From assembly GCA_015057315.1 (NCBI GenBank), contig SVER01000005.1, forward strand, positions 62,001 through 126,000: a stretch of DNA of 64,000 nt, read 5' to 3'. Below are positions 1-64,000 of this stretch, one piece after another. The stretch's first letter is position 1, and every line of letters starts with the position of its first letter. A model generated the notes under the pieces. The model saw nothing but the letters and a program-made list of their open reading frames with translations, did no database searches and was not told the DNA's origin. A program made the position numbers and the translations under genes. The stretch comes from Pseudobutyrivibrio ruminis (lineage in GTDB: Bacteria; Bacillota; Clostridia; Lachnospirales; Lachnospiraceae).

Positions 1-2026
1 GTGTAGCCTGCCTTAATATGTTGTCTATCTCATCAGGGTCTAACCATTCGTCCACACTGTGATTCATTCGCTTTGAGTTGATTGGAGTATTCATATCTGT
101 ATCCTTATCAACTGCATTTTCAATACAAGGCACATGGCATTTTTCCTTCACTTCAAACCATGGTACAATAACCCCTGCCCCATGAGAACAAAATACTGAA
201 TCTGCCAGATTATCTATATCCGCCTCAGGATTATAGTTAGAGCTTGCAATTACCTCTTCACTATTTTTGCATTTATCGTAGTGTGCATTGCTTAAAGTAA
301 TTCGACCCATGCCCTTTGTAAATGTCACAAGACTGGCCTGATAATTTCTGATTGCAACAGCCGGTGCCTGACCTGTGATTTTGGAATCGCCGCCTAAATC
401 CTCTGGTGCATCAAAGCTTCCACCCATATTTTCAATATCAGTCATAACTCGTCCTATTTGAGTGGATGGCAACACTATTTCAAAATCAAAATATGGTTCT
501 AAAACTTCAGTGCCAACTTCCATAAGACCTTGCCTGATAGCTCTGTAGGTGGCTTCTCTAAAATCACCACCTTCGGTGTGTTTGATATGGGCTCTTCCTC
601 CTACTATAGTAAACCTGACATCTGTAAGTGGAGCGCCTATTGCAGTTCCTAGATGTTCCCTTTCAAGGATGTGGGTAGTGATTAATCTTTGCCAGTTAAG
701 TGCCAAATCATCTGTTGAAACCTGACTTTTAACTTCTATTCCACTTCCAGTAGGAAGTGGCTCCATAAGAATGTGGGCTTCTGCATAATGACGAAGAGGT
801 TCAAAATGACCTACACCTTCCACTGGCTCCTTTATAGTCTCCTTATATAATACCCCAGCCTCTGTAAACTTAGCCTTAATACCAAGCTCTGTTTCGATCC
901 GTGTAAGTAAGATTTCTGTTTGAACCTCACCCATCAGGTTAAATGTGATTTCTTCTAAGGCCTCATTCCATTTTACATTTAAGGATGAATCCTCATCACC
1001 TAAAGCCATCAGCTTAGGGTATGCAAGACGAGGAATAGTATCATCCAAAAACTCAAGCTTATATTTAAGCACTGGGGTAATATTTAGCTCCGGCCTGTTA
1101 GAAACTATACCAAGGCCTTGTCCTGCAAATGTATTTTTAGGGCCTACAAATGCCACAACATCACCTGCATTTGCCTCATCCAGCTGGGTGTATTTTGCCC
1201 CTGAATACAGGCGAATCTGATCTACCTTTTCACCATTTGATAGTGTATCCTTTACTTTTATTTTTCCTGATGTAATCTTGGCAAAGGTAAGGCGACTGTC
1301 TCTTCCAAGGCTTTCTATCTTATAGATTTTAGCCCCAAATTCATCCTCTTTCACATCTTCATTTTTCTTATTTTTATATTCACTTAAGCCTTTAATAAAA
1401 CCAAGCAATTCATCTACACCTTGATTTTTCAAGGCTGAGCCTTTAAAAACCGGGAACAATTCTCTATTAAATGTTAATTCGTATATACGATTATCTGATA
1501 GAGTGTCTGTATCTAGATATTCCTCCATTGCCTCTTCATTTGCCATAGCAATATCCTCAAGTGAGGTGAGCAAATGACAAGAGCTTGATATATCCTTTAA
1601 ATCATTAAGACACATATCCTCATCGAAGCCTGGCATATCAGTCTTGTTTATAAAGATAATAGTAGGTACATTATTCTTTTTTAGAAGAGAGAACAGAGTC
1701 TTAGTATAAGCCTGCACTCCATCTGTACCGCTAATAAGAAGAATAGCAAAATCAAGTGCCCAGATTGCACGCTCTGTTTCTGTAGCAAAATCCACATGCC
1801 CCGGAGTATCAAGAAGTGTTATCTTAGTTCCCTCATATTCAAATACTGCTGGTTTTGAAAATATAGTGATACCCCTATTTTTTTCCTGCTGATTTGTATC
1901 CAAAAAGGCGGACCCCTTGTCTACTCGACCAAGGTCCGCCAAAACTCCAGCGTTATATAAAATTGCTTCTGATAGTGTAGTCTTGCCTGCATCTACGTGA
2001 GCAAGAATTCCCCATGCCTCATTCAT
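1..2026 (-). CDS. TetM/TetO/TetW-like ribosomal-protection-type translational GTPase (EF-G family), 3' end beyond window start
   Basis: Minus-strand reading gives MNEAWGILAHVDAGKTTLSEAILYNAGVLADLGRVDKGSAFLDTNQQEKNRGITIFSK...LLDTPGHVDF...NKTDMPGFDE: G1-G4 GTPase motifs; no stop before position 1, which is why it is missing from the ORF track. Confidence 0.88.
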   Translation of the reverse strand, partial: MNEAWGILAHVDAGKTTLSEAILYNAGVLADLGRVDKGSAFLDTNQQEKNRGITIFSKPAVFEYEGTKITLLDTPGHVDFATETERAIWALDFAILLISGTDGVQAYTKTLFSLLKKNNVPTIIFINKTDMPGFDEDMCLNDLKDISSSCHLLTSLEDIAMANEEAMEEYLDTDTLSDNRIYELTFNRELFPVFKGSALKNQGVDELLGFIKGLSEYKNKKNEDVKEDEFGAKIYKIESLGRDSRLTFAKITSGKIKVKDTLSNGEKVDQIRLYSGAKYTQLDEANAGDVVAFVGPKNTFAGQGLGIVSNRPELNITPVLKYKLEFLDDTIPRLAYPKLMALGDEDSSLNVKWNEALEEITFNLMGEVQTEILLTRIETELGIKAKFTEAGVLYKETIKEPVEGVGHFEPLRHYAEAHILMEPLPTGSGIEVKSQVSTDDLALNWQRLITTHILEREHLGTAIGAPLTDVRFTIVGGRAHIKHTEGGDFREATYRAIRQGLMEVGTEVLEPYFDFEIVLPSTQIGRVMTDIENMGGSFDAPEDLGGDSKITGQAPAVAIRNYQASLVTFTKGMGRITLSNAHYDKCKNSEEVIASSNYNPEADIDNLADSVFCSHGAGVIVPWFEVKEKCHVPCIENAVDKDTDMNTPINSKRMNHSVDEWLDPDEIDNILRQAT

Positions 2027-2892
2027 TAATTGTATCCTCTAAAGCCTTTTCCTATAATTTCGCTACTGTTTGTAATCGCAATAAATGCTCCTGGCTGATT
2101 GCGTCTGATATAGTTCTTAAGCTCCACTGCCTGCTGACGCTTAAGAATTGTAAGAATAACTGTCTTTTCAGTGTGACCATAGGCTCCCTCAGCCTTGTAC
2201 ACTGTAGCCCCTTTGCCTAAATCATTCATAATATAATCTACTATAGGCTCAGGATTTGTACAGATTATTGTAAAATACTTTGCAAGATTGATGTTTTCTA
2301 TTGTCTCATCAACTACCAGTGATTTTGCAAGAAGACCAACAAGAGAAAACAAACCAGTTTCAACATTAAATACTAAGCATGCCAAAATAACGATAATCAC
2401 ATCAGACATGAAAAGTGCTGTACCAATATCTACCTTAGTGTATTTCTTAAGTATCATGGCAACTATATCTGTTCCACCACTAGATGCACCTAAGTTAAAA
2501 AATACTGCAGATGCAAATGCAGGCAAAGCTATGGCAAACATAAGCTCAAGCACTGGTTGACTGGTAAGTGGCCCATTCATAGGAGCAATCTTCTCTAAGA
2601 TGCTAGGTCCAAAAGAAACAAGCAGTGTAATATATGTAGTCTTAATTCCAAAGGATTTACCAAAGGTAATAAACCCTAAAATAAGCAAGACAATATTAAT
2701 AACCAGGTTAATGTAGCCTGGTGTATGAGGCAACAGCGCAGCCAAAACAATAGAAAGACCACTGACACCTCCAAATGAAAAGTGATTTGGGAATTTAAAG
2801 AAATATATTCCAATTACCATTACCGCAGATGCTATGGTAAACATAAGATATTCATATATGTCTTGTTTGTGTCTGTAAATTTTATGTATCAT
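2026..2892 (-). CDS. YitT family membrane protein (DUF2179 C-terminus)
   Basis: Multiple TM segments, GGVSGLS and SSGGTDIVAMILKKYT motifs, C-terminal cytosolic domain. Confidence 0.88.
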   Translation of the reverse strand: MIHKIYRHKQDIYEYLMFTIASAVMVIGIYFFKFPNHFSFGGVSGLSIVLAALLPHTPGYINLVINIVLLILGFITFGKSFGIKTTYITLLVSFGPSILEKIAPMNGPLTSQPVLELMFAIALPAFASAVFFNLGASSGGTDIVAMILKKYTKVDIGTALFMSDVIIVILACLVFNVETGLFSLVGLLAKSLVVDETIENINLAKYFTIICTNPEPIVDYIMNDLGKGATVYKAEGAYGHTEKTVILTILKRQQAVELKNYIRRNQPGAFIAITNSSEIIGKGFRGYN

Positions 2893-4201
2893 ATCTTCTT
2901 AGTCCCTTCGGATAGTGATTCTTTATCTGACCTTTAACAGATTTTCCCCAACCAATAGAAACCCCATCAACAGTAATTAACGTCCATCCATCAGCTACAC
3001 CCTCTATACGAAGTGATTGACCTAATAGATAGTTTTTAATCTCCTGACTGTCACAGGAAAAATCTATACTGTTATTAACCTCATCAGCCTTAAGCGCCAA
3101 AGCCATAGCATGGCTTGGTTCAAAACGATTCTTCTTAAGAGTGCCAAGGAATAGCCCACCTCTTAACACATGAAGTCCGCTAAAATCAGGACAATTCTCC
3201 GGTAATTTATACAGCAAATCATTAATAAGAAGCAGATTATTCTTCCACTCCTTAGGCGCCTTAAATATCTCCTTAATAAAGGCATAATAATCCACTAACA
3301 TTTTATCACTAGGCCGCTTAATATCATAGTAGTTTCTATCACCGTCAAATGCGCCGTCCTTTTCCAAAAGACATGCATAGTGTCCTTCCCCCTTGTCCTT
3401 ATGTGGCCAAAGCCTACGCTCCTCTACCACCTTCATATCTGGGTGTCTTTCTACAAATGCTGCTACTGCTTCCTCATCCTCAAGCCTTGCAAAGGTGCAG
3501 GTGCTATAGCAAATCCTTCCACCAGGAATTAACATTTCGTATGCACTATCAAGGATTTCAGCCTGACGCGATGCACACATCTTAACAGAATCAAGCGACC
3601 ATTCATTACAGGCATCGTGATTCTTTCTAAACATCCCTTCCCCAGAGCAAGGTGCATCCACCATAATCTTGTCAAAGTATTCTACAAACTTTTCAGCAAG
3701 CTTATCTGGATATTCAGATGTTACGATACAGTTTCTGATTCCAAGACGCTCTACATTCTCTGAAAGAATCTTTGCTCTGTTTTTCATAGGCTCGTTGGAA
3801 ACTAAGATTCCCTCTCCAGCTAAATAGCCGGCAATCTGGGTGGATTTTCCACCAGGAGCAGCGCAAAGATCAAGACAAATATCCCCAGGCTTTGGAGCTA
3901 ACATCTCCACTGGAAGCTGGGCTGATGCATCCTGAATATAGTACAATCCTGCTGCGTGATATGGATGAATACCTGGACGGTTTATTTCATCATAGTAATA
4001 GCCATTAGGACTCCACTTCACCTGCTCTTCAAGCATAGACTTAGTGTTTGCAACAGCCTTTTCATTTGATTTTATAGGATTAAAACGTAAAGCTGATATC
4101 TTGCTTTCCTCAAAGGAACGCAAAAACGCATGGAAGTCAGGACCTAAGTCCTGCTCCATGCGATTAACAAAATCAATTGGTAAAAATGAAGTATCACCCA
4201 T
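2882..4201 (-). CDS. NOL1/NOP2/sun family rRNA cytosine methyltransferase (RsmF-like)
   Basis: CLDLCAAPGGKSTQIA, VDAPCSGEGMFRK, YSTCTFARLEDE motifs; C-terminal RNA-binding extension. Confidence 0.9.
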   Translation of the reverse strand: MGDTSFLPIDFVNRMEQDLGPDFHAFLRSFEESKISALRFNPIKSNEKAVANTKSMLEEQVKWSPNGYYYDEINRPGIHPYHAAGLYYIQDASAQLPVEMLAPKPGDICLDLCAAPGGKSTQIAGYLAGEGILVSNEPMKNRAKILSENVERLGIRNCIVTSEYPDKLAEKFVEYFDKIMVDAPCSGEGMFRKNHDACNEWSLDSVKMCASRQAEILDSAYEMLIPGGRICYSTCTFARLEDEEAVAAFVERHPDMKVVEERRLWPHKDKGEGHYACLLEKDGAFDGDRNYYDIKRPSDKMLVDYYAFIKEIFKAPKEWKNNLLLINDLLYKLPENCPDFSGLHVLRGGLFLGTLKKNRFEPSHAMALALKADEVNNSIDFSCDSQEIKNYLLGQSLRIEGVADGWTLITVDGVSIGWGKSVKGQIKNHYPKGLRRYDT

Positions 4202-5973
4202 TACATACGCTCCGGTGCCTTAAAGCCAAGTAAATCGATAGACTTTTCAAGGACGCTACGTGTAAGCATAAGAAGCTTAAGGTAGCTTGCCTTTGTAGCC
4301 TCATCCTCCTCAGCTAAAATCTTAGTGTCGTGATAGAATCTATTAAATGCGTTTGCCAAATCATAGATATAAGCACAAATCTTGTGTGGTGCCATATCCT
4401 CGTAAGCTGATGTAAGAGCTGCCATAAACTTAGTAAGCTCAAGCTGTAATCCACGCTCTGAATCAGAATGTGCTGGAAGGATAGAGCCATCAATGCTTTC
4501 TACTCCTGCCTTAGCAAGAATTGACTTACATCTAACAATTGTGTAAAGGATGTAAGGACCTGTGTTACCTTCTGCAGATGTGAATCTGTCAATATCAAAG
4601 ATATAATCCTTAGAAGCCTGGTTAGATAAATCGCCATACTTAATAGCTGAAAGGCCAACAATCTGAGCTGTCTTAATAGCATCCTCATCACTCATTGTGC
4701 CATTCTCTTTAATCTTCTCAAGCATCTTATCTTCTACTTCCTTAAGAAGATACTCAAGACGCATAACGCCACCCTGGCGAGTCTTAAATGGCTTACCATC
4801 CTTACCGTTCATAGTACCAAAGCCTACGAAGTAAAGATTCTTGTCAGCTGGAACAATGCCTGTTTTCTTAGCACAACGGAACACCTGTGTAAAGTATAGC
4901 TCCTGACGCTTATCAACAACATAAATGATTGAATCTGGATTATAATCCTTCATTCTCCATACCATTGTTGCAAGGTCTGTTGTATTGTAAAGAGAAGCAC
5001 CATCTGATTTAAGAATCATACATGGTGGAACTTCCTTAGTATCTGTTTCTTCCTTAACATCAACAACTAAAGCCCCCTCTGAAATGTAAGCAAAGCCGTC
5101 ATCCTTCATCTTCTGAACCATATCAGGGATGTAAGGTTGTGCGTCTGATTCACCCTTCCAAAGATCAAAAGTAACATCTAACTTCTCGTAGTTTCTCTTA
5201 AGATCTGTAACTGAAACATTAAGAATGTGTGAAAGAAGTGCCTGATAGCCCTTTCTTCCATGCTGAAGCTCGTAAGTAGCTCTAAGAGCAGCTTCCTTAT
5301 AAGCCTCATCCTCCTTAGACTTACCTGATGCACATGGGTAAATCTCCTCAAGCTCTGAGATAGTAAATGGTGGCTCAGTAGGATACTCACCATCATAATT
5401 CTCATCAAAGTAAACAAGCTCTGGCTTACGAAGCTTAAGCTCTGTAATGATAAGACCCATCTGAAGACCCCAGTCACCAAGATGAACATCACCGATTACC
5501 TCGTCACCCATGAAACGAGCTGTACGCTTGATAGACTCACCGATAATAGCTGAACGAAGGTGACCTACGTGAAGTGGCTTAGCAACGTTTGGTCCGCCGT
5601 AGTCAATCATAACCTTCTTAGGTGTGGCAACCTTTTCAACACCAAATCTTTCAGTATCAGTTGCCATGCCTGAAACAAAGCCTGCAATAAACTCATCTGA
5701 AAGATTCATATTAATAAATCCTGGAGGACATGCCTCACACTTTGAAAACATTGCATTTTCTGCAAGCTTCTCTACCACTTCGTTGGCAATAGCTATAGGA
5801 GCCTTCTTGTATTCCTTAGCGGCTGCCATAGCGCCATTACACTGAAACTGGCACAAATCAGGTCTGTTTGAGAGGGTAACCATCGCATATTTCTCATCAA
5901 ACCCGCAAGCTGTAAAGCCCTTAACTACTTCTTCTTTAATCTGCTGAAGTATTTCTTTCATCTCGTCCTCCAA
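4201..5973 (-). CDS. argS: Arginyl-tRNA synthetase
   Basis: GGPNVAKPLHVGHLRSAIIGES (HIGH region), DALR-like C-terminus. Confidence 0.95.
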   Translation of the reverse strand: MEDEMKEILQQIKEEVVKGFTACGFDEKYAMVTLSNRPDLCQFQCNGAMAAAKEYKKAPIAIANEVVEKLAENAMFSKCEACPPGFINMNLSDEFIAGFVSGMATDTERFGVEKVATPKKVMIDYGGPNVAKPLHVGHLRSAIIGESIKRTARFMGDEVIGDVHLGDWGLQMGLIITELKLRKPELVYFDENYDGEYPTEPPFTISELEEIYPCASGKSKEDEAYKEAALRATYELQHGRKGYQALLSHILNVSVTDLKRNYEKLDVTFDLWKGESDAQPYIPDMVQKMKDDGFAYISEGALVVDVKEETDTKEVPPCMILKSDGASLYNTTDLATMVWRMKDYNPDSIIYVVDKRQELYFTQVFRCAKKTGIVPADKNLYFVGFGTMNGKDGKPFKTRQGGVMRLEYLLKEVEDKMLEKIKENGTMSDEDAIKTAQIVGLSAIKYGDLSNQASKDYIFDIDRFTSAEGNTGPYILYTIVRCKSILAKAGVESIDGSILPAHSDSERGLQLELTKFMAALTSAYEDMAPHKICAYIYDLANAFNRFYHDTKILAEEDEATKASYLKLLMLTRSVLEKSIDLLGFKAPERM

Positions 5974-5982
5974 AAAATAATA

Positions 5983-6483
5983 TTAGGCATTCACCTGATT
6001 ATCTCTAAAAATAAACATTCTCTCTTTCCAAAGAGCTGCCTTTAAAATCATTCCTAAAATGCAAACGCTAATAACCTCTCCTGCGCATACAGTAACAACT
6101 AAGAACCAATATGCGTCTGGAATACCATAAGCAAATCTAAGCACTAATGGAATTATAACACCATTTGAAATAACTGGTGGTAATGTAAATAAAAAATTAG
6201 TCTTTCTAAGATAGTATGTACCAATAGCACCAAGCAATGTGGCAAGACTTCCAAAAACAATATCATAGATAGCGCAGCCTGTAACAATATTAGAAATAAC
6301 ACAACCTACGAATAGTCCAGGAATAGCTGCCGGTGTAAATATTGGCAAAATACAAAGTGCCTCAGAAATACGAATCTGAATCGCACCATTAGCAAGACCA
6401 AATGCATTGATAAACACTGTCAATACAACATAAATGGCTGCAATCATTGCACCCTGACATAATAATAAAACTTTTCTATTCAT
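5983..6483 (-). CDS. queT: QueT transporter family protein (queuosine precursor ECF S component)
   Basis: Small TM protein, NGAIQIRISEALCILPIFTPAAIPGLFVGC; preQ1-like leader immediately upstream. Confidence 0.88.
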   Translation of the reverse strand: MNRKVLLLCQGAMIAAIYVVLTVFINAFGLANGAIQIRISEALCILPIFTPAAIPGLFVGCVISNIVTGCAIYDIVFGSLATLLGAIGTYYLRKTNFLFTLPPVISNGVIIPLVLRFAYGIPDAYWFLVVTVCAGEVISVCILGMILKAALWKERMFIFRDNQVNA

Positions 6484-6491
6484 TTAAATAT

Positions 6492-6534
6492 CTCCTAGTT
6501 TTGATTTACGTGAGGATGGTTACGAACTCACGGA
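6492..6534 (-). promoter_or_regulatory. preQ1-I-type riboswitch
   Basis: Minus strand CCGTGAG-TTCGTAACCATC-CTCACG-TAAATCAAAACTAGGAG: P1 stem, C/U-rich loop and A-rich tail running into the queT Shine-Dalgarno. Confidence 0.82.
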
Positions 6535-6599
6535 GTTGAATTATAGCACAAAAATAGCTATTATACAAACCATAGAACACAGGAAAAGAGGTAGAAATA

Positions 6600-6977
6600 A
6601 TGCTAGAAGTTGGTATGAAGGGCACTGCCCAGACAAAAGTAACAGAAGAGAACACAGCCAAGGCTTTTTGCAGTGGCGCACTTGATGTTTTTGCTACACC
6701 TGCCATGCTTTCTTTAATGGAAGAGACATGCTGGAAAATGATTCAGCCAGAGCTTGGGGAAGGTGAAGGAAGCGTTGGCATAAAGGTTGATATCAGCCAT
6801 GACCGTGCTTCAGCTATTGGTCACACTATCACATGCGAAGCTGTACTTACCGAAATCGACAGACGCCGTCTTGTTTTTGAAGTAACCTGCTTCGACGGAG
6901 ACAATGTAATCGGCAAAGGTACTCACGAACGCTTCATTATTAATAATGAAAAATTCATGGAAAAAGCAAATAAATAA
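6600..6977 (+). CDS. Thioesterase family (hotdog fold, FlK-like)
   Basis: FATPAMLSLMEETCW...SVGIKVDISHDRASAIGHTI. Confidence 0.8.
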   Translation: MLEVGMKGTAQTKVTEENTAKAFCSGALDVFATPAMLSLMEETCWKMIQPELGEGEGSVGIKVDISHDRASAIGHTITCEAVLTEIDRRRLVFEVTCFDGDNVIGKGTHERFIINNEKFMEKANK

Positions 6978-7076
6978 TCCCATAAACGGGAAGACGCACG
7001 CATTATGATTGCCTACGGCAAAGGGCGTGCGTCGTGGCAAACAATTTGCAATGTCAAGCATTGCAGATTATTTGCA

Positions 7077-8333
7077 TTATTCGTAACGAAGAGCATCTAT
7101 TGGATTCATGTTGGCTGCGTGCTTGGCTGGGGAGTAGCCAAAGAACACGCCTATAGCCATTGAGAACCCTACGGATAAATAGATACTTGCAAATGAAACA
7201 TGTGGTGTATAGCCCATAAAATGGACTGCCACGTTTCCCAGGATTAGTCCCAGGACAATACCTATGATGCCTCCAATCAGGCAGATAATAATTGCTTCGC
7301 TGATAAACTGCAGCATAATCATACCATCAGGTGCACCAAGGGCTTTTCTTGTACCGATTTCTCTGGTACGTTCTGTGATGGATACAGTCATAATATTCAT
7401 TACACCGATTCCACCTACAATAAGTGCTATTGCGGCAATCATTGAAATTGCCATAGTCATCTGATTCATAGTCTTTGTATTTTCTTCAATCATCGACTGA
7501 TTGCTGTAAGCATCCACCATGAATTTGTCACCTAAGGAACTAGAAAGTAGTGTAGTTAGGTATTCTTTTATTTCTGTCGAAAGAGCTGCGGCATCTTCGC
7601 CTTCTGCTGCAACAACTGTAGCATCAAATATTAACTCATCATGGGTAAAGTTCCAGGCATTCTTAAGAGGAATGTACATGGTAGTACTAATATTTTTGTT
7701 GTTTCCTCTCATCATACTGCCTTCCTGCTTGAATTCGTAAATACCAATAACAGTTAAATGCATATATTCGTCATTGACGTTTACTTCTATCTCATTGCCT
7801 AGCAGATTTTCAGGCTTGAAGTTTTTGCCATATAGCTGCTCTACAAATTTGTTAGAAACTATGGCCGTGTTTTTACCCTGGGAATAATCAAATTCTGTAA
7901 ATGTATTTCCATTAATAAGCTTTATATTGTTAGCTTTAAAATATCCGGCGCTTACACCGTTAATATCAACATTTGCTTTATTGCTATCCTTTATTACAGT
8001 TCCAGAACCTACCTGGTCTTCCACTGAAATAGCGCTTATTCTTCCATCGAATTTCTCAGAAAGCTTATGCAGTGTCTCTGGCTTAAGGGCCATTGCCTGA
8101 TAGTCCGCTTCGCTAAGTTCTGCATTGTAATCGATTGGGTTCATATATAATGTGATATTTTGAACACCGTAGCTTTCTAACTGCTTTTTTACATCAGCTG
8201 TCATAGAATTACCAACAGTCATAATGGCAATAACAGCACATACACCAATGATGATACCAAGCATTGTAAGAAAGGCACGCATCTTGTTAGCCTTAATGCT
8301 TATAATAGCAAGCTTGCAATTTTCTTTAATCAT
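7077..8333 (-). CDS. MacB/FtsX-type ABC transporter permease
   Basis: N-terminal TM (MRAFLTMLGIIIGVCAVIAIMTVGNS), periplasmic core domain, C-terminal IGGIGVMNIMTVSITERTREIGTRKALGA. Confidence 0.92.
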   Translation of the reverse strand: MIKENCKLAIISIKANKMRAFLTMLGIIIGVCAVIAIMTVGNSMTADVKKQLESYGVQNITLYMNPIDYNAELSEADYQAMALKPETLHKLSEKFDGRISAISVEDQVGSGTVIKDSNKANVDINGVSAGYFKANNIKLINGNTFTEFDYSQGKNTAIVSNKFVEQLYGKNFKPENLLGNEIEVNVNDEYMHLTVIGIYEFKQEGSMMRGNNKNISTTMYIPLKNAWNFTHDELIFDATVVAAEGEDAAALSTEIKEYLTTLLSSSLGDKFMVDAYSNQSMIEENTKTMNQMTMAISMIAAIALIVGGIGVMNIMTVSITERTREIGTRKALGAPDGMIMLQFISEAIIICLIGGIIGIVLGLILGNVAVHFMGYTPHVSFASIYLSVGFSMAIGVFFGYSPAKHAANMNPIDALRYE

Positions 8334-9076
8334 TATGCTACACCTTCCTTATGATTTATTTTCTCTGAAATAATGTTGCCATCGCTGATTGTAATGATTC
8401 TTGGAGTTTCTGCTGCAAGCTCGTTTGAATGAGTGATAAGCACAATAGTCTTACCCTGCTTTTCGTGAAGCTCGTGGAAAATATCCATTACAAGCCGTCC
8501 TGTTTTTGAATCAAGAGCACCTGTAGGCTCATCAGCAAGAATGATATCCGGGTCATTTGCCATAGCACGAGCAATGGCAACACGCTGTTTTTGTCCACCT
8601 GATAGCTCATCAGGGGTGTGATGCATTCTCTCGCCCATGCCTACCATTTCAAGAAGCTCAATAGCCCTGGCTCTTCTCTTCTTTTCACTTATACCTGCAT
8701 ATAGAAGCGGCATTTCCACATTTGCAATAGCATCTGTTCTTGCAATCAGATTGTAGGTCTGAAATACGAAACCAATATGCTTATTACGTAAAGAGGATAA
8801 TGCCTTGTTAGGAGCCTTTGAAATATCTACTCCATCAAGTATGTATTTTCCTGATGTTTGTCTATCCAGGATGCCTAGTATATTCATAAGTGTACTTTTA
8901 CCAGAGCCTGACTGACCTACTATAGAGACAAATTCACCACGTCTTATATCAAGGTCAATTCCATGAAGAATCTCCAGCTCATTAGGTGTACCTACGTAGT
9001 AGCTTTTCTTAATGTCTCTGGCCTGTAACAAAATATCATTACTCAAAATAGATACCTCCATCTGCGCCCATTTCAT
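8333..9076 (-). CDS. MacB/LolD-type ABC transporter ATP-binding protein
   Basis: Walker [33 protein letters not shown]. The ORF start overlaps the upstream gene; the true start is probably slightly internal. Confidence 0.93.
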
Positions 9077-10775
9077 CTAGTACTGCATCTGCACTTCCGT
9101 CAAGTCCAGCTTCAACGATTACATCACCCTCTTTGAGCTTGCCATCCTTAATCTCTGTATAGAAATCATCAGATATTCCAGGTGTTACTGTCACATTTTT
9201 GGTAGAGCCATTTGCATTTTGAACAACTACATATTTGTTTCCATCTGCATCTGTTTGCAAATCAGTTGTAGGTACTACAAGTGCATTCTTAGCATCTGCT
9301 GTAATGAATGTCATTTTTGCAGTCATACCAAGTCTTAAGTTTTCATTTAATGTATCTAAAGTTACGTCAACTCTATATGTAGCTCGGCTCTTTGAAACTG
9401 ATGCTGTAGATGATTCTCCTTCTGTTGTCTTAGTACTATTCTTTGTCGCTGTGGGTGATACGAAGGATACTGTTCCCTCTAGGATTTCATCTCCTGTGGC
9501 ATCTGTCTTTATCTGCACCTTTTGTCCCATGGCAATCTGAGGAATCTGGGCTTCATCAATATCAGCTGTAGCCTTAAGGCTTGTTACATTATCTATTACA
9601 ACGGCATCTGTTCCAGAATATGTCTGTCCCTTAACGATGTTTACATTAGTAACTGTTCCATCCTGGCTTGCTCGTACTACTGCCTTTGAAAGCTCTTCCT
9701 TTGATTTTGCTATCTCCTGCTGGCTTGATAATGTGTTAGCCTTAGAGGAAAGCTCATTGGATTTTGCTGTCTGATACTGATTGATAATATTGTTATTAGC
9801 AGTGTTTTGTGTATTAGCAGCTGATGCTGATGCAGAATCTAATGAGCGTGCTGCAGTTGCTGCGCTATCCTTAGCAGATTGAAGTGTCTGCTCTGCTGAC
9901 TGTCTGTTGCTTACAGCAGAATCATAAGCTGATTTCTTACCATCTCTATCTGACATAGCACTATTTAAATCAGCCTTTGCAGCATCTAAGCTTTTCTTTA
10001 GCTCATCTACATTAGTGTTTTCATCTGCTGAATCTATTTGCTTTTGAATATCATTAACCTTCTTTTGTATAGAAGATACATTAGAATTAGCGTTATCATA
10101 AGCTCGCTTTGCATCACTTTCTGCGTTTCTTGCACTATCAAGCTGTGAGTTGCTGTTTGATTGCTGTCTATCCGCTGCTGCCTTATCCTGCTTTGCCTGT
10201 GCTAAGCTTCTATTGGCATCATTAACCTGAACTGCTCCTGCATCCTTAGCATCCTGCAAGGCCTTATCAGCATTTTGCTGAGAGATGGCATTCTGCTGGT
10301 TTTGTAAATCAAGTGCCTGCTGCTGGAAGCTAAGTGTTTCTTCCATAGTAGACATGTCTAGTTTATAAAGAGGATCACCGGCCTTTACTTCATCGCCAAC
10401 CTTTACATATACCTCTTCTACAGGATAGCTGCCTGTAACTGTTGCAAACTGGCCACTTTCTTCTGCAGAGATTATAGTGCCTGTTGCAGATAATGTCTTT
10501 TGTACATCCTGCTTTACTACTGAAACTGTAGCGATAGTATTCTCTGACTCCTTAGCCTTAGCCATCACATGTCTTACACCAGTCACACCAGCAAACGCAC
10601 TGATAAGCAGTGCTGCCGCAACCATAGCTGCAATTATCTTCTTATTAAGCCTTTTAAAGAATCTTTTATCTGCATCAGATGCCTCTTCCTCTAAGCTTTC
10701 ATCTATATCGTCATCTAAGTATTCTTCTTCCTTATTCCAAAACTTAATCTTTTCAAGTACGTTTTTTAACTTCAT
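9039..10775 (-). CDS. MacA/HlyD-like membrane fusion protein (periplasmic-adaptor family) with long coiled coil
   Basis: N-terminal TM, ESGQFATVTGSYPVEEVYVKVGDEVKAGDPLYKLD lipoyl-like half motif, Ala/Gln/Ser-rich coiled coil, C-terminal beta-barrel. Confidence 0.9.
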   Translation of the reverse strand: MKLKNVLEKIKFWNKEEEYLDDDIDESLEEEASDADKRFFKRLNKKIIAAMVAAALLISAFAGVTGVRHVMAKAKESENTIATVSVVKQDVQKTLSATGTIISAEESGQFATVTGSYPVEEVYVKVGDEVKAGDPLYKLDMSTMEETLSFQQQALDLQNQQNAISQQNADKALQDAKDAGAVQVNDANRSLAQAKQDKAAADRQQSNSNSQLDSARNAESDAKRAYDNANSNVSSIQKKVNDIQKQIDSADENTNVDELKKSLDAAKADLNSAMSDRDGKKSAYDSAVSNRQSAEQTLQSAKDSAATAARSLDSASASAANTQNTANNNIINQYQTAKSNELSSKANTLSSQQEIAKSKEELSKAVVRASQDGTVTNVNIVKGQTYSGTDAVVIDNVTSLKATADIDEAQIPQIAMGQKVQIKTDATGDEILEGTVSFVSPTATKNSTKTTEGESSTASVSKSRATYRVDVTLDTLNENLRLGMTAKMTFITADAKNALVVPTTDLQTDADGNKYVVVQNANGSTKNVTVTPGISDDFYTEIKDGKLKEGDVIVEAGLDGSADAVLDEMGADGGIYFE

Positions 10776-10957
10776 TAATATTTTCCTCCATAGGTTTTGT
10801 TTTCAACCACAGTAGAAAGTATGAAGGAAAACTCTTAAGAAATACCTAAAGTAAATCTAAAGAAAACTAAAGAAACCGGATTTTCATATTTCTTTGCAGA
10901 TTTTGTGATACTATACAATCAGAACAGTAAATTAAACTAATCATTTAAGAGGATTTT

Positions 10958-11668
10958 ATGGGAAATCAAAAGATATTAGTTGTAGACGACAACGAAGAAA
11001 TCAGAAACATACTTCATATATTATTAGAAAGCGAAGGCTACATTATAATAGAAGCTCCAGATGGTGAGACTGCACTTACACTTGTAGACGACACCATTGA
11101 TTTAATCATACTTGATATTATGATGCCTGGTATATCGGGTCTTGATGTATGTAAGAAAATTCGAGAAACTTATCAAATGCCAATCCTGTTTCTTACAGCA
11201 AAGGGTACAGATTCAGACAAATCACTTGGTCTTCTTATAGGTGCTGATGATTATTTATCAAAGCCTTTTTCACATAGTGAGCTTACAGCCAGGGTTAAAT
11301 CCATGCTGCGTCGCTACTATGTCTATAAAGGAAAGGAAGCTGCCACAAACGACAACTACTTTACCTACGATATATTTAAGGTAGCAAAAGACAGAAACGA
11401 GGTTTTCATCACATCATCTACTGGTGAAGAAACTGCGGTGGATTTATCTGAGCTTGAATACCAGATTCTACGCCTTCTTATAGAAAGTCCAGGAAGGGTA
11501 TTTCCTGCTCAGCTTATATATGAAAGCATTTGGAACGAACCATATTTTTACAGCTCAAATGCAACTATTATGGTTCATATTAGGAACCTACGCACTAAAA
11601 TTGAGGATGATCCATCCAAGCCTACACATCTGCTTACTGTATGGGGAAAGGGATATAAATTACAATGA
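10958..11668 (+). CDS. OmpR-family response regulator
   Basis: LVVDDNEEIR, LIILDIMMPGISGLDVC, LTAKG, winged-helix C-terminus. Confidence 0.95.
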   Translation: MGNQKILVVDDNEEIRNILHILLESEGYIIIEAPDGETALTLVDDTIDLIILDIMMPGISGLDVCKKIRETYQMPILFLTAKGTDSDKSLGLLIGADDYLSKPFSHSELTARVKSMLRRYYVYKGKEAATNDNYFTYDIFKVAKDRNEVFITSSTGEETAVDLSELEYQILRLLIESPGRVFPAQLIYESIWNEPYFYSSNATIMVHIRNLRTKIEDDPSKPTHLLTVWGKGYKLQ

Positions 11669-13014
11669 GAAAACTAAGAAAGCTCACAACAAAATCTTTA
11701 TATATAGAGCTATGGCTCACCATTGGCTTTGCCCTGCTAACAGGCTTGGTTATTTATCTTCTACTACAGCAGGTTAATGTTGCCATATTCTCATCAAAAT
11801 GGAGTTCCAAGGAATACGCTGCTAATCGTCTTGAAAAATCCGTTGAGGACTTTAAAGAATATATAGCCAAAAATGATATTGCCGGTAATGACCCCCTGTC
11901 AATTCAGGCCTGGGGCACACAAAACCCTTACGTATATTTCTATATCGAAAAGGATGGTAAAACCACCTACAATTTTTTGGTGGATTATACAGATCCAGAT
12001 TCGGACTATAATATCTCAGATGAAGAATTGGAAGAAAGCTATGAATACAACCCTTACGCAAAAGAATACACCATAGATTTTGCTGATGGCCAGTATATAA
12101 TGCATGTCTTTGAAGATTTTCAATATGATTTATACAACAAAATCCACATTATAAATCTATTTATAGCAGCCATAATAATCATCACTATTATCACAATCCT
12201 TGTTAGAAAAAAGATTCACTACATCAAAGAGGTTACCTCTGGTATCAACATTCTTGAGGGTGGCGATTTGAACTACAACATTCCTGTTAAGGGCTATGAC
12301 GAAATCGCAAATGTGGCAACCAGCCTTAATTCCATGCGTATTGCTGTTATCCAGCAGATGGAAAATGAAAAGAAAGCGCTGCAGGCCAATAACAGCCTTG
12401 TTACAGCCCTATCTCACGACCTTCGCACTCCCCTTACTACACAAATGGGATACTTAGAGATTCTAAAGGAGCATCACTATAATTCCCCTGAGGAAATGGA
12501 CAAATACTTAAGCACAGCCCTTGATACCTGCCATCAAATAAAGGAAATGTCTGATAGACTGTTTGAGTACTTCCTTGCATTTGATCCTAACCCAAAGAGA
12601 GCTGATGATGCCTTGGAGGAATTTAATGGAATGGAATTTTTCATGCAGATTATTTCAGAGCTTACCCCACCTCTTATGGAGCAGGGCTTTAGATTTGATG
12701 TGAAAGAGCCATCTGAAAGCTTCACTATCAAAGTAAATGCAGATGACATTTTAAGAATCTTTAATAACGTATTTACGAATATAGATAAATATGCTGATGA
12801 GTCCTCTCCAGTTGAAATCAGCTTTGTAAAGGATGAAACAAGAGCCATTGTTACTTTTACAAATACCATTAGAACTGAACCAAGAAAAAATGAAAGCGCC
12901 AAAATCGGCCTTATTAGTATATCTAGTCTTATGAAAAGACAAGGAGGCTCTAGCTTTACTAGAACCTCCAATAATAAGTTTACTTTAGAGCTTAAGTTTC
13001 CTATCCAATCTTAG
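11665..13014 (+). CDS. Sensor histidine kinase
   Basis: Two TM segments, HAMP, ALSHDLRTPLTTQMGYLEIL H-box; starts 4 nt before the RR stop. Confidence 0.93.
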   Translation: MRKLRKLTTKSLYIELWLTIGFALLTGLVIYLLLQQVNVAIFSSKWSSKEYAANRLEKSVEDFKEYIAKNDIAGNDPLSIQAWGTQNPYVYFYIEKDGKTTYNFLVDYTDPDSDYNISDEELEESYEYNPYAKEYTIDFADGQYIMHVFEDFQYDLYNKIHIINLFIAAIIIITIITILVRKKIHYIKEVTSGINILEGGDLNYNIPVKGYDEIANVATSLNSMRIAVIQQMENEKKALQANNSLVTALSHDLRTPLTTQMGYLEILKEHHYNSPEEMDKYLSTALDTCHQIKEMSDRLFEYFLAFDPNPKRADDALEEFNGMEFFMQIISELTPPLMEQGFRFDVKEPSESFTIKVNADDILRIFNNVFTNIDKYADESSPVEISFVKDETRAIVTFTNTIRTEPRKNESAKIGLISISSLMKRQGGSSFTRTSNNKFTLELKFPIQS

Positions 13015-13814
13015 CTAAAGAGTCCAAAGAACTTCTTTACCTTGATTGATACAGGAGCTGACTCCTCAGAGTATACTCTTGTCTTTCCACTACCCTGGTA
13101 AGAAACTACCTTGTAGTAGTATGTCTTGTTGTTTGCTACTGTTAAATCCCAGAAGCTTGTAAGACCGCTTACAGTTGCAATCTTAGAATATTTACCATTC
13201 TTAGATGTGCTTCTGTAAACAACATAGCCATCTGCGTTAGTATCCTTAGCCCACTTTACGTATACACCAAGGATTGTCTGGCTAATGCCTGTAATCTTTG
13301 GTGTGCTAAGTGCAGGACGTCCTACAGATACAACATCTTCCAAATCCTGTGCTGTAACAACATCTGTAGCTTCATTGTTAAGGCCAAGAACCTTTGTCTT
13401 GATTGTAGTATCCTGTGTCTTAAGACCAGCCTTAACTGTAAACTGAACAGTCATAAGTGTACCAGCAGCTGTCTTTGGAGCATCATTTACGAATGCGTAA
13501 GCAATACCCTTTGCCTCTTCATTTTCATAATTCTTATTTACATCAACTTCACTAAATCTAATTCCCTCAGAATCTGATTTAAGAACTAAAACATTTGGAT
13601 CATATTCAACAGCTACTCTACCATCTGTCACAGTTGTCTTATCAAGTGTAAGCTTGTATGTAATCTTCTGACTATCTGCCTTGCCAGTAGATGTAACTGC
13701 TGTGTGAACTGGTGCAACGCTTGCAGCCTTAGCTACATTTGTATAAGGAGTAGATGTAAATAATGTAAGAGCTGTCAATGCAAGAACAGCTGCTCTCTTT
13801 ATTGATTTATTCAT
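13011..13814 (-). CDS. Secreted protein with cohesin-like domain and fibronectin type III domain
   Basis: Signal peptide; YKLTLDKTTVTDGRVAVEYDPNVLVLKS...AAGTLMTVQFTVKAG cohesin-like pattern; C-terminal Fn3 (VYVKWAKDTNADGYVVYRS...YYYKVVSYQG). Confidence 0.75.
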   Translation of the reverse strand: MNKSIKRAAVLALTALTLFTSTPYTNVAKAASVAPVHTAVTSTGKADSQKITYKLTLDKTTVTDGRVAVEYDPNVLVLKSDSEGIRFSEVDVNKNYENEEAKGIAYAFVNDAPKTAAGTLMTVQFTVKAGLKTQDTTIKTKVLGLNNEATDVVTAQDLEDVVSVGRPALSTPKITGISQTILGVYVKWAKDTNADGYVVYRSTSKNGKYSKIATVSGLTSFWDLTVANNKTYYYKVVSYQGSGKTRVYSEESAPVSIKVKKFFGLFS

Positions 13815-16800
13815 TACTTTCTCCTCCTATAGTATCATCTTCTAAAGTGTCTTCTTCTGTTGAATCATCTTTTGCTGTCTTATCATCTGTCTCTTCATCA
13901 GATTTCTCATCAACAGTAGCTTCTTTAGCTTCAGCATTATCAGCATCGTCTAAAGCTTCTTCCTTATCATCTGTCTTAAGGTCTTTGTCTTCGTCCTTAG
14001 AATCTTTGTCCTTAGAATCATCAACTACCTTAACCTTAATTTCAGCTGTAAGGTGCTTACCCTTCTTATCAGTTGCAAGTGTTGTTGCCTTTACTACTGT
14101 CTCGCCTTCTGCAACTGCTGTGATAACACCGTTTGCTGAAACCTTAGCAATGCTTTCATCATCGCTTGACCATTCAACAAGATTGTAGTTTTCTGCAAGC
14201 CACTTAGGAGAAACTGTTGCCTTAACCTGTGCCTGTTCTCCAACCTTAAGCTCTACTTCACTCTTGTCTACAGTAATATCTGTTACGAACTTTGTATCAG
14301 CATGACCTGTATTGTTAAATCTGTAAACTGTTGAGTTAAGAGCGTAATCATATACCTCTACATAGAATACATCTTCTGGAGCATCGATAAGGATTTCCAT
14401 ATCTGTATCTGCTTCTTCCTGGTTTACAGCATACTTACCAAGAATTGTCTTCTTGTCGCTTCCGATAACGACTACTGCTGCTGTGTAACGGTTATCATAA
14501 GCTGTAATAGAGTACTTTCCGTCTTCTGTCTTAACAGCGTCTGTTACTACTGGTGCTGTGTTATCAATTACCATTGGTGTCTTGATGAACATACCAGGAG
14601 CATTAAGTGTAGAAACATCCTCTACATCATTGTAATAGCTTGGAATAGCCTGAAGTGAAATCTCAACCTCTGTACCATCTGCAAGTGGGTTACCATTAGC
14701 ATCTGTACCAGCCCAGTTAAGATCCTGTGCTGCAAGGCTCTCAAGCCATCTTCCATTGCTTGCGCTATAGAACTCAGCGTACTGGTCTTTTTCGATATGC
14801 TCGAAATACTTCTCCCCTGTATTCTTATCTGTAATTGTAAGAATCAATCTACCAGCATTTCTCATAAGTGAGTAATACTGTGCACCAAGCATTGTTCCAT
14901 TTTCAGAGCTGATTGCATTTCTATCAGCAATGTACTTAGCATCGTCTGCAAAGTAATTTGGAATGTAATACTGCTCGTTATCTATTCCAAGTGGATAGAT
15001 TGAAAGGAAGTTTGTCTTTGAAATACCTGAATATGTTGCAGCATTTTCAGCGTATTCTGGATTGTGAACGTACTCCTCAAAATCAAAATCCTCAAACATT
15101 GGTGAATCCATCCAGCTTCCATAGAATGCAAGGAATGGAACTGATAAATCAACACCACCCTTTACATAGATAAATCCATCAACATACATACCATTCTCAA
15201 AGCCAGCTAAGTACTGTCTATCGCTTTCAGAAAGATTAATAGCTACATTAATCTTTGTGCTATCCTTTACTTCTACAACAGCAAGGTCAAGGTCTGCTAC
15301 AGCCTCACCGCCCTTAAGCTGCTTAGATAAAGCATAAACATCCTTTGTATTTACTACTCCATCCTTATTGAAATCGTAGTAATCTGCATTCTGATCAACA
15401 ATTGCAACGTCTCTAGAACCATTGATGTACTGAAGTAAAACTTTTCTATCCTTATGATTTACCTTGCCATCATCGTTAAGATCATATACAAGCTTTGTAT
15501 CATCAGCTGTAAGAGTTACCTCTGGATTAAGCTTGTGTGAGCTTCCTGCAAAGTATGTAGTTCCATTGCTGTCATAAAGCTCTTCTGTAAGTACTGTAGA
15601 ATCAAGTACATAATACTTAGGATCCTCATCCATGTTATATACATCAAAATCGAATGTATAGTTACCAGACTTTGTAGGATCATCACCCAGTACAGCCTTA
15701 ACCTTACCGTCGTTGCCTTCCTTATCTCCCACTAAGATGTAAGCAGGTGATGAAATAGCATCCTGAACATTAGCAAGACCTGCACCCTGTGAACGTGGTG
15801 AATACTCAAGACCAGTCTTGTCATTATCCTCATAAAGAGGTGATGCAGTACTCATAATAAGTGACTGTGCAAGAGTTCTAACTGAAAGACCAGTCTTCTC
15901 TGCCAAATCATTTTCCTTAATGTACTGCTGTACAAGTGCACTCTGTCCTGCAAGAGATGGAGCTGACATAGATGTACCACTCATCTGACCATAAGTACCA
16001 TCATCTCTTGTTGAGTAGATGTTTCCACCTGGACCTGTAATTTCAGGCTTAAGATCAAGTGAACCTGGAACACCATAAGATGAGAAGTCACTCATTGTAT
16101 ATCCGCCATCAGCGTCTCTGTCTGTTGCAACAGCTGTGTTAACTGTAATTGTACCTTCATATACACCTTCAGCAACCTTAGTTGCAGTAGCCTTAACTGC
16201 GTCACCTTCTGTCTGCTTAATAGAAACCGCTGGAATAACAGCTTTGCTTCCCTGCATTGTCATGCTAATTGAGCCTGGCTGGTTGTTAACAATTACAACA
16301 GCCTTTGCACCAGCTGCTTCAGCATTCATCTGCTTTTCACCAAATGTGATTGCACCTCTGTATACAAATACAATCTTGTCCTTTACATCTACACCTTCGT
16401 AATCAGCTGCCTCACCCTTTGTGTCAAGGTAAACAAATGGATATTCTGTTCCACTCTTGTCAGCTGATGTGTCAAGTGTTAAGAACTTAGGAGCAAGTGT
16501 ATCATTTGCATCTGTATAGAAAATGTTCTTTCCATCAGCAAGTGTAAAGTTGTTAGCTGTCATACCGCTATTTACTGCAGAAGCTACCGTAAATGCGTTA
16601 GTGTATGAACCAGGAGAACCTACAGTATCCTGATTAACATCCTTTGAAAGGTTTACTCCGTATACTGAATCATCTGCCCAGCGGCCAGAGTTACCTGCTG
16701 AGATTGATACTACTGTGCTTGTTCCCTCAAGCTTTTTGAAGATTTCATTTACATACTCTTCTTCATCAGATGAGTTACCAGCTGCTGATGAGCCAAGGCT

Positions 16801-18030
16801 TAAGTTGATTGCGTCTGCCTTAAGAAGAAGTGCATCTTCTATAGCTGCCATGTAATCATCTGTGTATGCACCACCATTTGTACCAAATACCTTCATTGAG
16901 ATAAGCTGTGCATCTGGTGCGATACCTACAACCCCTGCTGCTTCTCTTGCATAACCTGTTTCAGAAGCTGCGTTCTTAACATAGTAGTTTGCTGTAGCAA
17001 TACCAGATACGTGTGTACCATGATCCCCTTCGTCATCATTATCATGAGTGATATCAAGGTTCTTATCTACATAGTTAAATGCAAATGGAACTTTATCATT
17101 ATTGAAAAGTTCTGAAGCTGTAAGACCTTCATACTTCTTTGCCGCATTAAGATTTGGAAGAACATTTTCAATCTCCTCTGCATTAAGAAGATTATAATCA
17201 GAAACACTCTTACTTGCTGCCTCTGCTGTTTCCTCTAAATGAGCGTCAAATGCATCTGCATCAAATGATGGATGATCGATATCGATACCTGTATCAATAA
17301 CTGCGATACGTGTACCTGCACCTGTATAGCCTGTAGCCCATGTTGTGTAAGAGCCTACCATATCACCAGATGTAATAGTGTTTGGCTCAGCCTCTACGCA
17401 AGGCTCATACTGAGTTGCAACATATACAGCTTCAACTCCATCAACCTTTTCAATAGCTTCGATGTCCTTAAATGCAACATCTGCTGAAATGGCATTTGTA
17501 AGAATTGAGAAATTGAAATTTACATTCAACTCTTCTCCATCTAATGCCTCATCAGAAATCTTTGTGATTTCCTTTTCCTGAGCTGCTTCAATCTTGTCAG
17601 CCGCTCTCATAGCAGATTTATTATCTGCTAAATCCTCTGTGTCGTAACCCTTGTCAAGGACACTATCGCCCTCCATAACAATGATTACACGAGTCTGCTC
17701 GTTTGGATCCACCTCTTTGGCTGGTACATCGACCTCTTCACCAGCTAAAGCTTCTGTTGGATCTTCTAACCCTTCTTCCTTAGGGTCTACTTCCTCGAAG
17801 ACTGGTAAATCTTCTGTAGCTTCTGTCGCTTCTGAATCTGCTTTTTCTTCTGAGTCATCAGCTTTTTCTTCTGATGCTTCATCTGTAGCTTTTTCAGTTG
17901 TTTCATCTACAACCTTTTCATCTACCTGATCTTCTACTGGACTAGCTACTGCAGTAACTGTTGGGGCCATAGCAAGTGCTGCCGCCATAATTACTGACAA
18001 TACCTTTTTTGGTATCCAGCTTCTTCTCAT
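13807..18030 (-). CDS. Large secreted S8 (subtilisin-like) protease with PA insert, dockerin-like EF-hand pair, Big_2-like domain and acidic tail
   Basis: Catalytic VIDTGIDIDHPSFD, GDHGTHVSGIA, GTSMSAPSLAG; YDLNDDGKVNHKDRKVLLQYING...YDFNKDGVVNTKDVYALSKQLKGG; Big2 VTDITVDKSEVELKVGEQAQV; Asp/Glu-rich C-terminus. Confidence 0.92.
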   Translation of the reverse strand: MRRSWIPKKVLSVIMAAALAMAPTVTAVASPVEDQVDEKVVDETTEKATDEASEEKADDSEEKADSEATEATEDLPVFEEVDPKEEGLEDPTEALAGEEVDVPAKEVDPNEQTRVIIVMEGDSVLDKGYDTEDLADNKSAMRAADKIEAAQEKEITKISDEALDGEELNVNFNFSILTNAISADVAFKDIEAIEKVDGVEAVYVATQYEPCVEAEPNTITSGDMVGSYTTWATGYTGAGTRIAVIDTGIDIDHPSFDADAFDAHLEETAEAASKSVSDYNLLNAEEIENVLPNLNAAKKYEGLTASELFNNDKVPFAFNYVDKNLDITHDNDDEGDHGTHVSGIATANYYVKNAASETGYAREAAGVVGIAPDAQLISMKVFGTNGGAYTDDYMAAIEDALLLKADAINLSLGSSAAGNSSDEEEYVNEIFKKLEGTSTVVSISAGNSGRWADDSVYGVNLSKDVNQDTVGSPGSYTNAFTVASAVNSGMTANNFTLADGKNIFYTDANDTLAPKFLTLDTSADKSGTEYPFVYLDTKGEAADYEGVDVKDKIVFVYRGAITFGEKQMNAEAAGAKAVVIVNNQPGSISMTMQGSKAVIPAVSIKQTEGDAVKATATKVAEGVYEGTITVNTAVATDRDADGGYTMSDFSSYGVPGSLDLKPEITGPGGNIYSTRDDGTYGQMSGTSMSAPSLAGQSALVQQYIKENDLAEKTGLSVRTLAQSLIMSTASPLYEDNDKTGLEYSPRSQGAGLANVQDAISSPAYILVGDKEGNDGKVKAVLGDDPTKSGNYTFDFDVYNMDEDPKYYVLDSTVLTEELYDSNGTTYFAGSSHKLNPEVTLTADDTKLVYDLNDDGKVNHKDRKVLLQYINGSRDVAIVDQNADYYDFNKDGVVNTKDVYALSKQLKGGEAVADLDLAVVEVKDSTKINVAINLSESDRQYLAGFENGMYVDGFIYVKGGVDLSVPFLAFYGSWMDSPMFEDFDFEEYVHNPEYAENAATYSGISKTNFLSIYPLGIDNEQYYIPNYFADDAKYIADRNAISSENGTMLGAQYYSLMRNAGRLILTITDKNTGEKYFEHIEKDQYAEFYSASNGRWLESLAAQDLNWAGTDANGNPLADGTEVEISLQAIPSYYNDVEDVSTLNAPGMFIKTPMVIDNTAPVVTDAVKTEDGKYSITAYDNRYTAAVVVIGSDKKTILGKYAVNQEEADTDMEILIDAPEDVFYVEVYDYALNSTVYRFNNTGHADTKFVTDITVDKSEVELKVGEQAQVKATVSPKWLAENYNLVEWSSDDESIAKVSANGVITAVAEGETVVKATTLATDKKGKHLTAEIKVKVVDDSKDKDSKDEDKDLKTDDKEEALDDADNAEAKEATVDEKSDEETDDKTAKDDSTEEDTLEDDTIGGESNE

Positions 18031-18193
18031 GACATTACCTCCCTTTAATGTATTTATAAAAACTACCCAGATGAGAAACCAGATAGTTTTTCTCAGAAAT
18101 TAAAACGGGACTTATTCCCAGATGTTAGTTAAAGCGCATTTTAATATATTGATTTAAAGTATTATCGCTTTGCACTGTTAAAGTGCTTTAGTC

Positions 18194-18259
18194 AAAAAAA
18201 TGTAAATGCGGCTAACCACATTTACTTTTCTTTCGTAAAAAGTATATGTTTAGCCGCAT
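18194..18259 (-). terminator. Probable rho-independent terminator of glnN
   Basis: Minus strand ATGCGGCTAA...TTAGCCGCAT followed by TTTACATTTTTTT. Confidence 0.65.
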
Positions 18260-18319
18260 ATAAAGTCAAGATATAATTATTATTTATATTGCATTATTAA
18301 TAATATTTATTGACTTAAA

Positions 18320-20413
18320 TTATTTAACTGAATATAAAATCTCACCGTATGTAGGATAAGGCCAGATATCACTAGGTACAACTGTCTCTAATTCATCTAC
18401 AACCTCTCTAAGCTCATTCATATCTGCAAAAATTACGTCATGATGGAACTTAGCAAGCTCATATGTATCTTCTAATTCCTTAGCCTTTTCAATATCTGCC
18501 TCCAGCTTCTCTAATCTCTCATCCATTGTAAATGTAAGCTTAGCTGCCTGCTCCAGTCTCTTCTTTTCTACAGATGAATCTACAGCCAGGCCTGTTGCTG
18601 CCTTTGCATTAAGAGTCTCGGCAAGTGAATACTGATAGTCGTTTGCTGCTGCCATAATATTTTTCTTAACCATGGCATCCATTGTAAGAGCCTCAATATC
18701 GATTACCTTATAATAGTTCTCCAGCTGGATATCATAACGGCTGTAAAGCTCCTGCTCTGTAAATACGTTATGCTTTGTAAATACATCAATAGCCTTCTTA
18801 TCAATAAATGCAGGAAGAGCATCTACTGTAGATTTAAGGTTCTTAAGACCTCTTCTTTCAGCCTCCTTAACCCATTCCTCTGCATAGCCATTACCATTAA
18901 ATATAATGCGCTTGTGGGCTGTAAGCTCTCTCTTTAAAAGCTCTGCTAATGCCTTATCAAAATCAGCAGCCTTTTCAAGTTCTTCTGAGAACTTATCAAG
19001 CTCTTCTGCTACAATTGTGTTTAAGATTACGTTTGGACCAGAGATAGATGCAGATGAACCAAGTGATCTAAACTCAAACTTGTTGCCAGTAAATGCAAAT
19101 GGTGATGTTCTGTTTCTATCTGTTGTATCCTGTGAGATGCTTGGAATTACAGCAGCACCTACTGACATCTTCTTCTTTTTGATATCCTCGTAATCTGTAC
19201 CATCAATGATAGATTCTACAATTGCTTCTAGCTCATCTCCAAGGAACATAGAAATGATTGCTGGTGGTGCCTCGTTAGCGCCTAATCTATGATCATTTCC
19301 TGCAGAAGCAACCGATACTCGGAGTAACTCCTGGTATTCGTCAACTGCCTTAATAACAGCTGTAAGGAATAGTAAGAACTGTGCGTTATGGGAAGGAGTA
19401 GCACCTGGTTCTAACAGGTTTACTCCGGTATCAGTCGAAATAGACCAGTTGTTGTGCTTACCGGAACCATTAACACCTGCAAATGGCTTTTCATGAAGAA
19501 GGCAGGTCATGCCATGACGCTTTGCCACTACCTTCATCATTTCCATTGTAAGCTGGTTGTGATCTGTAGCGATATTTGTTGTTGAGTACACTGGAGCAAG
19601 CTCATGCTGAGCAGGTGCTACCTCGTTGTGCTTGGTCTTTGCAAGTACACCAAGCTTCCAAAGCTCCTCATCAAGCTCCTTCATAAATGCAGATACACGT
19701 GGCTTGATAGTTCCGAAATAGTGGTCGTCTAATTCCTGGCCCTTAGGTGGCTTTGCCCCAAATAAGGTTCTACCTGTATAGATAAGATCTGGTCGCTTGT
19801 TATACATTTCCTCATCAATAAGGAAGTATTCCTGCTCTGGACCTACTGTTGTAATAACTCTCTTTACATCATCATGACCAAAAAGCTTTAGGACTCTTAC
19901 TGCTGATTTATCAAGGGCTTCCATAGAACGAAGTAGTGGAGTCTTTTTATCAAGTGCCTCACCTGAATATGAACAAAAAGCTGTAGGAATACAAAGTGTA
20001 TCATCCTTTATAAACACATAGCTTGTTGGGTCCCATGCTGTATATCCTCTAGCCTCAAATGTTGCACGAAGTCCTCCTGAAGGGAAAGATGATGCATCAG
20101 GCTCGCCCTTAATAAGCTCCTTACCTGAGAAGGTCATAATCACTCTTCCGCCTTCCTCTGGCTGAATAAATGAATCGTGCTTTTCTGCTGTTACACCTGT
20201 CATTGGCTGGAACCAATGGGTAAAATGTGTTGCTCCAAGCTCTATAGCCCACTCCTTCATGGCATGTGCTATTACGTTGGCTAGCTCTCTATCTAGAGGA
20301 CGACCTTCCTCTACTGTCTTTTTAAGGGCTTTGTAGGCATCCTTAGGAAGACGCTCCTTCATAGTTTCATCGTTGAATACTTTGCTTCCGAAAATCTCTG
20401 TTACTTTACTCAT
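18320..20413 (-). CDS. glnN: Glutamine synthetase type III
   Basis: 697 aa; GSIII features ([57 protein letters not shown]). Confidence 0.93.
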
Positions 20414-20434
20414 ATCAAATCCTCCTTATGTATG

Positions 20435-20533
20435 CCCTCATCCGTCGACTTCGTCGCCACCTTCCCCCAGAGGGGGAAGGCTTTAAGGCTTCCCCCTCTG
20501 GGGGAAGCTGTCACCGAAGGTGACTGATGAGGG
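20435..20533. repeat. ~99 bp imperfect palindromic element: two inverted ~46-nt monomers (CCCTCATC..GTC..CTTCCCCC..GGGGGAAG)
   Basis: CCCTCATCCGTCGACTTCGTCGCCACCTTCCCCCAGAGGGGGAAGG-ctttaagg-CTTCCCCCTCTGGGGGAAGCTGTCACCGAAGGTGACTGATGAGGG; partial copies at 36915 and 45896. Confidence 0.9.
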
Positions 20534-20543
20534 TAATATTTAT

Positions 20544-22130
20544 TTAAATACCTGATGCACCATAGTTGCTCAGCACTCTCGCTGACGGGTCATCTACATT
20601 ACAGCCTTCCCAAGCTTTATTCGGCATCCAAAAGTCCACTACCATGTGGGCTTGCCCTGGATAATATTTTTCAAACAAATCTCTATAGAGAAGTGATTCC
20701 TTTGTAAATGGTGTAGCAAATTCGTATTTACGATATGCATTCTTTACATCCTCATCTGTGTAAAGGCTGTTTGCATATTCCTTTAGGTAATCCACCATGG
20801 AATGACCTACCGCATCTGAAAATGCTGCTTTCTCCCTAAACAGTATCTCATGTGGCAGGTAGTCGCCTTCCTCGAATGCATGTCTAAGCAAATACTTTCC
20901 CTTGTTATAAGTATTCATCTTAAGCTTTGGATTAATGCTCATTACATATTCAACAAAATCCAAATCTCCGAAAGGAACTCTGGCTTCCATGGAGTGTACG
21001 GAAATACACCTGTCTGCCCTTAGTACATCGTACATGTAAAGCTCTCTAAGTCTCTTTTCTGCTTCCCTTTGAAATTCCTCTTCGTTTGGAGCAAAATCTG
21101 TATATTTATATCCGAAAATCTCATCCGAAATCTCACCAGTAAGTAGAACCCTTATTTCAGGAAACTGCTTCTTGATTCCTTTGCAGATAAGGTACATTCC
21201 CATGGATGCTCTGATTGTTGTTATATCATAGGTTCCAAGTGCGGCTATAACTTCTTCTAAGCTTTCTAGCACTATGTCCTTATTGATGATGATTTCGTGA
21301 TGCTCTGAGCCTATGTAATCTGCAACCTCTTTGGCATATTTTAAATCGATTGCATCCTCATTCATTCCTATTGCAAAGGTCTTAATAGGCTTATTCATAA
21401 GCTTAGTTGCAATGGCACATACCAAAGAAGAATCAAGTCCACCTGATAAAAGAAATCCTACAGGAGCATCTGCATCCAGCCTCTTTTCAACACCTCTTAC
21501 CAGCTTTTCCTTAATCTTTGCTGCAACCTCCTCAATTGAATCCTTACTGTAAGGCATTCGCTTCGCCAGGTCTTTATAGCAGGTAAACACGCCTTTGTAA
21601 TAGTAATGTCCCGGTGGAAATGGCTTCACCTCATCGGTAAGACCTACCAGGTTCTTTGCCTCTGATGCAAACATGATTGCACCTTCACTATCGTATCCAT
21701 AGAACAAAGGTCTGATTCCAATTGGATCTCTTGCTGCCACCAGGTCATCTAATTCCTTGTCATAGATAACCATTGCAAACTCTGCATCAAGCTTATTAAA
21801 CATCTGACATCCGTATTTACGATACATTGGAAGAATAATTTCGCAATCACTATCGCTTAGGAAATGATAGCCCTCTGCCTTAAGTTCTTCCCTCACCTGC
21901 TTAAATCCGTACAGCTCTCCGTTGCATATTACGTAATTTCCATCAAGCTCAAAGGGCTGCATTCCTGAATCAGTTAATCCCATGATGGAGAGCCTCTGGA
22001 ACCCTAAGACGCTGTCGTTTACTGTGATGACCTTTTGCATATCAGGTCCTCTTGTTACTGTTTTTGCAAATGCCTCTTCAAAATCCTTCATCTCGATGTG
22101 GCATTTACTTAAAGCCATTATTGAACACAT
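20544..22130 (-). CDS. asnB: Asparagine synthase (glutamine-hydrolysing)
   Basis: MCSIMALSKC with Cys2 nucleophile, RGPDMQKV, LLSGGLDSSLV PP-loop. The track start at 22190 lies inside the leader hairpin; MCSI at 22130 is preferred. Confidence 0.92.
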   Translation of the reverse strand: MCSIMALSKCHIEMKDFEEAFAKTVTRGPDMQKVITVNDSVLGFQRLSIMGLTDSGMQPFELDGNYVICNGELYGFKQVREELKAEGYHFLSDSDCEIILPMYRKYGCQMFNKLDAEFAMVIYDKELDDLVAARDPIGIRPLFYGYDSEGAIMFASEAKNLVGLTDEVKPFPPGHYYYKGVFTCYKDLAKRMPYSKDSIEEVAAKIKEKLVRGVEKRLDADAPVGFLLSGGLDSSLVCAIATKLMNKPIKTFAIGMNEDAIDLKYAKEVADYIGSEHHEIIINKDIVLESLEEVIAALGTYDITTIRASMGMYLICKGIKKQFPEIRVLLTGEISDEIFGYKYTDFAPNEEEFQREAEKRLRELYMYDVLRADRCISVHSMEARVPFGDLDFVEYVMSINPKLKMNTYNKGKYLLRHAFEEGDYLPHEILFREKAAFSDAVGHSMVDYLKEYANSLYTDEDVKNAYRKYEFATPFTKESLLYRDLFEKYYPGQAHMVVDFWMPNKAWEGCNVDDPSARVLSNYGASGI

Positions 22131-22149
22131 AAAATCACCTTCCCAAGAA

Positions 22150-22257
22150 ACACAAAAAGGCGTCGTGACTGGTGCATAAGCACTAATCACGACGCCTTTG
22201 TCGTTCCATTGATTTTTATTTGTTAAGTATAATATTCGTTTGACAATAATTTGTCAA
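22150..22257 (-). promoter_or_regulatory. asnB promoter and leader with intrinsic terminator and a competing ANTAR-type hexaloop hairpin
   Basis: Minus strand: TTGACA-17 nt-TATTAT; ACGAC-AAAGGC-GTCGT hairpin (22189-22204) whose loop and 3' arm are also the 5' arm of AAAGGCGTCGTGA...TCACGACGCCTTTTT (22154-22199). Confidence 0.72.
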
Positions 22258-22272
22258 TAACTATTTTTTAAT

Positions 22273-22839
22273 TTACCCATATTTTTTTATAATATCCTTT
22301 GCCATTTGATATCTAGATATTCGTAAGTCCATGGCACTCTTCTCTATCTGCTTATGAGCCTCTTCCTCAGTCAAATTCTCGTTGATAATGAGAAGTAGCT
22401 TGGCCCTTGAAATGGTCTTTAGCTCCTCTAACTTCTTCTCAAGCTTGGCACTTTCCTTGTGAGCCATTCCAATACGTCTTTGCGCCGCCAGTGCATGCCG
22501 CAGTGCCTGCCAAAGCAGCTGCTTACTAATAGGCTTTGATACTGTGATAATACCGTAGTCTGCCACCTTATCTGTTATCTCATCATACAAATCTGCCTTG
22601 ATAAACAGCAGTATCTGGCACACATTTTTTTCAGCTATATCTATAACCTGTTCGATGGAATTAGAGCCACCAAGAGGCAGATTTACAAAGCATATATCAA
22701 AATCATAGTCAGTAATAGCACGCTTTGCTGCTGGTATGCTTTCCACTAAAAGCATATCAATATACCCATTTTCCTTCAGATAGGATTTGTAGAATGCGCT
22801 AGCCTTTTCGTTATCGCAGACAATTAACGCTCTTTCCAT
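22273..22839 (-). CDS. Receiver-like domain + ANTAR RNA-binding domain protein (putative transcription antiterminator)
   Basis: C-terminus ISRAKLLLIINENLTEEEAHKQIEKSAMDLRISRYQMAKDII matches ANTAR; receiver-like N-terminus has DICFVNLPLGG, i.e. Asn at the expected phospho-Asp position. Confidence 0.88.
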   Translation of the reverse strand: MERALIVCDNEKASAFYKSYLKENGYIDMLLVESIPAAKRAITDYDFDICFVNLPLGGSNSIEQVIDIAEKNVCQILLFIKADLYDEITDKVADYGIITVSKPISKQLLWQALRHALAAQRRIGMAHKESAKLEKKLEELKTISRAKLLLIINENLTEEEAHKQIEKSAMDLRISRYQMAKDIIKKYG

Positions 22840-22856
22840 AGTCCACTCCTTAAAAG

Positions 22857-24104
22857 CTATATGCTCATTTTGATTGTCTCAATATAATTTTCTGCGATTT
22901 TTGCAAAGTTTGATTCCTTCAAAAAGCTACTATTTGAAGCGCATTCGATAGCCTCCTCAATAGTTGCTGGAAGCGTATCTAGCTTAGAGTATTCTTCCTC
23001 AGTAAGAAGCCTTGATTTAACCTCTAGTGCAGGTGGAAGTTTTTCCTTGCCCTTCACTCCTGCAATACCAGCCTGTAAAATAATTGCTGTTGCAAGATAA
23101 GGATTAAGGCATGAATCTGGTGAACGAAGAATAAAATGCTTTCTTCTACCATTAATTTCTGGCACTCTAAATAATCTGGAATTATTCTGCATAGACCAGG
23201 TAATATATTTAGGAGCCTCCAGATAACCTAATCTATCATAGGAATCCCTACGGCAGTTTAAGAAGATTGTAATGTCTCGCATTCTATTGATAATGCCTGC
23301 CATAAAGCTATCGGAAAATTCCTTATCCTCACTGATAAGGTTCTTCTCCCCCTTATGTGTAGACATGAGAATATGCAAGCCATTACCTGGTGCATCATCT
23401 ATTGGCTTCGGCTCAAAGCAGGCATAGGCACCATTTCTTGCTGCAATATTTTCAACTACATTTTTGTAGGTCACGAAGTTATCTGCAGTAGTCAGTGCAT
23501 CTGCAGATTGAAAATCTATTTCGTTTTGACCAGGACCTCTTTCATGATGTGAGGACTGAGGGGAGATTCCCATCTCCTCTAAGCTAAGACAAATCTCACG
23601 CCTTATGTTTTCTGCTCTGTCACTAGGAGCGACATCCAAGTATCCACCATTATCAAATGGCTCATCTGTTGGAATTCCGTTATCATCAGTCTTAAAGAGA
23701 TAAAACTCTGAACGCAGTCCCATCTTGGTAGAAAAGCCCATGTCTTCGCACTGCTTAAGAGTGTCCTTTAAAAACTGCCTGTAGTCCATTGAAAATGGTG
23801 TACCATCTGCATAAACCACATCACAGTAAAACCTGATTACACGGCCAGATGATGGGCGCCATGGCAACACATGAAGCGTATCTGCATCAGGCTTTAGGAA
23901 TAAATCCTTCCCCATTCCATCCTCAAAGCCAAGGATTAAAAATGGGTCGAAATTAATTCCATCCTCAAATGCGCTCTTAAGCTCTGATGGCATAATAGAA
24001 ATATTCTTTTGATTTCCGTACAGGTCACAAAATGCCAGACGGATAAATTTTACGTCGTTTTCTTCAACAAACTCTAATATATCATCGATTGATAAATGTG
24101 ACAT
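22857..24104 (-). CDS. Glutamine synthetase family protein with altered catalytic residues (possible pseudoenzyme)
   Basis: GS fold motifs SSHHERGPGQNEIDF, GNGLHILMS, RSPDSCLNPYLATA, but GLRSEFYLF replaces GPEPEFFLF and KHFILRSPD replaces TRxExRxPD. Confidence 0.88.
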   Translation of the reverse strand: MSHLSIDDILEFVEENDVKFIRLAFCDLYGNQKNISIMPSELKSAFEDGINFDPFLILGFEDGMGKDLFLKPDADTLHVLPWRPSSGRVIRFYCDVVYADGTPFSMDYRQFLKDTLKQCEDMGFSTKMGLRSEFYLFKTDDNGIPTDEPFDNGGYLDVAPSDRAENIRREICLSLEEMGISPQSSHHERGPGQNEIDFQSADALTTADNFVTYKNVVENIAARNGAYACFEPKPIDDAPGNGLHILMSTHKGEKNLISEDKEFSDSFMAGIINRMRDITIFLNCRRDSYDRLGYLEAPKYITWSMQNNSRLFRVPEINGRRKHFILRSPDSCLNPYLATAIILQAGIAGVKGKEKLPPALEVKSRLLTEEEYSKLDTLPATIEEAIECASNSSFLKESNFAKIAENYIETIKMSI

Positions 24105-24161
24105 TTCCTTCCCTCCTGAGGGTTATTTTAATATCATAATAATAAATTACGGTATTAAATT

Positions 24162-25658
24162 CTAGAGGTTTGTATACCCCATAAGATATTCATCTACCTG
24201 TCTTGCACAGTCTCTTCCGCTTCTGATTGCCTTCACTACCAAGGATTGTCCTGTGTGCATATCGCCGGCTGTAAATACCTTATCTACATTTGTGGCAAAG
24301 CTGTCTTTAGCTACTGATGCCACATTAGTTCTGGCATCTAATCCTACCTTAAAGGCATTTACCACATATTTTTCAGAACCTAAAAATCCTGCTGCAATCA
24401 GACACAGCTGACATTTCACTTCTTTTTCAGTTCCCTCTACAGGAACCATCATCTTGCGACCTGTCTTTTTATCCACCTTTGACTCCAGTGATACAAGCAC
24501 AACAGATTTAAGATTACCTGATTTGTCTGTCTTAAATTCCTTTACAGTAGTGGTATAGATACGTGGGTCGTGGCCAAATTTTGCAATTGCCTCCTCCTGA
24601 CCGTAATCAGTCTTGCAAACAAGAGGCCACTGTGGCCAAGGATTATTCTCTGCTCGCTGATCTGGTGCCTTTGGCATCATCTCAAGCTGGGTCACTGATT
24701 TGCAGCCATGACGAATAGCTGTACCAACACAATCGTTTCCTGTATCGCCGCCGCCAATGATAACCACATCCTTATCCTTTGCAGATATATACTGACCATC
24801 TACAAGCTGCATATTGTTATTCCACAGACACTTTGTAGTAGAGGCAAGGAAATCCACAGCAAAATGTATTCCCTTAGCTTCCTTGCGACCAATGGCATCA
24901 ATATCCCTAGGATTAGATGAACCACAGCAAAGCACTATTGCATCATACTTTGATGTAAGCTCTGATGACTTAACGTTATCACCAATATTCGCATTTACGA
25001 TAAAGCTAACCCCCTCCTGCTCCATCACATGAATCTTTCTATCAATAATCTGCTTTTCAAGCTTCATGTTTGGAATACCGTAGCGAAGTAATCCACCTAC
25101 CTTATCGTTTCTTTCATAAACTGTTACACTGTGACCTCTTCTATTAAGCTGGTCTGCAACAGCCAGGCCTGATGGGCCAGAGCCTACTACAGCAACTCTT
25201 TTTCCTGTGCGTTGCTTTGGTGGATTAACATCAGCAAGGCCATGGTCATAGGCATACTCTATTATTGCCATTTCATTAGCCTTTGTGGTAACAGCTTCAC
25301 CATTTAGGCTACAGGTACAGGCCTTTTCGCATAAGCCTGGACACACTCTGCAGGTAAACTCTGGGAAATTGCTAGTCTTATGTAATCTCTTGTAAGCAAT
25401 ATCTAAGTTTCCCTGATACACTAAATCATTCCATTCAGGAATCAGATTGTTAAGCGGACAGCCTGATGTCATCCCCTTAATAGTCATTCCTGACTGGCAA
25501 AATGGCACACCACAATCCATACATCTGGCTGCCTGTCGCTGACGCTCTTCAGTAGATAATGGTGTGTGAAATTCATTAAAATTCTTAATACGCTCCAGAG
25601 GATGTGAAGCCACTTCCTCTACACGCTCATATTCTAAAAATCCTGTAGATTTTCCCAT
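24162..25658 (-). CDS. gltD: Glutamate synthase small subunit
   Basis: CMDCGVPFCQSG, CRVCPGLCEKACTCSLNGE, GSGPSGLAVADQLNRRGHSVTVYER. Confidence 0.95.
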   Translation of the reverse strand: MGKSTGFLEYERVEEVASHPLERIKNFNEFHTPLSTEERQRQAARCMDCGVPFCQSGMTIKGMTSGCPLNNLIPEWNDLVYQGNLDIAYKRLHKTSNFPEFTCRVCPGLCEKACTCSLNGEAVTTKANEMAIIEYAYDHGLADVNPPKQRTGKRVAVVGSGPSGLAVADQLNRRGHSVTVYERNDKVGGLLRYGIPNMKLEKQIIDRKIHVMEQEGVSFIVNANIGDNVKSSELTSKYDAIVLCCGSSNPRDIDAIGRKEAKGIHFAVDFLASTTKCLWNNNMQLVDGQYISAKDKDVVIIGGGDTGNDCVGTAIRHGCKSVTQLEMMPKAPDQRAENNPWPQWPLVCKTDYGQEEAIAKFGHDPRIYTTTVKEFKTDKSGNLKSVVLVSLESKVDKKTGRKMMVPVEGTEKEVKCQLCLIAAGFLGSEKYVVNAFKVGLDARTNVASVAKDSFATNVDKVFTAGDMHTGQSLVVKAIRSGRDCARQVDEYLMGYTNL

Positions 25659-25670
25659 GACTAATCCTCC

Positions 25671-28600
25671 TTAAGCACCTTGACCATTCATTAGTAGATT
25701 AAAGGCTTCAATCTGAGCCTGCTCGTAGGACAAGCCCTTAGCCTCCATCTTTACCATGGCCTCTAACATCTTCTTGTAATCAAATGGCACAATCTTCTTA
25801 AACTTAGGCAGATAATCGCTAAAGTTATCATAGATTTCCTTACCCTTCTTAGAGCCTGTAGCCTTCACATGCTCGCCGATAATATCTTTAAGCTCCATAA
25901 CATCATACTTATCTGTTACTGTCTCAAGACTTACCATAGATTTATTCAGCTTCTTATATAGGGTAGCATCCTCATCCAGTACATAGGCGATTCCACCGCT
26001 CATACCTGCTGCAAAATTCTTGCCTGTTTCACCAAGTACAACCACGCGGCCACCTGTCATGTATTCACAGCCATGGTCACCGACACCCTCTACTACGGCT
26101 GTGGCACCAGAGTTTCTTACAGCAAAACGCTCACCTGCAACACCGTTAATAAATGCCTTGCCACTGGTAGCACCATATAGTGCTACATTTCCGATGATGA
26201 TGTTCTCATCCTCCTTGTAGGTAGCACCCTCTGGTGGATATACTATTAGCTTTCCGCCTGATAGGCCTTTACCAAAATAATCGTTAGAATCACCAGCCAG
26301 CTTAAGTGTAAGTCCCTTTGGAATAAATGCACCAAAGGACTGGCCACCAGCACCATGGCAATTTACCTTATAGGTATCCTCAGCTAAGCTTTCACCATAC
26401 CTTCTTGTAAGCTCTGCTCCAAGAAGTGTTCCAAGGCTTCTATCCGTATTTACGATATCAACTGTTACTTCCTTTGGCTTTCCTGCTGCAATTGCACTCT
26501 TAAGCTCCTTTAAAAGTACCCTTTCATCTACAGTCTTTTCAAGCTCAAAGTTATATACATTCTTCTTAGCATACTCAATCTTCTCTCCACCTGATGGATT
26601 GCTAAGTACAGCTGTTAAATCCACCTTTTCAAATGGACTGTTCTTTGTAGTCTCCTTTAGCTTAAGTAAATCTGTTCTTCCACATAACTCATCCACTGTT
26701 TTGCAGCCAAGTGATGCCATGTATTCACGGAGCTCCTCGGCAATAAACCTCATAAAATTAACTACATACTCTGGCTTTCCTTTAAAGCGCTTTCTAAGCT
26801 CAGGGTTTTGGGTAGCAACTCCCACAGGGCATGTATCCAGGTTGCACACACGCATCATTACGCATCCCATAGTTACAAGTGGTGCTGTAGCAAATCCAAA
26901 TTCCTCTGCACCAAGTGCACAAGCTATTGCAACATCACGGCCTGACATGAGCTTACCATCAGTCTCAATTACTACCTTGTTTCTAAGGCCATTCATAATA
27001 AGAGTCTGATGAGCCTCTGCAAGACCAAGTTCCCATGGCAAGCCTGCATTATGTATTGATGATTTTGGTGCTGCACCGGTACCACCATCGTATCCAGAGA
27101 TTAAGATTACCTGGGCACCTGCCTTAGCAACACCTGATGCAATAGTGCCGACACCAGCTTCTGATACAAGCTTTACAGAAATACGTGCATCCTTATTTGC
27201 ATTCTTTAAATCATAGATAAGCTCTGCCAAATCCTCAATTGAATAAATATCATGATGAGGTGGAGGGGAAATAAGGGCTACACCAGGAGTAGAAAGACGT
27301 GTCTTTGCAATCCATGGATATACCTTCTTTCCTGGCAGATGGCCTCCTTCTCCAGGCTTTGCCCCCTGTGCCATCTTTATTTGGATTTCCTTGGCAGATA
27401 CTAAGTATTTGCTGGTAACACCAAATCGTCCTGATGCCACCTGCTTAATAGCTGAACAACGGTTAAGTCCATCAGGACCTACTTCGTATCTTTCGTCCTC
27501 TTCTCCACCTTCACCAGAGTTAGACTTGCCGTGAAGCTGATTCATAGCAATAGCCATAGTCTCATGGGCTTCCTTTGAAATAGAACCGTAGCTCATGGCA
27601 CCAGTCTTAAATCGCTTTACAATGGAATCAACTGATTCTACCTGATCAATACTAATACCCTTCTTAGGATAATTAAAATCTATAAGTCCTCTTAGATTTC
27701 TAACATTATCCTCTTCATTTACAAGTGAGGTGTACTCCTTAAATGTATTGTAATCTCCTGTTCTTGTAGCAAGCTGTAAAAGATGAATTGTAGCAGGATT
27801 ATATAGATGCTCCTCTGCACCAGAGCGCATCTTATGCTGACCTCTTGAATCAAGAGTCTCATCCACATCAAGGCCCAGTGGATCAAAAGCCTTAGAATGC
27901 TGCATTTCCACATCAGACTCAATATCTTCTAGCGTTATTCCACCAATTCTTGAAATGGTGCCAGTGAAATATCTGTCTATAACATCCTTGCTAATTCCAA
28001 TAGCCTCAAAAATCTTAGCACCCTGGTAAGACTGTACGGTAGAAATACCCATCTTGGATGCAATCTTTATAATTCCGCTGATTACAGCCTCATTGTAAGA
28101 ATCGATGGCTGCATGTATATCCTTCTTTAGCTGTCCCTTTTCAATAAGCTCCGCAATAGTCTCCTGTGCAAGATAAGGGTTGATTGCAGATGCGCCATAT
28201 CCCAGCAATGTTGCAAAATGATGTACCTCTCTTGGCTCACCTGATTCTAAGATAAGTGAAAGTGATGTACGCTTCTTTGTCTGTACCAGATGATGCTGTA
28301 CTGCTGCAACTGCAAGAAGTGAAGGTATAGCTACATGATTTTCATCTACTCCTCTATCTGAAAGGATGATGATATTAGCTCCTTCGTGGTTCACCTTATC
28401 CACCTCTACATATAGATGCTCAATGGCCTTCTCTAAGGATGTGTTCTTGTAATATACAATAGGCACAGTGGCAGTCTTAAGACCTGGAACCTTCATGGAT
28501 TTAATCTTCATCAAATCTGTTGTTGTAAGGATAGGATTATTAATCTGCAGCATGTTACAGTTTTCTTCCTTCTCTTCAAGGACGTTTCCTGCTGTTCCAA

Positions 28601-30209
28601 GATAGATGGTTGTAGCTGTAACAATTTCCTCTCTGATAGAATCAATAGGCGGATTGGTTACCTGGGCAAACAGCTGCTTGAAGTAATTAAACAGTGGCTG
28701 ATGATTCTTTGAAAGTACTGCAAGTGGCACATCAATACCCATGGCTCCGGTGTTTTCCACACCGTTAAGTGCCATTGGAAGAATTGAATCCTTTATCTCC
28801 TCATAGGAATAACCAAATGCCTTCTGCAATCTATCTCGTTCAGTAGCAGAATACTTTGGCACTGGCTCATTAGGAATCTTGATATCAGCTAAGTGTGCAA
28901 GATTAGCATCAAGCCACTGACCATAAGGCTGTCTATTTGCATAGGTAAGTTTCAGTTCATTATCATCTATCAAACGTCCTTCTACAGTGTCAACAAGAAG
29001 CATCTTACCTGGCTTTAATCTATCCTTAAGCTTTATCCTACTTTCCTCAATAGGAAGTACACCTACCTCTGATGAAAGAATAAGATAATCGTCGTTTGTA
29101 ATATAGTAGCGGGATGGTCTAAGACCGTTTCTATCAAGCACCGCACCCATAATGTCACCATCTGAAAACAGAATAGATGCTGGTCCATCCCATGGCTCCA
29201 TCATTGTTGAATAATACTGATAGAAATCTCTCCTTGCCTGCTCCATAGCCTTGTTCTTTACCCATGGCTCTGGAATAGTAATCATTACTGCAAGAGGAAG
29301 TGGCATTCCATTCATTACAAGAAACTCAAGTGCGTTATCAAGCATTGCTGAATCAGAACCAGCCTGATTACATACAGGAGTAATCTTTGTCATCTCATCC
29401 TCTAGCACCTGGGAAACCATTGTCTCCTCTCGGGATAGCATCTTGTCTGCATTCCCCTTTATTGTATTTATCTCACCATTGTGCACGATAAATCTGTTTG
29501 GATGGGCTCTCTCCCATGATGGATTTGTATTGGTAGAGAAACGTGAATGTACTGTTGCTATTGCAGATTCGTAGTCCTCATCTAACAAATCCTCAAAGAA
29601 AAGTCTTAGCTGATCTACAAGAAACATTCCCTTATATACAATAGTTCTACTTGAAAGGGATGCCACATAGGTGTCCTCAGCTGTCTGCTCAAACACACGT
29701 CTTGCCACATAAAGCTTTCTATCAAATGCCAGTCCCTTTTCAACATCCTTAGGCTTTTTGATAAATGCCTGAGCAATAAATGGCATACAATCCACTGCAA
29801 GCTTTCCTAAGATTTCAGGTCTTGTTGGAACATCTCTCCAGCCTAAGAACTCCATTCCTTCCTTTTCCACAATGATTTCAAACATCTTCATTGCCTGTTT
29901 TCTTTTAAGCTCATCCTTTGGAAAGAAGAACATTCCCACACCGTATTCACGCTCATCGCCTATTTCAATCTTAAGCTCACTACATGCCTTCTTGAAAAAC
30001 TTGTGTGATATCTGAAGCAGAATTCCTACACCATCACCAGTCTCACCTGATGCATCCTTGCCAGCTCTATGTTCTAAGTTTTCAACAATCTTTAGGGCAT
30101 CTGAAACTGTCTGATGAGTCTTGATTCCTTTGATAGATACAACAGCTCCTATACCACAATTGTCATGCTCAAAACTAGGGTCATACAGACCTTTCATTTG
30201 ATTGTCCAT
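25671..30209 (-). CDS. gltB: Glutamate synthase large subunit
   Basis: HDNCGIGAVVSIKG class II GATase, RMGAMSYGSISKEAHE-type FMN domain (KTGAMSYGSISKEAHETMAIAMN), GXGXG C-terminal repeats; start at 30209 follows GGAAGGAG. Confidence 0.95.
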   Translation of the reverse strand: MDNQMKGLYDPSFEHDNCGIGAVVSIKGIKTHQTVSDALKIVENLEHRAGKDASGETGDGVGILLQISHKFFKKACSELKIEIGDEREYGVGMFFFPKDELKRKQAMKMFEIIVEKEGMEFLGWRDVPTRPEILGKLAVDCMPFIAQAFIKKPKDVEKGLAFDRKLYVARRVFEQTAEDTYVASLSSRTIVYKGMFLVDQLRLFFEDLLDEDYESAIATVHSRFSTNTNPSWERAHPNRFIVHNGEINTIKGNADKMLSREETMVSQVLEDEMTKITPVCNQAGSDSAMLDNALEFLVMNGMPLPLAVMITIPEPWVKNKAMEQARRDFYQYYSTMMEPWDGPASILFSDGDIMGAVLDRNGLRPSRYYITNDDYLILSSEVGVLPIEESRIKLKDRLKPGKMLLVDTVEGRLIDDNELKLTYANRQPYGQWLDANLAHLADIKIPNEPVPKYSATERDRLQKAFGYSYEEIKDSILPMALNGVENTGAMGIDVPLAVLSKNHQPLFNYFKQLFAQVTNPPIDSIREEIVTATTIYLGTAGNVLEEKEENCNMLQINNPILTTTDLMKIKSMKVPGLKTATVPIVYYKNTSLEKAIEHLYVEVDKVNHEGANIIILSDRGVDENHVAIPSLLAVAAVQHHLVQTKKRTSLSLILESGEPREVHHFATLLGYGASAINPYLAQETIAELIEKGQLKKDIHAAIDSYNEAVISGIIKIASKMGISTVQSYQGAKIFEAIGISKDVIDRYFTGTISRIGGITLEDIESDVEMQHSKAFDPLGLDVDETLDSRGQHKMRSGAEEHLYNPATIHLLQLATRTGDYNTFKEYTSLVNEEDNVRNLRGLIDFNYPKKGISIDQVESVDSIVKRFKTGAMSYGSISKEAHETMAIAMNQLHGKSNSGEGGEEDERYEVGPDGLNRCSAIKQVASGRFGVTSKYLVSAKEIQIKMAQGAKPGEGGHLPGKKVYPWIAKTRLSTPGVALISPPPHHDIYSIEDLAELIYDLKNANKDARISVKLVSEAGVGTIASGVAKAGAQVILISGYDGGTGAAPKSSIHNAGLPWELGLAEAHQTLIMNGLRNKVVIETDGKLMSGRDVAIACALGAEEFGFATAPLVTMGCVMMRVCNLDTCPVGVATQNPELRKRFKGKPEYVVNFMRFIAEELREYMASLGCKTVDELCGRTDLLKLKETTKNSPFEKVDLTAVLSNPSGGEKIEYAKKNVYNFELEKTVDERVLLKELKSAIAAGKPKEVTVDIVNTDRSLGTLLGAELTRRYGESLAEDTYKVNCHGAGGQSFGAFIPKGLTLKLAGDSNDYFGKGLSGGKLIVYPPEGATYKEDENIIIGNVALYGATSGKAFINGVAGERFAVRNSGATAVVEGVGDHGCEYMTGGRVVVLGETGKNFAAGMSGGIAYVLDEDATLYKKLNKSMVSLETVTDKYDVMELKDIIGEHVKATGSKKGKEIYDNFSDYLPKFKKIVPFDYKKMLEAMVKMEAKGLSYEQAQIEAFNLLMNGQGA

Positions 30210-30243
30210 GTCCGCTACTCCTTCCACATCGTAGTTTCTTTGT

Positions 30244-30342
30244 AAAAAAATAAAGGCGCCTAAAGAAACTCCCCCTAAAGGGAATTTCCTTAGACGCCTT
30301 TGTCTTGTGCAAAACTATACAACTATTTTAAAAATAATGCAA
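30244..30342 (-). promoter_or_regulatory. gltB promoter and leader with intrinsic terminator and competing ANTAR-type hexaloop hairpin
   Basis: Minus strand: TTGCAT-17 nt-TATAGT; AGAC-AAAGGC-GTCT (30292-30305) overlapping AAAGGCGTCTAAGGAAA...TTTCTTTAGGCGCCTTTATTTTTTT (30244-30301). Confidence 0.72.
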
Positions 30343-30378
30343 GCACTTTTTTAGTTTAACGTGCTAAAGCGTGCTATG

Positions 30379-30942
30379 CTACCCTAAAAAATTTTGTATC
30401 ATCCTCTCACCATATGACGTAAGAATTGATTCTGGGTGAAACTGCAAGCCATACACTTCATATTCTTTATGTGCTACAGCCATTATCTCTCCATCATCTG
30501 TGGTGGCTAAAATCTTAAGATTTGTTGGCAGGCTCTTAGCCTCTGCTGCAAGTGAATGGTATCTTGCCACAGCAATTTTTTCAGGAAGACCTTTGAACAA
30601 TTTGCATTTGTTATCAATTGTCACCCTGGACTGTTTTCCATGCATAAGTTCTTTAGCGTAAGTGATATTAGCTCCAAAGGTCTCACAAATAGCCTGATGC
30701 CCTAAGCATACCCCAAGCATAGGTATCTTTCCTGCAAAATGAGCTATCACATCCTCACATATACCTGCCTCAATTGGCCTGCCTGGGCCAGGTGAAATAA
30801 TAATATGACTAGGATTTAGCTTTTCTATATCGCATATACGTAGCTCATCATTTCTTACTACCTTTATGTCAGGATTAATCTTTCCTATTAACTGATAGAG
30901 GTTATATGAAAAACTATCGTAATTATCTATTAGTAAAATCAT
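30379..30942 (-). CDS. trpG: Anthranilate synthase component II (glutamine amidotransferase)
   Basis: LLIDNYDSFSYNLYQL, SPGPGRP, GVCLGHQAI, FHPESILT. Confidence 0.9.
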   Translation of the reverse strand: MILLIDNYDSFSYNLYQLIGKINPDIKVVRNDELRICDIEKLNPSHIIISPGPGRPIEAGICEDVIAHFAGKIPMLGVCLGHQAICETFGANITYAKELMHGKQSRVTIDNKCKLFKGLPEKIAVARYHSLAAEAKSLPTNLKILATTDDGEIMAVAHKEYEVYGLQFHPESILTSYGERMIQNFLG

Positions 30943-32468
30943 TCTATTCCTCCCTCAGCCTGCTTGATGGCGTTTACCACAGCCTTTGCTTTATTAATAC
31001 ATTCCACTGCTTCCTTCTCTGGCACAGAATCATATACTATGCCTGCTCCTGAGCGAATGTAAATGCTGTCATCCTTTTTATATACAAGCCTTATGGCAAT
31101 GCATACATCTAAGTTTCCTGAGAAATCCAGATAGCCTATAGCTCCACCATAAATTCCTCGCTTACTTTGCTCTAGTTCCTCTATTATCTGACATGCCCTG
31201 AACTTTGGTGCTCCTGAAAGGGTGCCTGCCGGAAGTATAGCATCCACTGCATCTATTGCATCCTTATCCTCAGAAAGCGCTCCCACCACAGTAGAGCCTA
31301 TGTGCATTACATGAGAGAATCGCTCTATATCCATGTATTTATCAACAACTACACTGCCGAGACTGGCGATTTTTCCAATATCATTCCTGCCTAGGTCTAC
31401 AAGCATATTGTGCTCTGCTCTCTCCTTTTCATCAGCAAGTAGCTCTGCCTCTAAAGCTTTGTCTTCCATAGCATCATTGCCCCTTGGCCTGGTGCCAGCC
31501 AGTGGAAATGTGCTTACCTTATTATCCTCTACCTTAACCAGCGTCTCTGGTGATGCACCTGCAATCTCTATATCGGAGCTGTTAAAATAAAACATATATG
31601 GAGATGGATTGCTGGCACGAAGCAACCTGTAGGTATCAAACAAACTTCCAGAAGCTTTGGCACTAAGCGGATTAGAAAGCACTACCTGAAAGATATCCCC
31701 TTCCTTAATATAGTGCTTAGCTTTTTCTACCATCTGACCATATTCTTCTGGTGTGAACTTTGGGGTGATTTCTGTCTTAAGTCTAATTGGTTCAAAATGC
31801 TTCTTTGTACCATTTTGTAATAGATACTTAATCTCAAGAAGCTTGTTATAAGCCCTTTCGTACTTAATATTAAGCTCGTCAAAGCCTTCATTAAAATCAT
31901 CGGTATAAGGGATTTTTTCATCCACCATTACACCTGTAATCAAATAGATTTTCTGCCTGAAATTATCAAATGCAATAACATCATCAAAGAGCATTAAATC
32001 CATGTCTTTGAAATCATCCTCACTATCGCATTTTAATCCAAGCTTAGGCTCAGCATACTTAATATAATCATAGGAAAAATATCCCACAAGTCCTCCTGTA
32101 AATGTGGGAAAGCCTTCAACCCTCGGAGTCTTGTATTTGGCAAGAATTTCCCTCAAGGTCTCATTTGGATGCTTTACATTTCTTTCTTCTATTAAAGCCT
32201 TGTTTCCTCCATTGTTTTCCTTGATTAACAGCTTGCCATCAGAACAGGTTATCTCCAGCTTAGGATTAAATCCTAAGAAAGTATATCGTCCCCATGTTTC
32301 TGATTGGCTTGCGCTTTCTAACAGATAGCATTGATTACTTGTGTTTCTGATAATTCTCATAACCTCTATTGGGGTGTAGCCGTCGGAAAGCATTTCAATC
32401 ATTACAGGGATTCTTTTGTAATCTCCCTTTTTAGATAAATTTCTTACCTCATCAATACTAGGATGCAT
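30939..32468 (-). CDS. trpE: Anthranilate synthase component I
   Basis: GDIFQVVLSNPLSA, PLAGTRPRG, DLGRNDIGKIA, GTLSGAPK. Confidence 0.94.
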   Translation of the reverse strand: MHPSIDEVRNLSKKGDYKRIPVMIEMLSDGYTPIEVMRIIRNTSNQCYLLESASQSETWGRYTFLGFNPKLEITCSDGKLLIKENNGGNKALIEERNVKHPNETLREILAKYKTPRVEGFPTFTGGLVGYFSYDYIKYAEPKLGLKCDSEDDFKDMDLMLFDDVIAFDNFRQKIYLITGVMVDEKIPYTDDFNEGFDELNIKYERAYNKLLEIKYLLQNGTKKHFEPIRLKTEITPKFTPEEYGQMVEKAKHYIKEGDIFQVVLSNPLSAKASGSLFDTYRLLRASNPSPYMFYFNSSDIEIAGASPETLVKVEDNKVSTFPLAGTRPRGNDAMEDKALEAELLADEKERAEHNMLVDLGRNDIGKIASLGSVVVDKYMDIERFSHVMHIGSTVVGALSEDKDAIDAVDAILPAGTLSGAPKFRACQIIEELEQSKRGIYGGAIGYLDFSGNLDVCIAIRLVYKKDDSIYIRSGAGIVYDSVPEKEAVECINKAKAVVNAIKQAEGGIE

Positions 32469-33234
32469 GGTAAGCCTCCTTTATGTCCTTAACAAATCTG
32501 CCAACTTCCTTTGGTGAATCCTTACCATATTTTTCAATCATACGAACAATTGCCGAACCAACGATGGCGCCATCGGAAATACCTGCCATAGTAGCTGCCT
32601 GTTTCGGATTTGAAATGCCAAAGCCTACTGCACATGGTACATCAGTATTCTTTCTAACGCGCTCTACCAAATCTTTAATATTGCTGTTTATCTCTGCTCT
32701 TGTTCCTGTAACTCCAAGGCTGGATACCACATAGATAAATCCCTTTGCTTCCTTTGCAATCATATCGATTCGCTCCTTTGATGTAGGGGCAATCATAGAT
32801 ATAAAATCAACATCATATTCCATTGCAACCACCTCAAACTCAGCCTTTTCCTCAAAAGGAACATCTGGAAGAATTATTCCATCAATACCTGCATTCTTAC
32901 AATTTGCAAAGAATCTATCCTTGCCATAAGAGAAAACCACATTGGCATAGGTCATAAATACAAGTGGTATTTTTACTGTTTCCCTAAGCTCTGCAACCAT
33001 ACCAAAAATATCATCTGTAGTAATTCCATTTAAAAGTGCTCTAATATTTGCACCTTGAATTACAGGTCCTTCAGCTGTAGGGTCAGAAAAAGGAATACCA
33101 AGCTCAATTAAATCTGCACCATTTGCTTCCATCTCTATAACAAGCTTCTTAGTTGTCTCCAAATCAGGGTCACCGCATGTAATAAATGGAATAAATGCCT
33201 TCTTATTGTTAAATGCTTCTGCTATCTTACTCAT
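32458..33234 (-). CDS. trpA: Tryptophan synthase alpha subunit
   Basis: [42 protein letters not shown]. Confidence 0.95.
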
Positions 33235-35041
33235 GGATATCCTCCCCTCTGTAACGTGCTATTGCTGCACAATCCTTGTCGCCTCTTCCTGAAACTGTAA
33301 CAATGATAATCTGATCTTTATTCATTGTAGGTGCAAGCTTCTTCGCATATGCGATAGCGTGGCTTGACTCGATTGCTGCAATGATTCCTTCTGTTTTGGC
33401 AATATACTCAAATGCCTCTACCGCTTCCTCATCTGTTACCGGTACATATTTTGCTCTGCCGATATCATGAAGATATGCATGCTCTGGTCCAACTCCTGGA
33501 TAATCCAAGCCAGCAGAAATTGAATAGACAGGTGCAATCTGACCATATTCATCCTGGCAGAAATATGATTTCATTCCATGGAATATACCAATCTTTCCTG
33601 TATTTACTGTTGCTGCTGTCTCAAATGTATCAATGCCTCTTCCTGCGGCCTCACAACCTATAAGCTCAACTCCCTCATCATTAATATAGTGATAAAAGCT
33701 TCCTATAGCATTACTTCCACCACCAACACAGGCAATAACAGCATCAGGCAATTTTCCCTCTGCCTCAAGAATCTGGCTTCTGCTTTCCTTAGAAATAATA
33801 GCCTGGAAATCTCTTACGATAGTTGGAAATGGATGAGGTCCCATTACTGAACCAAGGCAGTAGTGTGTGTCATCTATTCGGCTAGTCCATTCTCTCATAG
33901 CCTCTGAAACTGCATCCTTAAGTGTGGCTGTACCTGATGTTACAGGAATTACCTCTGCTCCAAGAAGTCTCATACGATACACATTAAGAGCCTGTCTTTC
34001 GGTATCTTCCTTTCCCATAAAAACAACACAGTCCATGCCAAGTAAAGCTGCTGCTGTAGCTGTTGCAACACCGTGCTGACCTGCACCTGTTTCTGCAATC
34101 AGTCTAGTCTTTCCCATCTTCTTTGCAAGAAGTGCCTGTCCTAGTACATTGTTAATCTTGTGGCTTCCTGTATGGTTCAAATCCTCTCGCTTAAGATAAA
34201 TCTTGGCACCACCAAGGTCTTCAGTCATCTTCTTAGCATAATATAGAAGGCTTGGTCTTCCAGCATAATTATTAAGAAGATCTGTAAGCTCCCTGTTAAA
34301 CTCTGGGTCATTCTTATAATGATTGTAGGCTTTCTCCAGCTCAATTACTGCATTCATAAGTGTCTCTGGAATATACTGTCCACCATGTACACCAAATCTT
34401 CCATTGCTGTTTTCTGCTACTTCATCTTTTCTAACTGCTACTTCATCTTTTCTAACTGCTTCTACAAACTGCTTCATTTTATTCTTATCCTTATGACTAT
34501 CTGTCTCAATACCAGTGCTGACATCCACTGCGTATGGCTTTGTTATCTCGATGGCATCTGCTACATTTTCCTTATTAAGACCACCTGCAAGAATAAATGG
34601 TCTATCAAGATATGTAAGAAGTTTCAAATCTTTGATTGGAACTCCATCGCCGCTTCCTGCATCAATCATAATCATATCTGCTGCTGACTTTTCTGCCTTA
34701 ATTAATTCTTCTGGAGAATTAGCATTAAAGGTCTTGATAACAGGAATATTGTTATCCATAAGCTCTTTGATGTAATCCTCATCCTCATGACCGTGAAGCT
34801 GCGCCACATCAATAATGTTTTCTGTGTAAAGCTCCTCCACTGTGCTTGTAGGCGCATCCACAAATACACCAACAGCCTTGATTTCAGGATTAAGAAGGCT
34901 TTTTAGTTTCTTGGCCTGAGCCTTAGATACATTTCTTCTACTCTTATCATAAAATACAAAGCCAATGTATTCTGGCTTTAGCTCATTAGCATTTTTGATA
35001 TCTTCTTCTCTTGTGAGTCCACATAGCTTTATGTTTGTCAT
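33227..35041 (-). CDS. trpFB: Phosphoribosylanthranilate isomerase - tryptophan synthase beta fusion (TrpF::TrpB)
   Basis: N-term [12 protein letters not shown]...[13 protein letters not shown] (TrpF); C-term [16 protein letters not shown]...[14 protein letters not shown]...[10 protein letters not shown] (TrpB); one uninterrupted ORF. Confidence 0.93.
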
Positions 35042-35823
35042 CTTAATGTCCCCCTTAATTCTGCTAGTTTAGTTTTCTTATCAGTAGCTCTCATAAGTGT
35101 TTCACCGATTAATACCGCATTTACCTTGGCATCTTGTAATGCTTTTACATCATCACCTGTACTGATCCCACTTTCTGATACAAAAATTATGTTTTCAGGA
35201 ATCATCTGTCGTAAGCGTTTACTGTTTGATGTATCTACTGAAAAATCCTTAAGGTTGCGATTGTTTACACCAATTACCCTAGCCCCTGCAGCTACTGCCA
35301 TCTTTATTTCTTCTTCATCATGGGCTTCAACTAAAGCGCTGATTCCAAGCTCATCGCAAATCTTAATATAGCTTGCTATCTGCTCTTTCCTTAGAATGGC
35401 ACATATAAGCAGCACTGCCTTTGCACCAAGTAGCTTGGCTTCGTAAATCATGTATTCATCTACAGTAAAATCTTTTCTGATGCATGGAATATTTACCGTA
35501 TTTGCGATAGCCTTCAAATACTCATCACTTCCTAAAAACCATTTAGGCTCTGTTAGAACTGAGATACAATCCGCTCCTGCTTCTTCGTATTCTTTTGCAA
35601 TACTTAGATAATCAAATTTCTCTGCAATTATCCCCTTTGATGGAGATGCCTTTTTGCACTCACAGATAAAAGCGATATCGTCTTTACGAAGTGCTTTTTC
35701 AAATTCAAAATTCCCCTTGGGAAGGCTTAGAGCCTCTTCCTTTATCACATCAAGTGATTTATTTTTCATTCTCTCAGCAACCCTTGTTTTAGCATGCTCA
35801 GCTAATTGATCTAGTATATTCAT
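35038..35823 (-). CDS. trpC: Indole-3-glycerol phosphate synthase
   Basis: [47 protein letters not shown]. Confidence 0.94.
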
Positions 35824-35832
35824 AGGCTCTCC

Positions 35833-36900
35833 TTAGCAAGCTCCACTTACAGCATTTGAAATCTCATCTATCTTATCCTCTGAAATCTCGTTACTTACAA
35901 GAATTAGCTTTTCTAGTGTCTTAAGCGCCTTGCCAGAATCAATTATCTCCTTAGCAAGCTCTACACCGTCCTTAAAGCTATCAGCCTTACCGCCAATATA
36001 AAGTGCTGCACCTGCATTAAGTAACACAGCATTTCTCTTGTGACCCTTTGCTCCATTTAGGATATCCTTTGTAATCTTGGCATTTTCCTCTGGTGTGCCA
36101 CCCTTTAAATCATCCTTTGAGCATTTCTCAAATCCAAAATCCTCAGGAGTGATTGTATATGTTTTGTACCATCCATCATTAATCTCACAAATCTTAGTAT
36201 CAGCTGAAAGAGAAATCTCATCCAACTTATCCATACCGTACACTACCATTCCTCTTTTTACTCCCAGATTTATTAAAACCTGTGCAAGTGGCTCAACCAG
36301 ATATTCATCATACACACCAAGAAGCTGCATTGAAGGTGTAGCAGGATTTGTAAGAGGTCCTAGTATATTAAATACCGTTCTAAATCCAAGTTCTTTTCTG
36401 ATAGCACCTACATATTTCATTGATGTGTGATACTTCTGTGCAAAGAAGAAGCACATTCCCACCTCATTCAATAGCTCTACACATTTCTCCGGGCTTTGAT
36501 TAATATTTACTCCAAGGGCTTCTAGGCAATCTGCTGTTCCACAAAGTGAAGATGCTGCTCTGTTACCGTGCTTTGCCACCTTCATACCTGCAGCTGCAGC
36601 AACTAATGCTGATGTTGTAGAAATATTAAAGCTATGTGCGTTATCTCCACCAGTTCCTACTATCTCAAACACATCCATACCTGTGTTTACCTTGATAGCA
36701 TGCTCTCTCATTGCAGCTGCACATCCTGCAATTTCATCTGTTGTTTCCGCTCTGGCACTTTTTGTAGAAAGTGCTGCTAGAAATGCGGCATTCTGTGTTG
36801 GAGAAGTCTCTCCCCCCATAATCTCATTCATTACTGTGTAGGCCTCATCATAAGTAAGGTCCTCTTTGTTTACAATTTTTACAATAGCCTCTTTAATCAT
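35833..36900 (-). CDS. trpD: Anthranilate phosphoribosyltransferase
   Basis: [44 protein letters not shown]. Confidence 0.94.
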
Positions 36901-36914
36901 GTTTACCTCCTATT

Positions 36915-36966
36915 AAAGGCTTCCCCTTTTTAGGTGGAAGCTGTCAGCGCAGCTGACTGATGAGGG
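36915..36966. repeat. Partial copy (one monomer) of the CCCTCATC/CTTCCCC palindromic repeat
   Basis: AAGGCTTCCCCTTTTTAGGTGGAAGCTGTCAGCGCAGCTGACTGATGAGGG, homologous to the right half of 20435-20533. Confidence 0.85.
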
Positions 36967-36986
36967 TTTCTATCATACTTTTGTAT

Positions 36987-37313
36987 AAAAAAAGTCCTTG
37001 ATAGAAACCAGTTTCTAGTTTCTATCAAGGACGAATAATCTAATCCGCGGTGCCACCTTGAATTCATAGGCTAGCCTATGCTCTTACAGGATACCATCAT
37101 ACCCCTGGCTACTAACGTAAGCCTTACGTCGTGCAATACTCTGAACTTAATCATTTCCTCACGCCCTCAGGAGTCCATTCCCTAATTGCTATCATACCGC
37201 ATCCCACCATCGCGGCTCTCTACCATGAATCACAAAGAGGTACTCCTCTCCCTCATCGGTTTAATACTTTATTGTGTTGAAGTAACTATACCATTTGGAA
37301 TATTTGTTGTCAA
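36987..37313 (-). promoter_or_regulatory. trp operon promoter + tryptophan T-box riboswitch + terminator
   Basis: Minus strand TTGACA-17-TATAGT (37313-37285); specifier region GGGAATGGACTCC with UGG (37177-37175); T-box AAGGTGGCACCGCGG (37045-37060); terminator GTCCTTGATAGAAACTAGAAACTGGTTTCTATCAAGGACTTTTTTT. Confidence 0.93.
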
Positions 37314-37324
37314 CAATTATTTTT

Positions 37325-37630
37325 TTTATTATTTATTACTAACTCAACAAGCACAGTCCACACACCTGCTATGCCTAATTGGATTCTTCTGTCACAGAGC
37401 TAACGTATTTAATGGATTTAGCGAACCTCTTGTGAAAGAATTCCTTGAAATTTGGTACATTTCTGTCACAAACACCCTAATAAATCCATTGTTTTCGCCT
37501 TCCCTGTGACAGAAATTCACTATATTGCTTACTTTTCTGTCACAGCATCCCCTACAAGCCTTATATTTTCGTTTTCCATGTGACATAATTATTTATTTCC
37601 TACCTTAAATCGATATTTTCCCTTTCCCTT
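37325..37630. repeat. Long direct repeat copy A (~300 bp; partner at 42199-42504) containing three 54-nt units at 74-bp spacing
   Basis: No indels and about 7 mismatches to copy B over the core 37337-37630; internal TTCTGTCACA at 37387/37461/37535 and TGTGA(C/A)A at 37431/37505/37579. Confidence 0.93.
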
Positions 37631-37927
37631 ACCTTGGACTGGTGTGATAATATCTAAATCTTTCATTAGTTTGATAATCTTATGTGCTCTAACCGATTTT
37701 ATATCAAGCACATGCTCTACATCAGACCTCCCAAAATACTCGCAATCAACTAGTTCCATATACAATTTGATTATTTGCTTTTTTGAAATATTGGAAATTG
37801 TGTCAAGTTCATTTCTGTCCTTAATAGTTTTATTAAATATATTATTTATATAAGCTTCTCTCGCATCAATGTTCACTTTTTCATCACGAATGTTCACTTT
37901 TTTGATTTGAATATTCTCTTTTTTCAT
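37589..37927 (-). CDS. Winged-helix-type C-terminal module of a Fic protein, in a different frame from the main fic ORF
   Basis: SVRAHKIIKLMKDLDIITPVQGKGKGKYRFKV; overlaps the fic ORF 3' end at two A6 tracts; no clear Shine-Dalgarno of its own. Confidence 0.6.
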   Translation of the reverse strand: MKKENIQIKKVNIRDEKVNIDAREAYINNIFNKTIKDRNELDTISNISKKQIIKLYMELVDCEYFGRSDVEHVLDIKSVRAHKIIKLMKDLDIITPVQGKGKGKYRFKVGNK

Positions 37928-38771
37928 TCAATGTTTTATTTTTCTCAAAATTATACTTTCCACTTATATGCATTTCTCTATTATGCAACTCATTGTTTTC
38001 ATCTAGCAAAAGATTTCTAAGAAAAATCTCAACATACTCTGTTGTCTCATGAATACCTTTTGGCAAATTAGAATAATTTGCCCTTACTAGCGCATTCCTA
38101 AAATACCATGCATTTTCAGCATATATATCATTGGTAGCATCAAATCCCAAAGTTCTTAAATACTTAATAAAAAATACAGCAGTAGTTCTTGTGTTTCCTT
38201 CTTTAAATACATGAATCTGCCAAAGATTGGATACAAATCTAGCTAAGTGTTTTATTACTTCATTAATCTCTAACCCCTTATACGAAAACTCACGCTCAAC
38301 TGATAAATCATATTCTAGGGTTTCTTTTAAATCTAAAGCGCTTCCGTAAGTGACAGTGTCTCCATCTAAAACCCATTCTTTTTTTGTGACATTATAATCT
38401 CTAATTGTTCCAGCGTGCTCAAATATTCCACTAAAAAGCCTTTTATGGATTGAAAGATACTGGTTAGGCGTAAATGTAAAAGCATTTTCAGATAATATAG
38501 CAGCTATTCTTGCAGAAACTTTATCGGCCTCCTCCACTCTACTATCATCTTCTTTTACAGGCTTATGTTCGTAATAAGTATTTAGTAACTCTTGCGCTTC
38601 TTCAAAAGATATTTCTCCTTCGATATTTCGAATAGCAGTATCTTTCAAATAGTCAGATGTTTTCAAACCATCGACAGCTTGTAGTCCGATAGCCGTATTC
38701 CATGCATTGCCTTTTTCTCTTTTGCTAGGCTCTAACTGCTTATAATATTCTTCAAATGGATCGCGTTCCAT
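37884..38771 (-). CDS. Fic/DOC family protein with N-terminal VbhA-like antitoxin segment
   Basis: WQIHVFKEGNTRTTAVFF Fic motif variant; NAWNTAIGLQAVDGLKTSDYLKDTAIRNIEGEISFEEAQELLNTYY; GGAGG RBS before ATG at 38771. Confidence 0.88.
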   Translation of the reverse strand: MERDPFEEYYKQLEPSKREKGNAWNTAIGLQAVDGLKTSDYLKDTAIRNIEGEISFEEAQELLNTYYEHKPVKEDDSRVEEADKVSARIAAILSENAFTFTPNQYLSIHKRLFSGIFEHAGTIRDYNVTKKEWVLDGDTVTYGSALDLKETLEYDLSVEREFSYKGLEINEVIKHLARFVSNLWQIHVFKEGNTRTTAVFFIKYLRTLGFDATNDIYAENAWYFRNALVRANYSNLPKGIHETTEYVEIFLRNLLLDENNELHNREMHISGKYNFEKNKTLNEKREYSNQKSEHS

Positions 38772-38801
38772 AGAAACCTCCAATATAAAATAAAAGAACA
38801 A

Positions 38802-41800
38802 TTATTCTTCATCAAAATAAATATCCTCAAAGAACTCTCTATTGGGGCTCTCTAGATATTCTTTGATTGCCTTCAATTGTCTTTTTGTAATACACTCATC
38901 ATAATGATTACCTTCATAGGTCATATGTAATACAGGATAGCGTTCTTTTGTTCTAAGCATATAATGATTATCAATAAGCCATTGTATAAGTGCTCTTAAA
39001 TCATCTTTGGAAATATTAGAATAGATTCCGTATTCCTCTACTAAATTCAAATCATATTTAACTATTGTTTTAGCTTCAAAACCCCGCAACACCCCAATCA
39101 ATACAGTTATACCGAAAAATCTTCTTTCACTAATATGTTTTAATGCTAAAATTACATTTTTTACCAATTCATGCAAATCATTCCCTTTATAGGTAATGAG
39201 CTCATTAATCTTTTTCTTCCTAGAGATATCAATTCTATCACTAGATTCGTTTTCAGAATCAGAATTTGATTTATCTGTTTTTTTCTCAGTATTTAATATA
39301 TTTACCTTTTCTGGCGCCATATTCATTAGAGTATAATAATCCATACTACTAATCATATTATTACATCCAGAACCATTAGGCTTGTAATTTGTACATCCTA
39401 GAAAATATCCATTTTTCCCTTTTCTAACTATAAGATAACCATCTACGCATTTATCACATTTCATTATGGACATTTTTCCAGCAGCAATTTCGTTAGTCAT
39501 GAAACTACATATCTCTGGCTCATTAGTACACATATAAAGTCTCAAACCATAAGCCCTTTTATACCTAAACTGCAATGGATATCCACATATAGGACAAGTC
39601 TTCTTTGTAAATGAACTCTTTACCTCTTCCTCATTCCAAGTGCCATTTAGAACAACGTTCTTATAATCTCTCTTTATTTCTAATAAAAACTCAGATGGAT
39701 TTTTTTCTGGAGCTATGCAATATACTCTGTTTTTAGTGCGTGTCAATGCCACATAAAATAGTCTCCGCTCTTCGGCATAATCAATAGACCTGTCCCCTTT
39801 AATTACAAAAGACAAGACAGGATCATCCTCTATTTTAGAGGGAAAACCATATAGTTCATTTTTACCATTTATTATAATAACGTCATCGTATCCAAGCCCT
39901 TTTGATGAATGAACGGTCATAAAAGTCATCTTTAACTTAGGATATTTAACAGAGGTAATCTTTGTTCCCCTATACTGGTACTCAAAAAGACCTGAACGTT
40001 CTAACAAATCAGCGTCAAAGCCAAAACGCCCTAGTATCAATATTGTGCCATTTTTTCTATTATTTTCCTTATTGTACGCTAAAATTTGCTCAATAGCTGT
40101 TTCAACAGCTTTCGCCATTGCATAATTTTTTCCTGAATATTTATCAGCCCCAGGAATCTTATAATCACTATCATAAGTGTAAATTATTACAGGGTCATCA
40201 ATTCGCTTAGGTGATTCAAGTGATTTTGTAATCTGAGTAGGATTCTTTTGTATAAATCCCCCTGCTATATCAATAACATCTTGAGCATTCCTATATGTCT
40301 TAACGATTTTAAGAAGCTTAGCATAGCCCATCTTTTCTTTAAACTGTGTAAATAATGTAATATCAGACCCGCTAAACGCATATATAGATTGCCAATCATC
40401 TCCAACTGCTATTATCTTCCCATCACATACTTCAGAAAGTGCCTTTGTTAAATCAAATCTTTGTCGCGATATATCTTGATACTCATCAACAATAATATAC
40501 TTAAAATTAAGGCGTTGCTTCATTTCCTTAACTTCTCTTAAGACACGTGCTGACTCATTAATCATATCTTCAAAATCTACAGCGTCATTTTCTTTCAAGT
40601 ATCTTTGATACTCTAAATAACAATCTTGACATATATTTAAAAACAACCTGGACCTAACATTTTGAGTTGAGTGATACATCCTATCAAATTCCTCAGCAGT
40701 ATATCCATTTGTCTTAAAATTATGTATAAAGCGACATATAAGATTTATAAGCTTTCTTATATACCTTGACTCCTCTGAAGAAATAAGTTTTGCCATTATT
40801 TCCTCATTTGACTTAGGTGTAAGTTCTATTCCAGCCTCTATTAATTGTTCCTTTAAATGTTCTGTAATAGACTTATGATCTTTATACGAAGAAAAAGTAT
40901 ATATAAGTTTAGTATTATGAGTCCTATGGAGCATTACTTTATCATTAACATGTTTCTTATAATTTTCCAAATCTTCTGCTGAAAATAAAGTATTATTTCC
41001 ATCTTCTGAAATTCCAAAATGTTCAATATATATGACCTCTTCACCCTGCTTAATTAAGAAATCAGGTGTATAAGGGCGTTTCATTCCTGGAATAACATAT
41101 GGATATTTGGGTTCGTATTCATATTCAACATTATTTAAATATAAGAAATTAGCAATTTCAACTTCTTGATATGACCTAACAATTTCATTTCTGATAGTAA
41201 CCTTCTTCTTTGTCCTCGTATCAACAATATCTTGCTTGATTTCATCAAAATCACTTTTCATTGTTGAATAATTAGCCTTAGCAATTTTGTTAAAGAAAGC
41301 GTTTAAATCATCGCCCTCGTATGGTGCATCAAAATAAGAGGCAAAAAAACGAATCAAATTATTAACCATCGATTCATTCTTCATCACACTCTCTTTAAAA
41401 TAATCCAAAAGTAGAAAATATAATCGACTTTCATCGACTATATTTAATTTTTCTGGATTATTTATGTTTAGTATTGCATTACCTGTCGAATGAAAAGTTG
41501 CAATTGGGCAATCAATTTTTAAAGCCTTATTAATCTTATCTCTAAGTTCTCCAACAGCCTTATTTGTAAACGAAATCACCAAAATATCTTTAGGCTCAAT
41601 ATTTTTTCTTTCAACTAAATATTTTACTTTTGCAGCAACTGTAGTAGTTTTACCTGCACCAGCTCCTGCTATAACCAAACTATAATCTTCATCAGACAGT
41701 ACGACCTTTCTCTGGTCATCGTCTAGCGATATTACTGGATCAACCTCCCTTAATATATTATCCAAATAGTCTTTTTCAGATATTAATGCTTTTTCCAAAT

Positions 41801-42122
41801 AGTGCTCATTAGAATCATCTATTATCTTTTCTATATTTGTAAAATCTGAAATCACTTCATTTGCCAAATCTTTATCAATATTATTAGTTTGACAATATTG
41901 TTCAAGCATGTTGCTATTTTTAAGAACTGTAAAATAATTAATTACCTCTGCATATTCTTTTATAATAGGCAAATATTCACTCTTAGCTACATAATGGCTC
42001 ATTGATAATAATTCATTAAATCTATTATATAATTCCACAATTTTCACACCTTCTTCTGTAGAAGGTGTGTTAAATGGTTTATTAATCTCTTTTTTTGAAA
42101 ATAATTTTGAGAATATATTCAT
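38802..42122 (-). CDS. UvrD/Rep-type SF1 helicase with possible PD-(D/E)XK-like insert, C4 zinc ribbons and RQC-like C-terminus
   Basis: VIAGAGAGKTTTVAAKVKYL Walker A, YIIVDEYQDISRQRF, VHSSKGLGYDDVIIING, YVALTRTKNRVY; insert YEYEPKYPYVIPGMKRPYTPDFLIKQGEEVIYIEHFG; Cys clusters CPICGYPLQFRYKRAYGLRLYMC and CDKCVDGYLIVRKGKNGYFLGC. Confidence 0.9.
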   Translation of the reverse strand: MNIFSKLFSKKEINKPFNTPSTEEGVKIVELYNRFNELLSMSHYVAKSEYLPIIKEYAEVINYFTVLKNSNMLEQYCQTNNIDKDLANEVISDFTNIEKIIDDSNEHYLEKALISEKDYLDNILREVDPVISLDDDQRKVVLSDEDYSLVIAGAGAGKTTTVAAKVKYLVERKNIEPKDILVISFTNKAVGELRDKINKALKIDCPIATFHSTGNAILNINNPEKLNIVDESRLYFLLLDYFKESVMKNESMVNNLIRFFASYFDAPYEGDDLNAFFNKIAKANYSTMKSDFDEIKQDIVDTRTKKKVTIRNEIVRSYQEVEIANFLYLNNVEYEYEPKYPYVIPGMKRPYTPDFLIKQGEEVIYIEHFGISEDGNNTLFSAEDLENYKKHVNDKVMLHRTHNTKLIYTFSSYKDHKSITEHLKEQLIEAGIELTPKSNEEIMAKLISSEESRYIRKLINLICRFIHNFKTNGYTAEEFDRMYHSTQNVRSRLFLNICQDCYLEYQRYLKENDAVDFEDMINESARVLREVKEMKQRLNFKYIIVDEYQDISRQRFDLTKALSEVCDGKIIAVGDDWQSIYAFSGSDITLFTQFKEKMGYAKLLKIVKTYRNAQDVIDIAGGFIQKNPTQITKSLESPKRIDDPVIIYTYDSDYKIPGADKYSGKNYAMAKAVETAIEQILAYNKENNRKNGTILILGRFGFDADLLERSGLFEYQYRGTKITSVKYPKLKMTFMTVHSSKGLGYDDVIIINGKNELYGFPSKIEDDPVLSFVIKGDRSIDYAEERRLFYVALTRTKNRVYCIAPEKNPSEFLLEIKRDYKNVVLNGTWNEEEVKSSFTKKTCPICGYPLQFRYKRAYGLRLYMCTNEPEICSFMTNEIAAGKMSIMKCDKCVDGYLIVRKGKNGYFLGCTNYKPNGSGCNNMISSMDYYTLMNMAPEKVNILNTEKKTDKSNSDSENESSDRIDISRKKKINELITYKGNDLHELVKNVILALKHISERRFFGITVLIGVLRGFEAKTIVKYDLNLVEEYGIYSNISKDDLRALIQWLIDNHYMLRTKERYPVLHMTYEGNHYDECITKRQLKAIKEYLESPNREFFEDIYFDEE

Positions 42123-42198
42123 ATAGTATAATTCACTCCATATAAGTACTCAGTACAATTTTACTATATTTATGATTGAATAAAAAGAAATAGACACG

Positions 42199-42504
42199 TT
42201 TATTATCTACTACTAACTCAACAAGCACGGTCCACACACCTGTTATGCCTAATTGGATTCTTCTGTCACAGAGCTAACGTATTTAGTGGATTTAGCGAAC
42301 CTCTTGTGAAAGAATTCCTTGAAATTTGGTACATTTCTGTCACAAACACCCTAGTAAATCCATTGTTTTCGCCTTCCCTGTGACAGAAATTCACTATATT
42401 GCTTACTTTTCTGTCACAGCATCCCCTACAAGCCTTATATTTTCGTTTTCCCTGTGACATAATTATTTATTTCATACCTTAAATCGATATTTTCCCTTGC
42501 CCTT
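42199..42504. repeat. Long direct repeat copy B (partner of 37325-37630)
   Basis: Constant offset of 4874 bp from copy A; carries a KGKGKYRFKV* remnant of a fic wHTH 3' end. Confidence 0.93.
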
Positions 42505-42506
42505 TA

Positions 42507-44168
42507 CTACTTCTTATACAAAACATCATAAAATTCCACAGAATCATATCTGCCATGAATGGTCTCGTACTGGTATTCTTGGAGCTCTTCGATTTTCTTT
42601 TCGATGGCATCTTGGCTTAAGGATTTGTCATTAGCATAGTAGCTGGTAGAGCCTGTAGCATTTGCAAGAGCTTCTTCTGTCATTTCATCTTCTGAAGGGT
42701 AACCATTGCCATCCAGGTCGTCATAGTTGTCCATTTGGCAGGTGCAATCCTCTACCATTTTGTTATCATGGATTGATAAGAAATCAAGGTAACAAACAAT
42801 TCCAGCATAATCGGTATTCCAATATCTAATGCAGTTCTTCTTTGGTGAATATTCATAGTCAGCAACACCACCTGCTCCATAGCCAAATTCATCACCAAAA
42901 GGAACTACATGACCATCCTTGTAGGTGTAAAGATATAGATAATAACCATAATTATCTACTACAAGCTCAGGCACATCATCCTCATCTATGTATATAAGAT
43001 TATAGCTATAATCTCCATCAAGATTAGTGATGCGGACAACCTGATTGTAGGCATCATTCCATGTATTATAGACAGCTGCCTCATTATCGCCTAAGAGATA
43101 GCTCTTCACATTAGGAATGTTTAATTCTTCTGTATAATAATTGCTTAGCCACTCAGATGCATCCTTTAGATAATTGTAGCCAGCTTCATCATAGGAAACA
43201 CCATATTCGTACAATCCAACATGATCCTTACCATCACTGCCTTCTGCTATAACCACAATATCATCAGCACCATCTGCAGTAAAATCAAAGATTCCAACTG
43301 CTTTTACTGTTGTGAAATGCTCCTGATTAGCAAAATTATCTCCAAAGTAATTTCCAAGCCAAGACAGGCGCTTACCATCAACTGTGACAATCATATTGGC
43401 TTCATCCCCAGACTCAGGATTTCCTTGATATGTAATGAAGCGCCCTGGGGTATCAATCCCTGGAACATTGATATCAAATGTTTGGGCTTCATCATTGCCA
43501 ACTTCCCAGGCCCACACATTGGAAATCATCTTATAAATATCACCATTTTTTTCAAATGTTAATTCGATGTCAGGAGTTTCCCATACATGCCAATCTACAT
43601 CTTCGTTAGTATCGTTATGTAATTGGATTATATACAAATCCCCTAGCTTCTTTCCGCTAATGCAAGAATAAGACATCCAATTAGAATCTCCATGTAAAGA
43701 ATAATAAGAATCATAATCCTTTACATATTCAAAGCCAATCTGCTCTTTCATATCCTCATACTGAACTCCAGCATGAGACTGAACAAACTGCTTAATATCA
43801 TCTGCCCTAAGAACAACCAAATCCCCACATTCTTCATCTAAGGAAGCTTGCTTATAAAAAGCATCCTTTTCTTCCTCGGAAACATCAGTAGCACCAATTC
43901 CTGCTCCGTTATATAGTACTTCGCTCCAGTCAATATCATTTACACTGTTAAATGGTCGTACTAAAAATCCATTGTACTCTGTAGTACCAAATAACTCCGT
44001 AAATGAATCTAGTTCCTCCTGTGTAAGCTCAACAGCTTCCTCGGATTCTTTGATATCACTAGCCTGTATTTCCGAAGTGGCAGATTCTATCCCCTGATTC
44101 TTATTACCGCAGGCTGTCAGCACAGCTAACATAGAAATGGCTAATATAACTACAATTCTTTTTTTCAT
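42507..44168 (-). CDS. Putative lipoprotein, unknown function
   Basis: MKKRIVVILAISMLAVLTACGNKN lipobox; ends next to repeat B. Confidence 0.75.
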   Translation of the reverse strand: MKKRIVVILAISMLAVLTACGNKNQGIESATSEIQASDIKESEEAVELTQEELDSFTELFGTTEYNGFLVRPFNSVNDIDWSEVLYNGAGIGATDVSEEEKDAFYKQASLDEECGDLVVLRADDIKQFVQSHAGVQYEDMKEQIGFEYVKDYDSYYSLHGDSNWMSYSCISGKKLGDLYIIQLHNDTNEDVDWHVWETPDIELTFEKNGDIYKMISNVWAWEVGNDEAQTFDINVPGIDTPGRFITYQGNPESGDEANMIVTVDGKRLSWLGNYFGDNFANQEHFTTVKAVGIFDFTADGADDIVVIAEGSDGKDHVGLYEYGVSYDEAGYNYLKDASEWLSNYYTEELNIPNVKSYLLGDNEAAVYNTWNDAYNQVVRITNLDGDYSYNLIYIDEDDVPELVVDNYGYYLYLYTYKDGHVVPFGDEFGYGAGGVADYEYSPKKNCIRYWNTDYAGIVCYLDFLSIHDNKMVEDCTCQMDNYDDLDGNGYPSEDEMTEEALANATGSTSYYANDKSLSQDAIEKKIEELQEYQYETIHGRYDSVEFYDVLYKK

Positions 44169-44171
44169 ATA

Positions 44172-44912
44172 TTATTGTAATCCCTTTACAAAATTCTGTA
44201 CGGCTTCAACCATAAGATCCATGTGCTTGCCATAGCAGTGATCATCATCCTTTATAAGCTCTAACTTGCAATTAGCAAATTTCTTTGATGCATCAATGGC
44301 AAATTCAACAGGTACAGTATCATCCGCATCACCGTGAACGATAAGTACAGGGCCTGTGAATTTCTTCATGGCTGCATCTAAATCGATTGACTGTGCTACT
44401 CTAATATAGTTACCGTTAAGTGTACGACCATCCCATGATACTAATTCATCTGGAATATGCTCTGGGTCGAATGGCTGACCTAAAAGCATGCCGGCCTTTG
44501 CACCGTCAATAATGACGTATGCAGGTGAAAGTGGCATAAGAGCCTTGATAGTATCTCTTTCCATTGCAGCAGCAAGTGTAACTGCAAGACCGCCCTGTGA
44601 ATGTCCGCAGATGTAGAGGTCTGTAACGAAGTCAAGCTTCTTTGCATAATCAACTACTGCAAGGATGTTATTGAGCCACTTGTAAAGATTGTGCTCTCTG
44701 AACTCTCCCTCGCTCTTGCCGTGACCAAATAAATCTACACGAAGTGTAGCAACTCCGATTTCATTAAGTCCCTTTGCTACTGCAACGATATGATCTTCCT
44801 CAATATGTCCTGTAAAGCCATGAAATACAAGACAAAGTGGACACTTTTCTGCTCCCCCTTCTGGCATATCCAAAATTGCGTTTAGTTTAATTCCATCATC
44901 AATAATATACAT
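44172..44912 (-). CDS. Alpha/beta hydrolase
   Basis: LVFHGFTGH, CGHSQGGLAV, VHGDADDTVP, DDHCYG. Confidence 0.9.
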   Translation of the reverse strand: MYIIDDGIKLNAILDMPEGGAEKCPLCLVFHGFTGHIEEDHIVAVAKGLNEIGVATLRVDLFGHGKSEGEFREHNLYKWLNNILAVVDYAKKLDFVTDLYICGHSQGGLAVTLAAAMERDTIKALMPLSPAYVIIDGAKAGMLLGQPFDPEHIPDELVSWDGRTLNGNYIRVAQSIDLDAAMKKFTGPVLIVHGDADDTVPVEFAIDASKKFANCKLELIKDDDHCYGKHMDLMVEAVQNFVKGLQ

Positions 44913-45026
44913 TTTCCTTTTTCTCCTAATAAAAAATTTTTCAACGTTTATATTCTATTACATTTAAAATTGTATTTCACCTTCAAAATACATATAATTG
45001 CCTTATAAACTTTTAAGGAGAAGGCT

Positions 45027-45881
45027 ATGGAATCACTTACAACAAGAATCAACCTGAATAATGGTACTGCAATTCCAATGTTTGGATATGGTACCTACAA
45101 AATCAAAGACTCAAATGAAGCCTACAATTCTGTAAGGCTTGCATTGAAAAACGGCTATCGTCATATCGATACTGCTGCTTTTTATGAAAATGAAAAATTC
45201 GTTGCTAATGCTATAAAGGATTTTATGGAGGAAAGCCACACTAAGCGTGAAGATATTTTTGTTACCAGCAAGGCTTGGAAAACAGAGCTTGGCTACGACA
45301 AAACTCTTGCTGCCTTTGAAAAGACTATGAATGAAATGCAGATGGATTACCTGGATTTGTATTTAGTTCATTGGCCAGCATCTTATGCCTTTGATGATGA
45401 TTGGGAAAATACAAACAGACAGACCTGGAAGGCCATGACCGAGATTTACAAATCTGGTCGTGTTAAAGCAATCGGCGTATCAAACTTCCTTACACATCAT
45501 TTGGATACTATTATAGATATGGAAGTAACACCTGCGGTAGATCAGATTGAGGTTAACCCAGGATTTTTACAGAAGGATACAGTAGATTACTGTAAAGAGC
45601 ATGGAATATTGGTGGAAGCATGGAGCCCTCTTGGAAGAGGCAAATCTCTTGCTCACCCATTACTTGAAGAGCTTGCTAATAAATACGGAAGAACTGTTGC
45701 TCAGATTATTCTTCGCTGGGAAGTACAGCACGACATTGTGCCTCTTCCAAAATCTGTCAATGAAGACCGCATCATACAAAACGCTAATGTGTTTGACTTT
45801 GAGCTTTCAGATGATGACATGTCAGCAATTGATGAAATTCCACCTTACGGAAACAGCGGACACAGTCCTGATCAGCCATAA
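45027..45881 (+). CDS. Aldo/keto reductase
   Basis: GTYKIKDSNEAYNSVRLALKNGYRHIDTAAFYENE, DLYLVHWP, GVSNF, ILRWEVQHDIVPLPKS. Confidence 0.94.
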   Translation: MESLTTRINLNNGTAIPMFGYGTYKIKDSNEAYNSVRLALKNGYRHIDTAAFYENEKFVANAIKDFMEESHTKREDIFVTSKAWKTELGYDKTLAAFEKTMNEMQMDYLDLYLVHWPASYAFDDDWENTNRQTWKAMTEIYKSGRVKAIGVSNFLTHHLDTIIDMEVTPAVDQIEVNPGFLQKDTVDYCKEHGILVEAWSPLGRGKSLAHPLLEELANKYGRTVAQIILRWEVQHDIVPLPKSVNEDRIIQNANVFDFELSDDDMSAIDEIPPYGNSGHSPDQP

Positions 45882-45895
45882 GTAAAATTTTATTA

Positions 45896-45948
45896 CCCTC
45901 ATCCGTCGACTGCGTCGACACCTTCCCCCTAAAATAGGGGGAAGGCTT
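45896..45948. repeat. Partial copy (one monomer) of the CCCTCATC/CTTCCCC palindromic repeat
   Basis: CCCTCATCCGTCGACTGCGTCGACACCTTCCCCCTAAAATAGGGGGAAGGCTT. Confidence 0.88.
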
Positions 45949-45953
45949 ATTTT

Positions 45954-46646
45954 TTACATAAAGCTTGCGAAAAGTGAGGCAAACACTACGGTGATAACGC
46001 CTGCTACTGCAATAGAAAGTGAACTCATGGCACCTTCTACATCACCAAGCTCCATGGCCTTTGCTGTTCCAATAGCATGAGCTGCTGTTCCAAGTGCCAA
46101 GCCCTTAGAAATAGGCTCTTTGATTCTAAAGATTTTACAAATCAATTCTCCAAAAATATTTCCAAGAACACCTGTAATAACAATTACAGCAACAGTGATG
46201 GTAACATATCCACCAAGCTCTTCTGATACACCCATGCCAATAGCTGTGGTAATTGACTTAGGAAGAAGTGTTACATAATTAGCATGTGACAAGCCCATCA
46301 TCTTAGCCAATACAAAAACTGTAACAAGGGATGTGATAACACCTGCAAATACACCAAGTAATACTGCCTTAGCATTGTTCTTAAGTAGCTCCCATTCCTC
46401 ATAAAGTGGAATGGCAAGACATACTGTTGCAGGAGTAAGCAGCCAGCTTAGATACTTAGCGCCTTCGTTATATGTCTCGTAGCTGATGTTACAGCTTATA
46501 AGCACAATGATTGTTACTATTATAGAAATTAGCAGTGGGTTAAGGAAGCCATAACCAAATTTTCTCTTAAGCTTTGCTCCGATTGCATAGGAAATCAAAC
46601 TAATGGTAACCCCTGCATAGGCGCTGTTTTGCATAAACTCTGTCAT
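45954..46646 (-). CDS. lrgB: LrgB family protein
   Basis: LLPKSITTAIGMGVSEELGG, GTAAHAIGTAKAMELG. Confidence 0.9.
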   Translation of the reverse strand: MTEFMQNSAYAGVTISLISYAIGAKLKRKFGYGFLNPLLISIIVTIIVLISCNISYETYNEGAKYLSWLLTPATVCLAIPLYEEWELLKNNAKAVLLGVFAGVITSLVTVFVLAKMMGLSHANYVTLLPKSITTAIGMGVSEELGGYVTITVAVIVITGVLGNIFGELICKIFRIKEPISKGLALGTAAHAIGTAKAMELGDVEGAMSSLSIAVAGVITVVFASLFASFM

Positions 46647-47023
46647 TATTTTCCCTCCTTTGCACTGCGTCTAATGATTGCCTGAGAAATAAGACCTGTT
46701 GCACCCATAACTGTAAATATGGTAATCACGGTAATTACAGAAACTGGAAGAAGCACTGGCTCTAATACATTCCATGAAGACATAAGCCCAACACCAGCGG
46801 GAATAAACATTACAGGCATAATCTCTATCAAAAATCTACCTGTCTCCCTAACCTGACTAAGTTTAATCACTCCTGTTAACAGGAATATAAACATAAGCAC
46901 CATTCCATAGATGCTGGCAGGAATAGGCAGTGGCAGAACTGCTTTTAAAATCTCACCCATTAATGAAACTGCCAGAATAATTAAAAACTGTTTCAAATAT
47001 TTCATATTAAAATCTTCCTTCAA
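46646..47023 (-). CDS. lrgA: LrgA/CidA family protein
   Basis: LPIPASIYGMVLMFIFLL, four TM segments, coupled to lrgB. Confidence 0.88.
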   Translation of the reverse strand: MKEDFNMKYLKQFLIILAVSLMGEILKAVLPLPIPASIYGMVLMFIFLLTGVIKLSQVRETGRFLIEIMPVMFIPAGVGLMSSWNVLEPVLLPVSVITVITIFTVMGATGLISQAIIRRSAKEGK

Positions 47024-47118
47024 AAAATTAGGGCTCGGTATTTTACCCCAAGCCCCAATACATTATACTACTTATTTAATTATTTATTGTCTTTTTTTAC
47101 ATACCAGGCAAAATCTCA

Positions 47119-49317
47119 TTACTCTAACCTTTGCCTAGCTACAAGCTCAGCAAAATTTCCATTTTTTTCTATAAGCTCATCATAAGTGCCGGACTCCACA
47201 ATTTGCCCCTGGTCAAGGACCAAAATCTTATCACAGTGTTTGATTGTGGATAGTCTATGGGCCACAACTATTCTGGTACATCCCATAGAATCAAGGGCTT
47301 CTGACACTTGCTTTTGGGTGATATTATCAAGGGCTGATGTTGCTTCATCAAATATTAAAAGCTTTGGCTTATTAGCTATGGCTCTGGCTATCATTAGACG
47401 CTGCTTTTGACCGCCTGATATTCCACCCTGCCCTTCAGAAATAACAGTAAACATTCCCATTGGCATGCTTTTAATGTCATCAGCCACCTTTGCAGTCTCG
47501 GCTGCTGCCCAAGCCTCATCCATTGTTAGATTAGGATTAGTAATTACGATATTTGAATATATGTCTCCCTGGAACAAGCCCCCATCCTGGGTAACAGTTC
47601 CAATATTTTTTCTTAAAGAGCCTAAATCAAGTGTTGCCATATCCCTACCATCGTAATAGATTGCTCCACTTTCCGGTGTTTCAAACCCCAATAGCAGCCT
47701 GATTAAAGTAGATTTACCACAGCCTGTTCTTCCTACAATTGCCACATAATCTCCTGCATTGATTTTGAGTGACAGGTCTTTAAGCACAAATGGTGTTTTA
47801 TCAGAATATCTAAAGGATACATCGGCTATCTCCACATTTCCCGATATGTTAGTAACAATTTCTCTGTCTTCAGAAACTTCGGGTACTGTTTTTAAAAATG
47901 GTTCTGCCATTTTAAGTATAGGGTCTATCTGTGCCATAGAAATAGCCAGATTAGAAAATGAATTAAATGCTCCCATCAAATATCCATAGGCCACTGTAAA
48001 ACCTAAATATTCAGATTGATTTACACCGGTTGTAACTGCAATGTAATAGATAATAATAGTTGAAAATAAACTTATGGCAGTATTAATAACATTACTTACC
48101 TTAAGTAATGTTGGAGGATTATATTGAAGTGCAGCCTTATCTGAATAAATATTTAACCATCTTGCAAAAGCTCTTTTTTCTGCCCCGGCTAATTTGATTT
48201 TTTGAATTCCAGTAATCAAAGAATAGCTCATTCCTTCTTCTTTGGCTGTATTTTCCCTAATTATTTTGCTCACTCTAATTTGAAGTAAAGTTGTAATTAG
48301 TGAAACCCCCACTGTAATAAGAATTATAATGGAGGATGGTACCACTAAGCCTGGAGCATATCTAAAAATCTGAGTCACATTTAAAAGTGACGCTATAGCT
48401 GTAAAGCCTGTTGTTACAAAAATATCCTGAAGCAGTTGGCAAAGCTCATTAACAGCCATGCTTCTGCTTTTTAATTCTCCCGGGCTATAGTTTCTATGAA
48501 AGCTTACAGGTAAAGATATTATTCGCATTATCATAGCCGACTCTACTGCCACAGAAGTTTTTGTATTCAATCTTCCTGAAAGTAGCTCAGTTATAGTTGA
48601 AATCAGATGGGTAGAAAGTGTTATGCAAAAAATAAAAATAGCTGCACAAACAAGGGCTCTTGTACTCCTGCTGTTTAAAACCGGTCCAGATAAAGCAACT
48701 GTAATTTTTGTAAGAAACAAACCTACACTACTTACCATCAAACTGGCAAAAAACACAACCATTATATCAGCAGTATTAATATTGCTTTTCATATATATGA
48801 TTAAATCTGGAATGCCAAGTTTTTTTAAGGGCAATGGTTTATAAAAGCATATTGCTTCATTTTCAAATAAATCTACATTCTTTCTATTAATCCTTACATG
48901 TTTTCCTGTATTTGAATCAATATAATAATAACCTTTAAATGCATTAGGTAAAAGTGCCACAGGATTTCTAGAGCCTTTCATAAAACCTAATATAGGACCA
49001 AAGGCATCATGATACCAATCTTCTTTCAGCTCTATATCCCTGCGCATCATTCCGTAATGCCTTAGGCAGTAATCAATTTGCTCTAGCCCATCTGATATTT
49101 CTTCTGGAATATCCACAGGCTTATAATGATAGTATTTTAAAACTGAATCCAATGCCTGTTTTGTTACTATCCTTTCATCTGTTAGCTTATCTGCTAATCG
49201 TTGTCCCAAAACTACCGATGCGATTTTCTGAAAGGATTCCTCTAGAGCCTGCCTGTCTGATTCTCTTCTCTCTTCAATTTGGTCTTCAAACCAGCTTTTC
49301 ATACATTCCTCACTCAT
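47119..49317 (-). CDS. NHLP/NHLM-type bacteriocin export ABC transporter, permease/ATPase subunit
   Basis: ABC exporter with long N-terminal extension (cNMP-like position), GRTGCGKST, GGISGGQKQRLMIARA. Confidence 0.82.
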   Translation of the reverse strand: MSEECMKSWFEDQIEERRESDRQALEESFQKIASVVLGQRLADKLTDERIVTKQALDSVLKYYHYKPVDIPEEISDGLEQIDYCLRHYGMMRRDIELKEDWYHDAFGPILGFMKGSRNPVALLPNAFKGYYYIDSNTGKHVRINRKNVDLFENEAICFYKPLPLKKLGIPDLIIYMKSNINTADIMVVFFASLMVSSVGLFLTKITVALSGPVLNSRSTRALVCAAIFIFCITLSTHLISTITELLSGRLNTKTSVAVESAMIMRIISLPVSFHRNYSPGELKSRSMAVNELCQLLQDIFVTTGFTAIASLLNVTQIFRYAPGLVVPSSIIILITVGVSLITTLLQIRVSKIIRENTAKEEGMSYSLITGIQKIKLAGAEKRAFARWLNIYSDKAALQYNPPTLLKVSNVINTAISLFSTIIIYYIAVTTGVNQSEYLGFTVAYGYLMGAFNSFSNLAISMAQIDPILKMAEPFLKTVPEVSEDREIVTNISGNVEIADVSFRYSDKTPFVLKDLSLKINAGDYVAIVGRTGCGKSTLIRLLLGFETPESGAIYYDGRDMATLDLGSLRKNIGTVTQDGGLFQGDIYSNIVITNPNLTMDEAWAAAETAKVADDIKSMPMGMFTVISEGQGGISGGQKQRLMIARAIANKPKLLIFDEATSALDNITQKQVSEALDSMGCTRIVVAHRLSTIKHCDKILVLDQGQIVESGTYDELIEKNGNFAELVARQRLE

Positions 49318-51508
49318 TAGCTATCAAATTCGCATATACGTTACCAGCTTTGATTAATTCATCATGAGTTCCCTGCTCTACAATATTCCCATGATCGATT
49401 ACAATAATCTTATCGCAATCCCTAATTGTTGAAAGTCTATGGGCAATAACAATACAAGTAATACCTCTATCCTTAATGGACTTTACAACATCATATTCAG
49501 TCTTTGCATCTAATGCACTGGTTGCCTCGTCCAAAATTATAATCATAGGGTCCTGGGCCAGCACTCTGGCAATCTCCATACGCTGCCTCTGACCTCCAGA
49601 TAAATCCCTGCCTCCAGATGTAATCTTGTGGTTATATCCACCAGGCATTTTTAAAATATCATCATGTATCTGAGCATCTCTAGCCGCCAGGATAACTTCG
49701 AAATCTTTGATTGAGTCATCCCACATACGTATATTGTTTGCAATAGTATCCTCAAACAATATTATATCCTGGTCTACAACTGCAATAGAGCCTGTCATAA
49801 CCTCCCTAGGGTACTCATCTCTTCTTTTTCCATCAAATAGAATCTCTCCACTCCAAGGCATGTAAAGACCAGATACTAGCCTTGATATGGTAGATTTGCC
49901 ACAACCTGAAGCTCCCACTATGGCAATTCTTTCTCCCGAATTTATTGTCAACGAAAAATTCCTAAGTATTGGAGCATCCAGCTTTGAATATCCAAATGTA
50001 AGATTCTTTATTTTTATATTTCCCTTAAGCTTTGCAAGTGATTGATTATTCACACCTACATTTTCTGCCAGGGCAACATCCTCGGGGTATTCCATTACAT
50101 CTTCTATACGCTCCATGTTAGTTCGCATTTCCTGTATAGTTTGCCCTGCATTTATCAAAGTATTTGCAGGCTCTATAAAGGATGTAATAAGTCCCTGAAC
50201 CATAAAAACAGCACCTAAGGTGAAGTTTCCCCTCATTACCAAATAAATGCCCAAAACTAAAACTACATAATTGGCGATTGTATTAAAAAATACAGGTATG
50301 CCACCCCAGAATAGCTCTGTCTCCTCTGCAAGTATCTTTTGAGAATTAACCGAGGCCTGATACCCTGCCCACTTTTTGAAAAAACCAGTTTCAGCCCCAC
50401 TTGCCTTAATGGTTTCAATCATATCGATACCACTGGCTGTGGTAGATTCCAGTTTTCCAATATCTCGCATTTCAACCCGGGCTATATTTATTCGCTTATT
50501 AGAAATAATCCTACTGACTATTATGTTCAAAACTACAGTGCCAATTCCCACAATTGTCAGCATAATATTCTGTTTTAATAACAATACCAGATAGAAAATC
50601 ATCATACAGGTATTAATCAACAAAGGGGCAAATGTATTAACAAGTGTACTGGCAATAGACGAATTAAGAACCACTCTTCCCTCTATATCTCCTGCCAATC
50701 TTTGGGAGAAAAAATCCATAGGAAGCCTAAGAACCTTCCACATATAAGAGCAACTTCCTATAGCTGCCATTTTTCCGTTAATTTTTAGGGAATATATTGT
50801 TTTGCCCCACAAAACCACTATGTGAAGTATTGCAAAGATTACTAATATGGTGATAAATGAATTAAGCCACTCTCGATTTATTCCTGTTAGAATTCTGTCT
50901 AAATATATTTTTGAAAACACCGAATCAAATATTCCAAATAGATAGGCAATAGCAGTTGTTAGCATTGCAAATAATACCATTGCCCCTGTCCCAACCATTC
51001 GCTTTTTAACAAATGAAATGATACTTTTCTTTTTTCCAGATGGCACAAATTCCTTAGATGGTGTCAGTATAATTGCAACACCGGTAAATGAATCATCAAA
51101 TTCCTTATAGCTTATACATATACTTCCCCTTGCAGGGTCATTTATATACACTTTGTTCCCCTTAAAGCCATTAAGCACAACAAAGTGATTCATATTCCAA
51201 TGTATGATACATGGAAATTTATCATCGTTTTTTAATTCTTCTGGGGAGCATTTAAAAGCTTTTACATCGAACCCATAAGATACTGCCGCTTTATAGATAT
51301 TTTGGGCATTAGAACCATTTCTTGAAATGCCACAATCAAGACGTACTTGCTCTAATGGCACCCATTTTCCATAATATGCCATGACCATAGCAAGAGCAGC
51401 TGCACCACATTCTAGCATCTCTAGCTGTAATATAACTGGAACCTTTGCTACACCATTTGTTATTGTAGGTGGAATCTTTTTATTAGCCATAATTTCACCT
51501 ATCCTCAA
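49310..51508 (-). CDS. NHLP/NHLM-type bacteriocin export ABC transporter, peptidase/permease/ATPase subunit
   Basis: C39 peptidase domain (LQLEMLECGAAALAMVMAYYG, HWNMNHFVVLNGF, INDPARG) + ABC exporter. Confidence 0.9.
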   Translation of the reverse strand: MRIGEIMANKKIPPTITNGVAKVPVILQLEMLECGAAALAMVMAYYGKWVPLEQVRLDCGISRNGSNAQNIYKAAVSYGFDVKAFKCSPEELKNDDKFPCIIHWNMNHFVVLNGFKGNKVYINDPARGSICISYKEFDDSFTGVAIILTPSKEFVPSGKKKSIISFVKKRMVGTGAMVLFAMLTTAIAYLFGIFDSVFSKIYLDRILTGINREWLNSFITILVIFAILHIVVLWGKTIYSLKINGKMAAIGSCSYMWKVLRLPMDFFSQRLAGDIEGRVVLNSSIASTLVNTFAPLLINTCMMIFYLVLLLKQNIMLTIVGIGTVVLNIIVSRIISNKRINIARVEMRDIGKLESTTASGIDMIETIKASGAETGFFKKWAGYQASVNSQKILAEETELFWGGIPVFFNTIANYVVLVLGIYLVMRGNFTLGAVFMVQGLITSFIEPANTLINAGQTIQEMRTNMERIEDVMEYPEDVALAENVGVNNQSLAKLKGNIKIKNLTFGYSKLDAPILRNFSLTINSGERIAIVGASGCGKSTISRLVSGLYMPWSGEILFDGKRRDEYPREVMTGSIAVVDQDIILFEDTIANNIRMWDDSIKDFEVILAARDAQIHDDILKMPGGYNHKITSGGRDLSGGQRQRMEIARVLAQDPMIIILDEATSALDAKTEYDVVKSIKDRGITCIVIAHRLSTIRDCDKIIVIDHGNIVEQGTHDELIKAGNVYANLIANE

Positions 51509-51932
51509 ACAAAAACTGTATTGGTCTAATTTCCTCTATAACTATGCTGGCATCATATTTGCCATCTGCAAGTGGAATCCTGGTGTGTGCTACAGTTCTT
51601 CCAAAAGCATCAGTATCTACTGAAGAAATTACATACTCCTGCCCTGCTATTTCAACCTTAGTCCCTGCCTCTATATTGGAATCTTTATTTTCATCTCCGG
51701 TAACCACAATGCTGGCCTCCCCTTCAGTGATGATTGCCGAACCATCCACAGTGGTTGTTAGCTTACCAACAGATGCCCAGGCAATAAATCCAACAAGAAT
51801 AAGCATCACAATAAAAAGCACAAGCCATATACTAGGATTTGTCACCTTTAGGTAATCCGTTAATTGCTCAGGCGAAGATATTCTATCCATCGTCTTTTTC
51901 CTGAAAATTGAATTTTCCATAATCCACCCCAC
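51495..51932 (-). CDS. Short HlyD-like membrane fusion/secretion protein of the NHLM system
   Basis: Single TM + short beta-barrel-like region, stop overlaps the start of the C39 ABC gene; no coiled-coil hairpin. Confidence 0.65.
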   Translation of the reverse strand: MGWIMENSIFRKKTMDRISSPEQLTDYLKVTNPSIWLVLFIVMLILVGFIAWASVGKLTTTVDGSAIITEGEASIVVTGDENKDSNIEAGTKVEIAGQEYVISSVDTDAFGRTVAHTRIPLADGKYDASIVIEEIRPIQFLFEDR

Positions 51933-52041
51933 TATATTTGAATATATAGATTATCTCATACTTCTTGCCCTAAATTTCAATATTCATAATAGTTTCACAA
52001 ATCCACATGCTCTTCAACATTTACAGTAACTGTATCATTAT

Positions 52042-53148
52042 TTACTCTGTGGTCAAATCTACTTCTACTTTTTCTTTTCCACCTTCATCATCAGGCCACA
52101 GCAAAAGTGACTTAACTTCAGAAATATCTATAACCCTATCAAATGCTCTAGCGCAAACTGCGTACTGCTCTGTTTCATCTGTAAAGCCATCTGTGCCACC
52201 GTTTGCTACATAAGGCATTCTTGTGCCATCCTTCATAACAAAACCAGTAAACTCTGGAATACCAATGGAATCTTCATTCTTTTCTACTGGCTTATTTACT
52301 TTATAATTAACAGTTATTGATACTGGTGAAATATCAATTGTAGTAATCGTGCAATTGCTGTTTGGGACATCTTTGTTTACTGTAATAGTCTGTCCATTAC
52401 TTACAGTTGGAAGCTTTAGCTCAAAATCCCATTTGCCTTTTACTAGTTGTTTATACTCTGTTTTTCCTCCATATATTCCAAGGGAAGAAAAATCTACATG
52501 AAGAGTATTTCCAAGGATATTATTAACTCCATCCAAAGCCTGCAACTGAATTACATATTCCAAATCACCATTTTCATCTATATAGTGACCAATAAATCCA
52601 TCCTGTTCAAGTGGCGTGCCATCTTCATATACACCCATGCCATTGTCATCACTCACGATTCCATCATAGAAAGAGCTGCTTCCATTTAACCATGATGCCT
52701 CAGAAGCTTTGTCATCACCTAAGTAATAATCCACCTCAGCCCCTGGCTCCTCCTTGTCAGATATGTTTAATCCTGTGACTTTAAATGAAACATAAGCAAA
52801 TTTATCATCTACAACAACAGCCTCAGGGGCGATTGTTACCCCCTGATCCGTCACCTGATAAGATGAATAATCTGTCAGCTCCGGATATACGATAGCCTGC
52901 CCCTGTTCAGTTAAAGCCTGCTGCTGAGTATCCGTTGATTTAAGTGTTCCGCTCATTCCTCTACCCCAGAAATGATGAATAGCTGCTACTGCTGTTGCAC
53001 TTGCAAGTAATACCAAACAAATGCATGCTACAAATGAAAGCGGCTTATGAAATTTTAAAACCTTTTTTTCTTCTGTATATTTATATGCTTTTGCCAAAAC
53101 AGTATCGTCTATTCCAACCATGCTTAAATACAAATCTCTACTTTTCAT
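52042..53148 (-). CDS. DUF4179-type putative anti-sigma factor
   Basis: N-terminal cytosolic segment, single TM (FVACICLVLLASATAVAAIHHF), extracellular domain; coupled to sigma gene. Confidence 0.75.
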   Translation of the reverse strand: MKSRDLYLSMVGIDDTVLAKAYKYTEEKKVLKFHKPLSFVACICLVLLASATAVAAIHHFWGRGMSGTLKSTDTQQQALTEQGQAIVYPELTDYSSYQVTDQGVTIAPEAVVVDDKFAYVSFKVTGLNISDKEEPGAEVDYYLGDDKASEASWLNGSSSFYDGIVSDDNGMGVYEDGTPLEQDGFIGHYIDENGDLEYVIQLQALDGVNNILGNTLHVDFSSLGIYGGKTEYKQLVKGKWDFELKLPTVSNGQTITVNKDVPNSNCTITTIDISPVSITVNYKVNKPVEKNEDSIGIPEFTGFVMKDGTRMPYVANGGTDGFTDETEQYAVCARAFDRVIDISEVKSLLLWPDDEGGKEKVEVDLTTE

Positions 53149-53708
53149 GATGCTAAATATCCCTCCCTTACAAGTCTTTTTTGAAGCTTTCCCCTTAGTC
53201 TGCTAAGAGTAACTGATACATTATTGCTAGTCATATTAAATTTCTTTGCAATTGAACTGATATCCTCAGTATAGAAATACCTACATGAAAAGATATAAGC
53301 TTCCTTTTGAGGTAACGTATTTACGAAGTCCCTGATAATGCTAGAAAGCTCAGAGCCAAGAATTGTTCCTTCCACATCACTAGAATCAGGAATACATTCC
53401 TCAAGCTCATCTATTACTTCTGCAATTGCACCGCCACCTCTTTTCTTAGCCGTCATATTCTCATATTTATTAAATGCAATATTACGAGTAATTTTTCCTA
53501 AAAAGATTCTAAAAATCTGCGGTCTTGTAGGTGGAATTCTTTTCCATGCTTTCATATAAGTATCATCAAGAGTTTCTTCCACATCCTCCGGACACTTTAA
53601 AATATTTCCTGCTATGGATGCCAGATAATTGCCATACTTAATATCAGTCTCTTCAATCGCCTGTTCATTACGATTAAAATATAACTCTATTATCTCCTCG
53701 TCTCTCAT
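53145..53708 (-). CDS. ECF-type RNA polymerase sigma factor
   Basis: CPEDVEETLDDTYMKAW sigma2, ISSIAKKFNMTSNNVSVTLSRLRGKLQKRL sigma4. Confidence 0.9.
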   Translation of the reverse strand: MRDEEIIELYFNRNEQAIEETDIKYGNYLASIAGNILKCPEDVEETLDDTYMKAWKRIPPTRPQIFRIFLGKITRNIAFNKYENMTAKKRGGGAIAEVIDELEECIPDSSDVEGTILGSELSSIIRDFVNTLPQKEAYIFSCRYFYTEDISSIAKKFNMTSNNVSVTLSRLRGKLQKRLVREGYLAS

Positions 53709-53896
53709 TGTTGCTCCCTTCGAATTGTTATTTGTAAGCCTTACATCTATATAGACAGGAATAAGATTTGTATATTACACACTATTATAAATTCTTTTCA
53801 AAAAAATAAAATGGACTTTTAGGAGGGAAACATCATTCTGTCAAAAATTAATGCTATCATCAGTTAATAGAGACCAATTTTAAAGAGGTGATTTGA

Positions 53897-54370
53897 GTGA
53901 ACAAAAAAGAGCAGGACAAATTCGTCAAAGAATTTATCGAAAGAAAACCTACTAGATGTTCTAAGTGCAAAGGACGTATAAGATATATTGGCGCAGGCCG
54001 TTATGAATGCTTTGATTGTGGGAATGAAGAAATCGACGATTTTGGCAAAGTAAAGGACTATATTGACGAGAATGGACCATCCCCTGCCATTATCATATCA
54101 GAAAATACAGGTGTTCCAGAAGATATTATAAACGGGATGCTTCGCCAGGGTAGACTTGAAATTCCTGAAGGAAGTGCCGTATATATAACTTGCGAAAGCT
54201 GTGGCTGCAGCATTCGCTATGGTAGATTTTGCCCTGACTGTATCAGGAACCGTACTAACAGCCTAAAGGGTGTATTCTTTAATCCAGAGGTTGGAGAAAA
54301 GCCTCAGCGCGAAGTTCCAAATCAGGAGGGTAAAATGCACTTCTTTAACTTATCAAAAATCAGGAAATAA
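53897..54370 (+). CDS. Zinc-ribbon protein, similar to flagellar-operon YvyF-type proteins
   Basis: CSKCKGRIRYIGAGRYECFDCG, CESCGCSIRYGRFCPDC, TGVPEDIINGMLRQGRLEIPEGS. Confidence 0.6.
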   Translation: MNKKEQDKFVKEFIERKPTRCSKCKGRIRYIGAGRYECFDCGNEEIDDFGKVKDYIDENGPSPAIIISENTGVPEDIINGMLRQGRLEIPEGSAVYITCESCGCSIRYGRFCPDCIRNRTNSLKGVFFNPEVGEKPQREVPNQEGKMHFFNLSKIRK

Positions 54371-54432
54371 TAAATAGGCCCACAAATTTATCATTTGTAG
54401 GCCTTCAAAGTGTAGCCTAAGCTGCGGTTCTT

Positions 54433-54798
54433 CTATATAGCCCTAAATGTTAGGCTATTCTTCACTATTCTATTAAGCATAAAATATCCTATTAGCGCTG
54501 TTAACATTTCTGCAATTATAAATGTAAACCAGATAATAGATTTGAAAGTAGTTCCTGCGATTACTAGATTTGAAAAAACAAATGCTACAGGAATGACAAG
54601 CACAAACTGTCTTAATATTGAAATGACAAGTGACTGTGATCCTGCATTAAGTGCCATCTCCCCATTTGCTCCCATATTTGAAACAAATGCCGAGTCCACT
54701 ATGTTATATAGCGCCTGCATCATCATAGATAAAATAATTGGTGTTCCCATTTTTAGCATCAGCTTATTTACTGGTGCTTCCTTCATTGGATTGTTCAT
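54433..54798 (-). pseudogene. MATE efflux family gene with internal in-frame deletion (N- and C-terminal parts joined)
   Basis: MNNPMKEAPVNKLMLKMGTPIILSMMMQALYNIVDSAFVSNMGANGEMALNA joined directly to late-MATE sequence GSQSLVISILRQFVLVIPVAFVF; ~122 aa instead of ~450. Confidence 0.75.
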
Positions 54799-54939
54799 TA
54801 ATACCTCCATACAAAAAGCGTGTGCAACGAGCCGCCATACATACGCTGGACTTACGCTTTCGCTACACACGCTACTTATTTCTAACTATGAAATTTATCA
54901 GAAAGTCCCTAGCTTGTCCAAGGACATTTTGCACAAATC

Positions 54940-55395
54940 TTAATCAAAGCTAATAACGGCTTCAAGCATCTGTACAAATTTCTCAAGCCCTATCTTATCA
55001 TCCTCTGAGAATCTATCAAGCTTAGGGCTATCAATATCCAGTACACCAACTACCTTTCCATCCTTGTGAATTGGCACTACTATCTCAGAATTAGATGCCG
55101 AGTCGCATGCAATGTGCCCTGGAAACTCATGTACATTAGGAACTACAAGTGTCTCATCATTTCCTGCTGCAGTACCGCATACACCCTTGCCAAGTGCAAT
55201 CCTAATACAAGCCACCTTACCCTGAAATGGTCCAAGAAGTAGCGAACCCTTATTCATCAGATAAAAGCCTGCCCAGTTCAAATCATCCATCGCATCATAA
55301 ATAATTGCCGATGCGTTTGAAAGCACTGGAATGTAGTTTGGCTCATCCTCTGCTAGTGCCTTTATCTGTTCTGCTAGTAAATTATAATCTGTCAT
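54940..55395 (-). CDS. GAF-domain free methionine-(R)-sulfoxide reductase
   Basis: NWAGFYLMNKGSLLLGPFQGKVACIRIALGKGVCGTAA, CDSASNSEIVVPI, GVLDIDSP. Confidence 0.92.
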   Translation of the reverse strand: MTDYNLLAEQIKALAEDEPNYIPVLSNASAIIYDAMDDLNWAGFYLMNKGSLLLGPFQGKVACIRIALGKGVCGTAAGNDETLVVPNVHEFPGHIACDSASNSEIVVPIHKDGKVVGVLDIDSPKLDRFSEDDKIGLEKFVQMLEAVISFD

Positions 55396-55403
55396 TTTCC
55401 CTC

Positions 55404-55634
55404 CTACATTACACAGCTTCTGCCGTCTCGGCCTTCCATGTTTTCGTCCTTTACATATCTGGCGTTGAACTCCATGTTAATCTCACGAAGCTCCTTCTTG
55501 CCTTCAATATAATCATCATACATCTCAGCTAAGCCTGCCATGCAACCATCACAGTTTGCCTCGATATTTCCAAGAGATTCCTTTACAATCTGCTCTCTTT
55601 CTTCTTTTGTTGTGTCTTTAATTAAATATGACAT
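55404..55634 (-). CDS. Small conserved hypothetical protein
   Basis: MSYLIKDTTKEEREQIVKESLGNIEANCDGCMAGLAEMYDDYIEGKKELREIN; internal start preferred over the track start. Confidence 0.6.
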   Translation of the reverse strand: MSYLIKDTTKEEREQIVKESLGNIEANCDGCMAGLAEMYDDYIEGKKELREINMEFNARYVKDENMEGRDGRSCVM

Positions 55635-55693
55635 AATATATCTCCATTGAATAAAACTATATTTTGTCCAATTATACATCATTTACAGGAAAA

Positions 55694-55719
55694 GAGCCAG
55701 AGAGTAGCATCTCTGGCTC
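55694..55719 (-). terminator. Rho-independent terminator after ybjQ-like gene
   Basis: Minus strand GAGCCAGAGATGCTACTCTCTGGCTCTTTT. Confidence 0.75.
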
Positions 55720-55726
55720 AAATATT

Positions 55727-56038
55727 CTAAAGGTATTTAACAGCAGTTCCGTAGGCCATAACCTCTGCTGCGCCCTGCATTACAGATGATGATGCATATC
55801 TTATTCCTACAATAGCATCAGCTCCAAGCTGTTCAGCCTCATCCACCATTCTTTTAGTGGCAATCTGTCTTGCCTCAACCAGCATGTCAGTGTAGCCTTT
55901 GATTTCTCCACCAACAAGTGTCTTCATACCTGCCATAAAATCTTTACCAAAATTTTTTGACTGGACGATTGTTCCTTTTACTACTCCAATCACCTCAAAA
56001 TTCTGACCTGGGATTGTTTCAATACTTACGAGCTTCAT
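55727..56038 (-). CDS. YbjQ family protein (heavy-metal-binding-like)
   Basis: GQNFEVIGVVKGTIVQSKNFGKD...EAEQLGADAIVGIRYASSSVMQGAAEVMAYGTAV. Confidence 0.9.
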   Translation of the reverse strand: MKLVSIETIPGQNFEVIGVVKGTIVQSKNFGKDFMAGMKTLVGGEIKGYTDMLVEARQIATKRMVDEAEQLGADAIVGIRYASSSVMQGAAEVMAYGTAVKYL

Positions 56039-56663
56039 ATATTTCTCCTCCTTCTATTTCCTTTAATCTTTGTTTAAGTGCAATAACTGTTCCAACAATC
56101 ATGGCACCAAAAAGCACAACAATAATAGCAATAAATCCAATTGGTGTATCTGGGTCACTCATAGCTGTCAGGCAGATAAAAATAATCATTGCCAAAAAGA
56201 ATACTATACTAACAACTGCTGCAATAATAGGCCCCTGCTTACTTTTCTTTATATCAGTTTTGTTTACATCCATAAACCTAATGCCTCCCTTCTCAAGCTT
56301 TTTCATTTCCTCAAGATACGATTCAGCCTGTAGATTATCAAAGTTAACATCTGCTTCAATCATTTCTCTGCACATTTCCTTCATCACATCCAGCTCCTGC
56401 TGTCTATGTGTAAAATGAGAAATATGTCTATCAAGACAATCCATCATAGAGACTTCGCCAATTTCCAATTTTCTAATTTCTTCTATTGGAACATCCAAAC
56501 TTCTAAGTAGCTTTATCTTGTTTAAAAGCTCCACATCCTTTAAAGAATATTCTCTATATCCATTGTCTCTATTTCTCTCAGGACTAATAAGCCCCTGCTC
56601 CTCATAAAAGCGGATATTCTTTTTTGTAATCCCAACTAGTTCTTCTACTTGATTAATCTTCAT
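56019..56663 (-). CDS. MerR family transcriptional regulator with C-terminal TM segments
   Basis: MKINQVEELVGITKKNIRFYEEQGLISPERNRDNGYREYS. Confidence 0.9.
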   Translation of the reverse strand: MKINQVEELVGITKKNIRFYEEQGLISPERNRDNGYREYSLKDVELLNKIKLLRSLDVPIEEIRKLEIGEVSMMDCLDRHISHFTHRQQELDVMKEMCREMIEADVNFDNLQAESYLEEMKKLEKGGIRFMDVNKTDIKKSKQGPIIAAVVSIVFFLAMIIFICLTAMSDPDTPIGFIAIIVVLFGAMIVGTVIALKQRLKEIEGGEIYEARKY

Positions 56664-56681
56664 GCTGTCTCCACTTGCCTG

Positions 56682-56930
56682 TTACTACCTGTAGCTCATT
56701 TTGCTTCTCAGATAGTAGTCTATTTCTGTCGCACTACTACCTGTAGCTCCATTTTCCTTCTTAGGTAGTAGTCTTTTTCTTTGCTGCTACTACCTATAAG
56801 ACATTTTTCCTTCTCAGATAGTAGTCTTTTTCTTTGCCACTACTACCTATAAGACATTTTTCCTTTTCAGGTAGTAATCTCTCTCTTTGCCACTACTACC
56901 TGTAGCACATTTTTCCCTCTCAGATAGTAG
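56682..56930. repeat. Five-unit tandem hairpin array, ~53-bp period
   Basis: CTACTACCT-(~20)-AG(A/G)TAGTAG at 56682-56718, 56734-56771, 56787-56824, 56840-56877, 56893-56930; 15-nt spacers. Confidence 0.95.
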
Positions 56931-57741
56931 CTTCTCCTAAAAACTCAGTGATTAACCTATTAATTTCCTCTGGCTTGTCGGTGTTTGCATTATGACCTGC
57001 ACCTTCAATCCAGTGAATTGGCAATCCTGTCTTAGCATGCCAAGCTCTGTTGTATCTTTTAGTGGAGCCTGCCATATCCTTGGTGCCGCATATAAGCATT
57101 GCAGGACATGTAATCTCATAAGGTAGCTCTGCTTCAATAGCCTCTACCAAAATCCTGTAGCCGCCGCCTGCAAGACTTGAATATCTTTCCTGGTCACCAT
57201 CATAGGTCATCATGAACTCTCTCATTAAGGCACGTCCGTATTCAGTAGTTGCCACCCCATTTGTACCCTGTCTCAATAGTGTCTTCCAAGGATAATAGCG
57301 ATACACAGGAGTCATTCTATGAAGTAGCCACAGCTCAATTCCTGTATAGTACTGTCTTTGCAATGGAGCCGAATCAATGGATACAAACCCAACAGCCTTA
57401 TTAGGAAATAACTGCATAAACATTTGGCCCAAATATCCACCCATGGACTGTCCAATAATAACAGGCTTGTCAAAACCATTCTCCAAAAGAATTTCATTTA
57501 GCCATGTAGCTTTATCTGCCAGAGAAAAATCCATATCAAAAGGATAAGAAACAGCATGTGCCGGCGCATCCCATACAAAAACAGGATACTTACCTTCAAA
57601 ATATTCAATCTGCTTGTCAAATAATCTATGATCCGCAGTTAGCCCCGGTAAAAACACCAGCTGCTTGTCCTGATTCGTTCCATCAGGATTAATCCAATAA
57701 TGAATTTGTCCACACCTTGTGCTATAAATCTTCTCTAACAT
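56920..57741 (-). CDS. Alpha/beta hydrolase
   Basis: LVFLPGLTADHRLFDKQ, VIIGQSMGGYLGQ, LICGTKDMAGS, GAGHNANTDKPEE. Confidence 0.9.
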   Translation of the reverse strand: MLEKIYSTRCGQIHYWINPDGTNQDKQLVFLPGLTADHRLFDKQIEYFEGKYPVFVWDAPAHAVSYPFDMDFSLADKATWLNEILLENGFDKPVIIGQSMGGYLGQMFMQLFPNKAVGFVSIDSAPLQRQYYTGIELWLLHRMTPVYRYYPWKTLLRQGTNGVATTEYGRALMREFMMTYDGDQERYSSLAGGGYRILVEAIEAELPYEITCPAMLICGTKDMAGSTKRYNRAWHAKTGLPIHWIEGAGHNANTDKPEEINRLITEFLGEATI

Positions 57742-58528
57742 AAGATTCTGTCTCCATATCCTTTGAATACATCCTATATACTAAAGCTGCAAGGATAAAT
57801 ACAATCACTAATAACACAATTTCTAACACTAAGCTTGAAGTATATCCAGCCAAAAGTACTGTTATAAAGTCTAAGCCTGCATGAAGTGCAATGGCTAAAA
57901 ACAGTAACTGCAACTTTTTGCCCTTCACTGCCTTATAAACTATATAGGATAGACAGATATGTAAAGTGATTGCAACAACTCTCTCAACCCCTGCCAAATA
58001 AAAATCTAATGAGCTAGTCGTCCAAAGTAAGGAAACCTGTTTTAAGGTTTGAGCCTTTACCTCATCATCAAGTGAAGCTAACATTGGTTCAAAGCTTCCT
58101 GTATTAATCATTATTGATGTAATCAGATTTGAAATTGATGTTAAGCCTACAATGATAATAGCCTCTATTCCGCCGTGACCAACGCCATACATTAATGCAT
58201 TAAGTTTATTGAGTTCCTTCTTTTTAAAGAGATTCATGGATGTGAAGCGCCCCAGCTCTTCAAACACACCTGCTGCAAGTCCACCATAAACAGCCTTCAC
58301 TAAAAGATTTCCTGTTAATGCTTCACCAAATTGTTTAATCATAACAACATGAAGACATTGCTCTAACACAAGTGCGAAGATAATAAATGTAGCAGCTCCA
58401 ATCCCAAACCAAAGCATGTCTGCCTTTAGTTTAAGAAATGCATAAACCATAAGTCCCATTGGAAGCCCAACTGCCACTATAAAAGCAAAGCACATTCCTA
58501 TAATTGATAATGCAGGTACTGTTCCCAT
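57722..58528 (-). CDS. YhfC family intramembrane protease-like membrane protein
   Basis: FEELGRF, YGVGHGGIEAIIIVG, HAGLDFI motifs; start MGTVPALS after AAAGGAGG. Confidence 0.8.
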   Translation of the reverse strand: MGTVPALSIIGMCFAFIVAVGLPMGLMVYAFLKLKADMLWFGIGAATFIIFALVLEQCLHVVMIKQFGEALTGNLLVKAVYGGLAAGVFEELGRFTSMNLFKKKELNKLNALMYGVGHGGIEAIIIVGLTSISNLITSIMINTGSFEPMLASLDDEVKAQTLKQVSLLWTTSSLDFYLAGVERVVAITLHICLSYIVYKAVKGKKLQLLFLAIALHAGLDFITVLLAGYTSSLVLEIVLLVIVFILAALVYRMYSKDMETESYVREDL

Positions 58529-58684
58529 AACAGCCTCCTTTAAAAGAATTAGTTTTAAGACTTGGCCTTGTCTATGCCTTGAATATAAACCTTCCATAAG
58601 GTGGAAGGTCAACATAATTTTTTAATTTATAAATAATCTACAATTCTTTTAAAGTATACCATAATCTATATAAGATTTTTAGAT

Positions 58685-58827
58685 ATGCATCCCTTAAAGA
58701 TTAAATAGTTTTTGGGATGCATAATGAATCATAGCCATGCATCCTATTAAAAAAAAATTGACTCTTGGGATGCATGTAGAATAAAAAAAATGCATCCCTC
58801 CCAACAAAATTGTCTTTAGGGATGCAT
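58685..58827. repeat. Three-unit tandem hairpin array, 52-53-bp period
   Basis: ATGCATCCC-(20)-GGGATGCAT at 58685-58722, 58737-58775, 58790-58827; 14-nt spacers. Confidence 0.95.
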
Positions 58828-58859
58828 TTTAGCATTTCACTAACCACCATAAAGCTCAA

Positions 58860-59255
58860 TTAGCAAGAAATCATCTTCTTTGCAAAAGCCTCTGCCTCAG
58901 CCATCTGTTTTTCATTTGGCTTATTCTTAGCATAGCAGGTCTCTTCAGCTACTTCTATGCCCTTTTCCTTAAGAGCATTCTTAATTAAATCAATAGAGTG
59001 CTTTGAAATCCAAGATGTTGAAAATACAACAGCCTTCTTTACCTTGCTGCCATCTAATTCAGACAAAAACTTATTCAAACGCTTATCTAAGCCATAAGCA
59101 TATAAAGCTCCGCCAATGAATAAAACATCAATATCTTCTGTAATCTTGGCGCTGTCCTCATCCACAGAAATAGGAATAACACCAGCACCTTTTCCAATAG
59201 CCTCTGCAAGAAGCTTTGTATTTCCTGATTTTGAATAATATCTAACTGCTACCAT
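58860..59255 (-). CDS. Flavodoxin family protein
   Basis: VRYYSKSGNTKLLAEAIGKGAG, DVLFIGGALYAYGLDKRLNKFL, VVFSTSW. Confidence 0.85.
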   Translation of the reverse strand: MVAVRYYSKSGNTKLLAEAIGKGAGVIPISVDEDSAKITEDIDVLFIGGALYAYGLDKRLNKFLSELDGSKVKKAVVFSTSWISKHSIDLIKNALKEKGIEVAEETCYAKNKPNEKQMAEAEAFAKKMISC

Positions 59256-59360
59256 AATTTACCTCCTGAATCATAATCGATTTTATATACTATTTAATTG
59301 TACGCAATTTATATTGTTAATATACATCTCCACTACCTCTATGTCAAGCAATAATAGTAA

Positions 59361-59398
59361 AAAAGCTATCCTGCATCTATTAAATGCAAGATAGCTTT
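59361..59398 (-). terminator. Rho-independent terminator of carAB
   Basis: Minus strand AAAGCTATCTTGCATTTAATAGATGCAGGATAGCTTTTTT. Confidence 0.85.
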
Positions 59399-59414
59399 AA
59401 ATCACTAATTATAT

Positions 59415-62400
59415 TTAGATTGTTGCTACATCCACAAGAGTGTATTCAGTAGTTGCTGATTCCAGTGATGTTGCAAGAGCAACGGCGGTATCCATAGCAG
59501 TAATACAGTTGATGCCTGTCTCGATAGCATTTCTTCTAATCAAGAAACCATCACGGGTCTTATCGCCGTGGCCCTGAGTAGGTGTGTCAATTACAAGGTC
59601 GATTTTGTGTCCTAAAATAAGGTCCATTACGTTTGGAGATTCCTGTGTAATCTTGTTAACCTGTCTTGCTTCTACGCCACCATCCTGCAAATACTTTGCT
59701 GTAGAGCGTGTTGCGTAGATTGTATAGCCAAGCTTTTCAAATCTCTTGGCAACCTCAAGTGCCTCTGGCTTATCAGCATCCTTTACTGTGATAATCATCT
59801 GCTTATGCTTTGGAAGAACAACTCCTGCACCAAGGAATGCTTTGTAAAGAGCTTCCTCAAAGGTCTTTGCAATACCAAGGCATTCACCAGTAGATTTCAT
59901 TTCAGGACCAAGGCTGATTTCAGCACCTCTTAGTTTTTCAAATGAGAATACTGGCATCTTGATTGCTATATAATCTGCCTCAGGCTGAAGACCTGGCTTA
60001 TATCCCATCTCGGTAATCTTGTGACCAAGTATTGCCTTAGCTGCAAGGTCAACAATTGGAATACCTGTTACCTTACTGATATATGGTACTGTACGAGAGC
60101 TTCGTGGGTTTACCTCGATTACGTACACCTCTCCATCCATCGCGATGAACTGGATGTTAATCATTCCAAGTACGTGAAGTGCCTTTGCAAGTCGCTCTGT
60201 ATAATCTACAATCTTGTCCTTAATATCCTGAGTGATGGTATGAGCAGGATATACACTGATACTATCACCTGAATGGATACCAGTTCTTTCAATATGCTCC
60301 ATGATACCAGGGATTAAGATATTCTCTCCATCACAGATGGCATCTACCTCAATCTCCTTACCCTGCAAATACTTATCTACAAGGATTGGGTGGTCCTGAG
60401 CAATCTGATTGATGATATCCATAAACTTCTCAATCTCATCATCATTAAAGGCAATCTGCATTCCCTGACCACCTAGTACATAGGATGGGCGAACCAATAC
60501 AGGGTAGCCAAGGCGATTTGCAACTTCCTTTGCTTCCTCTGCTGTAAATACTGTTCCGCCTGCTGCACGAGGAATCTGTGTCTGCTCTAAGATTTCATCG
60601 AAGAGCTCTCTATCCTCTGCTGCATCTACATCCTCTGCCTTTGTACCAAGGATTGGCACACCGATTTTCATAAGATGCTCTGTAAGCTTGATGGCTGTCT
60701 GGCCACCGAACTGTACAATAGCTCCGTCTGGCTTTTCAAGATTTACGATTGATTCAACATCCTCATTTGTAAGAGGCTCGAAGTAAAGCTTGTCAGCAAT
60801 ATCAAAGTCTGTTGAAACTGTCTCAGGGTTGTTGTTAACAATGACTGTCTCCCAGCCTTCCTTTGCAAATGCCCATGTAGCATGAACTGAACAATAATCA
60901 AACTCAACACCCTGTCCGATTCTGATTGGCCCAGAACCAAGAACAAGTACCTTCTTTTTACCTTCAGTCTTAACAGCCTCGTTTTCGCTGCCGTACACAC
61001 TGTAGTAGTAAGGTGTCATGGCATCAAACTCTGCTGCGCAGGTATCAACCATCTTGTATGCTGCAACGATGCCGTTGTCGTAACGCATCTTTCTAACTTC
61101 TTCCTCTGTCATCTTGCCATTTAAGTGAGCGATGACGCTATCTGGGAATTCGATTCTCTTTGCTTCCTTAAGAAGGTCTACTGTAAGCTCCTCCTGCTGA
61201 AGTCTAAGCTCCATTTCAACAAGAATCTTAATCTTATCAATGAACCACATATCAATCTTTGTGATTTCATGTATTGTCTCGTAAGATGTACCACGTCTAA
61301 GTGCTTCTGCGATGCAGTAGATTCTTCTATCATCAACTACCGTAAGTGCTTCCTCAAGCTCTGCATCTGTCATGTCGCAGAAGTCGTAGCTTAAAAGAGA
61401 ATCCACATGCTGCTCCAATGAGCGGATAGCCTTCATCAATGCACCTTCGAAATTGTTGCAGATAGACATTACCTCGCCAGTAGCCTTCATCTGGGTAGTA
61501 AGCTTACGCTGCGCTGTGATGAACTTATCAAATGGAAGTCTTGGAATCTTTACTACGCAGTAATCAAGCATTGGCTCAAATGATGCATAAGTCTTCTTTG
61601 TAATAGCATTTGGAATCTCATCAAGTGTATATCCAAGTGCAATCTTTGCAGCAACCTTTGCAATAGGATAACCTGTTGCCTTTGATGCTAATGCTGATGA
61701 ACGAGATACTCTAGGATTTACCTCGATTACACAATACTCAAAGCTTTCTGGGTGAAGTGCATACTGTACGTTACATCCACCTGTAATACCAAGCTCATCT
61801 ATAATGCGAAGTGCAGATGTACGAAGCATCTGGTATTCCTTATCTCCAAGTGTCTGTGAAGGAGCAACTACGATTGAGTCACCTGTATGTACACCAACAG
61901 GGTCGATGTTTTCCATGTTACAAACAGTGATGCAGTTGCCGTTAGCATCTCGCATTACCTCGTACTCGATTTCCTTCCAACCAGCTATACATCTTTCAAC
62001 AAGTACCTCATGAACACGTGAAAGGCGAAGTCCGTTAGTTAGGATTTCTACAAGCTCTTGCTGATTGTTTGCAATACCACCACCAGAACCACCAAGTGTG
62101 TATGCAGGACGAAGTACTACTGGATAGCCGATTGTATTTGTAAACTTAATACCATCCTCAACTGTATTTACTACAAGGGATGCTGCCACAGGCTCCCCAA
62201 GCTTTTCCATGGTGTCCTTAAATGCCTGTCTATCCTCAGCTCTAAAGATTGTCTCTGCAGTAGTACCAATTAGCTTAACACCCTGCTCATCTAAGAAGCC
62301 GCTTTCTGCAAGCTCCATACCAAGGTTAAGTCCAGCCTGACCTCCAAGTGTTGGAAGCAGTGAATCTGGCTTTTCCTTAATAATAATCTGCTTTAAAACA

Positions 62401-62615
62401 TCTACTGTAAGTGGCTCGATGTAAACCTCATCAGCAATCTCCTTATCAGTCATGATTGTTGCAGGGTTAGAGTTTACAAGACAAACCTCTATCCCCTCTT
62501 CCTTAAGGGAACGACAAGCCTGAGTTCCAGCATAATCAAACTCTGCTGCCTGTCCAATGACGATAGGGCCAGAGCCAATCACCATTACTTTCTTAATGTC
62601 ACTTCTCTTTGGCAT
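59415..62615 (-). CDS. carB: Carbamoyl phosphate synthase large subunit
   Basis: KKVMVIGSGPIVIGQAAEFDYAGTQACRSLKEEG; two ATP-grasp halves; C-terminal MGS-like domain. Confidence 0.97.
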   Translation of the reverse strand: MPKRSDIKKVMVIGSGPIVIGQAAEFDYAGTQACRSLKEEGIEVCLVNSNPATIMTDKEIADEVYIEPLTVDVLKQIIIKEKPDSLLPTLGGQAGLNLGMELAESGFLDEQGVKLIGTTAETIFRAEDRQAFKDTMEKLGEPVAASLVVNTVEDGIKFTNTIGYPVVLRPAYTLGGSGGGIANNQQELVEILTNGLRLSRVHEVLVERCIAGWKEIEYEVMRDANGNCITVCNMENIDPVGVHTGDSIVVAPSQTLGDKEYQMLRTSALRIIDELGITGGCNVQYALHPESFEYCVIEVNPRVSRSSALASKATGYPIAKVAAKIALGYTLDEIPNAITKKTYASFEPMLDYCVVKIPRLPFDKFITAQRKLTTQMKATGEVMSICNNFEGALMKAIRSLEQHVDSLLSYDFCDMTDAELEEALTVVDDRRIYCIAEALRRGTSYETIHEITKIDMWFIDKIKILVEMELRLQQEELTVDLLKEAKRIEFPDSVIAHLNGKMTEEEVRKMRYDNGIVAAYKMVDTCAAEFDAMTPYYYSVYGSENEAVKTEGKKKVLVLGSGPIRIGQGVEFDYCSVHATWAFAKEGWETVIVNNNPETVSTDFDIADKLYFEPLTNEDVESIVNLEKPDGAIVQFGGQTAIKLTEHLMKIGVPILGTKAEDVDAAEDRELFDEILEQTQIPRAAGGTVFTAEEAKEVANRLGYPVLVRPSYVLGGQGMQIAFNDDEIEKFMDIINQIAQDHPILVDKYLQGKEIEVDAICDGENILIPGIMEHIERTGIHSGDSISVYPAHTITQDIKDKIVDYTERLAKALHVLGMINIQFIAMDGEVYVIEVNPRSSRTVPYISKVTGIPIVDLAAKAILGHKITEMGYKPGLQPEADYIAIKMPVFSFEKLRGAEISLGPEMKSTGECLGIAKTFEEALYKAFLGAGVVLPKHKQMIITVKDADKPEALEVAKRFEKLGYTIYATRSTAKYLQDGGVEARQVNKITQESPNVMDLILGHKIDLVIDTPTQGHGDKTRDGFLIRRNAIETGINCITAMDTAVALATSLESATTEYTLVDVATI

Positions 62616-63685
62616 TACTGCTCTCCTCCCATCATCTTAATAAATCTATCAAACAAATATCCGCTGTCCTGTGGTCCTGGGCAAGCCTCAGGATGGAACT
62701 GAACAGTGAAGATGTTCTTTCCTGTGTATTTCAATCCTTCATTTGTACCATCGTTTACATTAACAAATGCTGGTACTGCAATCTTTTCATCAAGTCCGTC
62801 TGTATCAACTACATAACCGTGGTTTTGAGATGAAATATATACTTTGCCAGTCTCCAAATCCTTTACAGGATGATTGCCACCTCTGTGGCCATATTTTAGC
62901 TTATGTGTATCAAGACCATTTGCAAGCGCCATTAGCTGATGTCCAAGGCAGATTGCAAAAATTGGCACATCTGATTCATAAAGCTTCTTAACCTCATCAA
63001 TGATAGGACCGCAATCCTTTGGATCTCCAGGTCCGTTTGAAAGCATAATTCCGTCTGGATTTCCTGCTAAAATTTCCTTAGCTTTTGTATGTGCTGGATA
63101 AATAGTTACCTCACACCCTCTATCATTTAATGATTTTGCGATATTGCGCTTTGCACCAAAATCTAAAAGTGCAACCTTCTTACCATTTCCCTTAAGCACA
63201 GATTTTTCATGGCATGTAACCTTTGAAACAACATCACCTGTTGCATAAGCTGCAAGCTTTGGCTTAATCTCTTCAAAGTTGAAATGCTCATTTGTTGTAA
63301 TCATACCATTCATAGTTCCACGGTCCCTAAGGATTTTAGTAAGCGCACGTGTATCAATACCAGAAATGCCAGTGATGTTATGCTTTACTAAGAAATCCTG
63401 AATAGTTCCCTTGCATCTGAAATTTGATGGAATTCTGCTAAGCTCTCTTACAATAAATCCATCTGGCCAAGGTCTACCGCTTTCCATATCATCTGTAATT
63501 CCATAGTTACCAATAAGTGGATATGTCATACACACTGCCTGTCCTGCATAGGAAGGGTCTGTGAGCACTTCTAGGTAACCTGTCATAGAAGTATTGAAAA
63601 CTATTTCGCTTATAACTTCTCTTGTTGACCCTATGCTAGTTCCTTCAAAAACTGTCCCATCTTCCAAAATTAAAAATGCTTTCAT
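62615..63685 (-). CDS. carA: Carbamoyl phosphate synthase small subunit
   Basis: FNTSMTGYLEVLTDPSYAGQ, GPGDPKDC, AICLGHQLMALA, FHPEACPGPQD. Confidence 0.96.
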   Translation of the reverse strand: MKAFLILEDGTVFEGTSIGSTREVISEIVFNTSMTGYLEVLTDPSYAGQAVCMTYPLIGNYGITDDMESGRPWPDGFIVRELSRIPSNFRCKGTIQDFLVKHNITGISGIDTRALTKILRDRGTMNGMITTNEHFNFEEIKPKLAAYATGDVVSKVTCHEKSVLKGNGKKVALLDFGAKRNIAKSLNDRGCEVTIYPAHTKAKEILAGNPDGIMLSNGPGDPKDCGPIIDEVKKLYESDVPIFAICLGHQLMALANGLDTHKLKYGHRGGNHPVKDLETGKVYISSQNHGYVVDTDGLDEKIAVPAFVNVNDGTNEGLKYTGKNIFTVQFHPEACPGPQDSGYLFDRFIKMMGGEQ

Positions 63686-63712
63686 CTTTCCTCTTTTCTA
63701 CCCTTTTTATTA

Positions 63713-63745
63713 AAACTCCAAGGTAGTAAATTTACCTTGGAGTTT
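63713..63745 (-). terminator. Rho-independent terminator after purL
   Basis: Minus strand AAACTCCAAGGTAAATTTACTACCTTGGAGTTTT. Confidence 0.75.
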
Positions 63746-63749
63746 GTTT

Positions 63750-64000
63750 TTACCTAAAATAGTCTACACCAGATTCGAACAACTTCATGTCCTGGTTGCC
63801 ATAGATGTTAATTGAAACACCATCTCCCTTACGCTCGGCATGGCACATCTTTCCGTAAACTCTACCATCAGGGCTGGTAATACCCTCAATAGCAGCAAAG
63901 CTTCCGTTGATGTTCCACTCCTCGTCCATAGATGCATTTCCATCTAAATCAACATACTGAGTTGCCACCTGACCGTTTTCGAATAGTTTCTTAATCCATT
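63750..64000 (-). CDS. purL: Phosphoribosylformylglycinamidine synthase, C-terminal end (5' part beyond window)
   Basis: WIKKLFENGQVATQYVDLDGN...NINGSFAAIEGITSPDGRVYGKMCHAER; frame stays open to 64000. Confidence 0.88.
   Translation of the reverse strand, partial: WIKKLFENGQVATQYVDLDGNASMDEEWNINGSFAAIEGITSPDGRVYGKMCHAERKGDGVSINIYGNQDMKLFESGVDYFR

Follow-up and report, generated by a model that had tools for sequence, protein, structure and literature searches.

In Clostridium saccharobutylicum the GS/GOGAT genes are induced on nitrogen limitation by antitermination through NitR (Stutz et al. 2007, via PMC6316151), and in C. thermocellum the cluster Clo1313_2030-2036 also contains an ANTAR gene with GS/GOGAT genes (PMC4676874). 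Two ANTAR proteins with protein partners have been described elsewhere: AmiR of Pseudomonas, a non-phosphorylated pseudo-receiver, answers to the amide-binding protein AmiC (PMC3369936), and NasT of Paracoccus is held by NasS (PMC3795266). The RNA targets of ANTAR proteins follow a rule of A at loop position 1 and G at position 4 (PMC3369931), and the dual hexaloops bound by EutV, NasR and AmiR are mutually exclusive with a terminator (PMC3369931, PMC8934654). Walshe et al. cut the binding unit to one hexaloop, argued that a dimer still has to bind one hexaloop after the other if termination is to be avoided, and asked how far single hexaloop sites are used (PMC8934654).

The window analysed here, a stretch of 64,000 nucleotides from Pseudobutyrivibrio ruminis, contains on its minus strand a run of genes transcribed in the order gltB, gltD, GS-like, ANTAR, asnB and GSIII:

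25671..30227 (-), gltB, glutamate synthase large subunit, the first gene after a leader element (ORF list, profile matches)
24162..25658 (-), gltD, glutamate synthase small subunit (ORF list, profile match)
22857..24104 (-), GS-like gene, a GSI-derived pseudo-glutamine synthetase (pseudo-GS) of 415 aa and proposed nitrogen sensor (Pfam Gln-synt_N/_C, residue losses, dN/dS 0.03-0.1, fold)
22273..22839 (-), ANTAR protein of 188 aa with a pseudo-receiver, the phospho-acceptor Asp being replaced by Asn53 (Pfam PF03861, residue table, structure)
20544..22130 (-), asnB, asparagine synthase (start set at ATG 22130, MCSIM...; the ORF list has 22190)
18320..20413 (-), GSIII, covering glutamine synthesis (Pfam GSIII_N)

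The start of asnB was set at ATG 22130 because this makes Cys2 the catalytic residue. The ANTAR gene starts 17 bases downstream of the stop codon of the GS-like gene.

As described for NitR, the ANTAR gene is clustered with GS/GOGAT genes and those genes have terminator leaders. In the NitR system the GS was treated as an enzyme, whereas here the adjacent GS is degenerate and the RNA element is defined. The candidate sensor gene adjoins the ANTAR gene, as in the AmiC-AmiR and NasS-NasT pairs (here in 148 of 150 loci, see below), and the pseudo-receiver lacks the Asp, as in AmiR. However, AmiC and NasS are of solute-binding-protein origin, whereas the partner proposed here is GS-derived. A GSI that reports the nitrogen state to a gene regulator, as we propose, has a parallel in the feedback-inhibited GS of Bacillus with TnrA and GlnR; that GS is an active enzyme with DNA-binding partners, whereas here catalysis looks lost from the sequence, R62 is lost and the regulator would be RNA-binding.

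An earlier note on this DNA had described the GS-like protein as a GS homologue lacking metal-site residues, and had proposed it as a glutamine or ATP sensor that controls the ANTAR protein. In GSI the n2 metal site consists of E129, E357 and H269 (residue numbers are those of mature E. coli GlnA), and the substrate glutamate is held by G265, R321 and R359. Alignment of the GS-like protein to E. coli GlnA confirmed the two exchanges in the earlier note (Glu to Arg, Glu to Ile): E129 corresponds to R131 and E357 to I325, so that two of the three n2 ligands are gone. The third, H269, is retained as H244, and the two Glu residues do belong to the same metal site, as had been stated. Further changes are R339 = N308, R355 = H323 and N264 = P239, of which the last two were missing from the earlier list. 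Three of the altered codons are located as follows:

23712..23714 (-), codon 131 of the GS-like gene, Arg in place of the n2 ligand Glu129 (alignment to GSI)
23181..23183 (-), codon 308, Asn in place of Arg339 (residue table)
23130..23132 (-), codon 325, Ile in place of the n2 ligand Glu357 (alignment to GSI)

Displacement of the ligands, the alternative that the earlier note had allowed for, was checked in pairwise alignments to GSI structures. No gap was found near the positions of E129 or E357, which indicates that the Glu residues were lost and not displaced. All n1 ligands are present (E131, E212 and E220, as E133, E188 and E195), and D50, G265, R321, the flap Glu E327, R344 and R359 are also retained. 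At the position of R62, which is the glutamine-feedback residue of Bacillus GS, the window protein has Asp62, and its flap loop is one residue shorter than in GSI, as had been noticed before. The protein matched GSI in sequence, with Pfam scores of 259.6 and 67.5 bits; against the NCBIfam GlnA equivalog it scored 302 bits, below the cut-off of 429. Its AlphaFold model has the full GSI fold (pLDDT 90.8, TM about 0.93 vs GSI structures), and the fold matches include the GS-TnrA (4s0r) and GS-GlnR peptide structures.

GS loci of Clostridia were collected by similarity to the window protein. An ANTAR gene is located directly downstream in 148 of the 150 loci of this sample with enough downstream sequence; this and the following counts are of sequences, not of events. 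The loci were split in two groups, one conventional-looking (32 sampled) and one degenerate (116), the latter forming a tree branch with an SH-aLRT of 100 (quick method). All 32 conventional members have an intact n2 site and a flap of normal length, and 23 have R62. Every member of the degenerate clade has N264 replaced and the flap shortened (116/116), so that the short flap of the window protein is a mark of its own clade, found in none of the 32 conventional ANTAR-linked GSIs. The R62 position is mostly Asp, Asn or Gly in the degenerate clade, Arg being lost in nearly all of it. At least one of D50, E129, E327, R339, R344 and E357 is lost in 102 of the 116, and all six scored catalytic residues are present in 14. 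The positions E131, E212, E220, G265, H269, R321 and R359 were changed in only 6 of 812 cells.

The lesions within the degenerate clade differ in type: flap Glu to Lys, loss of the n2 pair E129 and E357, or changes in D50, R339 and R344. Losses like those of the window protein recur in ANTAR-adjacent orthologues, a check that the earlier note had suggested, and this points to more than chance. E129 and E357 are lost jointly in 36 of the 116 loci, singly in 3 + 3 and not at all in 74, counts in which the sequences are not independent; the pair was lost in at least two lineages, Pseudobutyrivibrio and, separately, Ruminococcus. The minimum number of changes on the tree was 3 for n2, 7 for E327 and 6 for D50.

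The two ANTAR-free loci are second GSI copies (L062 and L064), which keep every scored catalytic residue, and the ANTAR-linked copy in these genomes has E327K, the flap Glu to Lys exchange. Together with Caldilineaceae GSIs, which keep all scored residues, they were used as unlinked controls. Conventional Lachnospiraceae GSIs were rejected for this purpose, since these have an ANTAR gene downstream as well. Catalysis and partnership can therefore coexist, and pairing does not need catalytic loss. The conventional-looking GSIs of Lachnospiraceae at loci L143-L174, probably active as judged from their residues, precede a second type of ANTAR protein with Gly at the phospho-site, and the leader element described below was found with several of them. 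This ANTAR type and the shared leader suggest that an active GS may be the sensor there.

Within Pseudobutyrivibrio the dN/dS of the GS-like gene was 0.03-0.1, close to that of gltD and asnB, with synonymous sites near saturation in the more distant pairs. Reading frames are intact across genera, and pocket and gene order are conserved. The genome contains three GS genes, the GS-like gene and two GSIII, which bears out the earlier claim that GSIII covers the enzyme function; of the 299 family genomes 295 contain GSIII, including the ones that lack GSI altogether, so the loss of GSI catalysis can be borne. Since parts of the active site are lost and the gene is nevertheless selected for beside an RNA-binding switch, the pseudo-GS probably no longer makes glutamine, and would instead tell the RNA switch when to turn on nitrogen-uptake genes.

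The 188-aa protein encoded next to it passed the Pfam cut-off for ANTAR and did not pass that for the receiver domain. Its best structural matches include Rv1626, EutV and AmiR. Among its relatives, 102 of 116 have Asn at the phospho-acceptor position, and 27 of 33 proteins of the second ANTAR type, beside conventional GSIs, have Gly there. A receiver without a phosphorylatable Asp is not expected to obey a histidine kinase as ordinary receivers do; it would need a protein partner, as AmiR needs AmiC.

To find RNA targets, all collected loci were scanned for six-base-loop hairpins that share their loop and 3' arm with a T-tailed terminator, as the 5' arm of the latter. The scan yielded 158 terminator-overlapping hexaloops, 43 of which had the loop C[AANGGC]G; in the reversed-sequence control no loop of this type was among the ten most frequent. 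The AANGGC loop agrees with the ANTAR target rule (A1, G4, terminator overlap). Two such leader elements are located in the window:

30247..30307 (-), leader element before gltB, AGAC[AAAGGC]GTCT (30305-30292) overlapping the 5' arm of a T-tailed terminator (covariance model 47.3 bits, folds)
22151..22205 (-), leader element before asnB, ACGAC[AAAGGC]GTCGT (22204-22189) overlapping a terminator (covariance model 47.8 bits, folds)

The 5' parts of these leaders alone fold as the hexaloop, and the whole leaders as terminators (-37 and -34 kcal/mol). Among 78 leader-like sites whose selection ignored the stem, its positions 3 and 4 pair in 86-88%, vs about 30% in 307 others, and the compensatory pairs at these positions include G-C, A-U, C-G and U-A types. 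The whole genome contains only three strong covariance-model matches, before gltB, asnB and amtB. The third GACAANGGCGTC site was considered as a chance match, which was rejected because an ammonium transporter gene follows it (open-ended ORFs included). This transporter gene (L180, 1480-2, minus strand) encodes a C-terminal tail resembling the start of a PII domain, and the locus ends there.

The element was present in 23 of the 30 family genomes with a GS-ANTAR pair vs none of the 20 without GSI (Fisher 2.4e-8); the remaining 7 paired genomes had no element at the covariance-model threshold. Of 23 sites with a readable next gene, 19 precede genes that assimilate nitrogen or use glutamine (GSIII, gltB, a GOGAT amidotransferase, asnB, amtB, GSI or pyrG). 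An ANTAR domain was seen in 3 of the 20 genomes without GSI (G019, G063 and G121), in ORFs of the odd lengths 585, 100 and 74 aa; the one in G019 is about 2 kb from a GSIII gene.

These targets resemble those of EutV, NasR and AmiR in their A1/G4 hexaloop and in being mutually exclusive with a terminator, and differ from the dual-hexaloop targets in having a single hairpin just downstream of the -10 box, its near-fixed AANGGC loop closed by C-G. No dual hexaloop was found in a search of the window, and Rfam at the gathering threshold gave only a T-box over the window. Where a leader has clear -35 and -10 boxes, the distance from the -10 box to the start of the hairpin is mostly 4-11 bases (transcript starts being predicted), which leaves no transcribed room for an upstream partner hairpin. 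Leaders with room for one (asnB leaders, about 24 bases) showed no partner hexaloop either: upstream the numbers were 1 of 43 vs 1.5 expected, and downstream 2 of 36 vs 0.8 expected. The hexaloop hairpin is a likely target of the partner ANTAR proteins; we infer this binding from the loop rule, from the co-occurrence of element and gene pair, and from their common gene cluster.

Taken together, we consider it probable, though by no means certain, that the GS-like protein is an inactive-looking GSI scaffold which serves as sensor partner of the downstream ANTAR protein and thereby controls antitermination. The circuit of sensor, switch and target is well supported by its anatomy, and the pseudo-GS lacks residues for normal Mg-ATP-dependent glutamine synthesis but keeps its glutamate/glutamine pocket. 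For the inactivity of the pseudo-GS, RNA binding by the ANTAR protein, the sequestration of the ANTAR protein, the ligand and the direction of control, we infer the following. At nitrogen excess the ligand-bound pseudo-GS, with glutamine as the best guess, would keep the ANTAR protein in an inactive state, with terminators forming in the leaders before gltB, asnB and amtB. When nitrogen is short, the ANTAR protein would be free to bind each leader's single 5'-terminal C[AANGGC]G hexaloop and would block terminator formation. This would allow expression of glutamate synthase, along with the pseudo-GS and ANTAR genes that follow it, of asparagine synthase and of the ammonium transporter. Glutamine as the signal of plenty fits a regulon of nitrogen-assimilation genes; with R62 lost in nearly the whole clade, it would have to be sensed differently.

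The nitrogen-sensor part of the earlier proposal was given strong circumstantial support by the pairing, the selection, the pseudo-receiver, the presence of GSIII and the RNA regulon. Its ATP-sensor half is disfavoured and was set aside, since the eroded residues are on the metal-ATP/phosphoryl-transfer and ammonium side, and the glutamate/glutamine side is conserved. The family-wide pairing, which includes intact ANTAR-linked GSIs, and the antiterminator RNA of the system go beyond that note. Whether the same holds for the whole group is evenly balanced in our view: a whole clade of Clostridia GS may have been turned by several different catalytic losses into dedicated nitrogen sensors acting on an Asp-less ANTAR protein, which would control ammonium assimilation by way of a single-hexaloop antiterminator at the extreme 5' terminus of the mRNA.

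Adjacent genes are no proof of protein contact, and other roles of the GS-like protein were weighed. The full fold, the intact n1 site and flap Glu of the window copy and the strong purifying selection are also what would be expected of a protein that is still an enzyme, such as a GSI-derived ligase that runs on a single metal or has reconstructed its n2 site, makes glutamine slowly or forms another gamma-glutamyl amide, and shares no more than its regulation with the ANTAR gene; ligases resembling GS that use other substrates are known. However, different essential residues were hit in different lineages with no common new site, only the ANTAR gene and no substrate-specific gene travels with the GS-like gene, and 295 of 299 genomes have GSIII, so we regard an enzymatic role as improbable. 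Selection also bears on the idea of a decaying GSI relic made needless by GSIII. Although many catalytic residues are lost and GSIII is present, a dN/dS of 0.03-0.1 rules out a decaying pseudogene, and with intact frames across genera and a conserved pocket and gene order we give a relic next to no credence.

The protein might instead act on GSIII or glutamate synthase, as a regulatory subunit or an inhibitor, given that it shares one gene run with gltBD and GSIII in the window and that an oligomeric GS could form mixed assemblies. We think this quite unlikely, as its other neighbours differ from genome to genome, whereas an ANTAR gene adjoins it in 148 of 150 loci, GSIII is found in 295 of 299 genomes, including those without GSI, and the subunits of the GSIII and GSI folds differ. 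A more serious, if still doubtful, alternative accepts the ANTAR protein as partner and reverses the sign or changes the ligand, so that for instance glutamate or 2-oxoglutarate would release the ANTAR protein, as amide does AmiR and nitrate NasT. AmiC and NasS do free their ANTAR partner on ligand binding, the conserved pocket is that for the alpha-amino acid part, and R62-type glutamine feedback is not conserved. On the other hand, the regulon serves nitrogen scarcity, so that a signal of plenty should block it, and a glutamine-bound GS holding a regulator is known from TnrA of B. subtilis.

Searching the open-access literature for GS pseudoenzymes and GS-ANTAR sensor pairs, we found no report of such a system, and no description of nitrogen sensing in Lachnospiraceae and Ruminococcus. 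The link between ANTAR and GS/GOGAT genes is already known; what is new is a degenerate GS as ANTAR partner, a catalytic loss that is graded across the Clostridia, and leaders with a single hexaloop. Together, sensor, switch, RNA site and targets make up a complete candidate circuit for nitrogen sensing in Lachnospiraceae and Ruminococcus, and the system occurs in gut and rumen bacteria. If the pseudo-GS is indeed the sensor, an enzyme was turned stepwise into a sensor, with intact and degenerate stages alive in sister lineages. The leaders also bear on the question of Walshe et al. about the natural use of single-hexaloop ANTAR sites (PMC8934654).

Three other elements were observed in the window. 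Directly before the GSIII gene a near-perfect long inverted repeat is located at 20438-20530 (-). With up to 2 mismatches allowed, the genome has about 32 copies of its core, CTTCCCCCAGAGGGGGAAG, and the repeat therefore looks like a small mobile repeat element. A T-box leader (Rfam RF00230, 115 bits) is present at 37024-37265 (-), upstream of the tryptophan gene region. Finally, 13807-18030 (-) encodes a secreted-looking subtilase of 1407 aa with PA, dockerin type I and Big_2 domains, a case of a dockerin on a protease.
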